Shown: piece by piece, positions 1 to 46,703 of the stretch
Layout: every line of letters starts with the position of its first letter
How positions within the stretch are numbered: position 1 is the stretch's first letter
Assembly: GCA_031291395.1 (NCBI GenBank)
Contig: JARLJD010000113.1
Location: 1 to 46,703, forward strand
DNA length: 46,703 nt
DNA from: Alphaproteobacteria bacterium
GTDB lineage: Bacteria > Pseudomonadota > Alphaproteobacteria > UBA9219
Direction of reading: 5' to 3'
Made by a program: the position numbers and the translations under genes
Notes under the pieces: model-generated
The model's input: the letters and a program-made list of their open reading frames with translations, nothing else
Databases searched by the model: none
Told to the model about the DNA's origin: nothing

Positions 1-174
1 CCCCTATTTTTTTTGCCGGCGGCGGCCCCCGGCTCTTTTTTTTGTTTCACGCCCATGGGGCCGGCTCCACCCCCGCTCCTACGAACAGATAATTTGTGAC
101 GTTGCGAAGTATAGTCGCGGCACGAATTTTTTAACGTGAAAGAAAATCGTTAGCCTGTATTTATTTTTTTCGCC
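1..174. other. non-coding edge downstream of nuoG, with a REP-like fragment
   Basis: No gene is visible between the window edge and the nuoG stop codon. Bases 1-60 are low-complexity runs of T and G/C. Around 64-90 there is a stretch ending in GCTCCTACGAACA, which matches the outer arm of the REP-like elements at 18232 and 27932. nuoH, which normally follows nuoG, does not begin in these 174 bases. Confidence 0.5.
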
Positions 175-2205
175 TCAAACTTCCTTCCTCAAAATCTCCT
201 CGCTACACTTCGCCATCGTCACAGAGGCGCGGCTGATCGGGTCGGTCATGTAGAAATTCTCGATAACCGGCGCGAAGGGCTGTTTTGAAAGGCTGCCTTT
301 TTTGCCGAAAGCGACCCAGCCTGCTTTGCAGCAACGCCCCATTTCGGCGAGCACAGGCGCGAATTCGAACATCTGCTTGCGCAAGTCCATCAGCGTGTCG
401 AACGGTAACGCGTTTCCGAAAACGCCGGAGAAGGCGCGGATGATTTTCCAGTCTTCGCGCGCCTCGCCGGGCGGAAAGGTCGCTTGCAGCGCCAATTGCG
501 GGCGGCCTTCGGTATTGACATAGATGCCGGATTTTTCTGTATAAGCCGCGCCGGGCAAAATCACGTCGGCGCGATGCGCTCCGCGGTCGCCGTGGTGGCC
601 TTGATAGATGACGAAGGCATTTCCGATATTTTGCATGTCGATTTCATCCGCGCCCAGCAGCCAGATCGCTTCCATCTTGCCGCCAAGGATGTCGCGCGTC
701 CCCAACCCGTTGGCCTGCGGGAGAAAATCGAGATCGATCCCGCCGACCCGCGCCGCCGCCAATTGCAAAACGTTAAATCCGTTCCAATCCTCACGCACGG
801 CATTAAATTTTTCCGCTAACTCACGAACCGCATGATGCAAAGCTGCGCCATCGCGCCGCGTCAAGGCGCCCGCGCCCAGAATGAACATTGGCTTTTGGGC
901 GTTCTTTAAAATCTCTGCGAATTCATGTTTGCCGTCGGCCAAATCCGCGATCGAACGCGGCGCAACGCCAATATGCCGGTACGGATAGCCAAGATCTACC
1001 GCCTCGCCGATAAGACCGACGCGACACCCGCCGCGCAGCCAGCGTTTGCGGATACGGGCATTGACCAAAGTCGCCTCGTGCCGCGGATCGGTGCCGATCA
1101 AAACAATCGCGTCGGCTTCCTCGATGCCCGCGATTCCGCTGTTCATAATATACGCGGCGCGGGTCGAGATGTCGTAGTCGGCGCCGTCCTGCCTGCAATC
1201 CATATGGGGCGAGCCGAGCGCAAGCATCAAAGCCCGCAACGCGAACATCGCTTCGCAATCGACGAGATCGCCTGCCAAAGCGGCAATGCGTTCGGGCGCG
1301 ATGCTGCGCAATTTTTCGGCAATGACGGCAAAGGCCTCGTCCCATGAAGCCGGTTTCAATTTCCCCTCGCGCCGCACATAGGGGCAATCGAGCCGCTGGC
1401 GTTTAAGCCCGTCAATCGCAAAGCGTGTTTTGTCGTTGATCCATTCCTCGTTCACGTCCTCGTTCAGGCGCGGCAACACGCGCATGACTTCGTTGCCGCG
1501 CGTATCCACGCGAATGTTGCAACCGACGGCGTCGAACACGTCGATCGTTTCGGTTTTCTGATATTCCCATGACCGCGCCGAGAAAGCCGCCGGTTTGCTC
1601 GTCAAAGCGCCGACCGGACAAATATCAATCAAATTGCCCGACATTTCGGACGTCAAAGCCTTTGAAATATAAGTGCCGATTTCCAAATTCTCGCCGCGCT
1701 GCATGCCGCCCAGTTCCGGCGTGCCGCAAATTTCATCGACGAAGCGAATGCAGCGCGTGCAATGAATGCAGCGCGTCATCGCGGTTTTGATCAACGGCCC
1801 CAGATTTTTTTCCGGCACGGCGCGTTTGTCTTCTTTGTAACGGGTGGCATCCGCGCCGTACGCCACGGCCAGATCTTGCAAATCGCATTCGCCGCCCTGA
1901 TCGCAAATCGGGCAATCGAGCGGGTGGTTGATAAGCAACAATTCCATCACGCCGCGCCGCGCTTTCTTCACCGTCGTCGTGTCGGTTCGCACGACCATCC
2001 CGTCGCTGCACGGCAGCGCGCAACTCGCGACCGGTTTTGGCATCTTGTCGACTTCGACAAGGCACATGCGGCAACTGCCCGCCACGGAAAGCTTGTCGTG
2101 ATAACAAAAACGCGGGATTTCAATGCCGAGCTGTTCGCAGGCTTGCAACACAGAGGTCCCCTGCTCGACCTCTGTTTCGATGCCGTCGATGATGAGCTTA
2201 ATCAT
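175..2205 (-). CDS. nuoG: NADH-quinone oxidoreductase subunit G (NuoG)
   Basis: This is the large iron-sulfur subunit of the peripheral arm of complex I, passing electrons from NADH/FMN towards quinone. The 676-residue protein has the N-terminal 2Fe-2S ferredoxin domain (C34, C45, C48, C62), the His-Cys3 4Fe-4S site (H94, C98, C101, C107), a further 4Fe-4S site (C146, C149, C152, C196) and a C-terminal molybdopterin-oxidoreductase-like domain. I start it at MIKLIIDG; the longer frame upstream runs into a palindromic repeat and is not protein-like. Neither nuoF upstream nor nuoH downstream is adjacent, so the gene looks detached from the usual nuo operon, with repeat material on both sides. 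Confidence 0.95.
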   Translation of the reverse strand: MIKLIIDGIETEVEQGTSVLQACEQLGIEIPRFCYHDKLSVAGSCRMCLVEVDKMPKPVASCALPCSDGMVVRTDTTTVKKARRGVMELLLINHPLDCPICDQGGECDLQDLAVAYGADATRYKEDKRAVPEKNLGPLIKTAMTRCIHCTRCIRFVDEICGTPELGGMQRGENLEIGTYISKALTSEMSGNLIDICPVGALTSKPAAFSARSWEYQKTETIDVFDAVGCNIRVDTRGNEVMRVLPRLNEDVNEEWINDKTRFAIDGLKRQRLDCPYVRREGKLKPASWDEAFAVIAEKLRSIAPERIAALAGDLVDCEAMFALRALMLALGSPHMDCRQDGADYDISTRAAYIMNSGIAGIEEADAIVLIGTDPRHEATLVNARIRKRWLRGGCRVGLIGEAVDLGYPYRHIGVAPRSIADLADGKHEFAEILKNAQKPMFILGAGALTRRDGAALHHAVRELAEKFNAVREDWNGFNVLQLAAARVGGIDLDFLPQANGLGTRDILGGKMEAIWLLGADEIDMQNIGNAFVIYQGHHGDRGAHRADVILPGAAYTEKSGIYVNTEGRPQLALQATFPPGEAREDWKIIRAFSGVFGNALPFDTLMDLRKQMFEFAPVLAEMGRCCKAGWVAFGKKGSLSKQPFAPVIENFYMTDPISRASVTMAKCSEEILRKEV

Positions 2206-2860
2206 AGGGTGAACACCTTGGCTGCTCCTCAATGTTAGGGCCAGATTTAGGGGGGATACTGCAGCGCGGCACGATTTATGGTTTTTTGTAGGGACGGCCT
2301 TCAACTGCAGCCTTTGTCTTTACACAAGATTGCAGCAGGATGCCGTCCCTACAGAAAACTGCTACCTGAGACATGTCAAGTCAGCAATTTCCAGATTGGG
2401 GGCGGGTATATTGGGAAAAACCATAGCAAATAAATCCGCCTATTTCATTGGGTTTTTTGGCGTTATTCAAACGATCATGGACGACGGCTTGGCTATGCGA
2501 GTATTGAGTTAACACTGTAACGCTTTGTAAATCAATCATATTTCTAAGCGCGGGACATGCTGTTTCACCTTAAACCCAGCTAAAACTGGGGTAGCCACAG
2601 TGACGTCGTGTCAACAAAACGCTACGGGTGGAGTGGCATTTTTTTGCTATGTCTCTCCGACTGGTCTTTATAGTCTCTTAACAGAGCCGCGGGAGGTGTG
2701 ATTCGAGTCAAGGAAGCACTGCCAAGTATTTTTGCGGACACGCGCTTTTGCGGCAGGACAGAAGTATTTCTTCTGGTTTTTAAACGAACTGACTATAGTC
2801 ATCCTTTCTAATTTCAGCGCGCCAAGCATGGAAGCGGCGTAAAAGATAAAGGGAAGAATA
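2206..2860. other. 655-bp intergenic region between divergent nuoG and dcd
   Basis: No convincing gene. It holds the palindrome at 2287-2353, a small hairpin CCCAG/CTGGG near 2575-2590, and the perfect 10-bp palindrome GACTATAGTC at 2791-2800. The last contains a TATAGT -10-like box about 60 bases before the dCTP deaminase start and could be part of its promoter or an operator. Confidence 0.5.
2287..2353. repeat. REP-like palindrome upstream of nuoG
   Basis: The arms TGTAGGGACGGC and GCCGTCCCTACA are perfect 12-bp inverted repeats separated by about 43 bases that themselves contain a CTGCAG/TTGCAGC partial match. It is similar in style to the TCGTAGGAGCGGC elements elsewhere in the window but differs in sequence. 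Confidence 0.75.
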
Positions 2861-4156
2861 ATGGCTGGGGGCGTGAAAAGATTTGAGTTGTCGAGAGACG
2901 GAGGAACGGCGAGCGACTCCGCCTTGCGGCGGACGGGGATTTTTCCGTGCCAGACAATTCGCGAGATGATCAGATGCGGCGAGATTACGGCGGCGGTCGA
3001 GATTAAGAACGACCAGATCCAGCCTGCGAGCATCGACCTGCGGCTCGGCAATTATGCCTATCCGGTTACGACCAGCTTTTTGCCCGGGCAAGGCGTGAGC
3101 GTTCTGGAAAAAATGAAACGGCTCGACGACCGGTTCGAGGATTATAAAATATCTTTGGCGAACACGGACGGCAAGGGCGCTTTGCTTGAGAAAAATCGGG
3201 TTTATGTGATTCCCTTGATGGAATCCATTAAGCTTAAAAGAGAGCATATGGCGCACGCCAACCCCAAAAGTTCGACCGGAAGGCTGGATATTCTGACGCG
3301 CCTGATCGTTGACGGGGCGACCAAATTCGATGAAGTCACGGACTGTTACAACGGCCCGCTTTATGTTGAAGTCGCGCCGCGCAGTTTCAGCATCGTCGTC
3401 AAGGCGGGGACGCGGCTTAATCAGCTTCGCTTCCAACGTTCGCGCGGGGAGGCTCCGCGATCGATATCCGACGAGGAATGGGAACGGCTTTTGCGCGAGG
3501 AGCAGATTGTCCGGAGGGAAGCGCCCGCCAAAGATCACGCCCCTGCCCCGCTGATCGATTGGATTTGCGGGCAACAACAGGAAGCGAGCGGCGACGCGAA
3601 AAAGATCAAGTTCAGCGAGGGCAGAGGAACGCTGCCTTTCCATGTCGATCTGAGGGGATCGGGCAAAACCGGCGAGCGGATCGGCTGGAGGTCAAAGGAA
3701 AACGCGGGGCGCGTCGATCTGAGCCGCTACGATTACGATCCGCTGGATTTTTGGGAACCGATTACCTTTCGTAAAGAGTCCTCGTTGATCCTTGACCCCA
3801 ATCGTTTCTATATTCTGATGACGAAGGAATCGATCGGCGTGCCGCCGGACTATGCCGCCGAAATGCTTCCCTATGACACCAGAGCCGGAGAATTCCGCGT
3901 GCATTACGCCGGTTTCTTCGACCCGGGCTTCGGCTGGGATCCTGCGACCGGCAAAGTGGGCAGCAGCAGAGGCGTTCTGGAAGTCCGTTCGCACGAAGTG
4001 CCCTTTTTACTGGAGCATGGGCAGCTTGTCGGTTGGCTGAAGTACGAGCGTATGGCGGCAACCCCCGATACGTTGTATGGACAGGCGGGGCTGTCGAACT
4101 ATCAGGGGCAGGGTTTGAAATTGGCGAAGCAGTTTTTGGTTGGGGGGGCGAGTTAG
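2861..4156 (+). CDS. dcd: 2'-deoxycytidine 5'-triphosphate deaminase (DCD, long duplicated form)
   Basis: Deaminates dCTP to dUTP for thymidylate synthesis. The 431-residue protein has two tandem trimeric dUTPase-like domains, the arrangement known for the long alphaproteobacterial DCD family. The N-terminal half carries GIFPCQTIREMI and QIQPASIDLRLG, with HANPKSSTGRLD further on; the second half begins near FHVDLRGSG and carries MLPYDTRAGEFRVHYAGFFDPGFG. The start has a good Shine-Dalgarno (AAGGGAAGAATA before ATG). It stands alone, divergent from nuoG and convergent with adk, with a 250-bp palindrome behind it. Length is somewhat above the usual 360-370 residues because of an extra N-terminal stretch of about 25 residues and insertions. 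Confidence 0.9.
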   Translation: MAGGVKRFELSRDGGTASDSALRRTGIFPCQTIREMIRCGEITAAVEIKNDQIQPASIDLRLGNYAYPVTTSFLPGQGVSVLEKMKRLDDRFEDYKISLANTDGKGALLEKNRVYVIPLMESIKLKREHMAHANPKSSTGRLDILTRLIVDGATKFDEVTDCYNGPLYVEVAPRSFSIVVKAGTRLNQLRFQRSRGEAPRSISDEEWERLLREEQIVRREAPAKDHAPAPLIDWICGQQQEASGDAKKIKFSEGRGTLPFHVDLRGSGKTGERIGWRSKENAGRVDLSRYDYDPLDFWEPITFRKESSLILDPNRFYILMTKESIGVPPDYAAEMLPYDTRAGEFRVHYAGFFDPGFGWDPATGKVGSSRGVLEVRSHEVPFLLEHGQLVGWLKYERMAATPDTLYGQAGLSNYQGQGLKLAKQFLVGGAS

Positions 4157-4188
4157 GGGTGAGAAATCGGTATATTTTTGGTCTCCCA

Positions 4189-4438
4189 GAAAACCGAAAA
4201 AAGAGAGATCGTCATTCCGGAAAATTTTGCGCCCTGACCAACTTTGCGGAGTAAAAACTGGCCTTGGAGGCGCAAAATTTATCCGGAATCCCATTTGTTT
4301 GCTTAGAAAAAGAAAGAAACCAAATGGGATTCCGGATAAATTTTATTGCGCGCTGGAAACTTTTGGCATGACTCGGCACCGTTCGTGCGGGCGCGAAATA
4401 AAATTTTCCGGAATGACGATCTCTTTTTTTCGGTTTTC
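4189..4438. repeat. composite palindrome (CGTCATTCCGG family), possible bidirectional terminator
   Basis: The outer arms GAAAACCGAAAAAAGAGAG... and ...CTCTTTTTTTCGGTTTTC pair almost perfectly over about 31 bases and include GATCGTCATTCCGG/CCGGAATGACGATC. Each half is itself an inverted repeat, and a central CCCATTTG/CAAATGGG hairpin lies between. The inner part is the same family as 10653-10815. It fills the gap between convergent dcd and adk, so transcripts from either side would fold it. Confidence 0.85.
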
Positions 4439-4451
4439 GGGGATATTACAA

Positions 4452-5099
4452 TCACACGCGCAAAACTTCTTCAATCGCCGCCGTGACTTTTTGCATATCG
4501 GCCATTCCGTCAACCGATTTTAGCAAGCCTTTGGCCTTGTAATACGGCAAGATCGGCGCGGTTTGGTCGTTGAAGGCTTTGAGGCGGCTTTTCATCGTTT
4601 CGGCGTTGTCGTCGTTGCGGCGCGAGAATTCCGCGCTGCCGCAGCTGTCGCACACGCCCGCCTGTTTCAAAGGCTTGAATGTGTCGTGATAACCGGCGCC
4701 GCATTTGGCGCAGGTGAAACGTCCCGACACGCGCTCGACCAAGGCGGCGTCGTCGACCTTGATTTCAACCACGGCATCGAGTTTTTTGCCAAGCTCTTTC
4801 AGCATCGCGTCCAAAGCTTCGGCCTGCGGCACGGTGCGCGGGAAGCCGTCGAGAATAAAGCCTTTGGCGCAATCCGGTTTGGCGATGCGCGTTTTGATCA
4901 GGCCGACCATAAGCGCGTCGGGAACGAGTTTGCCTTCCGCCATAATGCTTTTGGCTTCAAGGCCGAGCGGTTCTTCGTTCTTGACGGCGGCGCGCAGCAT
5001 ATCGCCAGTCGATAGCTGGATCATGCCGTATTTTTCTTCCAAAAACCGCGCCTGCGTCCCTTTGCCCGCGCCCGGAGCGCCGATGAGAATGATGTTCAT
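4452..5099 (-). CDS. adk: adenylate kinase
   Basis: Catalyses ATP + AMP to 2 ADP in the cytoplasm. The 215-residue protein has the P-loop GAPGAGKGT (7-15), the STGDMLR AMP-binding segment, DGFPRT, and a long LID with four cysteines (C130, C133, C150, C153), so this is the zinc-type LID. It starts two bases after the secY stop and is surely co-transcribed with it. In most alphaproteobacteria secY-adk continues into rpsM-rpsK-rpoA; here it ends at a palindromic repeat and a convergent gene. Confidence 0.97.
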   Translation of the reverse strand: MNIILIGAPGAGKGTQARFLEEKYGMIQLSTGDMLRAAVKNEEPLGLEAKSIMAEGKLVPDALMVGLIKTRIAKPDCAKGFILDGFPRTVPQAEALDAMLKELGKKLDAVVEIKVDDAALVERVSGRFTCAKCGAGYHDTFKPLKQAGVCDSCGSAEFSRRNDDNAETMKSRLKAFNDQTAPILPYYKAKGLLKSVDGMADMQKVTAAIEEVLRV

Positions 5100-5101
5100 G
5101 T

Positions 5102-6442
5102 TTATCTCCCCCGCAATTTCGATTTTTTAATCAGCCCTTCGTATTGATGCGCGATCAAGTGGGATTGGATGCGGGAGATCGTGTCGATCGTCACACTGAC
5201 GACGATCAGGATCGAGGTGCCGCCGAGATAGAATGGGATCGCGCCGCGGCTCATCAAAAATTCGGGCAGCAAGCAGATCGCCACCAGATAGGCCGAGCCT
5301 AGAACTGTCAGGCGCGTCAACACGAAATCGAAATAATCGGCGGTGTTTTTGCCCGGACGGATGCCCGGCACAAAGCCGCCGTATTTTTTCAGATTGTCCG
5401 CCGTTTCGACCGGATTGAAAACGACCGCCGTGTAAAAGAACGAGAAGAACGCAATCAGTACCGCGTACAAAAGCATGAATAAAGGCTTGCCGTGGCCAAG
5501 CTGCGCCACGATGTCGGCAAGAATGCCGCCTTTTTCCTGAACGTTCGAGAAGCTGGCCAAAGTCAGCGGAAAAAGCAACAGCGAACTGGCGAAAATCGGC
5601 GGAATGACGCCGGAGGTGTTGATTTTAAGCGGCAGATGCGAGGCCTCGCCCCCGAACATTTTGTTGCCGACCTGACGCTTGGGATACTGGATCAAAATGC
5701 GGCGCTGCGCCTGTTCGCAGGCGACGCAAACCGCCAGAACGCCCGCAATGATGACGAGAAGCATGAGGATGTACCAACTCGATAAAGCGCCGGTGCGCCC
5801 TAAATCCAGGGTATGCCCCACAGCGACTGGAAGATTGGCGACGATACCGGCATAGATTATCAGCGAAACGCCGTTGCCGATGCCGCGCGAGGTGATCTGC
5901 TCGCCCAGCCACATCAGGAAGACCGTGCCGCCTGTCAGCGTGATCATCGTGCTGATGCGGAAGAAGATGCCGGAAATAATAACGGCGGATCCGTGCGAAC
6001 CCATCATGTTTTCAAGCCCAACGGACAAGGCGTAAGACTGCACAATGGCGAAACCGACGGTCATATAGCGCGAATACTGGTTCAGCTTGACCTGCCCCGA
6101 CTGGCCTTCTTTCTTCAATTCCTCGAAACTGGGCAGAATCGCAGACAGTAATTGCACGATAATCGACGCGGTAATATAGGGCATGACGCCGAGCGCGAAA
6201 ATCGTCATACGCCGCAAGGCGCCGCCCGAAAACATGTTGAACATGTCCATGATGCCGCCGCTGTGCTTTTGAAAAATTTCGCCCAGCATGGCAGGATCAA
6301 TGCCCGGAACGGGGATAAAGGTGCCGATGCGATAGACGATCAGCGCCAGAACCGTAAACCAGATGCGGCTTTTCAGTTCCGTCGCCTTGGAAAAGGACGA
6401 AAAATTCAAACTGGAGGCAAGAGATTCGGCAGCGGAGGGCAT
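5102..6442 (-). CDS. secY: protein translocase subunit SecY
   Basis: Central channel of the Sec translocon in the inner membrane. The 446-residue protein has about ten transmembrane segments. Conserved pieces include TFIPVPGID near the N-terminus, the plug and TM2 region with MDMFNMFSGGALRRMTIFALGV, LGEQITSRGIGNG, and FVPGIRPGKNTADYFD in the cytoplasmic loop. adk follows two bases downstream. rplO and the rest of the spc ribosomal-protein operon are not upstream; instead there is a promoter-like sequence and an unrelated ABC1 gene, so secY-adk appears relocated as a two-gene unit. Confidence 0.97.
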   Translation of the reverse strand: MPSAAESLASSLNFSSFSKATELKSRIWFTVLALIVYRIGTFIPVPGIDPAMLGEIFQKHSGGIMDMFNMFSGGALRRMTIFALGVMPYITASIIVQLLSAILPSFEELKKEGQSGQVKLNQYSRYMTVGFAIVQSYALSVGLENMMGSHGSAVIISGIFFRISTMITLTGGTVFLMWLGEQITSRGIGNGVSLIIYAGIVANLPVAVGHTLDLGRTGALSSWYILMLLVIIAGVLAVCVACEQAQRRILIQYPKRQVGNKMFGGEASHLPLKINTSGVIPPIFASSLLLFPLTLASFSNVQEKGGILADIVAQLGHGKPLFMLLYAVLIAFFSFFYTAVVFNPVETADNLKKYGGFVPGIRPGKNTADYFDFVLTRLTVLGSAYLVAICLLPEFLMSRGAIPFYLGGTSILIVVSVTIDTISRIQSHLIAHQYEGLIKKSKLRGR

Positions 6443-6507
6443 GATAAAGATCTAGGGTCTGGGGTCAAAACGGATGTTCTTAGAGATTCCACGAAAGAAC
6501 GACCCTT

Positions 6508-6536
6508 TATATAGGGGGTAAGCCCTGATAAAACAA
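6508..6536 (-). promoter_or_regulatory. candidate sigma-70-type promoter of secY-adk
   Basis: On the minus strand TTGTTT (6536-6531) is followed after exactly 17 bases by TATATA (6513-6508), which would start transcription near 6501, about 60 bases before the secY ATG. This fits the observation that secY lacks its usual upstream ribosomal-protein genes and needs its own promoter. Prediction by eye only. Confidence 0.45.
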
Positions 6537-6569
6537 GCGGGCTGTAATGAATCTACGGCTGGGGAAGCC

Positions 6570-7922
6570 TCAACCCAACCCGCACGCCCTCAACGCCTTT
6601 CTTTGGTTCTTTTCCAGCATTTTGACGTCGAAATCCTGTATCAATTCCTGAAACATCCGATACCAGTTGATTTTGGCGTTCAGGCGTAGAAAGACTGCGC
6701 CAAGGCCGATTGCGGCGCGATCCATAAACACGAATTCGCGGGGCACGGTTACGCCGCCGATTTGGCGCAATTCGGCGTGGACTTTGTTCGCGGTTTCGCG
6801 GCCGTAAAAGCCGGTGTTGGTTTCGTCGATGGGGCGGGTTTTGTCCTCCAAGAGAGGCGCATAGACGAATTGCGCCCAGATGTTAAGAATCTCGACCAAC
6901 CGCTTGCTTGGCTTGGTAAAACCCCATGCTTTATAGGCTTCGACCGATTGCTCCTCGCGATGATCGCGCAGAGATTCGTAGAGCGTGATGACCCCGCGCA
7001 CCAATTCCGGCCTGAACACCCGGATGCAGCCGTAATCCAGCAAATTAATCCCGCCATCCTTGCGCACCGTGTAATTGCCCATATGCGGGTCGCCGTGGAT
7101 GACGCCGTAGCTATAAAACGGCGTGTACCAAGCGTGGAACATGTTGATCGCGACGCGATTGCGGTCGGTCAAACTTCCGCGCGCGGCAACGTCGATCATC
7201 CTTTCGCCGTCCAGCCATGTCATCGTCAGCAGCCGATTCGTGGAAAGTTCGGCAATCGGTTCGGGGATGTGGACGTTCGGGCTTTGCGCATGCATCAGGC
7301 GATAAAGCCGCATATGCTTGGCCTCGCGCGCATAGTCCAGTTCTTCGTGCAAACGTTCCGCAATTTCCGTTTGGACTTCCTTGGTCGAAACCGCGCGGTC
7401 GTAATGTTCGAAGACCGCCAGAACAATTTTCAACTGGCGTAAATCGGCCTCGACCGCCGATTCCATGTCGGGATATTGCAGCTTGCAGGCGAGCGGCCTT
7501 CCGTCGTGCGCGACCGCCCTATGCACCTGCCCTAAAGACGCGGCGGCGCAGGCTTCGTGGTCGAACGTTTTGAATTTTTCTTCCCAATCTGCGCCCAACT
7601 CCGCCAACATCCTGCGCCGCACGAAAGGCCAGCCCATGGGAGGCGCGTCGGCCTGAAGCTGCGCGAGTTCTTGCGCATATTCTTTCGGCACCGCGTCGGG
7701 GATCGAAGACAGAATCTGCGCCACTTTCATCAGCGGGCCTTTGAGAGCCCCCAAAGCGATGCGCAAGCGTTCGGCTTGTTTCTGGCGGTCGGCGGAAATC
7801 CCCAGCAACTTCTGCCCCGCTGCCCGCACGCCGAAATTCGCCATAGAGGTCGAGACTTTGGCGTAGCGGGTGACGCGCTTGCGGAGGGTGGATTTATTTG
7901 AGGGGGAATTCATACCCCGCAT
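6570..7922 (-). CDS. ABC1/AarF (COQ8/UbiB-like) atypical kinase family protein
   Basis: Members of this family are atypical protein-kinase-fold ATPases supporting ubiquinone biosynthesis at the membrane. The protein of about 450 residues shows GPLMKVAQ (the KxGQ motif with Ala for Gly), the Ala-rich loop CAAASLGQVH, the ATP-binding lysine in ACKLQYP, LDYAREA, the catalytic HGDPHMGN and LLDYGC (DFG equivalent). The KxAQ variant is, from memory, usual in the alphaproteobacterial subfamily. The start is ambiguous: ATG at 7922 or 7913, or TTG at 7934. No ubiquinone genes are adjacent, although the quinone-modifying rquA lies 7 kb away. Confidence 0.85.
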   Translation of the reverse strand: MRGMNSPSNKSTLRKRVTRYAKVSTSMANFGVRAAGQKLLGISADRQKQAERLRIALGALKGPLMKVAQILSSIPDAVPKEYAQELAQLQADAPPMGWPFVRRRMLAELGADWEEKFKTFDHEACAAASLGQVHRAVAHDGRPLACKLQYPDMESAVEADLRQLKIVLAVFEHYDRAVSTKEVQTEIAERLHEELDYAREAKHMRLYRLMHAQSPNVHIPEPIAELSTNRLLTMTWLDGERMIDVAARGSLTDRNRVAINMFHAWYTPFYSYGVIHGDPHMGNYTVRKDGGINLLDYGCIRVFRPELVRGVITLYESLRDHREEQSVEAYKAWGFTKPSKRLVEILNIWAQFVYAPLLEDKTRPIDETNTGFYGRETANKVHAELRQIGGVTVPREFVFMDRAAIGLGAVFLRLNAKINWYRMFQELIQDFDVKMLEKNQRKALRACGLG

Positions 7923-7998
7923 CTTAACAAGCAACTGGTTTTCCGCAGAGACAAATTTTCAGTCTTTGTCTTTCCGCCGAAGAGAGGTTTTGAATGAT

Positions 7999-8628
7999 TT
8001 AAACCTTCTCAAGATTTCTGAGCGCCCTTCTGCAATTCCATCTCCGAATTGGATGCCCCTTAAATGCCAACTTTTCCGCTTCGATAGCTGCATTGCCAAA
8101 TTTATGCCCCGCTTCGGTGGCATGTATCCACCACCCTCTGGAGTCCGGTTCATACATGATTAATCTGGCTTTCTCATACGCTTGCAAAGCCAATACTCTG
8201 TCTATCGGTTCACCCCACAAACCAAATCCACGGAACTGTGGAATAGGAATACTATCGACCACTTTCGAAATCAAAGTAAGTGTTGTCGAATATCCGCACC
8301 AGAAACTTGAATTCCAGTCAAACTTATCAATAACCTTACCAAAAGTTGTCTCAAAAGGCGTATCAATTGGCAGAGGTGGGAGAGCATCTGCAAGTAAAGC
8401 CCCTGCCGGAGTTAGCCGAATCGTGTAGTCTTTTTTGTAATCAAAATCTGATCCGACATTCATTCTGCGACCACCTGCCTCGTATATCTCGGCGTAGCCC
8501 AATCCAACATATGTCGTTGCCGTATCAATAACCGCCCCATTGGTCGGCATGTCGTGGTAATTTTCTCTTATCGAGAGATGGTTGGCTTCACCACCTTCTG
8601 ATTTAAGCACTTCCAATAACCGCAGCAT
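7999..8628 (-). CDS. unrecognised 209-residue protein with a possible winged-helix N-terminus
   Basis: I do not recognise the family. The start is well supported: AAAGGAG lies eight bases before ATG. The N-terminal part (LLEVLKSEGGEAN...) and YTIRLTPAGALLAD near residue 70 resemble the recognition and wing part of small winged-helix proteins, followed by a mixed region rich in Trp and aromatic residues (GWWIHATEAGHKFG). No signal peptide or membrane segment. Codon use is more relaxed and AT-richer than the neighbouring ABC1 and NUDIX genes, which suggests an accessory or recently acquired gene. It stands between them without overlap. Confidence 0.65.
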   Translation of the reverse strand: MLRLLEVLKSEGGEANHLSIRENYHDMPTNGAVIDTATTYVGLGYAEIYEAGGRRMNVGSDFDYKKDYTIRLTPAGALLADALPPLPIDTPFETTFGKVIDKFDWNSSFWCGYSTTLTLISKVVDSIPIPQFRGFGLWGEPIDRVLALQAYEKARLIMYEPDSRGWWIHATEAGHKFGNAAIEAEKLAFKGHPIRRWNCRRALRNLEKV

Positions 8629-8728
8629 GAGAATATCTCCTTTATATATGGATGAATTGTGATTAACGCACGGACTTGCCTACCATTTATCCCCCCCGTC
8701 CGTCTATTCCTATTTTACTTTCATCAAT

Positions 8729-9289
8729 TCAAACCCCATATCTTTCCATCTGTTTCCTTAAATCAACCGGCGAATTTTTCCTCGTCACATCGGCGACATC
8801 GACCCAGTGATAACGGCTGATTTCCGCGGGATCGGCTTGAATGTCCGGCTTTTGATCGACGCTGTAGAGATAGATCAGGTCGTAATGCCAATGCGCCGGT
8901 TCGTTTTTCTTGACGCTGGCGGGGATGGGGTGCGCGTCGATGACGAAAGGCACAGGGTTGGTCGCGTCATATAAAGGCGTCGCCTCGATGCCGGTTTCTT
9001 CGCGCAACTCTCGCGCCGAGGTTTGCCAAGGAAGTTCGCCTTTATCAATATGCCCGCCGCCGGAAAACACCCAACGGTTCAGTTTGGCATGATAGACGCG
9101 CAAAACGCTGTGAGACGGTTTGTGCCAAACAAGAGCGCTGCCCGTCAGATGGCCGGCAAGATTTTTCTTGCGGTCTGTCCATTCGCCATAAGCCTTCAGG
9201 AAAATACGCAACGCCTGAAGGCTTTCGGTTTCGCCGAAAATATCCGCATAGGCCGAGAGAATGCCTTGAAGATGGTTTTCGAGCGACAT
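8729..9289 (-). CDS. NUDIX hydrolase
   Basis: Hydrolyses a nucleoside-diphosphate-linked substrate; which one cannot be told. The Nudix box is complete: GGHIDKGE, then seven residues, then RELREETGI. The protein is about 186 residues from MSLENHL; a slightly longer ATG start lies six codons upstream (9307). The N-terminal 55 residues before the Nudix fold are helical and could be a family-specific extension. It lies 25 bases after the non-catalytic M16 peptidase subunit stop, on the same strand, so it could be the last gene of the lspA-M16 operon. Confidence 0.88.
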   Translation of the reverse strand: MSLENHLQGILSAYADIFGETESLQALRIFLKAYGEWTDRKKNLAGHLTGSALVWHKPSHSVLRVYHAKLNRWVFSGGGHIDKGELPWQTSARELREETGIEATPLYDATNPVPFVIDAHPIPASVKKNEPAHWHYDLIYLYSVDQKPDIQADPAEISRYHWVDVADVTRKNSPVDLRKQMERYGV

Positions 9290-9314
9290 AGATCCCCAAA
9301 ATGTCAAAGAACGC

Positions 9315-10847
9315 TCACTGCCTTACCATATCCCTTATCTGCGTCGGCGTCATGCCTTCCGGTTCGCCGACATAGGCGATCGTCATTTTATCGGGCGAGA
9401 ACCAGCGGTCGAGGACTTGGGTGATGTCTTGAGCCGTCACGTTGCGGATGATTTCGCTGTAACGGTCGAGATAATCGCGGCCGAGATTGTGCCTTTGCAT
9501 ATAAACCAAAGTCGCGGCGATTTTGTCGGTCGAGGTCAGGGACAAAGGCTGCGATCCCGTCAGGTAATCCTTGGCCGCCGCGATTTCCCGCACGGTCGGG
9601 CCTTCGTCGTGGAAACGGCGCATCGTATCGCGGATCGTGTCCAAAGCTTCGCCCACCTTCGGGTTATCGACGTCGGATTCGCCGATGATCAGGCCGTCAT
9701 GTTGCGCGGGGGCAAGCTCGGTCGAAATGCCATAGGTCAGCCCCTTCTTGTCGCGCACGTCCTGCATCAGGCGCGAGGAAAAGCCGCCGCCGCCCAGGAT
9801 ATAATTGGCAATCTGCGCGGCGTAATAATCGGGGTCGTCGCGTTTGGGGCCGGGCATCGCGAAGAGCATTTCGGTTTGCGTGCCCTCGCGCCGCACGAGG
9901 ATCGAGGGCGTGTCCGTCATTTCATCGACATCGGCGATGGGCGTCAGTTGCGCTTTGGCGGGCAGGTCGGCGAATATTTTATCAAGCGCCGTGGCCAGTT
10001 CCGCGGGCGTCATATCGCCCGCGACGGCCACGGTGACGTTGTCCAATGCCAGATGATGCGCGGCGAAATCCTGTATGTCCGCGCGCGTGATCGCCTTTAA
10101 CGTCTGCATCGTGCCCAAATGGCGCTGGCTGTAAGGATGCCCTGCGAAAATTTGCGAGAACAGGGCGTAACGCGCTTGCCAATCGGGGTCGGAGAATTGC
10201 TGGCGCATCGCGGCGAGTTGCTGCCCGCGCAGGCGTTCAATGTCGTTGGCATCAAAGCGCGGCTTCGTCAAAGCCAGATGCAAAAGCTTGAAGGCTTCGG
10301 CTTTATCCGCGCTGAGGCACTTGATGCCGCCGACGAGTTCGTCTCTTCCGTCGCTGAAGGCGAGCGTGATCGACTTGTCGGCCAGTTGCCGCTGAAACGC
10401 CGCGGAATCATACGACCCCGCGCCTTCCGTCAGCGCGTTCATCGTCAGGTGTGCCAGCCCCTGCTTGTCGGCGGGGTCTTGCTCGCTGCCGCCCTGAAAA
10501 GCAAAACGCATCGCGACGATTGGCAATTTATGGTCTTCCACCAGCCACGCTTTGACTCCGGTTTCGGGGGCGGTGACTTCGGTGATTGTGACGGCGCGGG
10601 CGGGGGAGGAGATCAGGGCGCATACCAAAATTAAAGCAACAACCCAACCACCGTCATTCCGGAAAAATCGCTTTTTTGCTCTTTCTTGCAAAAAAGCGAT
10701 TTTATCCGGAATCCCATTTGTTACTCTTGCTGCAGACAAAGAAACCAAATGGGATTCCGGATAAAATCGCATTTTTTGCAAGAAAGAGCAAAAAAAGCGA
10801 TTTTTCCGGAATGACGAAGAATGGATTTGTTTTAGCAGCTTGAACAT
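9315..10847 (-). CDS. M16 family peptidase-like protein, non-catalytic partner, with a palindrome-encoded N-terminal insert
   Basis: M16B peptidases of this kind work as heterodimers in the periplasm. In this 510-residue subunit the zinc motif HxxEH is replaced by HLTMN (133-137), and it keeps the conserved Arg/Tyr region of the non-catalytic partner (near MQRHNLGRDYLDRYS). The start MFKLLKQ has AAGGA eight bases upstream and lies ten bases after the EamA stop. A signal-peptide hydrophobic core (GWVVALILVCALISSPARA, about 67-85) is separated from the start by about 54 residues encoded wholly by the palindrome 10653-10815. No in-frame start lies between the insert and the hydrophobic core; the only internal ATG is inside the repeat. 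Confidence 0.9.
   Translation of the reverse strand: MFKLLKQIHSSSFRKNRFFCSFLQKMRFYPESHLVSLSAARVTNGIPDKIAFLQERAKKRFFRNDGGWVVALILVCALISSPARAVTITEVTAPETGVKAWLVEDHKLPIVAMRFAFQGGSEQDPADKQGLAHLTMNALTEGAGSYDSAAFQRQLADKSITLAFSDGRDELVGGIKCLSADKAEAFKLLHLALTKPRFDANDIERLRGQQLAAMRQQFSDPDWQARYALFSQIFAGHPYSQRHLGTMQTLKAITRADIQDFAAHHLALDNVTVAVAGDMTPAELATALDKIFADLPAKAQLTPIADVDEMTDTPSILVRREGTQTEMLFAMPGPKRDDPDYYAAQIANYILGGGGFSSRLMQDVRDKKGLTYGISTELAPAQHDGLIIGESDVDNPKVGEALDTIRDTMRRFHDEGPTVREIAAAKDYLTGSQPLSLTSTDKIAATLVYMQRHNLGRDYLDRYSEIIRNVTAQDITQVLDRWFSPDKMTIAYVGEPEGMTPTQIRDMVRQ
10653..10815. repeat. composite palindrome (CGTCATTCCGG family) inside an M16 reading frame
   Basis: The outer arms GTCATTCCGGAAAAATCGC and GCGATTTTTCCGGAATGAC are perfect inverted repeats. 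Each half folds on itself (GCGATTTT...ATCCGGAAT), and a centre CCCATTTG/CAAATGGG completes a three-hairpin figure. I count 163 bases, or 165 when the matching C and G outside the arms are included, a multiple of three. It shares both outer and inner segments with 4189-4438. Confidence 0.9.
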
Positions 10848-10856
10848 GCGTTTTCC

Positions 10857-11288
10857 TTATCCCCAATCCCGTATCGCAACGAAAACACCCAGACCGACGA
10901 TGACAAGCCCAGCCAGATATTGCGGCTTGAAAGGTTCGCGGAGAAGAAAATAGGCGAGAATACCGCCGACGATTGGGGCAATAAGCTCCATCAATTGATA
11001 ATGCGTAACGGGAATTTTCGCTATCACATAACAATAGAGAGCATAGCTAATGAAGTTAATGATGCCAAAAATCAACAACCCACCCCATGTGGCCGTTGAC
11101 AATCTTGCCAGAGAAAAACCCTTTTCGTAAAAGATGGACGACGCAAACGCAAACGACGAGACAATCAACGCCGTCATGCCGACAAAAGCAAAAGAGGGAA
11201 TAGCTGACAAAAGCTTTTTCGCGATAGGGGAAAGCGCTCCATAACAAGCAACCGTGAGAAGCCCCGTCAAATAAATCCCTATATTCAT
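10857..11288 (-). CDS. EamA/DMT-family small membrane transporter
   Basis: The 143-residue protein is one EamA unit with about four or five transmembrane segments, starting MNIGIYLTGLLTVACYGALSPIAKKLL and ending with the typical GGILAYFLLREPFKPQYLAGLVIVGLGV. Full DMT transporters have two such units, so this one probably acts as a dimer. Substrate unknown. Its start overlaps the stop of the catalytic M16 gene by four bases (ATGA) and it is followed ten bases later by the second M16 gene, so it sits inside the peptidase operon and splits the pair. Confidence 0.85.
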   Translation of the reverse strand: MNIGIYLTGLLTVACYGALSPIAKKLLSAIPSFAFVGMTALIVSSFAFASSIFYEKGFSLARLSTATWGGLLIFGIINFISYALYCYVIAKIPVTHYQLMELIAPIVGGILAYFLLREPFKPQYLAGLVIVGLGVFVAIRDWG

Positions 11289-12814
11289 CTTATCCCCGTT
11301 TCATGCCCGATCAGCGGTTGGGCGGCTTCGCGGCTTGCGGGAGTAGCATGCGGGTCGGGGAGCAGCGCGCCCATCAGCTGGCGCGGCGTTCCCGCTAGGT
11401 CGCGCAAGGCGACGTTGACTTGATCGACGGTCACGGCGTTGATGTGGTCGGGCCATGCTTCGACATCTGCAACGCGGTGTCCCGTGGTCAGCGCCATGCC
11501 GAAGGCATAGCCAGGCATCATCAGCCCTTCGCGCGCGAAAATCGCCGAACGTTGCAGGCGGCGTTTGGCGTCTTCGACCGTCTGCGCCTCAAGCCCTTTT
11601 TTCGCGCTGTCGGCCAGAACTTTATGCATGGCTTTTTCCAGCTTTTTATACGTCACGCCCGGACGCGGCGACGCCGCAAGGGTAAAGCTGGTTTCGCCGC
11701 GCGCGTCGGGGTCGTAACTGGATTCCACGGCGCTGGCTATCCCCTGCCCTGTCACCAGTTTCTGGTATAAAACGCCGACTTCGCCGTCGTCCAAGGCTTC
11801 GGCCAGAACTTCATAGGCGTATGCCTCGCCGTTTTTCTGCGTTGCATAGGAGGGAACGGCAAAACGCCAAACGACCTCCGGCTGCTCGACGCCCACATCC
11901 ATAGAGGTGAATTCATGCGTTTTGGGTTTGGGCGCGGGGCCGAAGACGTGGCGTTTGGCGACTTCGCGTTTGGGTACGCGGCCATAGGTCGCTGCCGCAA
12001 GGCGCATGACGTCTTCGACTTTGACGTCGCCCGATATCACCACCACAGCGTTGTTCGGCGCGTAATGGGTTTCGTAAAATTCCCGCGCATCTTCGGGGGT
12101 AAGCTTTTCGATCTCCCTCTTCCAGCCGATCACGGGACGGCCATAGGGATAATGCGGCATGAATTTGTGATCGAATTTTTCGTAAAAGCGCCCTTCGGGG
12201 CTGTTGTCGGTGCGCTGCTGGCGCTCGTCGAGCACGACATGCAATTCCGGGCCCGCCGTTTCTTCGGTAATGCGCAGATTTTGCATGCGGTCGGCCTCCA
12301 TCTGCATAATCATCGGCAAACGCGAGGCTTCGACGGTTTCGTAATAAGCGGTGTAATCGTAGGAGGTAAAGGCGTTATCCTGCCCACCCTGCCCCGCGAT
12401 CATTTTGCTGAACTCTCCCGCAGGAATGTTGGCGGTGCCGCGAAACATCAGATGTTCGAGATAATGCGCGAGGCCGTTCTTGCCTTTGACTTCGTCCGCC
12501 GCGCCGACTTTGTACCAAACCATTTGGCTGACAACGGGAGCGAGGGGGTTAGGCACCACGACGACCTGTAGGCCGTTCGAGAGCGTGAAATTTGTGGGGT
12601 AGAAGACGGCGGCGTGGGCGGTTAGGGAACAAAAGATGAGAATAAAAGCGGCCGTCTTTCCAGCGAAAGCGGGAATCCATCGCGAGCGATGGCGAGCATA
12701 TAAGTCAAACAGCAGTTCAGACAAACCCGCCGCTGGACTCATATGCCGCGCAGACGCGCGGCGATGGATTCCCGCTTTCGCGGGAATGACGATGTATTTT
12801 ACCCATCCCCTCAT
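11285..12814 (-). CDS. M16 family zinc metallopeptidase, catalytic subunit, with a palindrome-encoded N-terminal insert
   Basis: Periplasmic pitrilysin-type peptidase. The zinc motif HYLEH is at 117-121 and the downstream glutamate region is LHVVLDERQQRTD. I start it at MRGWVKYI (12814), whose ATG shares one base with the stop of the upstream lipoprotein gene (TGATG), implying translational coupling. Residues of about 9-53 (VIPAKAGIH...WIPAFAGKT) are translated from the palindrome 12655-12790; the signal-peptide core AAFILIFCSLTAHA follows directly. No in-frame start codon lies between repeat and core. The total of about 509 residues is longer than the usual 450-460, by roughly the insert. 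Confidence 0.92.
   Translation of the reverse strand: MRGWVKYIVIPAKAGIHRRASARHMSPAAGLSELLFDLYARHRSRWIPAFAGKTAAFILIFCSLTAHAAVFYPTNFTLSNGLQVVVVPNPLAPVVSQMVWYKVGAADEVKGKNGLAHYLEHLMFRGTANIPAGEFSKMIAGQGGQDNAFTSYDYTAYYETVEASRLPMIMQMEADRMQNLRITEETAGPELHVVLDERQQRTDNSPEGRFYEKFDHKFMPHYPYGRPVIGWKREIEKLTPEDAREFYETHYAPNNAVVVISGDVKVEDVMRLAAATYGRVPKREVAKRHVFGPAPKPKTHEFTSMDVGVEQPEVVWRFAVPSYATQKNGEAYAYEVLAEALDDGEVGVLYQKLVTGQGIASAVESSYDPDARGETSFTLAASPRPGVTYKKLEKAMHKVLADSAKKGLEAQTVEDAKRRLQRSAIFAREGLMMPGYAFGMALTTGHRVADVEAWPDHINAVTVDQVNVALRDLAGTPRQLMGALLPDPHATPASREAAQPLIGHETGIR
12655..12790. repeat. composite palindrome (CGTCATTCCCGC family) inside an M16 reading frame
   Basis: The arms are GTCTTTCCAGCGAAAGCGGG (with one or two mismatches) and the canonical CCCGCTTTCGCGGGAATGAC. 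A second pair, AATCCATCGC and GCGATGGATT, lies inside. The length is 136 bases, or 138 when the matching C/G outside is included, again a multiple of three. The translation of this repeat (VIPAKAGIH / WIPAFAG) is a familiar peptide in annotated proteins of genomes carrying it. Confidence 0.9.
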
Positions 12815-13398
12815 CACAACCCCAACCAACCGCTGGTCGTCTTTTCGATCACGGGCGTTGCGCCTTCTGTCACGGGTTTGTTGTCTTCCTTGGCTTTCTT
12901 GATGCGCTCGGCTTCTGCCGCAGCGTCGACGGTTGTGGCGGGTTTTTGATCGTCGCTCCAATGCAGCAGTCGATCGACCAGATGGGGCGAAGCCACGACT
13001 TTCTGCGCCGATTCACGATCCACCGTTTCGCGAATGTCAGAATCGGCCTTCGACACCCCCGCCGCGGTCAGTAAAGCTTTTTCAGCATCCGACGGCGCGC
13101 TTTCCTGCGCGGGCGCAGCGCCGTTAAACAAAGCTGCGCTGGCTTGTTTGTCCGTATCGATCGCTTGCGGACGCGGTTCGCCGGGACGGGGTGGGCGCAA
13201 GCCAAAATCCGGCGGCATCGACAAAGGCGGGCGTTCGACCACCGCAAATTCGTCGGGGGAACTGCGCCCCAAGCCCAAATCCTCGCGCGTCTCGCCGCAG
13301 GCCGCCAGAAGAAGAACGGATACACCGAGAAGAAGCAATTTACGCGATAAAGGCATCATATACTCACGAGTTTGAAGCGGTTTCTCGACAGTCGTCAT
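12814..13398 (-). CDS. DUF3035-type outer-membrane lipoprotein (possible BamF)
   Basis: An alphaproteobacterial lipoprotein of 194 residues. It has a basic N-terminus, a hydrophobic stretch and the lipobox LLAAC, then the family signature around LGLGRSSPDEFAVVERPPL and MPPDFGLRPPRPGEPRP, and a low-complexity charged C-terminus. The family has been linked to the BAM complex in alphaproteobacteria (BamF); that assignment is from memory. It overlaps lspA by four bases (ATGA), with AAGGGGG just before its ATG. Placing a lipoprotein directly after its own signal peptidase is a common alphaproteobacterial arrangement. A second start, MPLSRK, lies 14 codons in. Confidence 0.85.
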   Translation of the reverse strand: MTTVEKPLQTREYMMPLSRKLLLLGVSVLLLAACGETREDLGLGRSSPDEFAVVERPPLSMPPDFGLRPPRPGEPRPQAIDTDKQASAALFNGAAPAQESAPSDAEKALLTAAGVSKADSDIRETVDRESAQKVVASPHLVDRLLHWSDDQKPATTVDAAAEAERIKKAKEDNKPVTEGATPVIEKTTSGWLGL

Positions 13399-13868
13399 TT
13401 CCCCCTTACCATACCATCGATGAGCAGAAGCGCAACGCCTGTGACGATCGCGGCGTCGGCGACGTTAAAAGCGTACCAATGATAGTTATGATAGTAAAAA
13501 TCGAGGAAATCCGCCACCGCGCCATAGCGCAGACGATCAATGACGTTGCCTATCGCTCCGCCCATAATCGCGCCCAAGGCTATAGCAACAGGGGTTGAGC
13601 TGGTTCGCCACAACCACCGCCCTAATAAAACAACGATAATAGCCGCAACGCTCATCAGAATATAGCTCATGTAGTGGGTCTGGCCGCTGCGGCTCAGAAA
13701 ACCGAAAGTGACGCCTTTGTTCCAGACCAGAACTAAATTCAGGAACGGAGTCACGGGAATCGTGCGCTGCACATCCCCCATGCGGTCGAGAATCAACCAT
13801 TTGCTGAGCTGATCAATAAGGCCGACAAAGGCCATAGTATAAAAGCCGGTAGTTGAACGGTAGTGCAT
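13395..13868 (-). CDS. lspA: lipoprotein signal peptidase (signal peptidase II)
   Basis: Inner-membrane aspartyl peptidase that cleaves prolipoproteins. Conserved blocks are present: DQLSKW, NKGVTFGF, GGAIGNVIDRLRYGAVADFLDF and FNVADAAI; the catalytic aspartates are in NVIDR and NVADA. About 157 residues with four transmembrane segments, starting at MHYRST. An upstream TTG would add 20 residues that do not look like protein; no strong ribosome-binding site is visible for either. First gene of the lspA-lipoprotein-M16-EamA-M16 operon. Confidence 0.93.
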   Translation of the reverse strand: MHYRSTTGFYTMAFVGLIDQLSKWLILDRMGDVQRTIPVTPFLNLVLVWNKGVTFGFLSRSGQTHYMSYILMSVAAIIVVLLGRWLWRTSSTPVAIALGAIMGGAIGNVIDRLRYGAVADFLDFYYHNYHWYAFNVADAAIVTGVALLLIDGMVRGK

Positions 13869-13946
13869 ATTGACGCGCCCAAATGAGGAGAATGGAGAAA
13901 AATTAGACAAAAGGCGGGAGCGGATCAATGGGAAAAGCGGGGTAGC

Positions 13947-14723
13947 TCACCCCACGAAATTATTCGCCAACCACCCCATAATCTCTCTTGCGACATCCGG
14001 CCAGCTGTCGTCGAGCATGACGGCGTGGGCGACGGCGGGAAGGATTTTACTTTTACCTTTCCAAAATTGGGCTTCGTAACGGAACTCGAATTCCGGCACA
14101 AGGGCGTCTTCGTCTCCCCCTAAGGCCAGCGTCGGCACATAGGCTTTGGGTTGCCTGAAATCGGGCCAGCTTGCCTCGAGGGAAACGCGCGCGGATTCGC
14201 GCTGCAGAAAGGGCAGGATATCCTCCATCTGCCGCGCGGTTTTGGCGTTGCTGAAAAGAGCCTCGCCGATAACGCGCAGATCGACGTGCGCGGGGCCAAG
14301 CGTCATCAGCATGCCCAGTTGCAAAGCCAGCAAAGGCCGGTTCAAGGCTATATGCTGCATCGATCCGTTCAAGCCCAGCAAGGACGGCGCCGCCAAAAGC
14401 ACGAGGCCTTTGACCGTGTTTTCGAGCGCGTATTTTTGCGCCAGATAGCCGCCCAGCGAATGGCCGATCAAAACCGGCGGTTGATCGAAAAGCTTGACCC
14501 CCGCGTCGATGTCTTGCAGGTAATCTGCTATGCCATAGCTGTTGATCCGATCGGTGTTTTCGCCTTTGCCGTGGCCGCGCAGGGAAATCGCCGCGCCGTG
14601 CCAGTTGGCCTGCGCAAACGCGGGAAGAAAAAATTTCTCCCATACCCACGCGCCGCAATAAGAGCCGTGGATGAAGAGCAAAGGCGGTCTTTGATTAGCA
14701 ACGCCAAAGCGAATGACTTCCAT
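13947..14723 (-). CDS. alpha/beta hydrolase
   Basis: A 258-residue single-domain hydrolase. Oxyanion-hole segment FIHGSYCGAWVW, nucleophile elbow GHSLGG, acid residue in GGDEDALVP and catalytic histidine in AVAHAVMLDDSW. No signal peptide, so cytoplasmic. Substrate unknown. It lies 78 bases upstream of the chosen lspA start on the same strand and could feed the same transcript. Confidence 0.9.
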   Translation of the reverse strand: MEVIRFGVANQRPPLLFIHGSYCGAWVWEKFFLPAFAQANWHGAAISLRGHGKGENTDRINSYGIADYLQDIDAGVKLFDQPPVLIGHSLGGYLAQKYALENTVKGLVLLAAPSLLGLNGSMQHIALNRPLLALQLGMLMTLGPAHVDLRVIGEALFSNAKTARQMEDILPFLQRESARVSLEASWPDFRQPKAYVPTLALGGDEDALVPEFEFRYEAQFWKGKSKILPAVAHAVMLDDSWPDVAREIMGWLANNFVG

Positions 14724-14815
14724 TTCGGGAGACTTTCATGAGAGGGGAAGTGGGCAATCAGTGGTGGGCTTCTCATCTAAATTGAAGGGATTCATACTGA
14801 AGGAAGAGTGGCAGA

Positions 14816-14850
14816 GTCCCCTCCCCCATAGAGGGGGAGGGGATTCCGCC
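14816..14850. repeat. CCCTCCCCC hairpin (half element) downstream of rquA
   Basis: CCCCTCCCCC and GGGGGAGGGG pair perfectly around a five-base loop (818-842 of this kilobase), followed by ATTCCGCC. The same half element occurs within 46065-46262. It lies 44 bases after the rquA stop and may end its transcript. Confidence 0.8.
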
Positions 14851-14893
14851 GTTTCTGTGACGGGTGTATTAGAAATCACTTTAAGACGCACCG

Positions 14894-15649
14894 CTAAGCC
14901 TTTATCATAAGAACCTGATAAAAGCTGCCGAAGAGTTTTTCTCGATGCGTGATGCGGCTGGCCCAAGGCTGGGGCAACCATGCCGATACGTCTTCGTGAT
15001 TCCAGATATCGGGCGCGAAAGGCTCCAAAATGGCGAGGAACGGAAGCCACAAATAGCGCAGCGGATGCCACCATTTCGGCTTGGCGAATTCGAGGATCAG
15101 GACATCGCCGCCCGGCTTGACGATGCGGAAAGCCTCGCGCAAAGTTGCCTCGCGCACATCGCGCGGCTGTTCGTGCATCAGGAAGAACAGCATGGCGCGG
15201 TCGTATGACGCATCCGGCAGGGATAATTTGGATACGTCCATGTTCAAGCGGCGAACTTTGTTCCCCGGCGGAAGCTTGCGCTGCAGATTTTCCAGTTGCG
15301 GCTTGACGACATCGACGACGTCAAGGCTGCCGCCCGACGCCTCGACTTTGGCGTACAACAGCTTGGTCAGGCTGCCGTAAACGCAGGACAGTTGAACCGT
15401 GCGCCCGGGCAGATGATCCCCGAACACGCGCAAGGCGGCATCGCGCAGCAGCTTGTAACAACCCCACAAAATAAGATCGACCAACCATTCGCGCTCGAAA
15501 ATCCTTATCGCCCAAGGACGGACATAGGCCCACCAGTAGGTTTTTTCCAGATAATCAGGAACGACGACATCGGCCGTGGGCGCGTCTTCCTCGTAATCGG
15601 GAGCAAGGGCGAGCGAACCGGATACTTTGAAACTTTGAGGCGCGGAAAT
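14894..15649 (-). CDS. rquA: rhodoquinone biosynthesis enzyme RquA
   Basis: RquA converts ubiquinone to rhodoquinone, replacing a methoxy group by an amino group taken from S-adenosylmethionine. The protein carries the RquA hallmarks: PDYLEKTYWWAYVRPWA (31-47), FEREWLVDLILWG, the non-canonical motif I CVYGSLT (89-95) in place of the GxGxG of methyltransferases, DVVDVV, and FFLMHEQP (155-162). The start is uncertain. GGGAGG followed by five bases points to ATT at 15649; a GTG at 15697 and TTG at 15757 are in frame but lack a ribosome-binding site and add non-protein-like sequence. Divergent from murC. It implies rhodoquinone-dependent fumarate reduction under low oxygen (inference). Confidence 0.93.
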   Translation of the reverse strand: MSAPQSFKVSGSLALAPDYEEDAPTADVVVPDYLEKTYWWAYVRPWAIRIFEREWLVDLILWGCYKLLRDAALRVFGDHLPGRTVQLSCVYGSLTKLLYAKVEASGGSLDVVDVVKPQLENLQRKLPPGNKVRRLNMDVSKLSLPDASYDRAMLFFLMHEQPRDVREATLREAFRIVKPGGDVLILEFAKPKWWHPLRYLWLPFLAILEPFAPDIWNHEDVSAWLPQPWASRITHREKLFGSFYQVLMIKA

Positions 15650-15813
15650 GGGAACCTCCCATAGGCAGGAATGAACGGGGGAGTCGAAAACCGACACCCT
15701 GTTACACCGTTGATTCCCAAAAGTCAAAAAACAGAAGGCTGTCCTGTCTTGTTTCAAGCGGCTCTCTATGATTTGATGCCGCTTCGGATATTTCTCGCGA
15801 ACAGGAAAGACAT

Positions 15814-17271
15814 ATGAACTGGACTCAAGCCACTACCCGCACGCATTTCTCTCCGCAATCGATCGGGACGATTCATTTTGTTGGGATCGGCGGCATCGGG
15901 ATGAGCGGGATTGCCGAGATTTTGCACAATCTCGGTTATAAAGTTCAGGGCAGCGATCAAAACGACAACGCCAATGTCAAACGCCTGCGCGACAAGGGTA
16001 TTGCGATATATATCGGCCACAAGGCCGAAAATGTGGCTGACGCTAACGTCGTCGTGATTTCTTCCGCTGTAAAGCGCGACAATGTCGAAGTCGTCGCGGC
16101 GCGCGCGGCTTTTTTGCCGATCGTTCGCCGCGCCGAAATGCTGGGCGAATTGATGCGCCTGAAATGGGCTGTCGCGGTGGGGGGAACGCACGGCAAGACG
16201 ACGACGACCTCGATGATCGCGGGAATGTTCGAGGCCGCGCAGCTTGATCCGACTGTTATCAACGGCGGCATCATCAATGCCTATGGCACGAATGCGCGCC
16301 TTGGCGGCAGCGAATGGATGGTGGTCGAGAGCGACGAGTCCGACGGCAGCTTTACCAAATTGCCCGCCACGGTGGCGATCGTCACCAACATCGATCCCGA
16401 GCATATGGATCACTATCACACGTTCGACGCCGTGCGCCGCGCTTATGAAACTTTTGTGACGAATATTCCCTTTTATGGCTTCGCGGTTTTGTGCGTCGAT
16501 CATCCCGAAGTGCAGGAGCTGGTGTCGCGCGTACAGGATCGCAAGATCGTGACCTATGGCTTCTCGCCGCAAGCCGATGTGCGCGCGATCAATGTCGAGG
16601 CAAAGCCTAACGGCACGCGCTTCGACGTGGTGGCGACGGATCGCAGAGCCGATCGTTCGCGCGTGATCGAGGGATTCTTTCTGCCCGTGATCGGACGCCA
16701 TAACGTGCAGAATTCTCTGGCCGCGATCAGCGTCGGATTGCAGCTAGGCTTTGCCGATCCTGTGTTGCGTTCGGCGCTAGCGAAGTTCGAAAGCGTCAAA
16801 CGCCGGTTTACCCGCACCGGCGTTGTGAATGGTATTACGATCATCGACGATTATGGGCATCATCCGGTCGAGATCGCGGCGACGTTGAAGGCGGCTTTGC
16901 AAGCGAAGGGCGAGAGCGGCAGGATTATCGCCGTAATGCAACCGCACCGCTATTCGCGCTTGTCGAGCTTGTTTGGCGATTTCTGCAAGACCTTCAACGA
17001 CGCCGACAGCGTGATCGTCGCTGATGTTTACGCCGCGGGCGAGCAACCAATCGAAGGCGCGACGCAAGACGCGCTGGTCGAAGGTCTACGCGCGCACGGC
17101 CACCGCGACGTTTATGCTTTGCGCGACCCTAAAGATTTGGCTCCGATGATTGCGGATTTGGCGCAGCCGGGGGATTACGTCATCTGCCTTGGCGCAGGAA
17201 CGATCAGCGCGTGGGCTTATGCATTGCCGGAGGAATTGGGGACGATTTTAGAGAAGAAGAAAACGGCATAG
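15814..17271 (+). CDS. murC: UDP-N-acetylmuramate--L-alanine ligase
   Basis: Cytoplasmic peptidoglycan precursor synthesis, adding L-Ala to UDP-MurNAc. The 485-residue protein has the N-terminal Rossmann motif GIGGIGMS (24-31), the ATP-binding loop GTHGKTT (124-130), [19 protein letters not shown], and the C-terminal DDYGHHPVE and QPHRYSR. Start supported by AGGAAAG five bases before ATG. It is alone: murG, murB and ddl, its usual dcw neighbours, are not next to it, and a palindromic repeat follows. Confidence 0.97.
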
Positions 17272-17325
17272 TGAGCCAACGCAAGAAAATAAATAGGCTA
17301 AATAGTGCAGAAAAACCGGCCTAAT

Positions 17326-17443
17326 CCCCTCTCCCCCTCTTAGGGGGAGAGGGTTAGGGTGAGGGGGGACTCGGGAATTATACCCCAACCGCCCCCCTCA
17401 CCCCGCCCCTCTCCCCCCAAGAGGGGGGAGAGGGAGTCCCCTC
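17326..17443. repeat. composite CCCTCTCCCCC palindrome downstream of murC
   Basis: Hairpin CCCCTCTCCCCC/GGGGGAGAGGG followed by TTAGGGTGAGGGGGG, then the inverted copy CCCCCCTCACCCC and CCCCTCTCCCCCC/GGGGGGAGAGGG. Same architecture as 19796-19999, 44741-44940 and 46065-46262. Likely to act as the murC terminator region. Confidence 0.9.
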
Positions 17444-17479
17444 AGCTTTGGGTTGCCAATCGAGTCCCTTATTTTTCTT

Positions 17480-17782
17480 TTACAAAACCGCACGCGCGTT
17501 TGCGCCGACATCCTCTGCGATCACCACAAGATAGGCCAAATCTTCAGCTTCGCGCCAGCGGCGGCAGGCTTCGGCTGTGCGTCTTGTTTCGTGTTCCGGC
17601 GTGGAAAGGGGGTTGCTGAGTAGGCGAAGATATTCCTCGTGCGCAGATTCGGCTCGAACTTCAAGCCAACTTTGCAGATGGTCAATGTCGATCTCGTCAA
17701 GCTCGGACGGCGTCAGCGCATTGCGAATGCGCAGCGAGACGTGAGCGCCATAGCGTTGGAGCAACTGCTCATATGTTAAAAT
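17480..17782 (-). CDS. small unrecognised protein, probable ATT start
   Basis: About 100 residues, helical, no membrane segment, not recognised. Internally plausible protein: LRIRNALTPSELDEIDIDHLQSW and a Cys/Arg-rich middle (RRTAEACRRWREAEDLAYLVV). The frame is open back to GGGGAGG-AACTC-ATT; starting at ATT gives (M)LTYEQLLQRYG, which reads naturally, whereas the first conventional codon is TTG six codons later (17764) without a ribosome-binding site. The gene lies downstream of and on the same strand as the 69-residue gene at 17839, 56 bases apart. Confidence 0.6.
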   Translation of the reverse strand: MLTYEQLLQRYGAHVSLRIRNALTPSELDEIDIDHLQSWLEVRAESAHEEYLRLLSNPLSTPEHETRRTAEACRRWREAEDLAYLVVIAEDVGANARAVL

Positions 17783-17811
17783 GAGTTCCTCCCCTTTGTT
17801 GCAAGAGCGCG

Positions 17812-17828
17812 TGTAGGCAGCTCCTACA
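17812..17828. repeat. short hairpin related to the REP-like family
   Basis: TGTAGG-CAGC-TCCTACA, a minimal version of the outer arms of the GTAGGAGC elements nearby, between the two small unknown genes. Confidence 0.5.
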
Positions 17829-17838
17829 AAAAATATGA

Positions 17839-18048
17839 TTAATGCCTCGTTTGATAACGGATATTTTCCTTCATTGCCGACATAACATTGCGTAATCGAT
17901 CTTCATCCGAGAGCCGTGATACGCAAAGCTCCGGTATTCCTTCAAATTGCTCAAGCGTACGCAAAATGGCGCGCGCGTTGTCCAAACCGAAGCGGTCTTC
18001 CAACTCGACAAAATCAAGACTCTCGAAAGCAAATGTATTGTTTTTCAT
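17839..18048 (-). CDS. small unrecognised protein (69 residues)
   Basis: Starts at MKNNTFAFES with AGAGGAG seven bases upstream. The protein is acidic and helical (LEDRFGLDNARAILRTLEQFEGIPELCVSRLSDEDRLRNVMSAMKENI), with no membrane segment. I do not recognise it; the mixture of short acidic helices would suit a small regulator or antitoxin-like protein, but nothing proves this. Followed by the 100-residue gene at 17480. Confidence 0.6.
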   Translation of the reverse strand: MKNNTFAFESLDFVELEDRFGLDNARAILRTLEQFEGIPELCVSRLSDEDRLRNVMSAMKENIRYQTRH

Positions 18049-18164
18049 AAGCTCTCCTCTTATGCTCCCGCTTCGTTTGGCCGCCAAAAATTACCTTTGT
18101 TGATTATGACTATCACAGATACCATTTTCGGACAATAACCTACCTATTATTTGTTGTAAAGGGC

Positions 18165-18204
18165 AAAAAAGGGGGACGATCATTTTTTTCGTCCCCTCTT
18201 TTTT
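18165..18204. terminator. bidirectional intrinsic terminator
   Basis: GGGGACGA and TCGTCCCC form a perfect 8-bp stem around a T-rich loop. The stem is followed by TCTTTTTT on the plus strand and CTTTTTTG on the minus strand, so it can stop transcription either way. It lies about 140 bases after the ferredoxin gene stop. Confidence 0.75.
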
Positions 18205-18231
18205 ACTGCAGAACGGCACAAGTCGCGCTTA

Positions 18232-18305
18232 TTCGTGGAGCGGCTTCCTAGCCACGACCACTTGTTTTTATGTCACTAGTCGCGGCTGGAAGCCGCTCCT
18301 ACGAA
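18232..18305. repeat. REP-like composite palindrome (TCGTAGGAGCGGC family)
   Basis: TTCGTGGAGCGGCTTCC... pairs with ...GGAAGCCGCTCCTACGAA, and the right half is itself a hairpin (CGCGGCTGGAAGCCGC). It closely resembles the element at 27932-28004. Downstream of the ferredoxin gene. Confidence 0.85.
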
Positions 18306-18342
18306 CATCACAATTCGCTCCTACAAAAGATATATTTAAGCG

Positions 18343-18657
18343 TCAAATGGATCCCGCCGCCAATTTGACCTTCAGCCCGTCAAGGTCTTTGGTGAAAACG
18401 ATTTGGCAGGCGAGGCGCGAATCCGGCGTGACGTCGAACGTGCCGTCGAGCATGCCGATTTCTTCTTCGCCGGGCTCGGGAAGCTTGGCCTTCCACGCGG
18501 GATCGACGTAAACGTGGCAGGTCGCGCAGGCGCACGATCCGCCGCATTGCGCCAGAATGGGAATCCCGCCTTCGCGGATAATTTCCATCAGCGTCCATTC
18601 CTCGGTCGCTTCCAGCTCGTGTTCTTTGCCTTCCATATCGGTCAGATAGACTTTCAT
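18343..18657 (-). CDS. 2Fe-2S ferredoxin (adrenodoxin type)
   Basis: A 104-residue soluble electron carrier. The cluster ligands follow the adrenodoxin spacing C38-x5-C44-x2-C47 with C84 in LACQI; an extra cysteine C42 is present. The family serves iron-sulfur assembly (Fdx), cytochromes P450 or other oxygenases. Its gene is 23 bases downstream of a ferredoxin-NADP reductase on the same strand, so the two probably form a complete NADPH-to-ferredoxin pair. No isc or suf genes adjoin it. Confidence 0.92.
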   Translation of the reverse strand: MKVYLTDMEGKEHELEATEEWTLMEIIREGGIPILAQCGGSCACATCHVYVDPAWKAKLPEPGEEEIGMLDGTFDVTPDSRLACQIVFTKDLDGLKVKLAAGSI

Positions 18658-18680
18658 TTTTGTTCTTCCTGTGTTGGTCG

Positions 18681-19999
<1,319 letters not shown>

Positions 20000-20100
20000 C
20001 GGCACCGCTTAGCTTAAAGGCTCCCCTTTTCCTCAATCAAGCGTCTTTAGCCGAAGGAGGGCGCGGCATCAAGTGTTTCGCGCAAGAGGGAAATAAACGT

Positions 20101-20763
20101 TTAATTTTCTGCGATAACGACCGGATCTTTGTCGATCTTCGTATAGAAACCCGTGACGTTCGACAAGAAAAAGACCGCGAGCGCAAGGATCAGGAAACCG
20201 TTGTGCGTCGCCAGCGCCAAACCGGCATTGGACAGATAAGCGCCTACCAACAACGTCGGCGCGAGTTTCAGGAACATGTTTGCCGTTTTCTGTTCCCTCA
20301 CAAAATCGGCAAGCGCGTAAGAACCGCATCCCGCCACAATGCACAGCCCCAACATCATCTGGGAGGTAGAGGCCAAAGAGGATCCCCGCGCAAAAACCGC
20401 ATCCGTCAGCAATCCGACTCCGTTCATGCACAGCATTGCGAATGGCACGCCCACAGGCTTGGCGCGCGCCAAACTCTGCGCTTTTTCAGGCATAGACCGC
20501 AAGGCGCGTTGGGCAAAGGCGCGCATCCTCAGAATGATCCGCGAAATAACGCCGGATTCGCAAGCGATATGCCGCGCCTGATCATCGCCATAGGCCAGCA
20601 AAACCATATGCGCCAGCATCGCGAACGCAGCCCCCGATAATTTCGGCGGACTGACCCACCCCTTCGCCGCAAAAGCGAACCCAAGATAACAAAGATCGCC
20701 GACGATATTGCACAAAGCCATAATCGAAAAAGGATGCGCGCGGAGATAACGGAAAAAGGACAT
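20101..20763 (-). CDS. integral membrane protein of unknown function
   Basis: A 220-residue protein starting MSFFRYLRAHPFSIMALCN, with about six hydrophobic segments (for example AFAMLAHMVLLAYG, MLGLCIVAGCGSYALA, LAPTLLVGAYLSNAGLALA, FLILALAVFFLSNVTGFY). Not recognised. It begins 15 bases after the crotonase stop on the same strand and so is probably co-transcribed. The frame continues far upstream inside the crotonase gene, but that part is its shadow. Confidence 0.75.
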   Translation of the reverse strand: MSFFRYLRAHPFSIMALCNIVGDLCYLGFAFAAKGWVSPPKLSGAAFAMLAHMVLLAYGDDQARHIACESGVISRIILRMRAFAQRALRSMPEKAQSLARAKPVGVPFAMLCMNGVGLLTDAVFARGSSLASTSQMMLGLCIVAGCGSYALADFVREQKTANMFLKLAPTLLVGAYLSNAGLALATHNGFLILALAVFFLSNVTGFYTKIDKDPVVIAEN

Positions 20764-20777
20764 GGGTCTAACCGCGT

Positions 20778-21563
20778 TCACGCCCCCGTATACTTCGGCT
20801 CGCGCTTGGCGGCGTGGGCTTTGATGGCTTCGTGGAAATCGAAGGTTTTGACGCCGACATTCCAGAACGTGGCTTCCAACGACAATTGGGCGTTCAAATC
20901 CTGATCGAACGCCTTGTCGATAAGCCTTTTGGTCGCGCCATAAATGCGCGTCGGGCCGGCGGCGAGTTTTTCCGCCAAAGCGAAGGATGAGGCTTGCAAG
21001 GCATCGTTGGCGACAACTTTGTTGACCAGCCCCCATCTTTCCGCCGCCTCGGCAGAAAAATCCTCGCTAAGCATAAGAATCTCGCTCGCCCGCGCCGATC
21101 CGACCTTACGGGGAAGAAAATGGGTCGCGCCGCCGTCCGGCACCATCGCATGCGGCGTATAGCCCGCGTTAAAAACTGTTCGCTGCGTCGCGACCACAAA
21201 ATCGCTGGCGAGCATGAAGCTGAACCCCGCCCCCGTCACGCGACCATCGACGGCGGCGATGACCGGCCTTTCCATCGCCTGAAATTCGCGGATAGCGGTG
21301 TAGAAAAACTGCACTTTCAGAAAAATTTGTTCCTGAATGGCGTTGGCGTCGCCCAGAAAAACCTTCATATCGTGGCCATTCATGAAAGCGTCGCCCGCGC
21401 CGCGCAAGAGAACGGCGCGCAAAGCCCTGTCCTCGCTTACCGCCTTGAGCTTCTCATGCAGCATCTTCGCCATTGACGCGGTCAAGGCATTGCCTTCCTG
21501 AGGACGGTTGAAGGTAATGACGAGAACGGCGCCGCGCGTCTCGAAAAGAATTTCTGCTTCCAT
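20778..21563 (-). CDS. enoyl-CoA hydratase/isomerase family protein
   Basis: A 261-residue crotonase-fold enzyme acting on an acyl-CoA. Oxyanion-hole segments NGHDMKVF and DGRVTGAGFSFMLASD; the active-site stretch is VPDGGATHFLPRKVG, which resembles PaaG-type isomerases (PDGGxTxxLPR) rather than the Glu of classical hydratases, so an isomerase is possible. Substrate cannot be read. Followed 15 bases later by a membrane protein gene. Confidence 0.9.
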   Translation of the reverse strand: MEAEILFETRGAVLVITFNRPQEGNALTASMAKMLHEKLKAVSEDRALRAVLLRGAGDAFMNGHDMKVFLGDANAIQEQIFLKVQFFYTAIREFQAMERPVIAAVDGRVTGAGFSFMLASDFVVATQRTVFNAGYTPHAMVPDGGATHFLPRKVGSARASEILMLSEDFSAEAAERWGLVNKVVANDALQASSFALAEKLAAGPTRIYGATKRLIDKAFDQDLNAQLSLEATFWNVGVKTFDFHEAIKAHAAKREPKYTGA

Positions 21564-21637
21564 GGCTTTCTCTCCTAAAAGAAGGCCAGTTTACCCCATG
21601 CTCTTGCGACCGCAAGGTAAATTCGTTAACATTCCCT

Positions 21638-21832
21638 ATGACCTTTCTTCGTGAAATTCTGATGGAAACGAAACGCATCGGCGCGATACAGCGCATCGCC
21701 GCCGTTGACGCCGACAGCGGCACCGAAGTCGTCTTCCAAGCCCCTGCGTCCGCCAGTCCCGAAGAAATCCGCCGCATCGCCGCGAGCAAGCTGCGGTATG
21801 TGATGGAGAAAAAGGAAAAGGCGGCGCGTTAG
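21638..21832 (+). CDS. small conserved-looking protein (64 residues)
   Basis: Reads MTFLREILMETKRIGAIQR... with IAAVDADSGTEVVFQAPA and a C-terminal helix EEIRRIAASKLRYVMEKK. The beta-rich start and the SGTEV...AP pattern resemble a small alphaproteobacterial family often found alone. I cannot name it with certainty. An internal ATG (METKRIG) is an alternative start. Divergent from the crotonase gene, and only 10 bases before the toxin-antitoxin promoter. Confidence 0.6.
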   Translation: MTFLREILMETKRIGAIQRIAAVDADSGTEVVFQAPASASPEEIRRIAASKLRYVMEKKEKAAR

Positions 21833-21841
21833 CGCTTCATA

Positions 21842-21881
21842 TGTGTTGACAATAGCAACACACTTGGCCTATCTTCACGCT
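21842..21881 (+). promoter_or_regulatory. promoter and operator of the toxin-antitoxin operon
   Basis: TTGACA (21846-21851) and TATCTT (21870-21875), 18 bases apart, place the transcription start at or next to the antitoxin ATG at 21882, so the mRNA may be leaderless. The perfect inverted repeat TGTGTTG-N7-CAACACA (21842-21862) overlaps the -35 box, the expected position for autorepression by a ribbon-helix-helix antitoxin. Confidence 0.65.
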
Positions 21882-22167
21882 ATGAGACAGGAAGGTCAAA
21901 CCAAAGCCGAGGTCAACATCCATCTGCGCGCCCGCGTAGGCGATAAGGATTTCATCGACCAAATGGCGGGAATTGTCGGGCTTAACCGTTCGCAATTCAT
22001 GATGATGTCGGCGTTGAAAGAAGCTAGAAATATCATGCTTGACCAGACGACCCTTTCCGCCGATGCGAAAGCCTTTCAGAAAGTTATGAACTGGATGGAC
22101 AAAACGGCCTCGCCCAAAGAGATTAAAGGCATGAAACGGCTTCTGGCGGCGAAGGCGTTCCGGCAAG

Positions 22168-22175
<8 letters not shown>
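21882..22175 (+). CDS. DUF1778-type (TacA-like) antitoxin
   Basis: A 97-residue protein beginning MRQEGQTKAEVNIHLRARVG. The N-terminal half has the ribbon-helix-helix pattern of DUF1778 antitoxins (beta-strand EVNIHLRA, helix DKDFIDQMAGIVG, LNRSQFMMMSALKEA); the C-terminal tail would wrap and neutralise the toxin. There is no ribosome-binding site before the ATG, in keeping with a leaderless message. It overlaps the toxin gene by eight bases. Expected to bind the operator at 21842-21862. Confidence 0.85.
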
Positions 22176-23686
<1,511 letters not shown>

Positions 23687-23760
23687 ACTTTAACCGTTCG
23701 TTATCTATTTATGTGCCATAAGATCTGCGTCGAATTAACTCGTTCGGTGGGGATTTTATT

Positions 23761-24795
23761 ATGCGCGTTGCGACAAAACTGGTTTTGAACCTGACCGTTT
23801 CCGCTCTGGCGCTACCCCTCGCGCAAGGAGCGCGGGCGGATAGCTTTTACCAGCCCTATTACTATAACCGCGACAATATTCAGTTTGCAAATATCGCGCC
23901 TCCGCTTCAAGTCATTCCGCCACAGCCAGAATCTTCCGCCGCCCAGCAAGCAACGGTGGCGCGCACGGACAATTACCAGTTTGCCGTGACGGACAATGCG
24001 AACTCCGCGCCTTATGTCGCGCCTGTGATCAAAGCGCCTGTCTTGGCAAGGGGCATTGATGCGATTCGCGGTTCCGACAACGCCGTTTGGCTTTCGACCG
24101 GCGCGTCGTTTCTGAACTATAAAGAAGCTCTATCGCCCATGACAGACGGCGAGCGCGGCTGGCTTCCCTCTTTCGCTGCGGGAGCCAGCTATATGAATCC
24201 GAACAACTGGTATTTTGTTGGCGAAGGCAGCATTTCTTTCGGAGACGCTCCCTATAACGGCGCGCTAGAAAATATACAGACGGGACAGGAAACGCCCTAC
24301 AGCGACTGGACGCATGAGACAGTTATCAATGTCGACGGCAAGGTCGGAAAGGGTTTCGCCTTGAACGACAACAGCATGCTGATTCCTTATGGTGAACTCG
24401 GCATGCGCTTTTGGGATCGCGATATTAAGGGCGCATACGGATATGTCGAGGATTACAGCCAATTCGACGCGCTCGGTGGCCTGATGTTTCAAATCACGCC
24501 GATTGACCGGCTGATCCTGTCGGCTTACGGATCGTACGGTCTGACTTTTGCCGGAAAGATGAATACGCAGGCGACGGATCTTCATCTCGGCAGCGCTGGC
24601 ATGTACAAGGTTGGTGGCAAAGTCAGCTATGCGCTGACACCGCGCATCGATCTCTTCACGACGCTCGACTTCGACCATTTCCGCAACGTCAACAGCGGTG
24701 AGGAACCGGATTACGAGATAGGGTACTATATTATGGAGCCATCCAGCTTCACGAACGAAACGACCACGCGCATTGGCGTCGCGTACCGGTATTAG
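23761..24795 (+). CDS. outer-membrane beta-barrel protein of unknown function
   Basis: A 344-residue protein with a signal peptide ending near AQGARA-DS, a Pro/Gln-rich linker (PPLQVIPPQPESS), then a region of alternating hydrophobic residues rich in Tyr, Gly and Asn (VWLSTGASFLNY, NWYFVGEGSISFGD, LIPYGELGMRFWDRD), ending RIGVAYRY with the C-terminal aromatic residue typical of barrels. Not a recognised porin. GGGGATTTTATT precedes the ATG. The stop overlaps that of the convergent phosphatase gene by four bases. Confidence 0.7.
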   Translation: MRVATKLVLNLTVSALALPLAQGARADSFYQPYYYNRDNIQFANIAPPLQVIPPQPESSAAQQATVARTDNYQFAVTDNANSAPYVAPVIKAPVLARGIDAIRGSDNAVWLSTGASFLNYKEALSPMTDGERGWLPSFAAGASYMNPNNWYFVGEGSISFGDAPYNGALENIQTGQETPYSDWTHETVINVDGKVGKGFALNDNSMLIPYGELGMRFWDRDIKGAYGYVEDYSQFDALGGLMFQITPIDRLILSAYGSYGLTFAGKMNTQATDLHLGSAGMYKVGGKVSYALTPRIDLFTTLDFDHFRNVNSGEEPDYEIGYYIMEPSSFTNETTTRIGVAYRY

Positions 24796-25655
24796 ACTGA
24801 ATCCATTTCCGCAAAAACCCCAAGCGCGGGCTTGAAGGCGGTGTGAAGGCTTTCCCATTCTTTAGGATCGGAAGCCACAATTAGCCCGCATTTGTCATCT
24901 TGCATCGCATACGGCTTGCCAAGGAAATCGGCGGCATAGCCTCCGGCTTCGGCAAGCAAGAACAGCCCGGGTATGTGATCCCACGGTTTTATCCGGCGAT
25001 AGATCAGAAAGGACGCGCGCGGCGCGACGCTGTTGGCAAAGACAATATCGCCCGTGAACAACCGCGCATAATCGAAGGCCGAAGCCGTGCCTATCCCCAA
25101 AGCCGGTAAAGCCGCCGCGACGAATGCTGCCTCCGGTTTGTCCAGAACCGCCCTGAGTTTCGAGCCGATAAGTGCTAATTTAGGAAGCGCAGGATCGCGT
25201 CCGGCCAAACGCATTTTCCTGCCGTTCAGCCAGACGCCGCTGCCCTGCTCCGCCGTCAGCGTATGCCCCGTATGGGGATCGTGAATCCACGCCGCCAACG
25301 TTTGCTTGCGCCGAACCAGCGCCACCATCACGCCGAATTCGGGACGACCGGCAATAAAATTGCTGGTGCCGTCGATGGGGTCGATCACCCAGACATCCTG
25401 ATTGCCGGAAAAGTTTGAAAGAATGGAGGGATCTCTCGCGCAGCCCTCCTCGCCGACAAAAATACTGCCCGGAAGAAGGCTTGAAAGCCGCGTGATCAGC
25501 ATGGTCTCCGCCGCTTTGTCGGCCACGGTCACCGGATCGTTCACCCCCTTCATTTCGATGTCGCCCTGCGCCAGCTTGCGAAAATGCGGCATAATCTCGG
25601 CGGCGGCAACTTCGGCGATGATGGTTTCGACGGCGGAAATGCTGATGTGAGTCAT
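24792..25655 (-). CDS. inositol monophosphatase / 3'(2'),5'-bisphosphate nucleotidase family phosphatase
   Basis: A Mg-dependent phosphatase of 287 residues. Metal-binding motifs FVGEEG, DPIDGTSNF and PWDHIPG are all present. Histidinol-phosphate phosphatase, IMP-ase and CysQ-type nucleotidase share them, so the substrate stays open. Its start overlaps the asparaginase-like stop by four bases; it is the last gene of the hfq operon. Confidence 0.88.
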   Translation of the reverse strand: MTHISISAVETIIAEVAAAEIMPHFRKLAQGDIEMKGVNDPVTVADKAAETMLITRLSSLLPGSIFVGEEGCARDPSILSNFSGNQDVWVIDPIDGTSNFIAGRPEFGVMVALVRRKQTLAAWIHDPHTGHTLTAEQGSGVWLNGRKMRLAGRDPALPKLALIGSKLRAVLDKPEAAFVAAALPALGIGTASAFDYARLFTGDIVFANSVAPRASFLIYRRIKPWDHIPGLFLLAEAGGYAADFLGKPYAMQDDKCGLIVASDPKEWESLHTAFKPALGVFAEMDSV

Positions 25656-26260
25656 TGATTGCTCTCCTGATTTGCAAGAAGATAAAGCCTGTCCCTGCGC
25701 ATGTTGGCAAGATCGTGTATTTTCCCGTATTTCTTCGGCGTGAAGGGGTACAGCCGCGGGCTCCAGCCGGTTTGCGCCTGAACATCGTCATAATCGCACA
25801 GAACAATGTAAACGCCGCTTTTCAGCGAATACGACAATTGCGAGAGCGCAAAGGGGATAGTAAGAAACCCGTCCGATTCCGGCCCGCAGCTTATAGCCAC
25901 CATAGAGCCGGTTAAAACAACAATCTTGTCTCGCAGAGCGCAAGAGGATTCCCGTTGATCATAAAAGAATTCCGCCGTCTGTAAAATCGTATCCGTGCCG
26001 TGGGTAATAAGAATGCGATTTTCTTGCGCCTGCTCGATTTTTTGCAGTATGCCGCGCCGATATTCCTCATTGATAAAATTTGAATCGCGCTGTTCCAGCG
26101 TAATGATACGCAAACCATATTGGCTGAATTCTCTTTCCAGAATAGTTCGGACAACATCCGTTCCCTTGGGCGGCATCGTTTTAAAAATCGGCTGGCGATA
26201 AATATCATCATACGGCATTGCGCCGATTGTTCCGCCTGTCGTGATAACAAGAACGCTCAT
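25652..26260 (-). CDS. short asparaginase-like protein (N-terminal domain only)
   Basis: At 202 residues it holds only the N-terminal domain of the roughly 330-residue asparaginase fold. It keeps TTGGTIG with the nucleophile threonine, THGTDT with the second catalytic threonine and aspartate, and LTGSM. The C-terminal domain, which completes the active site across the dimer in classical enzymes, is absent, with no trace of it downstream. Overlaps hflX and the phosphatase gene by four bases each side. Function as an amidase is therefore uncertain. Confidence 0.85.
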   Translation of the reverse strand: MSVLVITTGGTIGAMPYDDIYRQPIFKTMPPKGTDVVRTILEREFSQYGLRIITLEQRDSNFINEEYRRGILQKIEQAQENRILITHGTDTILQTAEFFYDQRESSCALRDKIVVLTGSMVAISCGPESDGFLTIPFALSQLSYSLKSGVYIVLCDYDDVQAQTGWSPRLYPFTPKKYGKIHDLANMRRDRLYLLANQESNQ

Positions 26261-27612
26261 TTTTTGAACTTGCTTTCAAACCGCCCATAATCCGCCGCAT
26301 CAAGCTCAACCTTCAACCGCGCTTTCGTCTTCGTGTCGCGGCGTTCGATGATTTTGCCATGCGCATGCAGCCACGACAAGGCCGCCCCGTCGGAAAGAGA
26401 AACGACAAATTCATAGGCGCGATGCTGCGCCGACAGGCGCTTTTCGATCATTTTAAGCAAAGACGGAATCCCCTCGCCCGTCACAGCCGAAACGCCGATC
26501 AAACCGCCGCGCGCCTCCTGCCGCAGCCCTTCAACAGGCAAAGCGCGGCCTGACTCTTCGGATATGCGCGCAACATATTCGGCAAGGAATAGGCGCTCTT
26601 CCGGCGGCAGAAGATCGATCTTGTTTTGAACTTCGATCAATCTTTTGTCATCGCCGCCGATGCCAAGATCGGCCAAAACATTCATCACCGCGTCGCGCTG
26701 ATCGCGCGTGTCGGGATGCGCAATGTCGCGCACATGCAAGATCACGTCGGCCAGCTGCACCTCCTCCAGCGTGGCGCGAAAGGCCTCGATCAAGTGCGTC
26801 GGAAGATCCGAGATAAAACCGACCGTGTCGGATAAAACGACTTCATGCCCGCCCGGCAATTTCATGCCGCGCATCGTAGGATCCAACGTCGCGAACAGCA
26901 TATCGCGCACCAGCACGTCCGCGCCCGTTAACCGGTTGAACAGGGTCGATTTTCCGGCGTTGGTGTAACCGACCAGCGCAACAGTCGGATGCTCGGCTCG
27001 TTGCCGCGCGTCGCGTTGCATGCCGCGCGTGCGGCGCACAGTCTCCAAATCCTGCTTCAGGCGCGTGATGCGCTGCTCGATCAGGCGGCGATCGGTTTCC
27101 AATTGCGATTCGCCCGGCCCGCCCAGAAAACCGAAGCCGCCGCGCTGCCGCTCCAAATGCGTCCACGAACGGATCAGGCGCGATTTCTGGTAATTCAATG
27201 CCGCCAGTTCGACCTGCAACTGCCCCTCGCGCGTGCGGGCGCGGTCGCCGAAAATCTCAAGAATCAATCCGGTACGATCGATGACTTTGCATTTCAGCTC
27301 GCGCTCCAGATTGCGCTGCTGCACCGGAGTCAAAACATGATTGACAACGGCGAGGATGATTTGTTCTTCGCCGACGATGCGGGCGAAATTTTCGACCTGC
27401 CCCTTGCCGAACAAAGTCGCGGGAACAGTATGCGAAAGCGCCACGGTCAAGGCATACGCGACTTCCAGATCGATCGCGTGCGCCAAGCCGATCGTCTCCG
27501 CCAAAGCGCCGTCATCGACGCGGCGCGAACGATCGGATTTCAGAACCGGATTCAAAACCAAAGCGCGTTCGCCGTGGCGGATGCCAGCTATGTCGGTATA
27601 GGCCCCCGTCAC
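26257..27612 (-). CDS. hflX: GTPase HflX
   Basis: Ribosome-associated GTPase that splits stalled or heat-damaged ribosomes. The 451-residue protein has the N-terminal HflX domain ([24 protein letters not shown]), the coiled linker with [13 protein letters not shown], and the G domain: [22 protein letters not shown], and NKID. A GTG start overlaps the hfq stop (GTGA). The hfq-hflX order is the classical one. Confidence 0.96.
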
Positions 27613-27863
27613 GCGGCGACATCTTCAGGAGGCTCGCCCCCCTCGAAAAGCTGCACAGGCGCATTGGGCATGATCGTTGAAATTGCGTGTTTATAGACCA
27701 TCTGCACATGCGCCTCGCGCCGCAAAAGCAGCGAGAAATTATCGAACCACGTCACATACCCCTGCAGCTTGACCCCGTTGATAAGAAAAACGGTCGAGGC
27801 GACTTTGTGTTTGCGAAGATGATTCAGAAAAACGTCCTGAAGGTTTTGTTTTGGGTCTGACAT
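27609..27863 (-). CDS. hfq: RNA chaperone Hfq
   Basis: An 84-residue Sm-like protein that pairs small RNAs with mRNAs. Sm1 ([27 protein letters not shown]) with FDNFSLLL and Sm2 with the diagnostic YKHAISTI. First gene of the hfq-hflX-asparaginase-phosphatase operon, each junction overlapping by four bases, so the whole group is probably translated together. Confidence 0.97.
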
Positions 27864-27931
27864 GGGGGGAGCCTTTTTTGTTCATGCTTCTCGGTTTTAC
27901 CTCAATTTTCTGAATTTAGGAAACCGATTTA

Positions 27932-28004
27932 TTCGTAAGAGCGGCTTCCAGCCGCGACTGTTGACGTCATAACAAAGGATCGCGGCTGGAAACTGCTCTT
28001 ACGA
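27932..28004. repeat. REP-like composite palindrome (TCGTAAGAGCGGC)
   Basis: TCGTAAGAGCGGC...GCCGCGA and its inverted partner TCGCGGC...GCTCTTACGA, with about 22 bases between. Near-identical in plan to 18232-18305. Upstream of hfq and downstream of the MBL hydrolase gene; it may end the latter's transcript. Confidence 0.88.
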
Positions 28005-28054
28005 GAAAGAGCAGTTTGTGGCGCGGCGCAGCATATGCAATCACAACCGCTTAT

Positions 28055-28765
28055 CTATAAGGATAAATATTGCCCTTCCCGTAACGAAACGAACCCGTTG
28101 CGGAAGACGTCTTGAAAAATTCGTTCAGCGCGTCGGCCTGCGCAATGAGTTGGGGCGACCATTGTGATGCCTTCATTCTTTAGCCCGTTCGCACACTGGC
28201 AAATCTCTGTCGCGTCCGCATGCATCAGATGCAATCCACCGACGACGCCGTAAACGGGCGCGTTAAAAAGCTCTTTCGCTCTTTTGACAATTTCCCAAAT
28301 GCCCGGATGGGAACAACCGACGATGAGAACAAGCCCTTTACCGGATTTTAATGCAAGCGCCTGTTCCGGCAGGGGTTTGCCATTAAACTCCCCCATGATT
28401 TCATCGGTTACAAAAACGCCCGCTTTCACTTCCTTTGCGCCTGCATCCACTATGACACGGCATCCAGCGGCACGCATGCGGTTTTTTGTCGCCTCCGCCG
28501 CGCTGGCAGGAAGATAAACATCAATCCCCGTGCGCTTTTCAAGGAATTGCCAAAGGCCGCCGATATGATCCCAATGATCGTGCGAGATGACAACGGTTTG
28601 AATTTTCGAAGCGTCGATTTTCGCTTGCCGCAATTTTTTGGAAAGGACGCCATAATTCGCGAAGGTATCGAAAAGAACGGTGTCGTCGATCACAAAGGAC
28701 AATCCCCAATATCTTACGCATCGTTGCCACGGGCGGGTGCCAGATGCGATCAGTTTAATGTTCAT
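28055..28765 (-). CDS. MBL-fold metallohydrolase (COG1237-like)
   Basis: A 236-residue beta-lactamase-fold hydrolase. Metal motif SHDHWDHIGG, then GCSHPGIWEIV, GVVGGLHL and PTHCAG, as in the family related to dihydropterin ribofuranosyl-aminobenzene phosphate synthase (COG1237). Real substrate unknown. Its start overlaps the end of the HAD phosphatase gene by 11 bases, so both are expressed together. Confidence 0.88.
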   Translation of the reverse strand: MNIKLIASGTRPWQRCVRYWGLSFVIDDTVLFDTFANYGVLSKKLRQAKIDASKIQTVVISHDHWDHIGGLWQFLEKRTGIDVYLPASAAEATKNRMRAAGCRVIVDAGAKEVKAGVFVTDEIMGEFNGKPLPEQALALKSGKGLVLIVGCSHPGIWEIVKRAKELFNAPVYGVVGGLHLMHADATEICQCANGLKNEGITMVAPTHCAGRRAERIFQDVFRNGFVSLREGQYLSL

Positions 28766-29408
28766 AAAGTTTGCTCAACCTCTCCAACACCTCGCCGCAA
28801 TCGGCTGCGAACAGGGCGACTTTTAGTTTCTGCGCTTCCTCCTGCGTTCCGATGAGGAAGGGCGTGCAATCGGCGTTGCGGGCGCACAGGACGTCGGATT
28901 CGCTGTCGCCTATGAACAGGATGTCAGCTCCGGCTTGCAATCCGGCCAAGGTCAATGCGCGGTCGGCATGTTCGCGTGCGGGTTTGTCGCGCGCGGCGTC
29001 GCCTGCGCCAACGATTGAGGCGAAGAGATTTGTCCAGCCGATTTGAACGGCTTCTTCCCTTAAAACATGCCCCGATTTATTGCTGACGACAAGCGCGGGG
29101 ATTTTGGATTCGTACAACCACGCCAGAAGATCGACCGCGCCATCGGTCGGATGAATACCGGCGCGTTGACGGACTTTGCCAAAATGATCGTAAAATTCTT
29201 CCCGCGCCGTTTGCCATTTGTCGCCGAACCAGTCGGGAAAGCTTTCCCGCGCCGAGCGGGTGCAGTTGGCGAGAACTTCCTGACGGTTCCATGTCGGGAG
29301 GCCATAACGCGCACGAACGAAATTAATCGCCTCGGAAATAGCGCCCCAGCTGTCGACCAGCGTATTATCCCAGTCGAAGATGACGGCGCGGGGAAGGAAG
29401 ATGTTCAT
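28755..29408 (-). CDS. HAD-family hydrolase (phosphoglycolate phosphatase-like)
   Basis: A 217-residue phosphatase of the HAD superfamily, with motif I DWDNTLVDS, motif II VVSNKSG, the lysine in DKPAREH and motif IV GDSESDV. The cap domain is between residues 20 and 85. Substrate unknown; the motif set fits phosphoglycolate phosphatase-like enzymes. Upstream of the MBL gene in one transcript. Confidence 0.88.
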   Translation of the reverse strand: MNIFLPRAVIFDWDNTLVDSWGAISEAINFVRARYGLPTWNRQEVLANCTRSARESFPDWFGDKWQTAREEFYDHFGKVRQRAGIHPTDGAVDLLAWLYESKIPALVVSNKSGHVLREEAVQIGWTNLFASIVGAGDAARDKPAREHADRALTLAGLQAGADILFIGDSESDVLCARNADCTPFLIGTQEEAQKLKVALFAADCGEVLERLSKLYEH

Positions 29409-29522
29409 GTGTCCAACTGTCCAAAAGTAAATTAGGTGTGGTTCCGTTCGTCGTAAAAAAGGATGGCGAAGAATGTTAATTTTAGCAAGCTGCGTGTCCG
29501 GAAGGGATTGTGAGGCTAAAAT

Positions 29523-29546
29523 ACAACATGTGCGTGTTAATGTTGT
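29523..29546. promoter_or_regulatory. candidate operator upstream of fur
   Basis: ACAACAT and ATGTTGT are perfect 7-bp inverted repeats spaced by 10 bases, in the 223-base divergent region between the HAD phosphatase gene and fur. It has the size of a dimeric regulator site. No known consensus is claimed. Confidence 0.4.
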
Positions 29547-29631
29547 GATCGTTTCTCTTTTTATGGTGCTTTATGAACGTTTTTTCATTTTATGGGCGTG
29601 ACTTTGCAACCAAAGCGCGTTAATTTGAAGC

Positions 29632-30090
29632 ATGAACTGTTGCATCGAAAAACTTTGCGTTGAGCGCGGATTGAAAATGACGGAACAGCGTCGCGTCATA
29701 AGCCGCGTCCTGTCCGAATCCTGCGATCATCCTGATGTCGAGGAAATTCATCGCCGTTCGGCAAGCATTGATCCGAAAATCAGCATCGCTACCGTGTACA
29801 GGACGATGCGGCTTCTGGAAAACGCGCGGGTGATCGACAAACTCGATTTGCGCGACGGCAGGGCGCGCTATGAAGCCAACCGCGCCGACCGGCATCATCA
29901 TTTGATCGATCTCAAGACCGGCGAAGTCATTGAATTCAACTGCGATGAATTGGAGCTTGTTAAGGCAAAAATCGCCAGAGAACTGGGCTATGACATTATC
30001 AGCGACCGTTTAGAGCTTTACGGCGTCAAAAAAGAAAGTAATTCGTTGACGCAAACACTGGAAGCCTTTAAGAGGCATGACGTCCCTTAA
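29632..30090 (+). CDS. fur: Fur family transcriptional regulator
   Basis: Metal-responsive repressor (iron or, in several alphaproteobacteria, manganese: Mur). The 152-residue protein has a winged-helix domain (MTEQRRVISRVLSESCDHPDVEEIHRRS...ISIATVYRTMRLLE) and the metal site HHHLIDLKTGEVIEF. The CxxC zinc pair found in E. coli Fur is replaced by DLKTG, as in many alphaproteobacterial Fur/Mur proteins. The start gives an unusual MNCCIEKLC leader; MTEQRR 15 codons later is an alternative. A tRNA gene follows 13 bases later. Confidence 0.9.
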   Translation: MNCCIEKLCVERGLKMTEQRRVISRVLSESCDHPDVEEIHRRSASIDPKISIATVYRTMRLLENARVIDKLDLRDGRARYEANRADRHHHLIDLKTGEVIEFNCDELELVKAKIARELGYDIISDRLELYGVKKESNSLTQTLEAFKRHDVP

Positions 30091-30103
30091 ACAAGGAACG
30101 CTT

Positions 30104-30178
30104 GCCGTTGTAGCTCAGGGGTAGAGCAGGGCTTTCGTAAAGCCAAGGTCGGGGGTTCAATTCCCTCCAACGGCACCA
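30104..30178 (+). tRNA. tRNA-Thr (CGT anticodon)
   Basis: The acceptor GCCGTTG pairs with CAACGGC. The D-arm is GCTC/GAGC, the anticodon loop TTCGTAA gives CGT (reading ACG), and the T-arm is GGGGG-TTCAATT-CCCTC-like, with the 3' CCA encoded (30176-30178). It lies at the left border of the exopolysaccharide cluster. Confidence 0.96.
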
Positions 30179-30209
30179 TCGCCACGATAAGTTGGCGGAA
30201 AACAAAGAG

Positions 30210-31322
30210 CTATAGTCGTTCAAACAAATCCAGATACTGCTGGCCGCACGTCTCTAATGAAAATTTCTGTCCGCGTTTTGTGAGTTTTTCTTTGTCTGCC
30301 GGAGCATCCAGCGCTGCCAACATCGCCGCAGCCAGAGCGTCGCTATCTTCCACCGGAGTCAGGATGCCGTAATTGCCTTTCTCAAGTATCTCAGAGGGGC
30401 CGTGCTGACAGTCGGTGCTGACGATTTTTGCCCCGCAGGCCAGCGCTTCCGCTAAAACCATAGCGAAGCCCTCAAAGCGCGAGGATAAGACGACGACCGA
30501 AGCTTGCCGCATAAAAGGCAGGGGGTTTGGCTTGAAACCTGCAAGATCAAGACTGTCGCTAATACCCAGCTCGGCAGCCAGTGAAGTCAACTCGGCCCGC
30601 AGCGGCCCCTCGCCCAGAATGACCAATCGCGCAGATTTATGCGCCACGACTTTTGCGAAAGCGCGCAACAATGTTGGAAAATCTTTCTGCCACACCAAAC
30701 GCCCAACAGCCACGAAAACAGGCAAACGGGATGCATCGCCGAACCACGGATGCGCCACGGGGAGATTGGCTTTAGCCTCGAAATCTGCGGTCACGACGCC
30801 GTTGTAGATGACGGTAATTCTGCTCATAGGCAGTCCGGTCATCATGGCAACATCCTCGCCAATGCCTTGCGATACAGCGACAATGCCGTCAGCCCACGGG
30901 AGAAACAGCCTGTAAAACAATGGCAGATAGCGGTATTTATACCCCTCACGAAGGCTTTCGCCGGAAAGCATATTGTGTTGAGCGACGACGATCTTCGTCC
31001 CGCTTCGCGCCAGTCTTCTTGCCCACAACGCAATGATGTTGTTATGTCCGAGGTTGGAGAGAAGGATATCCGGTTTCTGTTCCCGCAAATAACGCGCTAG
31101 TTTGGGCAGAGATTGCAGCACGCGCTTGCAGCCCAGCGATATGACGGTTGCTTTCGGCGGCACGGCGTCAAGCAACGGGCCTTCTGCGCGGTCGAGCACA
31201 AACTCCACCGCTACACCGCGGTTGAGGAAAATTTGAGCCAGATTGACTTGCAGCCTTTCCGCGCCGCCACCGCTTAGGTCGGGGAGATAAATGGCGATTT
31301 TCGAAAGACGTTTTGGGATCAT
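30210..31322 (-). CDS. glycosyltransferase family 4
   Basis: A 370-residue GT-B enzyme transferring a sugar from a nucleotide donor, presumably to the growing lipid-linked polysaccharide repeat unit. N-terminal acceptor domain with LPDLSGGGAERLQVNLA; C-terminal donor domain with AVGRLVWQKDFPTLLRAFA, GEGPLR and the EX7E region FEGFAMVLAEALACG. Downstream gene of a leftward transcript with the Cys-rich protein and the CpsD-like gene. It is the only glycosyltransferase in the window. Confidence 0.93.
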   Translation of the reverse strand: MIPKRLSKIAIYLPDLSGGGAERLQVNLAQIFLNRGVAVEFVLDRAEGPLLDAVPPKATVISLGCKRVLQSLPKLARYLREQKPDILLSNLGHNNIIALWARRLARSGTKIVVAQHNMLSGESLREGYKYRYLPLFYRLFLPWADGIVAVSQGIGEDVAMMTGLPMSRITVIYNGVVTADFEAKANLPVAHPWFGDASRLPVFVAVGRLVWQKDFPTLLRAFAKVVAHKSARLVILGEGPLRAELTSLAAELGISDSLDLAGFKPNPLPFMRQASVVVLSSRFEGFAMVLAEALACGAKIVSTDCQHGPSEILEKGNYGILTPVEDSDALAAAMLAALDAPADKEKLTKRGQKFSLETCGQQYLDLFERL

Positions 31323-31339
31323 TGAATTAACTTGATGTG

Positions 31340-31900
31340 CTAGCGTTTGATGCAGCCTGTTTGGGCGTCCTTAACACCTGGATAGGTGCTAATAGGGCAG
31401 TCGGTTGCAAGAATAAAGGTCTTATCCGCGCCCATTTTCTGCGGATTGTGACGGCATTCCATTTCTCCGTGATAATCGATGATCGGGATCAGACCTTGCG
31501 GGCATGTCCAACTTTCGATCACGCGCGCGGCAGCCGTCGGCCCTTGAGGGTTTCCGGCGACATTCGAGGAGCAAATCGGCGTGCCGGTTTGAATCAACAG
31601 GCGGTAGCCCGATGGACAGGCGCCTTCGGCATTAGGCAGCACAGTATTGATGCCGCTTTTCATATCGCGACAAACGTTTCCCAGCACAACGTTCGGTACG
31701 AGAATTGCCCCTGTGGGGCAGGATGTTATTTCATGGGTATGGTCTTGCTGCAGTGGAATCACGGGCGAGCGTTTCCTGCTGTCAAGCGCTGGCGAAGGCG
31801 CGGCTATCTGCGCCATTGTGCAGACGGGGCAAAGGCTCATGACAACCAGCAAAACGAAAAACAACGCTACGTCAACAGCGGTGCGCAGGCGGGGCTGCAT
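31340..31900 (-). CDS. secreted Cys-rich protein with four CPxG-type repeats
   Basis: Not recognised. The 186-residue protein starts at MQPRLRT, its ATG sharing one base with the stop of the CpsD-like gene (TGATG). A hydrophobic signal stretch (VALFFVLLVVMSLCPVCTMAQ) is followed by four units each opening with a Cys-Pro (SCPTGAIL, ACPSGYRL, TCPQGLIP, DCPISTYP) and closing with a second Cys 18 to 20 residues later (NVCRD, PICSS, MECRH, TGCIK). Eight paired cysteines suggest four disulfide-bonded modules in the periplasm or at the surface. Lies between the ATPase and glycosyltransferase genes. Confidence 0.75.
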   Translation of the reverse strand: MQPRLRTAVDVALFFVLLVVMSLCPVCTMAQIAAPSPALDSRKRSPVIPLQQDHTHEITSCPTGAILVPNVVLGNVCRDMKSGINTVLPNAEGACPSGYRLLIQTGTPICSSNVAGNPQGPTAAARVIESWTCPQGLIPIIDYHGEMECRHNPQKMGADKTFILATDCPISTYPGVKDAQTGCIKR

Positions 31901-32574
31901 CACAAATACCGATAGATAAATTTTGGGATGTAATCCTTGCGGCGATTCAATACGGCGCCCAGAACTGTTCCCCCCAGTTGCACGACGGTTTCTTTCGCGT
32001 GTGCGACGATAGCAGGGCGAGTCGCTTCGGCCCGAATAACCAATACGACGCCGTCCACAATTTCGGGCATAAGATCGGCATAGTGTTCGCTGCTGATCGG
32101 CGGACAATCGATAACGGTCAAATCGAACTGTTCCTTGAACAGGGCATACGCCTTGCGCATTTCATCCGGTTGCAAGGCATCCCCTGCTCCGGCGCCTTGT
32201 AAGCGCCCGACCCATAGACCGGAATCATCGACCGGTTGCAGGGATTTCTCCAGCTTGCGAAAATTGCGTTCGCTATCCATAAGACCGCGATCAGGCAAGC
32301 ATCCGAATTTGCGGCTCGTGTCAGGATTTTGCAAGTTGCCGTCGATTAACAACGTGCGGCGATTGCCGCGTTTTTCCGCCAAAGTAGCAAACTCGCGCGC
32401 GACGGTCGAAGCGCCTTCACCGGACGTGGCTGACACAAAATGCAGTACGACATGATCCTTATTGAGCAACGCGCGCAACGAGCCGTAGAGCGAGGCTAGG
32501 GGATCGCTAACGACGGCTTGGCCGTTATTGCCTTTATGCTTTACCGGCACGAGAAAGTTACATATTGCATCCAT
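31900..32574 (-). CDS. CpsD/CapB-like polysaccharide co-polymerase ATPase, degenerate
   Basis: A 224-residue protein of the BY-kinase/MinD-like fold that normally controls polysaccharide chain length through tyrosine phosphorylation. The Walker A place reads SATSGEGAST with alanine (55) where lysine is expected; Walker A' is LLIDGNLQNPD, lacking the usual second aspartate; Walker B is VIDCPPIS. The C-terminus FIYRYL has two tyrosines rather than a cluster. It may bind nucleotide poorly or act as a non-kinase partner. No Wzc/GumC membrane partner is in the window. Start ATG at 32574; GTG at 32583 is possible. Confidence 0.85.
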   Translation of the reverse strand: MDAICNFLVPVKHKGNNGQAVVSDPLASLYGSLRALLNKDHVVLHFVSATSGEGASTVAREFATLAEKRGNRRTLLIDGNLQNPDTSRKFGCLPDRGLMDSERNFRKLEKSLQPVDDSGLWVGRLQGAGAGDALQPDEMRKAYALFKEQFDLTVIDCPPISSEHYADLMPEIVDGVVLVIRAEATRPAIVAHAKETVVQLGGTVLGAVLNRRKDYIPKFIYRYL

Positions 32575-32729
32575 AGACCACACAGCCTTGTCTCTAGAGA
32601 AGAAGCGACCAAAGGCGTCCTACACGCCATAGTTATATGAATACATGAAATTTGGCGCTGATTCCACTGCGATAAAGGCGTTTTTTACTTTCAACGTCTT
32701 TTCACATATTGCGATTCCATATTCCCCCG

Positions 32730-32746
32730 ACGTTAATGATTAACGT
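32730..32746. promoter_or_regulatory. palindromic candidate operator in the EPS divergent promoter region
   Basis: ACGTTAA-TGA-TTAACGT, a perfect 7-bp inverted repeat with a 3-base centre, in the 285-base region between divergent cpsD-like and wzy-like genes. It could bind a regulator controlling both directions. The rest of this region is AT-rich with no other gene. Confidence 0.5.
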
Positions 32747-32868
32747 TATCACTGAGGGAGGGCTTAATCCGCTTCTTCGCATAAGAACCCATGCCGAAGG
32801 CTTAAAAAGCATATGGCAAAGCGCTTTTTTGATGATATACGGGGAACCGTATTCAGAGAGGTTCCTGC

Positions 32869-34206
32869 GTGCAGAATGGTCTAGTTACCGAAAATTCGAA
32901 GCCGAAGACAATCAGTTTGCTGGAAAAGATCATCGTGGGGATCATCTTTATCTTCCCGATGATGGGGGCTTTTACGCCTTTTGATGTATATATGAGTCCG
33001 AGCGCCGAAGATCTCAACATTAATCAAACTTTGTATTTGCCGCCCACATCATTTGCCACCAGCAGCATGATACATATCGCGACGTGGGGTCTGCTTCTTG
33101 CGTTGTCGCTTTTGAATTGGCGCGGAATGTTGCGTCAGGCGCAATTTATGCTGCCACTGCTTGCCCTGATCGGTTGGATTTTTGCCAGCGCCTTGTGGTC
33201 GGTTGATCCAAACAACACGCTACACCGTGCCTTTCATATGATGGATCACGTCGTTTTTGCGACCTATTTGGTGCAGCGATATAGCTGGCGCGAAATGATC
33301 TCTCTTTTTACCCACTCTTTCCTTTTTATTTTTATCCTGAGTGTGGTTATGGCGTTAGGGTTTCCTGATCTTGGGCTTAGCAGCCTTGCGGGCTATAACG
33401 ACGCATGGCGCGGGGCTTTTACGGAAAAGAATTTTTTGGGGGCCGTGGCCGTTATGGGCATGCTCATTTCCGGTTATTCGCTCGTTCATGGCATTAACAA
33501 TCGTTGGTACGCTGCGTTTATCTACCTAGGGCAAATGTTTTTGATTGTTATGTCCCGCTCTGCGACCTCTGCGGTTACTTTGATGATTGTGTTTTCCTTG
33601 ATTGTTTTGGCTTTGGGCGTTTCCGTTCATCAACAACCGGTGACGCGGTTCTTTTCTCTTGCCGCGCTGCTGGTTGGCGCGATTAGCGTGATGCTCCTGT
33701 TTGGCGCATACGACTCGATCCATGAAATGACAGGACGTTCCGCCGACATGACGGGTCGAACAGAGATATGGCACTATGTCTTGAAGACCATACAGGCGAG
33801 GCCTTGGTTCGGTTATGGCTATGGTTTCTGGTCGGCGCCCTCGTTGCCCAAATTGAATGTCTGGCAGGCACTGGGGCGGCCTTTGCCGCATGCACATAAT
33901 GAATGGCTTGATGCCACGCTTCAGCTAGGCCTTTGGGGATTATGCGTACAAGTTTATTGCCTGATGTTGGCTATGACCAGAGCTGTGCGTTTGTCCTTTG
34001 TCATGCGGGATGGCAAGGCTTTGTTCTGCGGATTGCTGCTTATTACTTTATGCGTGCGCGGCTATGCTGAAACGGTTTTGACCGATCCCGTGATAAACGG
34101 TTGGTTTTGGCTGGTCATCAGCTATTTGATGTTAGCGCATATGGCAAAAGAGAGAGCGTCGGCTCCACCTATTGAAGCCTCCGAGCTACAGCAGATTGCC
34201 GGTTGA
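32869..34206 (+). CDS. O-antigen ligase/polymerase family membrane protein (Wzy-like)
   Basis: A 445-residue inner-membrane protein with about eleven hydrophobic segments. Near the C-terminal half the large periplasmic loop carries GRTEIWHYVLKTIQARPWFGYGYGFW and PHAHNEWLDATLQLGLWG, the pattern of Wzy_C/O-antigen ligase proteins. Probably polymerises the repeat unit on undecaprenyl diphosphate, or ligates it. It uses a GTG start with AGAGAGG seven bases upstream. Its end overlaps the convergent acyltransferase by 21 bases. Confidence 0.9.
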   Translation: MQNGLVTENSKPKTISLLEKIIVGIIFIFPMMGAFTPFDVYMSPSAEDLNINQTLYLPPTSFATSSMIHIATWGLLLALSLLNWRGMLRQAQFMLPLLALIGWIFASALWSVDPNNTLHRAFHMMDHVVFATYLVQRYSWREMISLFTHSFLFIFILSVVMALGFPDLGLSSLAGYNDAWRGAFTEKNFLGAVAVMGMLISGYSLVHGINNRWYAAFIYLGQMFLIVMSRSATSAVTLMIVFSLIVLALGVSVHQQPVTRFFSLAALLVGAISVMLLFGAYDSIHEMTGRSADMTGRTEIWHYVLKTIQARPWFGYGYGFWSAPSLPKLNVWQALGRPLPHAHNEWLDATLQLGLWGLCVQVYCLMLAMTRAVRLSFVMRDGKALFCGLLLITLCVRGYAETVLTDPVINGWFWLVISYLMLAHMAKERASAPPIEASELQQIAG

Positions 34207-35304
34207 GGGTGCTGCCGGCAAAAGCCTCAGCGTGAGTTTCTTCACAAAGCTTCGCCCTTGAATCTCGACAGAACGCTGCATGAAAGAAGCCGCAGCTACG
34301 GCACAGACGATGGCAAAGGCGATAAAGGGCACCTGCGCCGTTATCCCGTATCGGTTGGCGGATATCTGCATCAGGCGGCCTGCTATATCGATCATAAGCG
34401 GATGCAACAGATAGAGCGAATAAGAGATTACGCCCAACCGATGGATAAACCTGTTCCCGAAAAGAAGCGAACTCATGCGTCCGTTATAGGAAAGGCTTAT
34501 GACAAGGATCGGAATGGTCAGGACAAAAAGCACGTCCGAAATATCGAGGCCAAGCAACCCCGCCATGACAATGAGAAGCAGGGGAACAACCCAAACGCGC
34601 GATAAGATTCTTTCACAGGCCTCATGATGCGCCACTTCGAAAGCGACGAGCCCCAAACAAAACTCGGACACGCAACGTAACAAAGGCATAAAACTCGTAT
34701 TGACAACGTCGAGAGCGCCATTGACTCCGTAAGGCGAGGCTGCAACGCAACAAATCCCCGCGACAGCCGCTACGACCAGAAGAGCGCAGCGTCCCAAGCC
34801 CTTTGCGGTGAAGAAGAAAATCAGGATGGGAAACAACAGATAGGCGAACATCTCTGTGCTAACCGACCAGCCGGGGCCGCAAATTGCTTCTGTGTTAATG
34901 CCCCATCCCTGGATGAGCAAAAGATTGGCGAGAATGTCATGAGCGTTAAACTCGGTCAGGCGATGGCCGCTCAGATTGACGAGCCATCTTACGTAATAAA
35001 GAGAAGTCGCCACAAAATAGGCGGGGTAAATGCGGCCCAAGCGCTGCGCCATAAAGCTGAGCGCTCGCGAAGGGGTAAGCCGTGTGACAAACCATTCACG
35101 GTAACGTAGCGCCAGCACAAAACCGCTGAGGATAAAAAACAAATCCACAAACAAATAGGACTTATGCGTAAAGGAGAAAATACTATTCGGAAAATGGGCG
35201 TTGTAGTTAATGTGGTACAGCATCACCCCAAAAGCCGCGATGCCGCGAATGCCGGTGAGAGGCTTGATTTCATTCGTCGATGAGGGGAGGCTGTGCTTGC
35301 TCAT
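34186..35304 (-). CDS. acyltransferase 3 family protein
   Basis: A 372-residue multi-pass membrane O-acyltransferase (OafA/ExoZ type), putting acetyl or other acyl groups on sugars. Family marks: LTGIRGIAAFGVMLYHINY with the catalytic histidine, FVDLFFILSGFVLALRY, RLGRIYPAY, and LYLLHP near the C-terminus. It follows a second acyltransferase with a four-base overlap. Confidence 0.92.
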   Translation of the reverse strand: MSKHSLPSSTNEIKPLTGIRGIAAFGVMLYHINYNAHFPNSIFSFTHKSYLFVDLFFILSGFVLALRYREWFVTRLTPSRALSFMAQRLGRIYPAYFVATSLYYVRWLVNLSGHRLTEFNAHDILANLLLIQGWGINTEAICGPGWSVSTEMFAYLLFPILIFFFTAKGLGRCALLVVAAVAGICCVAASPYGVNGALDVVNTSFMPLLRCVSEFCLGLVAFEVAHHEACERILSRVWVVPLLLIVMAGLLGLDISDVLFVLTIPILVISLSYNGRMSSLLFGNRFIHRLGVISYSLYLLHPLMIDIAGRLMQISANRYGITAQVPFIAFAIVCAVAAASFMQRSVEIQGRSFVKKLTLRLLPAAPSTGNLL

Positions 35305-36371
35305 GTGAGGGAGCGCCTGATAATGCCTATCACCGGCTTTTCAATAACTTTGTGATACAAGATGCCTGCAGCTACGCCGAAGACAATCATCGGCACGCAA
35401 ATAATGTCCGCTGGCAAAGTTTTCACAAAGGGCCAAACTGTCAGCAAGAAAAACGACATCGCGACAGGGTGAACCAAATAGATCGAGTAGGATGCCGAGC
35501 CAAAAATTTGCATGCGTGGCGAAATCGTAAGCCGCCCCGATCTCTCAAGTTCGACAATACCCATGATTGCAAGCGCCGCGCAAAGGCCGAACAGCAGGGG
35601 CGACGCCAAAGGATAGTCGATGAGGATCAGCGCCACTTTACCCAACATGGCGGCCAGAAAAATGCCCCCACCCAGCGTTAGTACCAGCCCTGCATGGGGT
35701 ATGCGGCGGGAACGCAAAAGCATCGCTGCCCCCATGCCCAGAAGAAAATTAAGGTTACAAGCGCTAAATATGAAGGATGCGTAATACTCATGAACGCCTG
35801 ACAGTGGAAATAAAAGAATACTCACTCCCCATGCCAACAAGATCCAGAGATACCCTCTGCCTATAAATATCAGCCACCCAAAGAAGGCGTAGAAACAAAC
35901 CTCATAGACGAGCGTCCACGCGACGCCGAGGATCATTTCCTTGGGATAGGGCACCAAAAAGAACGAAATGAAAAAATTGCTCCATTCATGTAGTTCCGGC
36001 AATCCGCTGGAAGGGAAAGCATGATAAAGAAAGGTAAGCGGGATCAAAATCGCCCAATAGGCAGGAAATATACGGGTAAATCTGCGTGCCGCGTAATGAT
36101 GAATCTTCGATCGGTTGCCAATATCGTCCCAATGAACCCAAGCAATGATGAATCCGCTGAGTACGAAGAAAAAATCGACGCCGACGTGGAATTCTCCAAA
36201 AAGCCCGTGAAACGGCATGATGCCGCCGTACCGGCTCTCCCCGAGGAGAAAATGCGTGTGGTGCATGACAATCAGGATCGAGGCCAGCCCGCGCAGCATC
36301 TCTATCCCAAGTAACCGGCCTTGTTGTACTCCCGTACTATCAGATGCTTTCGCTAAAGATTCTTGGGACAT
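35301..36371 (-). CDS. acyltransferase 3 family protein
   Basis: A 356-residue multi-pass membrane O-acyltransferase starting MSQESLAKAS. Shows GIEMLRGLASILIVMHHTHF with the catalytic histidine, GVDFFFVLSGFIIAW, RRFTRIFPAYWAI, and SYSIYLVHP. Sits between wza (10 bases upstream) and the other acyltransferase (ATGA overlap), so the three form one leftward transcript. Two acyltransferases suggest at least two acyl decorations on the polymer (inference). Confidence 0.92.
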   Translation of the reverse strand: MSQESLAKASDSTGVQQGRLLGIEMLRGLASILIVMHHTHFLLGESRYGGIMPFHGLFGEFHVGVDFFFVLSGFIIAWVHWDDIGNRSKIHHYAARRFTRIFPAYWAILIPLTFLYHAFPSSGLPELHEWSNFFISFFLVPYPKEMILGVAWTLVYEVCFYAFFGWLIFIGRGYLWILLAWGVSILLFPLSGVHEYYASFIFSACNLNFLLGMGAAMLLRSRRIPHAGLVLTLGGGIFLAAMLGKVALILIDYPLASPLLFGLCAALAIMGIVELERSGRLTISPRMQIFGSASYSIYLVHPVAMSFFLLTVWPFVKTLPADIICVPMIVFGVAAGILYHKVIEKPVIGIIRRSLT

Positions 36372-36381
36372 GTTAATAAGC

Positions 36382-37122
36382 TTAAAAATTATGCATGCCC
36401 TGCACGTTGACTGAATCCGGCACGAATTGCTGCAAGTACTGCTGGAAGTACAGGTAAGTATCCGCCGCGCCGCTCCGCGGCACAAACACGACGTCGTAAG
36501 GCGCCAGCCGCACATCCGCAGAGGGGTTTTCCCCCGAAGCTGCCGCGCGGTAATCGGCGGCATAGGCTTGAGGCTTGTCAGTAGCGCCGCGGCGCACGAT
36601 AACGATGTTATCGGGCTGTGCCGAATTGCTGAGTCCGCCTGCGCGCGCGATCGCTTGCAGCAGGGTCAGATTTGGCCCGATGGTAATGAATTCGCCCGGA
36701 GTGCGGACTTCGCCCAGCACATAGACGCGGTTCGGCGCGAACGAACGGACGATCACGGAAATCTTCGGCGCGCGCAGAAGGTCTTCGCTGTAAAGTGCAA
36801 GCTCGTCCTGCACATCGCGGGTGCTATGCCCAAGGGCAGGAACATCAGAGGCGATGGTGGTTGAAATCATCCCGTCGGGGCGCACAACAACCTGATCGTT
36901 CAATTCGGGATTGGATAGGATTTTAATGTCCAGAACGTCGCCAACCTGCAACAGGTACGGGGTAGTCGACAATTTGCTAGCGTCTACCCATTCCGGCAAA
37001 ACGTCGCGTGGCGCAGGCGGCAAGCCCGATGCGGCAGGAATGTTGATGCAGCCGGACATCATGCAGGCCACTAAAACGAGGGCACCCATGCGACATGATA
37101 TTGAAAAAAATGAATGATTCAC
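36382..37122 (-). CDS. polysaccharide export lipoprotein (Wza/ExoF-like)
   Basis: Outer-membrane export channel component. About 246 residues, with signal sequence and lipobox MSGC (Cys 25), then the Poly_export domain (YLLQVGDVLDIKILSNPELNDQVVVRPDGMIS) and a SLBB domain (RVYVLGEVRTPGEFITIGPNLTLLQAIARAGG). The GTG start has AAAGG nine bases upstream; MGALV twelve residues later is the alternative. First gene of the wza-acyltransferase-acyltransferase transcript. Confidence 0.92.
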   Translation of the reverse strand: MNHSFFSISCRMGALVLVACMMSGCINIPAASGLPPAPRDVLPEWVDASKLSTTPYLLQVGDVLDIKILSNPELNDQVVVRPDGMISTTIASDVPALGHSTRDVQDELALYSEDLLRAPKISVIVRSFAPNRVYVLGEVRTPGEFITIGPNLTLLQAIARAGGLSNSAQPDNIVIVRRGATDKPQAYAADYRAAASGENPSADVRLAPYDVVFVPRSGAADTYLYFQQYLQQFVPDSVNVQGMHNF

Positions 37123-37310
37123 GGCAATAACCTTTAGATTAATCTGCAAAAAACGCGTAAATAAATATAGAGCGGAACGCTGCCCTGCAAGCAACCTAGG
37201 AAGAAATACGCTTGAAAGCAATTAAAAACACCGCTTTTAGCGTTTCTGATCCCAAGCGTTATCCAAAAAGCACGGTGCTAACTATAACCGAAAACAGTTA
37301 AGAAGGGGTT

Positions 37311-37688
37311 TCAGTAAGCCCGCTGCGGGATATAGCGAAACGGACTCGTTTGCAAACCGGCTAAGTTATTCTGAACGCAGACAGAAGCACCGTTTCGGGC
37401 CGCCTCGTACTCACAGCTGTTGCGGTCGGAATAGACGCATTGACTAACCCTGTTGGCAAAAACAAGGCAAAATGGGCCATAGCCGGGGCTGACCTTCGCC
37501 TCAAGAGGGTTAAGGTCGCAAATGCCGCTCAACTGAATAGCTCTGGCTCGGCATTCAGCAGGATCATCATAGATGCATTGCGAGGGCAGACCTTCGACTT
37601 CCAGGCAGAACATTGAGGCTTTGGCTGGCGAAATCCAGACGCAAATGGCTAAAAGCGCAAGAAGCGACGTTTGAAAACGGAGTGTCAT
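37311..37688 (-). CDS. secreted Cys-rich protein with two tandem repeats
   Basis: Not recognised. About 125 residues from MTLRFQTS. Signal peptide LLALLAICVWISPAKA is followed by two units of about 40 residues: FCLEVEGLPSQCIYDDPAEC...ICDLN and FCLVFANRVSQCVYSDRNSC...VCVQN. Both share FCL-x7-QC-x-Y-x-D-x3-C and a fourth cysteine. Eight cysteines in all suggest two disulfide modules. It lies just upstream of wza on the same strand (188 bases) and belongs by position to the polysaccharide cluster. The start could be at an earlier in-frame ATG. Confidence 0.7.
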   Translation of the reverse strand: MTLRFQTSLLALLAICVWISPAKASMFCLEVEGLPSQCIYDDPAECRARAIQLSGICDLNPLEAKVSPGYGPFCLVFANRVSQCVYSDRNSCEYEAARNGASVCVQNNLAGLQTSPFRYIPQRAY

Positions 37689-37805
37689 GTCATACCACAG
37701 GGTTGGCGGCAAAGAATAACTTTCAACCTTACCGTACGCTAGAGTCTTGTGCAAAAGAAGTCTTGTCTATAAACCTTGGGTTGGATTAATTTTGGTAGAT
37801 TGATT

Positions 37806-38402
37806 ATGCTGGTCGAAACTTATTTGCTGTTAATTACCAGCCTTGGCAACGCGGTTGTCGTTGGGGCGCTGGTTATTACAGCCTGCGTTTATCTGGTCGT
37901 CGCAGGCAGCCGCCGTCCGGCTTTGGCGCTGGCATGCGCTTTTGGGCTTGCCGCCCTTGGTGTCTGTGTTGCCAAACTGCTGTGCATGGGCTGTCACTCT
38001 AATCCGCTGGATCCTGCGCTACGCTCGCCAAGCGGCCATGTGGCGATTTCGACTGCCGTGTATGGCATGCTGACCGCGATAATCACGGCGCGAATGAACC
38101 GTTGGCAGAGCGTTCTGGCATGGATAGGCGCGATCTCTCTGATCTTACTGATAGCAGCCAGCCGTGTGTTGCTCGGATTTCATACATTTGATGAGGTGAT
38201 TGTGGGTTTCGTTATCGGAGGAACTTCCTACGCGCTTGCGCGACGGTTTGCGTTGCGCAAGGAAACAATTAAATTTAACGGCTTGGCTCTCGCGGCGACG
38301 GCGGCAGTGGTTATTGTTATTTTCCACGGCGTGCAGTTCCCGTTTGAACAAGCGATCCAATGGCTGGCGTTGTATATTCGCCATAATGCCACCGTATGCT
38401 AG
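37806..38402 (+). CDS. PAP2-family membrane phosphatase
   Basis: A 198-residue membrane phosphatase starting MLVETYLLL, with about five or six transmembrane segments. The acid-phosphatase motifs are SPSGHVAIS (PSGH) and SRVLLGFHTFDEVIVG (SRxxxxxHxxxD). Likely recycles undecaprenyl diphosphate or dephosphorylates a lipid carrier, which would suit polysaccharide synthesis. Divergent from the Cys-rich gene at the right border of the cluster. Confidence 0.88.
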   Translation: MLVETYLLLITSLGNAVVVGALVITACVYLVVAGSRRPALALACAFGLAALGVCVAKLLCMGCHSNPLDPALRSPSGHVAISTAVYGMLTAIITARMNRWQSVLAWIGAISLILLIAASRVLLGFHTFDEVIVGFVIGGTSYALARRFALRKETIKFNGLALAATAAVVIVIFHGVQFPFEQAIQWLALYIRHNATVC

Positions 38403-38443
38403 CGGGTCAGAAAAAAGACTGAACAACAGCGCCTGCAATCACT

Positions 38444-39064
38444 TCAAGCAGTAGGGGTATTCCTCCCCCACAGCAGATGATCCTCCCGCTTGCCGTTGAT
38501 CTGTAGATAGGCTTTGGCGTAGCCTTCCTGCTCAAAGCCTGCGCGAAGCAGAACCGTTTTGCTGGCCTCGTTTTTTGGCATGCAACTGGCTTCGAGGCGC
38601 TGCAAGCCCAAATGGTTAAAAGCAAAATCGCTGATGAGTCCGACCGCCTCCGTCATCAGTCCCTGTCCGGCATAGGGCTTGCCGATCCAATAACCGATCG
38701 TGCCTTTTTGCGCGTTGGCGAACTGGACGTCGGACAAGGTTATGCCGCCGACAAAAACCGGACGCGGGGCGTCGTGCAGAAGTATCACGAAAGCATAGGC
38801 TTTGCCGCTCTGCCACTCGCGCCAATGGCGGCGCAGCAGCGAACAGTAAAAGCCATAAGACAACGCATGGGGGGGCCATTCAGGCTCCCACGGCGTCAAA
38901 TGGTCGCGGCTGAGATCGCGCAGCGCGTGCCATGCCCTCCAATCCTCGCTTTCGGCCATACGCAACGTCACGCGCGCCCCGATCAATTGCGTATCAAGGG
39001 GAGGCTGCGGCCGCTTTGGCGGCAAGCGAAAAAGAGAGGCGATGAAGTCCATCAGAAAACGCAA
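38444..39064 (-). CDS. GNAT acetyltransferase (RimJ/RimL-like)
   Basis: A 206-residue N-acetyltransferase. VTLRMAESEDWRAWHALRDLSRDHLTPWEPEWP is the typical RimJ-like start of alphaproteobacteria; IGYWIGKPYAGQGLMTEAVGL binds acetyl-CoA, and LQRLEASCMPKNEASKTVLLRAGFEQEGYAKAYL completes the domain. Probably acetylates the N-terminus of a ribosomal or other protein. It starts MRFLMDF; MDFIAS is equally possible. Convergent with the PAP2 gene. Confidence 0.9.
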   Translation of the reverse strand: MRFLMDFIASLFRLPPKRPQPPLDTQLIGARVTLRMAESEDWRAWHALRDLSRDHLTPWEPEWPPHALSYGFYCSLLRRHWREWQSGKAYAFVILLHDAPRPVFVGGITLSDVQFANAQKGTIGYWIGKPYAGQGLMTEAVGLISDFAFNHLGLQRLEASCMPKNEASKTVLLRAGFEQEGYAKAYLQINGKREDHLLWGRNTPTA

Positions 39065-40555
<1,491 letters not shown>

Positions 40556-40567
40556 ACTTTACGGGGG

Positions 40568-42025
40568 CTAAATAACGCTCCCCTCCGCCGCCGCGGCGCC
40601 ATTCTCATTGCTCCCTCCATGCACGCCAAGCAATTTCAGCTTGCGGTGTAGCGCTGACCTTTCCATGCCGATAAATCCTGCTGTGCGTGAGATGTTGCCC
40701 CCGAAGCGCGTGACTTGAGCCAGAAGATATTCGCGCTCGAACATTTCCCTTGCGTCGCGCAAGGGCAGCTTCATGATCTCGCCGCCTTTTTCCCAGCGCA
40801 AAACGCCCGGGGCGGAAGATGTAATTTCCGGCGGCAGCATATCGGCGCGGATCGGCTCCGACAGATGATTCTGCACCATAATCAACAGCCATTCCATCGC
40901 GTTGCGCAGCTGGCGCACGTTGCCGGGCCAGTCGTAAGCCTGTAACGCCGCCATGGCGTCCTCGCCCAAAGTACGCTGCGGCGTGCCCGAAGCTTCGGCG
41001 GCGCGCGCAAGAAAATGATTGGCGATGACGGGAATGTCTTCGCGCCGTTCGGCCAAAGCGGGAATTTTGATCGGCACGACGCTGAGGCGGTAATACAAAT
41101 CCTGACGGATCGTGCCCGCCTGCATTTCCAGCTGCAAATCGCCGCTGCTTCCTGCGATCACGCGCACATCCACCTCGACGCGCGTGGTTCCGCCCACGCG
41201 GGTGAAAGTTTGCTCTTGCAGAATGCGCACGATCTTGCTTTGCACCTCAAGAGGCATGTCGCCGACTTCGTCGAGATAAAGCGTTCCGCCGTGAGCTTGT
41301 TCAAACGCGCCGACCTTGCGGCTGCCAATGACGCCCGCGACGCTAACGCCGTGTTCGGTTCCAAACAATTCAAGCTCCAGCTGCTCGGACGACATCACCG
41401 CGCAGTTGACGACGACAAACGGCCCATCTGTGCGGCGCGACTGGCTATGCAGCGCGCGAGCGACGACTTCTTTGCCGGAGCCTGCCGGGCCGGAAATCAG
41501 TACGCGGCTGCCCGTGGAGGCGACGCGCTCGATGATTTGGCGCGCCTGATTGATCGCCGAAGATTTTCCAACGATCTCGCAATCGGCGCCCGCGCGGAAT
41601 TTAAGCTCATGATTCTCGCGCTTCAGCCGCGCGGCGTCGAGCGCGTGCTGAACCTGCAAAATCAGGCGGTCGGATTTGAACGGCTTTTCGATAAAATCGT
41701 AAGCGCCGATCTTGATCGCCGAGACCGCCGTGTCGATATTGCCGTGGCCGCTGATCATAATCACCGGCGTGTCGGGATAGTCGCGGCGGATTTGCTGCAA
41801 AATCTGCATCCCGTCCATCGCGCTGCCACTGAGCCAAATATCGAGGATCACCAGATTGGGTCTGCGCGCGCCAATGGCCTTTAATGTTTCGTCGGAATTT
41901 GCGGCTTCGCGCACCGACAGGCCTTCGTCGTTCAGGATTCCTTTAATCAGGGCGCGGATGTCCGCTTCGTCGTCGACAACGAGAATATCGCTGGTTAAGC
42001 CTTTTTCTTTAAGGGAGGGTGGCAT
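40568..42025 (-). CDS. ntrX: response regulator NtrX
   Basis: Response regulator of the NtrY-NtrX pair (nitrogen, redox and envelope signals in alphaproteobacteria). The 485-residue protein has a receiver domain with phospho-acceptor D62 in VILDIW, an AAA+ domain with GPAGSGKE (179-186) and LDEVGDMP, and a C-terminal Fis-type helix-turn-helix (ISRTAGFIGMERSALHRKLKLLG). The GAFTGA loop needed to contact sigma-54 is missing, the segment before FEQAHGGTLYLDE being shortened, as is usual for NtrX. Lies 110 bases downstream of ntrY. Confidence 0.95.
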   Translation of the reverse strand: MPPSLKEKGLTSDILVVDDEADIRALIKGILNDEGLSVREAANSDETLKAIGARRPNLVILDIWLSGSAMDGMQILQQIRRDYPDTPVIMISGHGNIDTAVSAIKIGAYDFIEKPFKSDRLILQVQHALDAARLKRENHELKFRAGADCEIVGKSSAINQARQIIERVASTGSRVLISGPAGSGKEVVARALHSQSRRTDGPFVVVNCAVMSSEQLELELFGTEHGVSVAGVIGSRKVGAFEQAHGGTLYLDEVGDMPLEVQSKIVRILQEQTFTRVGGTTRVEVDVRVIAGSSGDLQLEMQAGTIRQDLYYRLSVVPIKIPALAERREDIPVIANHFLARAAEASGTPQRTLGEDAMAALQAYDWPGNVRQLRNAMEWLLIMVQNHLSEPIRADMLPPEITSSAPGVLRWEKGGEIMKLPLRDAREMFEREYLLAQVTRFGGNISRTAGFIGMERSALHRKLKLLGVHGGSNENGAAAAEGSVI

Positions 42026-42135
42026 GTAGACTTATGAACTCCTTGGATTCTGATTCTTGAATCGTAACGCCCGCAGCCTTTCAACACAAGCGCGACGGAG
42101 TGGGGTTATGAGCGCCGCTTTTACATAAAAAATCC

Positions 42136-44439
42136 TTAGGCTATGTTGTTTGCACTCTTACTGCCGGAAACACTACCCGATTCGCTGTTTTTCGACAAAG
42201 TTTCCGCGTTGGGCTGGCTCCTTGGCCAAACCAAACTCACAACCGCCCCGCCGCCCGGCCTGTCTTCCAACATCAAACTTCCGTGGTGGTCTTCCATGAT
42301 TTTTTTGACGATCGCAAGCCCCAAGCCTGTTCCTTTTTTGCGGGTCGTGACGTAAGGCTCCGTTAAATTGTTGCGTTCTTCAACCGGCAAGCCTTTGCCG
42401 TTATCTTCGACCCTCAAGCTTACCAGTTTTTCGCCGCAAGCCAAACGCATAAGAATCTGCCCTTGCGGCAAGTCCCCTTTCAACGGAGCGTTACGCGCAT
42501 CAATGGCTTCCGCCGCGTTCTTCAACAAATTTGTCAGCGCTTGCGCGATTTGCCGCGCGTCGCAGTCGACGAGGCAAGGGCCGGGGGGAATGTCCTGCGC
42601 ATAGGCGATATCGCTGCGCCCGCCGCTTTGCAAAAACACGGCCTGACGGCTGATTTCCCTGAGATCATGTTCCTTGATGACCGGTGCGGGCATGCGCGCG
42701 AAGGCTGAAAATTCTTCCACCATACGGCCGATGTCGTCGACGTGCCGAATGATCGTGTCGGTGCAGGTCTGGAAAACTTCGGGATCGGTGACGATTTCCT
42801 TGGCGTATTTGCGGCGTAGGCGTTCGGCGGAAAGCTGGATCGGCGTGAGAGGGTTTTTAATCTCGTGCGCGATGCGGCGCGCCACGTCGGCCCACGCCGC
42901 CTTGCGCTGCGCCGAAAGAAGATCGGACACGTCGTCGAACGTCACGACATAGCCTTTGGTTTCTGCCTCCGCCAGCTCCGAGGAGACGCGCACCAAAATC
43001 GTTCGCGTCGGTTGGCCAGGGCGGCGGATTTCGACCTGATCGCTGCGCAAGCCTGCGCCGCGCGGCATTTGTTCAACAATGTTTTGAATTTCGGGAGCCA
43101 GCGCGGATAAAGATTGCCCGTTGAACAAAGTCGTGTCGTCGATGCCAAAAAAATCCGCCGCCGAGGCGTTCATCAAATTAATGCGCCCGCGCGGATCGAG
43201 GCCGATGACGCCCGCGGAAACGCCGGAGAGAACCGCTTCGCTGAAACGGCGGCGAAAATCCAGCTGGCGGTTGGCGTCGATCAAATCGGCGCGCTGCGCG
43301 TCCAGCTGGCTCGCCATGCGGTTAAAGGCGCGGGAGAGAAGTTCAAGCTCGTCGTCGCTTTCGCGCGTGGTTTCGCTGACGCGCGCACTTAAATCGCCCG
43401 CGCGCATGCGATCCGTCGCGTTGATCAAATCGCCTATCGGCCGCGTCAACCGCATCGCGAAATTCAGGCCGAACCAGACGGCGGCCAGAAGCAGAAGCAA
43501 AGCCACGACCACGAAGATCAGGCCGATCGTCACTTGCAAACCGGATCGTTTCATTTCCAGTTGCTTATATTCCTCGACCGCTTTTTGCGTCGCCGCCATA
43601 TGTTCCAGAACCTTGCGCTCGACCGGACGGCCTACGAACAAATAGGTGTCGACGAAGTTATCGAGCCGCAGCAGTGCGCGGACGCGGGAGTCCTTGTCCT
43701 TGTCGTCGTTTTGGTCGTTGACCAGAAGCACGACATCGCCCTGCGACGCCTGCTTGAGCATGTCGTCTGTGATCGGAACAAAGTTCAAGGAAAAGGTCAG
43801 GCCGCCGCGCGCGAGGATTTTGCCCGAACCGTCGAATACAAGAACTTCGGTCAGATTGCGCAAATAGGCTTGCGCGGAAACGACTTCGTTAAAACGCACG
43901 GGGTCTTCCGAGAGCAGCGCGGCTTGCCGGTTCAGATCGTTGGCCATAGCCAAAGCGTCGGCGCGAAGAACCTGTTTGTGCTCAGCCAGATAGGCTTGGG
44001 CGACTTCAAGCGATTCATTAAGCGACGTCCGCACATGCGTGGAAAACCACGCTTCGACGCCAAAATAAAAGAACGCCGCCGCAAACATCGCAACCAGCAT
44101 AGCAGGCGCGACCGTCAACAGCGTAAAGACGCTGATCATTTTGACTTGCAGCTTGGAGCCTGCCAAATTGTTATGCCGCCGCTTCCAAATCTTGTAAATC
44201 CGGTGCGCCACGACGGCGCCGAGCAGAACCAGAAAGGCAAGATCGAGCCAGCAGAGAACCTGCACCGTCATCGTATCGTTGCCGAAAAACGGCGACCGCG
44301 TCATCGCGGCATAAGTTGCCAAAACCGACGCAACCGAGGCGATGATCAGCGCGACAACCATTTTGTCGCGCAACCGTATGCTTCGCTGCCAAAGGGCGAG
44401 ATGCCGTGAAATGTCGGAAAGGCGCGGGAGTTTAATCAT
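42136..44439 (-). CDS. ntrY: sensor histidine kinase NtrY
   Basis: A 767-residue membrane sensor. Two or three N-terminal transmembrane segments, an extracytoplasmic region, a further transmembrane segment ([21 protein letters not shown]), HAMP ([22 protein letters not shown]), PAS ([22 protein letters not shown]), HisKA with the phospho-accepting histidine in [21 protein letters not shown], and the HATPase domain ([40 protein letters not shown]). Its ATG overlaps the end of the Fis-like gene by eight bases, so they are coupled. Phosphorylates NtrX. Confidence 0.96.
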
Positions 44440-44701
44440 TCACCCCCCTGCCCTTCTTCCGCCCGGCCTCCAACCCCAATTCCCGTATTTTTTTGCGCAG
44501 CGTGTTCCTGTTCAACCCCAACAATTCCGCCGCGCGCAACTGATTGCCGTTGCATTCCGCTAAAGCGATGCGAAGCAGAGGGCGTTCGATTTCCTGCAAG
44601 ACGCGGTCGTACAATCCGGCGCAAGGCATCCCTCCCTCATGCGCGGCGAAATAATCGCGCAAATGGCGTTCGACGCTGGCGGAAAGTCCCTTGGCGTTCA
44701 T
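44432..44701 (-). CDS. stand-alone NtrC C-terminal (Fis-like) DNA-binding protein
   Basis: An 89-residue protein starting [18 protein letters not shown]. It matches only the last part of NtrC: the linker [14 protein letters not shown] and the Fis-type helix-turn-helix [26 protein letters not shown] (53-78). No receiver or AAA+ sequence lies upstream; instead there is a 200-bp palindrome and then dusB. In most alphaproteobacteria the order is dusB-ntrB-ntrC-ntrY-ntrX, so ntrB and the first about 380 residues of ntrC are gone. Overlaps ntrY by eight bases and keeps a clean frame, so it is likely expressed. Alternative start MARKAQ at 44728. Confidence 0.88.
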
Positions 44702-44740
44702 GCGCAACCTCTGGGCTTTTCGCGCCATAAAGCGGCGCTG

Positions 44741-44940
44741 ATAACCCCTCTCCGCCCGCACTTGCGAGGGGAGAGGGGGGATACAAACATTCGAGCAAAA
44801 GCAAAAGGTGTGGCGGGGTGAGGTGGGTGGTTGAGGACGTAAATACCACCCACCCACCTCACCCCTTTCATTCTACGGCGCATGTTCGACGTTCTGTCCT
44901 TCCCCTCTTCCCCCGCAAAGAGCGGGCGGAGAGGGGTTAT
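44741..44940. repeat. composite CCCTCTCC palindrome between dusB and the NtrC remnant
   Basis: Ends ATAACCCCTCTCCGCCCGC and GCGGGCGGAGAGGGGTTAT are perfect inverted repeats. Inside, GGGGTGAGGTGGGTGG pairs with CCACCCACCTCACCCC. Length 200 bp. Nearly the same element as 19796-19999. It sits exactly where ntrB and the 5' part of ntrC would be. Confidence 0.92.
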
Positions 44941-44966
44941 AAACGACGTTTCTTGTGGTAAAATAT

Positions 44967-45983
44967 TCATGCGGCTTTCTCCAACAGCGGCGCGTAGAAA
45001 TTCTTGATGACCTCGCGCGCTTTTTCCGCGTCGTCGATCGCATTGACTGTAGCACGGAACTCCGACGAATGTTTCAACCCTTTTGAATACCAGCCGATAT
45101 GCTTGCGGGCGATGCGCAAGCCCGTCCATTTGCCGTAATGCGTCAGCATCGCATCGACATGCTCCAACAAAGTTGTGAACTGGCGTTCCAAAGAAGGCGC
45201 GGGCGTTACAGCACCAAAGCGCAAATAATCTATAACCTGCCGCAACGCCCAAGGCCGTCCATACGCGCCGCGCCCGATCATGACCCCGTCCGCGCCGGAA
45301 AGTTCCAACGCTTGGCGGGCGTCCGCGCAGGCGCAAATATCGCCGTTGACGATCAAGGGAATTTTAATCGCGTCCTTGACGTTGCGAATAAACGCCCAAT
45401 CCGCCTGCCCTTCATACATCTGGCAGCGCGTGCGGCCGTGAACCGTAATCATTTTAATGCCGCATTCTTCAGCGATTTTGGAAAGGCGCGGCGCGTTCAT
45501 GTTTTCGTGGTTCCACCCCAAACGCATTTTCAACGTCACCGGAACCTTGACCGCCTTCACAACCGCTTCCAGAATCCGCGCGGCGTGGATTTCATCGCGC
45601 ATCAATGCGGAACCTGCATGGCCGTTGACGACTTTCTTGACCGGACAGCCGAAATTGATGTCAATAATGTCCGCGCCGCGATCTTCGTTCAGTCGGGCGG
45701 CTTCCGCCATAACGTCCGGCTCAAATCCCGCGATTTGCACCGCCATAAGGCCTTCGTCGCGCGCGCGCTGCGACATCTGCATCGTCTTGCGGCATTCGCG
45801 GATCATCGCTTGCGAAGCGATCATCTCGGACACCACAAGCCCCGCCCCGAATTTTTTGACCAGCCGCCGAAACGGCATATCGGTCACGCCAGACATCGGC
45901 GCAAGAATAACCGGATTATCCAGTGTCACCGCGCCGATTTGAATCGGGGTTAACCGAGGAAAGGATTGCGGGTTTGCGTACAT
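44967..45983 (-). CDS. dusB: tRNA-dihydrouridine synthase DusB (NifR3)
   Basis: FMN enzyme reducing uridines in the tRNA D-loop. 338 residues from [10 protein letters not shown]-barrel marks [25 protein letters not shown], the catalytic cysteine in [31 protein letters not shown] and [10 protein letters not shown]. The longer start at 46022 (MIAYYLG) adds an unlikely leader. Upstream of the NtrC-tail gene on the same strand; formerly called nifR3 because of its ntr neighbourhood. Confidence 0.95.
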
Positions 45984-46064
45984 GGAATGCGTATAGCAAG
46001 TGCCTAAATAATAGGCAATCATATCCTGCTATGTCACGATATGATTTCAAACAAAACTCGTAAC

Positions 46065-46262
46065 AAAAGCCGCATAATCCCCTTCCCCTCTATGGGGGAG
46101 GGTTAGGGTGGAGGTGGTGTTTGAGGGGGGCGCATTGGATCGAGCCGAAAGAATTGTCTTTCCTTCTCAAAGACATCTCATACATGGACACCCCGCACAC
46201 ACGCGAACATCACCCCCACCCTAACCCTCCCCCATAGAGGGGGAGGGAATCCCGCCGCTTTT
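46065..46262. repeat. composite CCCTCCCCC palindrome upstream of dusB
   Basis: AAAAGCCGC-N-ATCCCCTTCCCCTCTATGGGGGAGGGTTAGGGTG and its inverted copy ending GAATCCCGCCGCTTTT. The arms are about 55 bases each, with some 85 bases of non-symmetric DNA between. It contains the same half element as 14816-14850. With the flanking bases it fills most of the 46023-46580 gene-free stretch. Confidence 0.9.
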
Positions 46263-46332
46263 ACGGCAAGCGCTGTTGTTCACCTTCTTTGTGACACAGC
46301 AGGTGTGATTGATGCGGGAGAGAATTTGGTTT

Positions 46333-46584
46333 TCACATGATGTTAGCAGGCAGAACGTTCATTCGCCGTATGGCGCGAAGGCGCTGTTTGTGCCTGAACC
46401 TTATAATAGGTAGTTCCGTTCTCACAACCATATTATTCTTTTCCAGATAATTACCGCTAGTGTGACGACAAATACCCATCGTTATCCCCCTGTCATACTT
46501 AGTCCAATCCCTACTGTCCTCATGACCGTTATCACGCCTCAACTTCTGTGCAGCAAGCAACCTCTTATACCAAACCCCGATCAT
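46333..46584 (-). CDS. doubtful 83-residue reading frame
   Basis: Its ATG overlaps the stop of the next gene by four bases (ATGA), like many true pairs here. The protein is basic, matches nothing I know, and uses AGG and AGA codons heavily, unlike the CGC-rich genes of the window. Possibly chance, possibly a foreign small gene. Listed only because of the overlap. Confidence 0.2.
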   Translation of the reverse strand: MIGVWYKRLLAAQKLRRDNGHEDSRDWTKYDRGITMGICRHTSGNYLEKNNMVVRTELPIIRFRHKQRLRAIRRMNVLPANIM

Positions 46585-46703
46585 AATGCATTGATGATGT
46601 AGTTGAAGCCCGCGATGGAGCGGACGATGTCAGGGTTTTTGTCGATATAGAGAACGGCCTCGCAGAGCTTTTTCTCGACGAGGCGCATAGACTTGAGCGC
46701 GTA
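46581..46703 (-). CDS. C-terminal end of an unrecognised gene, cut by the window edge
   Basis: The frame is open from the window edge to a TGA at 46581-46583, giving 40 residues: YALKSMRLVEKKLCEAVLY then IDKNPDIVRSIAGFNYIINAL. Codon use (GTC, CTC, ATC, GGC) agrees with the true genes of the window. Too short to name; a helical C-terminal tail of a cytoplasmic protein. Confidence 0.6.
   Translation of the reverse strand, partial: YALKSMRLVEKKLCEAVLYIDKNPDIVRSIAGFNYIINAL

Follow-up and report, generated by a model that had tools for sequence, protein, structure and literature searches.

Why should a long palindrome lie inside a signal peptide, in the reading frame of the gene? The question is raised by the gene for a non-catalytic M16 peptidase subunit (M16b) in the window, by which we mean the whole 46,703-nucleotide stretch of DNA analysed. 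Judging from sequence comparison, we argue that the n-region is quite probably a site where non-autonomous repeats land in frame, are translated, are tolerated, and are then removed after export. These are the features of the locus.

10652-10816, no strand assigned: S-family palindromic element, in which two long-stem CGTC-tagged repeats form a head-to-head dimer, recognised by its self-complementarity and its copies in the genome
9315-10847, minus strand: M16b, the non-catalytic M16 peptidase subunit, with the element within its signal peptide and the start MFKLLKQIHS (PF05193 9.4e-37, PF00675 1.1e-7, and orthologues)
10848-10859, minus strand: ribosome-binding site of M16b, TAAGGAAAACGC, anti-SD duplex -6.2 kcal/mol; it overlaps the stop of the EamA gene that lies upstream
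10593-10646, minus strand: hydrophobic core and cleavage region of the M16b signal peptide, WVVALILVCALISSPARA, mean Kyte-Doolittle value 3.55 over 11 residues
11285-12814, minus strand: M16a, the catalytic M16 subunit, with the HYLEH motif and the start MRGWVKYI; its start codon overlaps the stop of a DUF3035 gene, as in relatives
12653-12791, no strand assigned: K-family element, a head-to-head dimer of the CGTC-1 type of REP, VIPAKAGIH...RWIPAFAGKT, in the n-region of the M16a signal peptide

The S element is 165 bp long, CGTCATTCCGG...CCGGAATGACG. One unit reads CGTC-ATTCCGG...hairpin...CCGGAAT-CCCATTTG, and the inverse of the same unit follows. Over its whole length the palindrome matches its own reverse complement at 92%, and its predicted folding energy is -111.5 kcal/mol. 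The M16b frame is stop-free across it and reads MFKLLKQIHS-[55 codons]-GGWVVALILVCALISSPARA. The start ATG is at 10847-10845 with TAAGGAAAACGC directly 5' of it. The anti-SD energy there is -6.2, against a mean of -2.85 at random ATGs. The palindrome between start and core, the good ribosome-binding site and the open frame were all claimed by the initial annotation, and all three hold. It also stated that no in-frame start lies between repeat and core. That stretch indeed has no ATG, GTG or TTG in frame, but within the repeat there are in-frame codons that went unmentioned, one ATG and several TTG. A good SD-like site accompanies none of them (0 to -3.5). Rfam models of hairpin-shaped microRNAs and sRNAs gave only sub-threshold matches to the palindrome, and we took these to be chance. 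A single-domain EamA transporter gene (10857-11288, minus strand) stands between M16a and M16b in this genome. M16b directly follows M16a in G009, G003, G002 and G015. Because the EamA gene precedes M16b only in this genome, the start context of M16b is not comparable with that of relatives.

The repeat was called mobile-looking, and its numbers are far from chance. This genome holds 72 matches to the S element, and 172 GTCATTCCNG termini against 5 for a reversed control pattern. About 5 of the S copies are full, the window copy included, and about 7 are half copies; many others are partial matches to the S centre. Three kinds of element, S, K and L, share a CGTC end. K is GTCATTCCCGCGAAAGCGGGAATCC, with the peptide repeat VIPAKAGIH/SFPRKRES/HSRESGNP, and its peptide had no matches in the plasmid collection. 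L has longer inner parts. An L-type element of 207 bp lies in the window at 4211-4417, with the same ends and larger inner arms. Contigs C42, C53, C81 and C124 start with L-type elements, which suggests that these break the assembly.

The anatomy is that of the CGTC-tagged REPs, which Di Nocera et al. (2013, PMC3733652) found to be common in alphaproteobacteria, to lack a dedicated transposase and to have some copies within ORFs. The likeness to their CGTC-1 family lies in the CGTC tag, the ATTCC-type stem, the CCA-like tail and the head-to-head dimers. Here one end carries an unpaired CGTC tag, and the ends of S and K are both CGTC-ATTCC. A short CCA-like tail is present in K (GGGAATCCA) and S (GGAATCCCATTTG). 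The survey described below has 44 exactly paired termini in head-to-head dimers of the S and K families. K fits CGTC-1 as CGTC-ATTCCCGC-GAAA-GCGGGAAT-CCA, and the K element at 12653-12791, with a stem of 8 and a loop of 4, is within the range of CGTC-1 to -4 (stem 8-9 bp, loop 4-5 nt). S is outside that range. Its stem, with one bulge, measures about 25 bp, roughly three times the CGTC-1 length, and its loop is about 8 nt. The initial annotation thought that the family looks different from the Rickettsia precedent. Stems in all four published CGTC families are indeed far shorter, but the tag is shared. A RAYT-mobilised REP of the GTAG kind was rejected, as the tag here is CGTC and no Y1 transposase (PF01797) was found in this genome (G000), a near-complete draft. 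Several Y1 (RAYT-like) transposase genes are present in the sister genome G009 (L060-L068), against none found in G000. The S element is best read as a REP-like mobile element of the non-autonomous kind, built from a long-stem member of the CGTC-tagged group as a head-to-head dimer.

The survey of in-gene elements covered one draft genome, with partial looks at a few relatives. Stretches around GTCATTCC[CG][CG] termini gave 133 terminus sets, and 103 were kept as elements after filtering; a few of the 103 match by chance inside genes, and the search pattern passed over termini with mismatches. Coding potential was scored with a home-made hexamer model. Hydrophobic cores just 3' of elements were then sought without requiring an open element. 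This gave 19 entries, and the element was open in all 19. Two of these have an ATG of their own downstream and one is a spurious antisense frame; with the three set aside 16 cases are left, so every core without its own start had an open element. In all 16 a start and a hydrophobic core flank an in-frame element, and nearly all of the cores are those of signal peptides or lipoproteins. Signal peptides were called by hydrophobicity and motif, and the features of a Sec signal peptide, a core and A-x-A or lipobox-like motifs, are present by eye and by hydrophobicity. Protein names come from reading the sequences rather than from family search, M16 excepted. The n-region cases are these.

M16a and M16b of the window: 2 of the 16
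L095: lipoprotein, NodT-type efflux
L144: lipoprotein, NodT-type efflux, S element
L112: lipoprotein
L123: LysM/M23 lipoprotein
L167: LptE-like lipoprotein
L170: FlgH-like lipoprotein
L108: thioredoxin-like signal-peptide protein
L124: SH3-like signal-peptide protein
L129: signal-peptide protein
L134: signal-peptide protein
L138: peptide-binding protein with a signal peptide
L152: M48/BepA-like signal-peptide protein, S element
L140 and L164: PAP2-like membrane proteins

A suggested check was whether other genes carry the repeat in the same place, and the answer is 15 further cases of CGTC-tagged elements in this genome. The site inside a signal peptide had seemed unusual. For this genome that does not stand, as the n-region is the rule among in-gene copies. 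Those outside n-regions are few: L127, L122, L159 and a few at C-termini. In L127 (1501-1663) an S element is in frame between two hydrophobic segments of a membrane protein that has several spans and a TPR-like end, in the frame that S elements use in signal peptides. At L122 (3940) a K-type fragment is in frame within a SufD-like gene (SSFPRKRES). L159 was left out of the n-region cases, its element being internal with mixed repeats, and so was L080, a chance match inside a gene.

Relatives give another line of reasoning. Comparison with an orthologue had been proposed as a check, and in M16b orthologues that lack an element a short n-region leads straight into the core (MKRIFVF-VALIAAL in G003, MKKISLFA-ALLCL in G006). 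In G001 a K-type repeat occupies the same n-region site of M16b, and a TTG within it could also be the start. In G022, which belongs to another genus, a different repeat, HREARSAVAIH...GLPRSLRSFAMT, occupies this site. Both are other repeats than the one in G000, and we take them as independent insertions. The start DNA of M16a and the adjoining DUF3035 stop are conserved in G000, G009, G003 and G002. The element directly follows MRGWVKYI in G000, and an M16a orthologue without it has a short n-region joined to the core (MKKRLSFCAFALIAAI). An FlgH orthologue without the element reads MTKISYKNILLTT-VTLLSLSAC. None of 9 relatives has a K element at the n-region site of FlgH, and the n-region of G005 is longer. 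The LysM/M23 lipoprotein has an overlapping upstream frame (e.g. IYGRNGAYRM) that marks the same start in most relatives. A K element follows after 11 codons in G000, and a K-type element after 5 codons and in another frame in G001. By sequence the two insertions look independent. For the BepA-like protein, G003 starts at MMSALKKIIWLC and G006 has a different repeat-like stretch (GLDPGLRRDD) before the core. G009 has an S element in another signal peptide (L285), in the same frame. In the other genus, the M16 subunits of G022 and G020 (L043, L041) have an HREARSAVAIH / GLPRSLRSLAMT repeat at the N-terminus. The M16a of G020 was dropped as an n-region case since a GTG 3' of the repeat might act as its start.

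One can imagine that this pattern has nothing to do with selection, and that elements simply target the 5' ends of genes or some local sequence or structure offered by exported genes. Many elements do lie just 5' of start codons, in front of all kinds of gene. However, a mere bias to 5' ends should strike the genes of soluble proteins at least as often, and soluble-protein genes adjoining elements start beyond the element. We count none in frame and at least 25 beyond for soluble proteins, against 16 in frame and about 6 beyond for exported and membrane proteins (16:6 versus 0:25, Fisher 5e-8); the counts were made by eye, and the 25 and the 6 are rough. We consider insertion bias an unlikely explanation.

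Another scenario is that the elements are extragenic. Translation would start inside or just after the element, at the ATG of GGAATGAC or ATGGATTCC or at a TTG or GTG, and the open frame upstream would be a coincidence. Di Nocera et al. (PMC3733652) found REPs in ORFs to be more often N-terminal than C-terminal, and they suspect most N-terminal ones of being extragenic, arguing for mis-annotated starts in several species. K elements have an ATG near the 3' end in both usable exit frames (e.g. L167 1501-1637), so they could donate start codons, and starts within the element are possible for about half of the K cases. In L124 and L167, TTG and GTG codons 3' of the element would yield plausible short signal peptides. 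Upstream SD sites are weak or absent in L095 and L129, and the good site of L164 belongs to a start codon that touches the element. Against this, a downstream start has no need of an element that is open from end to end. The K elements in n-regions are open in the required frame in 12 of 12 cases, where the per-frame chance is 0.25 as judged from K copies outside n-regions (about 7e-8). Nor does it need a ribosome-binding site upstream. An upstream ATG or GTG with an SD-like site (energy -4 or better, within 20 codons) accompanies 14 of the 16 cases; among 123 open frames belonging to other elements, only 10 have one (p = 3e-11). On average the SD energy at upstream starts is -5.8, compared with -2.85 at random ATGs, while just 1 of 18 ATGs within elements has an SD-like site. 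For the two window elements, L123, L144 and L152, an ATG is missing both from the end of the element and from the stretch that separates it from the core; at 12653-12791 the K element ends in AAG in place of the usual ATG and so offers no start there. The S elements of L144 and L152 hold no ATG at all, which means that the upstream start is the only good one. It must be noted that soluble genes have no such arrangement. Taken together we find it distinctly unlikely that the elements are extragenic.

The repeats are thus probably translated and then removed with the signal peptide, as far as one can tell from the DNA. The claim that the M16b repeat is translated into about 54 n-region residues agrees with the open frame, the upstream SD site, the short n-regions of relatives, the conserved start contexts of sister cases and the 15 parallel cases. 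Comparison shows the anatomy, the frame and the candidate upstream starts. It also shows that the arrangement recurs in 15 further exported or membrane proteins, and that relatives have empty n-regions.

Could the insertions be functional instead? A start-proximal mRNA hairpin or a long basic n-region might tune expression or the timing of export and be kept by selection. The M16b hairpin is very stable and begins about 30 nt 3' of the start codon, the same n-regions have been struck repeatedly in different species, and both M16 partner genes bear one element each. On the other hand, the families, frames, sizes and positions vary and most orthologues lack an element, as neutral tolerance predicts. 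The element peptides are basic (mean +5) and non-hydrophobic in used and unused open frames alike. The mean charge is 5.1 in used frames and 5.0 in unused open ones. Selection on the encoded peptide was rejected on these grounds, and a functional role for the insertions is quite improbable. Mis-assembly or gene decay is almost certainly not the answer: the genome is a 222-contig metagenome bin and some contigs end in such repeats, but the frames are open and strongly coding beyond the element, the affected genes include usually needed types (e.g. LptE-like, FlgH-like), and independent bins have the same arrangement.

We therefore return to tolerated in-frame insertion, for which we infer that the repeats are translated, exported with the protein and cleaved off, and that neutrality explains the pattern. 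A REP-like element would have inserted in the n-region of the M16b signal peptide and would be translated as about 55 extra residues. The precursor would then run from a short n-region through the repeat peptide to the hydrophobic core and the cleavage site. Elements presumably insert widely, and the n-region cases would gain 27-55 residues between start and core. Export should still work, because the n-region is cytoplasmic and flexible in length and the element peptide is basic and non-hydrophobic in its open frames. In the extended signal peptide regions of some autotransporters, a long n-region before a normal core is compatible with export. Those regions are conserved and not derived from mobile repeats, whereas the inserts here come from mobile repeats. 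Signal peptidase would cut off the addition after export, so the mature periplasmic protein would be unchanged. Insertions in mature domains or at the N-termini of soluble proteins would mostly be harmful and lost. In-frame insertions in n-regions would survive selection, while most insertions elsewhere in coding sequence would not. Element peptides are basic and free of hydrophobic stretches whether used or not, so they would suit a cytoplasmic n-region even with no selection to that end.

In-frame palindromic repeats have been a Rickettsia curiosity since about 2000, and their N-terminal copies have usually been blamed on wrong start codons. The Rickettsia palindromic elements (RPEs) are spread over many cytosolic enzymes, whereas in our genome almost every in-gene copy falls in a signal-peptide n-region. 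The elements here resemble RPE-1, -4 and -6, palindromes of 100-150 bp, in being in frame in protein genes. Those elements are translated, and here, where every n-region case is in frame and open, translation is probable. The comparison with Rickettsia made in the initial annotation is apt, as our element ends bear the CGTC tag, which marks a REP superfamily to which RPE-4 and RPE-6 also belong (PMC3733652). The S element is likened to these two in kind, by the tag as described in that paper and not by sequence alignment. Some RPE-1 copies are at the N-termini of proteins expressed in vivo, as cited in passages of PMC3733652. That paper gives no link between REPs and signal peptides (the phrase is absent there), while we find an n-region bias. 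Delihas (2007/2008; PMC2759123, PMC2229807) described MITE-like repeats, RU-1 and RU-2 (ERIC, YPAL), that are fused in ORFs and translated in frame, and that make up a portion of a signal peptide in Yersinia. In those fusions the hydrophobic residues come from the repeat, and a new exported protein results. In our genome existing conserved signal peptides are interrupted between n-region and core, many times over. The open-licence literature we searched contained no paper linking palindromic repeats with signal-peptide n-regions. In-frame REPs were already known, so within that literature the bias to n-regions is the new part.

In several genes and species conserved starts on one side and conserved cores on the other have repeats caught between them. 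This suggests a simple rule, with the n-region as the tolerated site and the signal peptide as a safe harbour for such DNA within genes. Translation of the repeats becomes directly testable. Systematic mis-annotation of the start sites of exported proteins in repeat-rich genomes is indicated. The insertions are also natural experiments on the permissible length and basicity of a signal-peptide n-region. A wider claim would be that n-regions are a general in-gene refuge for palindromic repeats across the alphaproteobacteria and that some inserts have been put to use. We find this doubtful, but if it were true the reused inserts would, as long basic n-regions or as hairpins close to the start, govern how fast envelope proteins are made and exported.

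Two minor observations concern other repeats. Single 26-bp forms such as GTCATTCCGGCTTTCGCCGGAATGAC occur at L098 1501-1526, L160 2424-2449, L141 1501-1526 and elsewhere. Some have inverted flanks ending in T-runs, and these look like two-way terminators. The window also holds another repeat pair, at 19774-20010 and 44730-44962, rich in CCCCTCTCC and GGGAGAGGGG and with direct and inverted copies.
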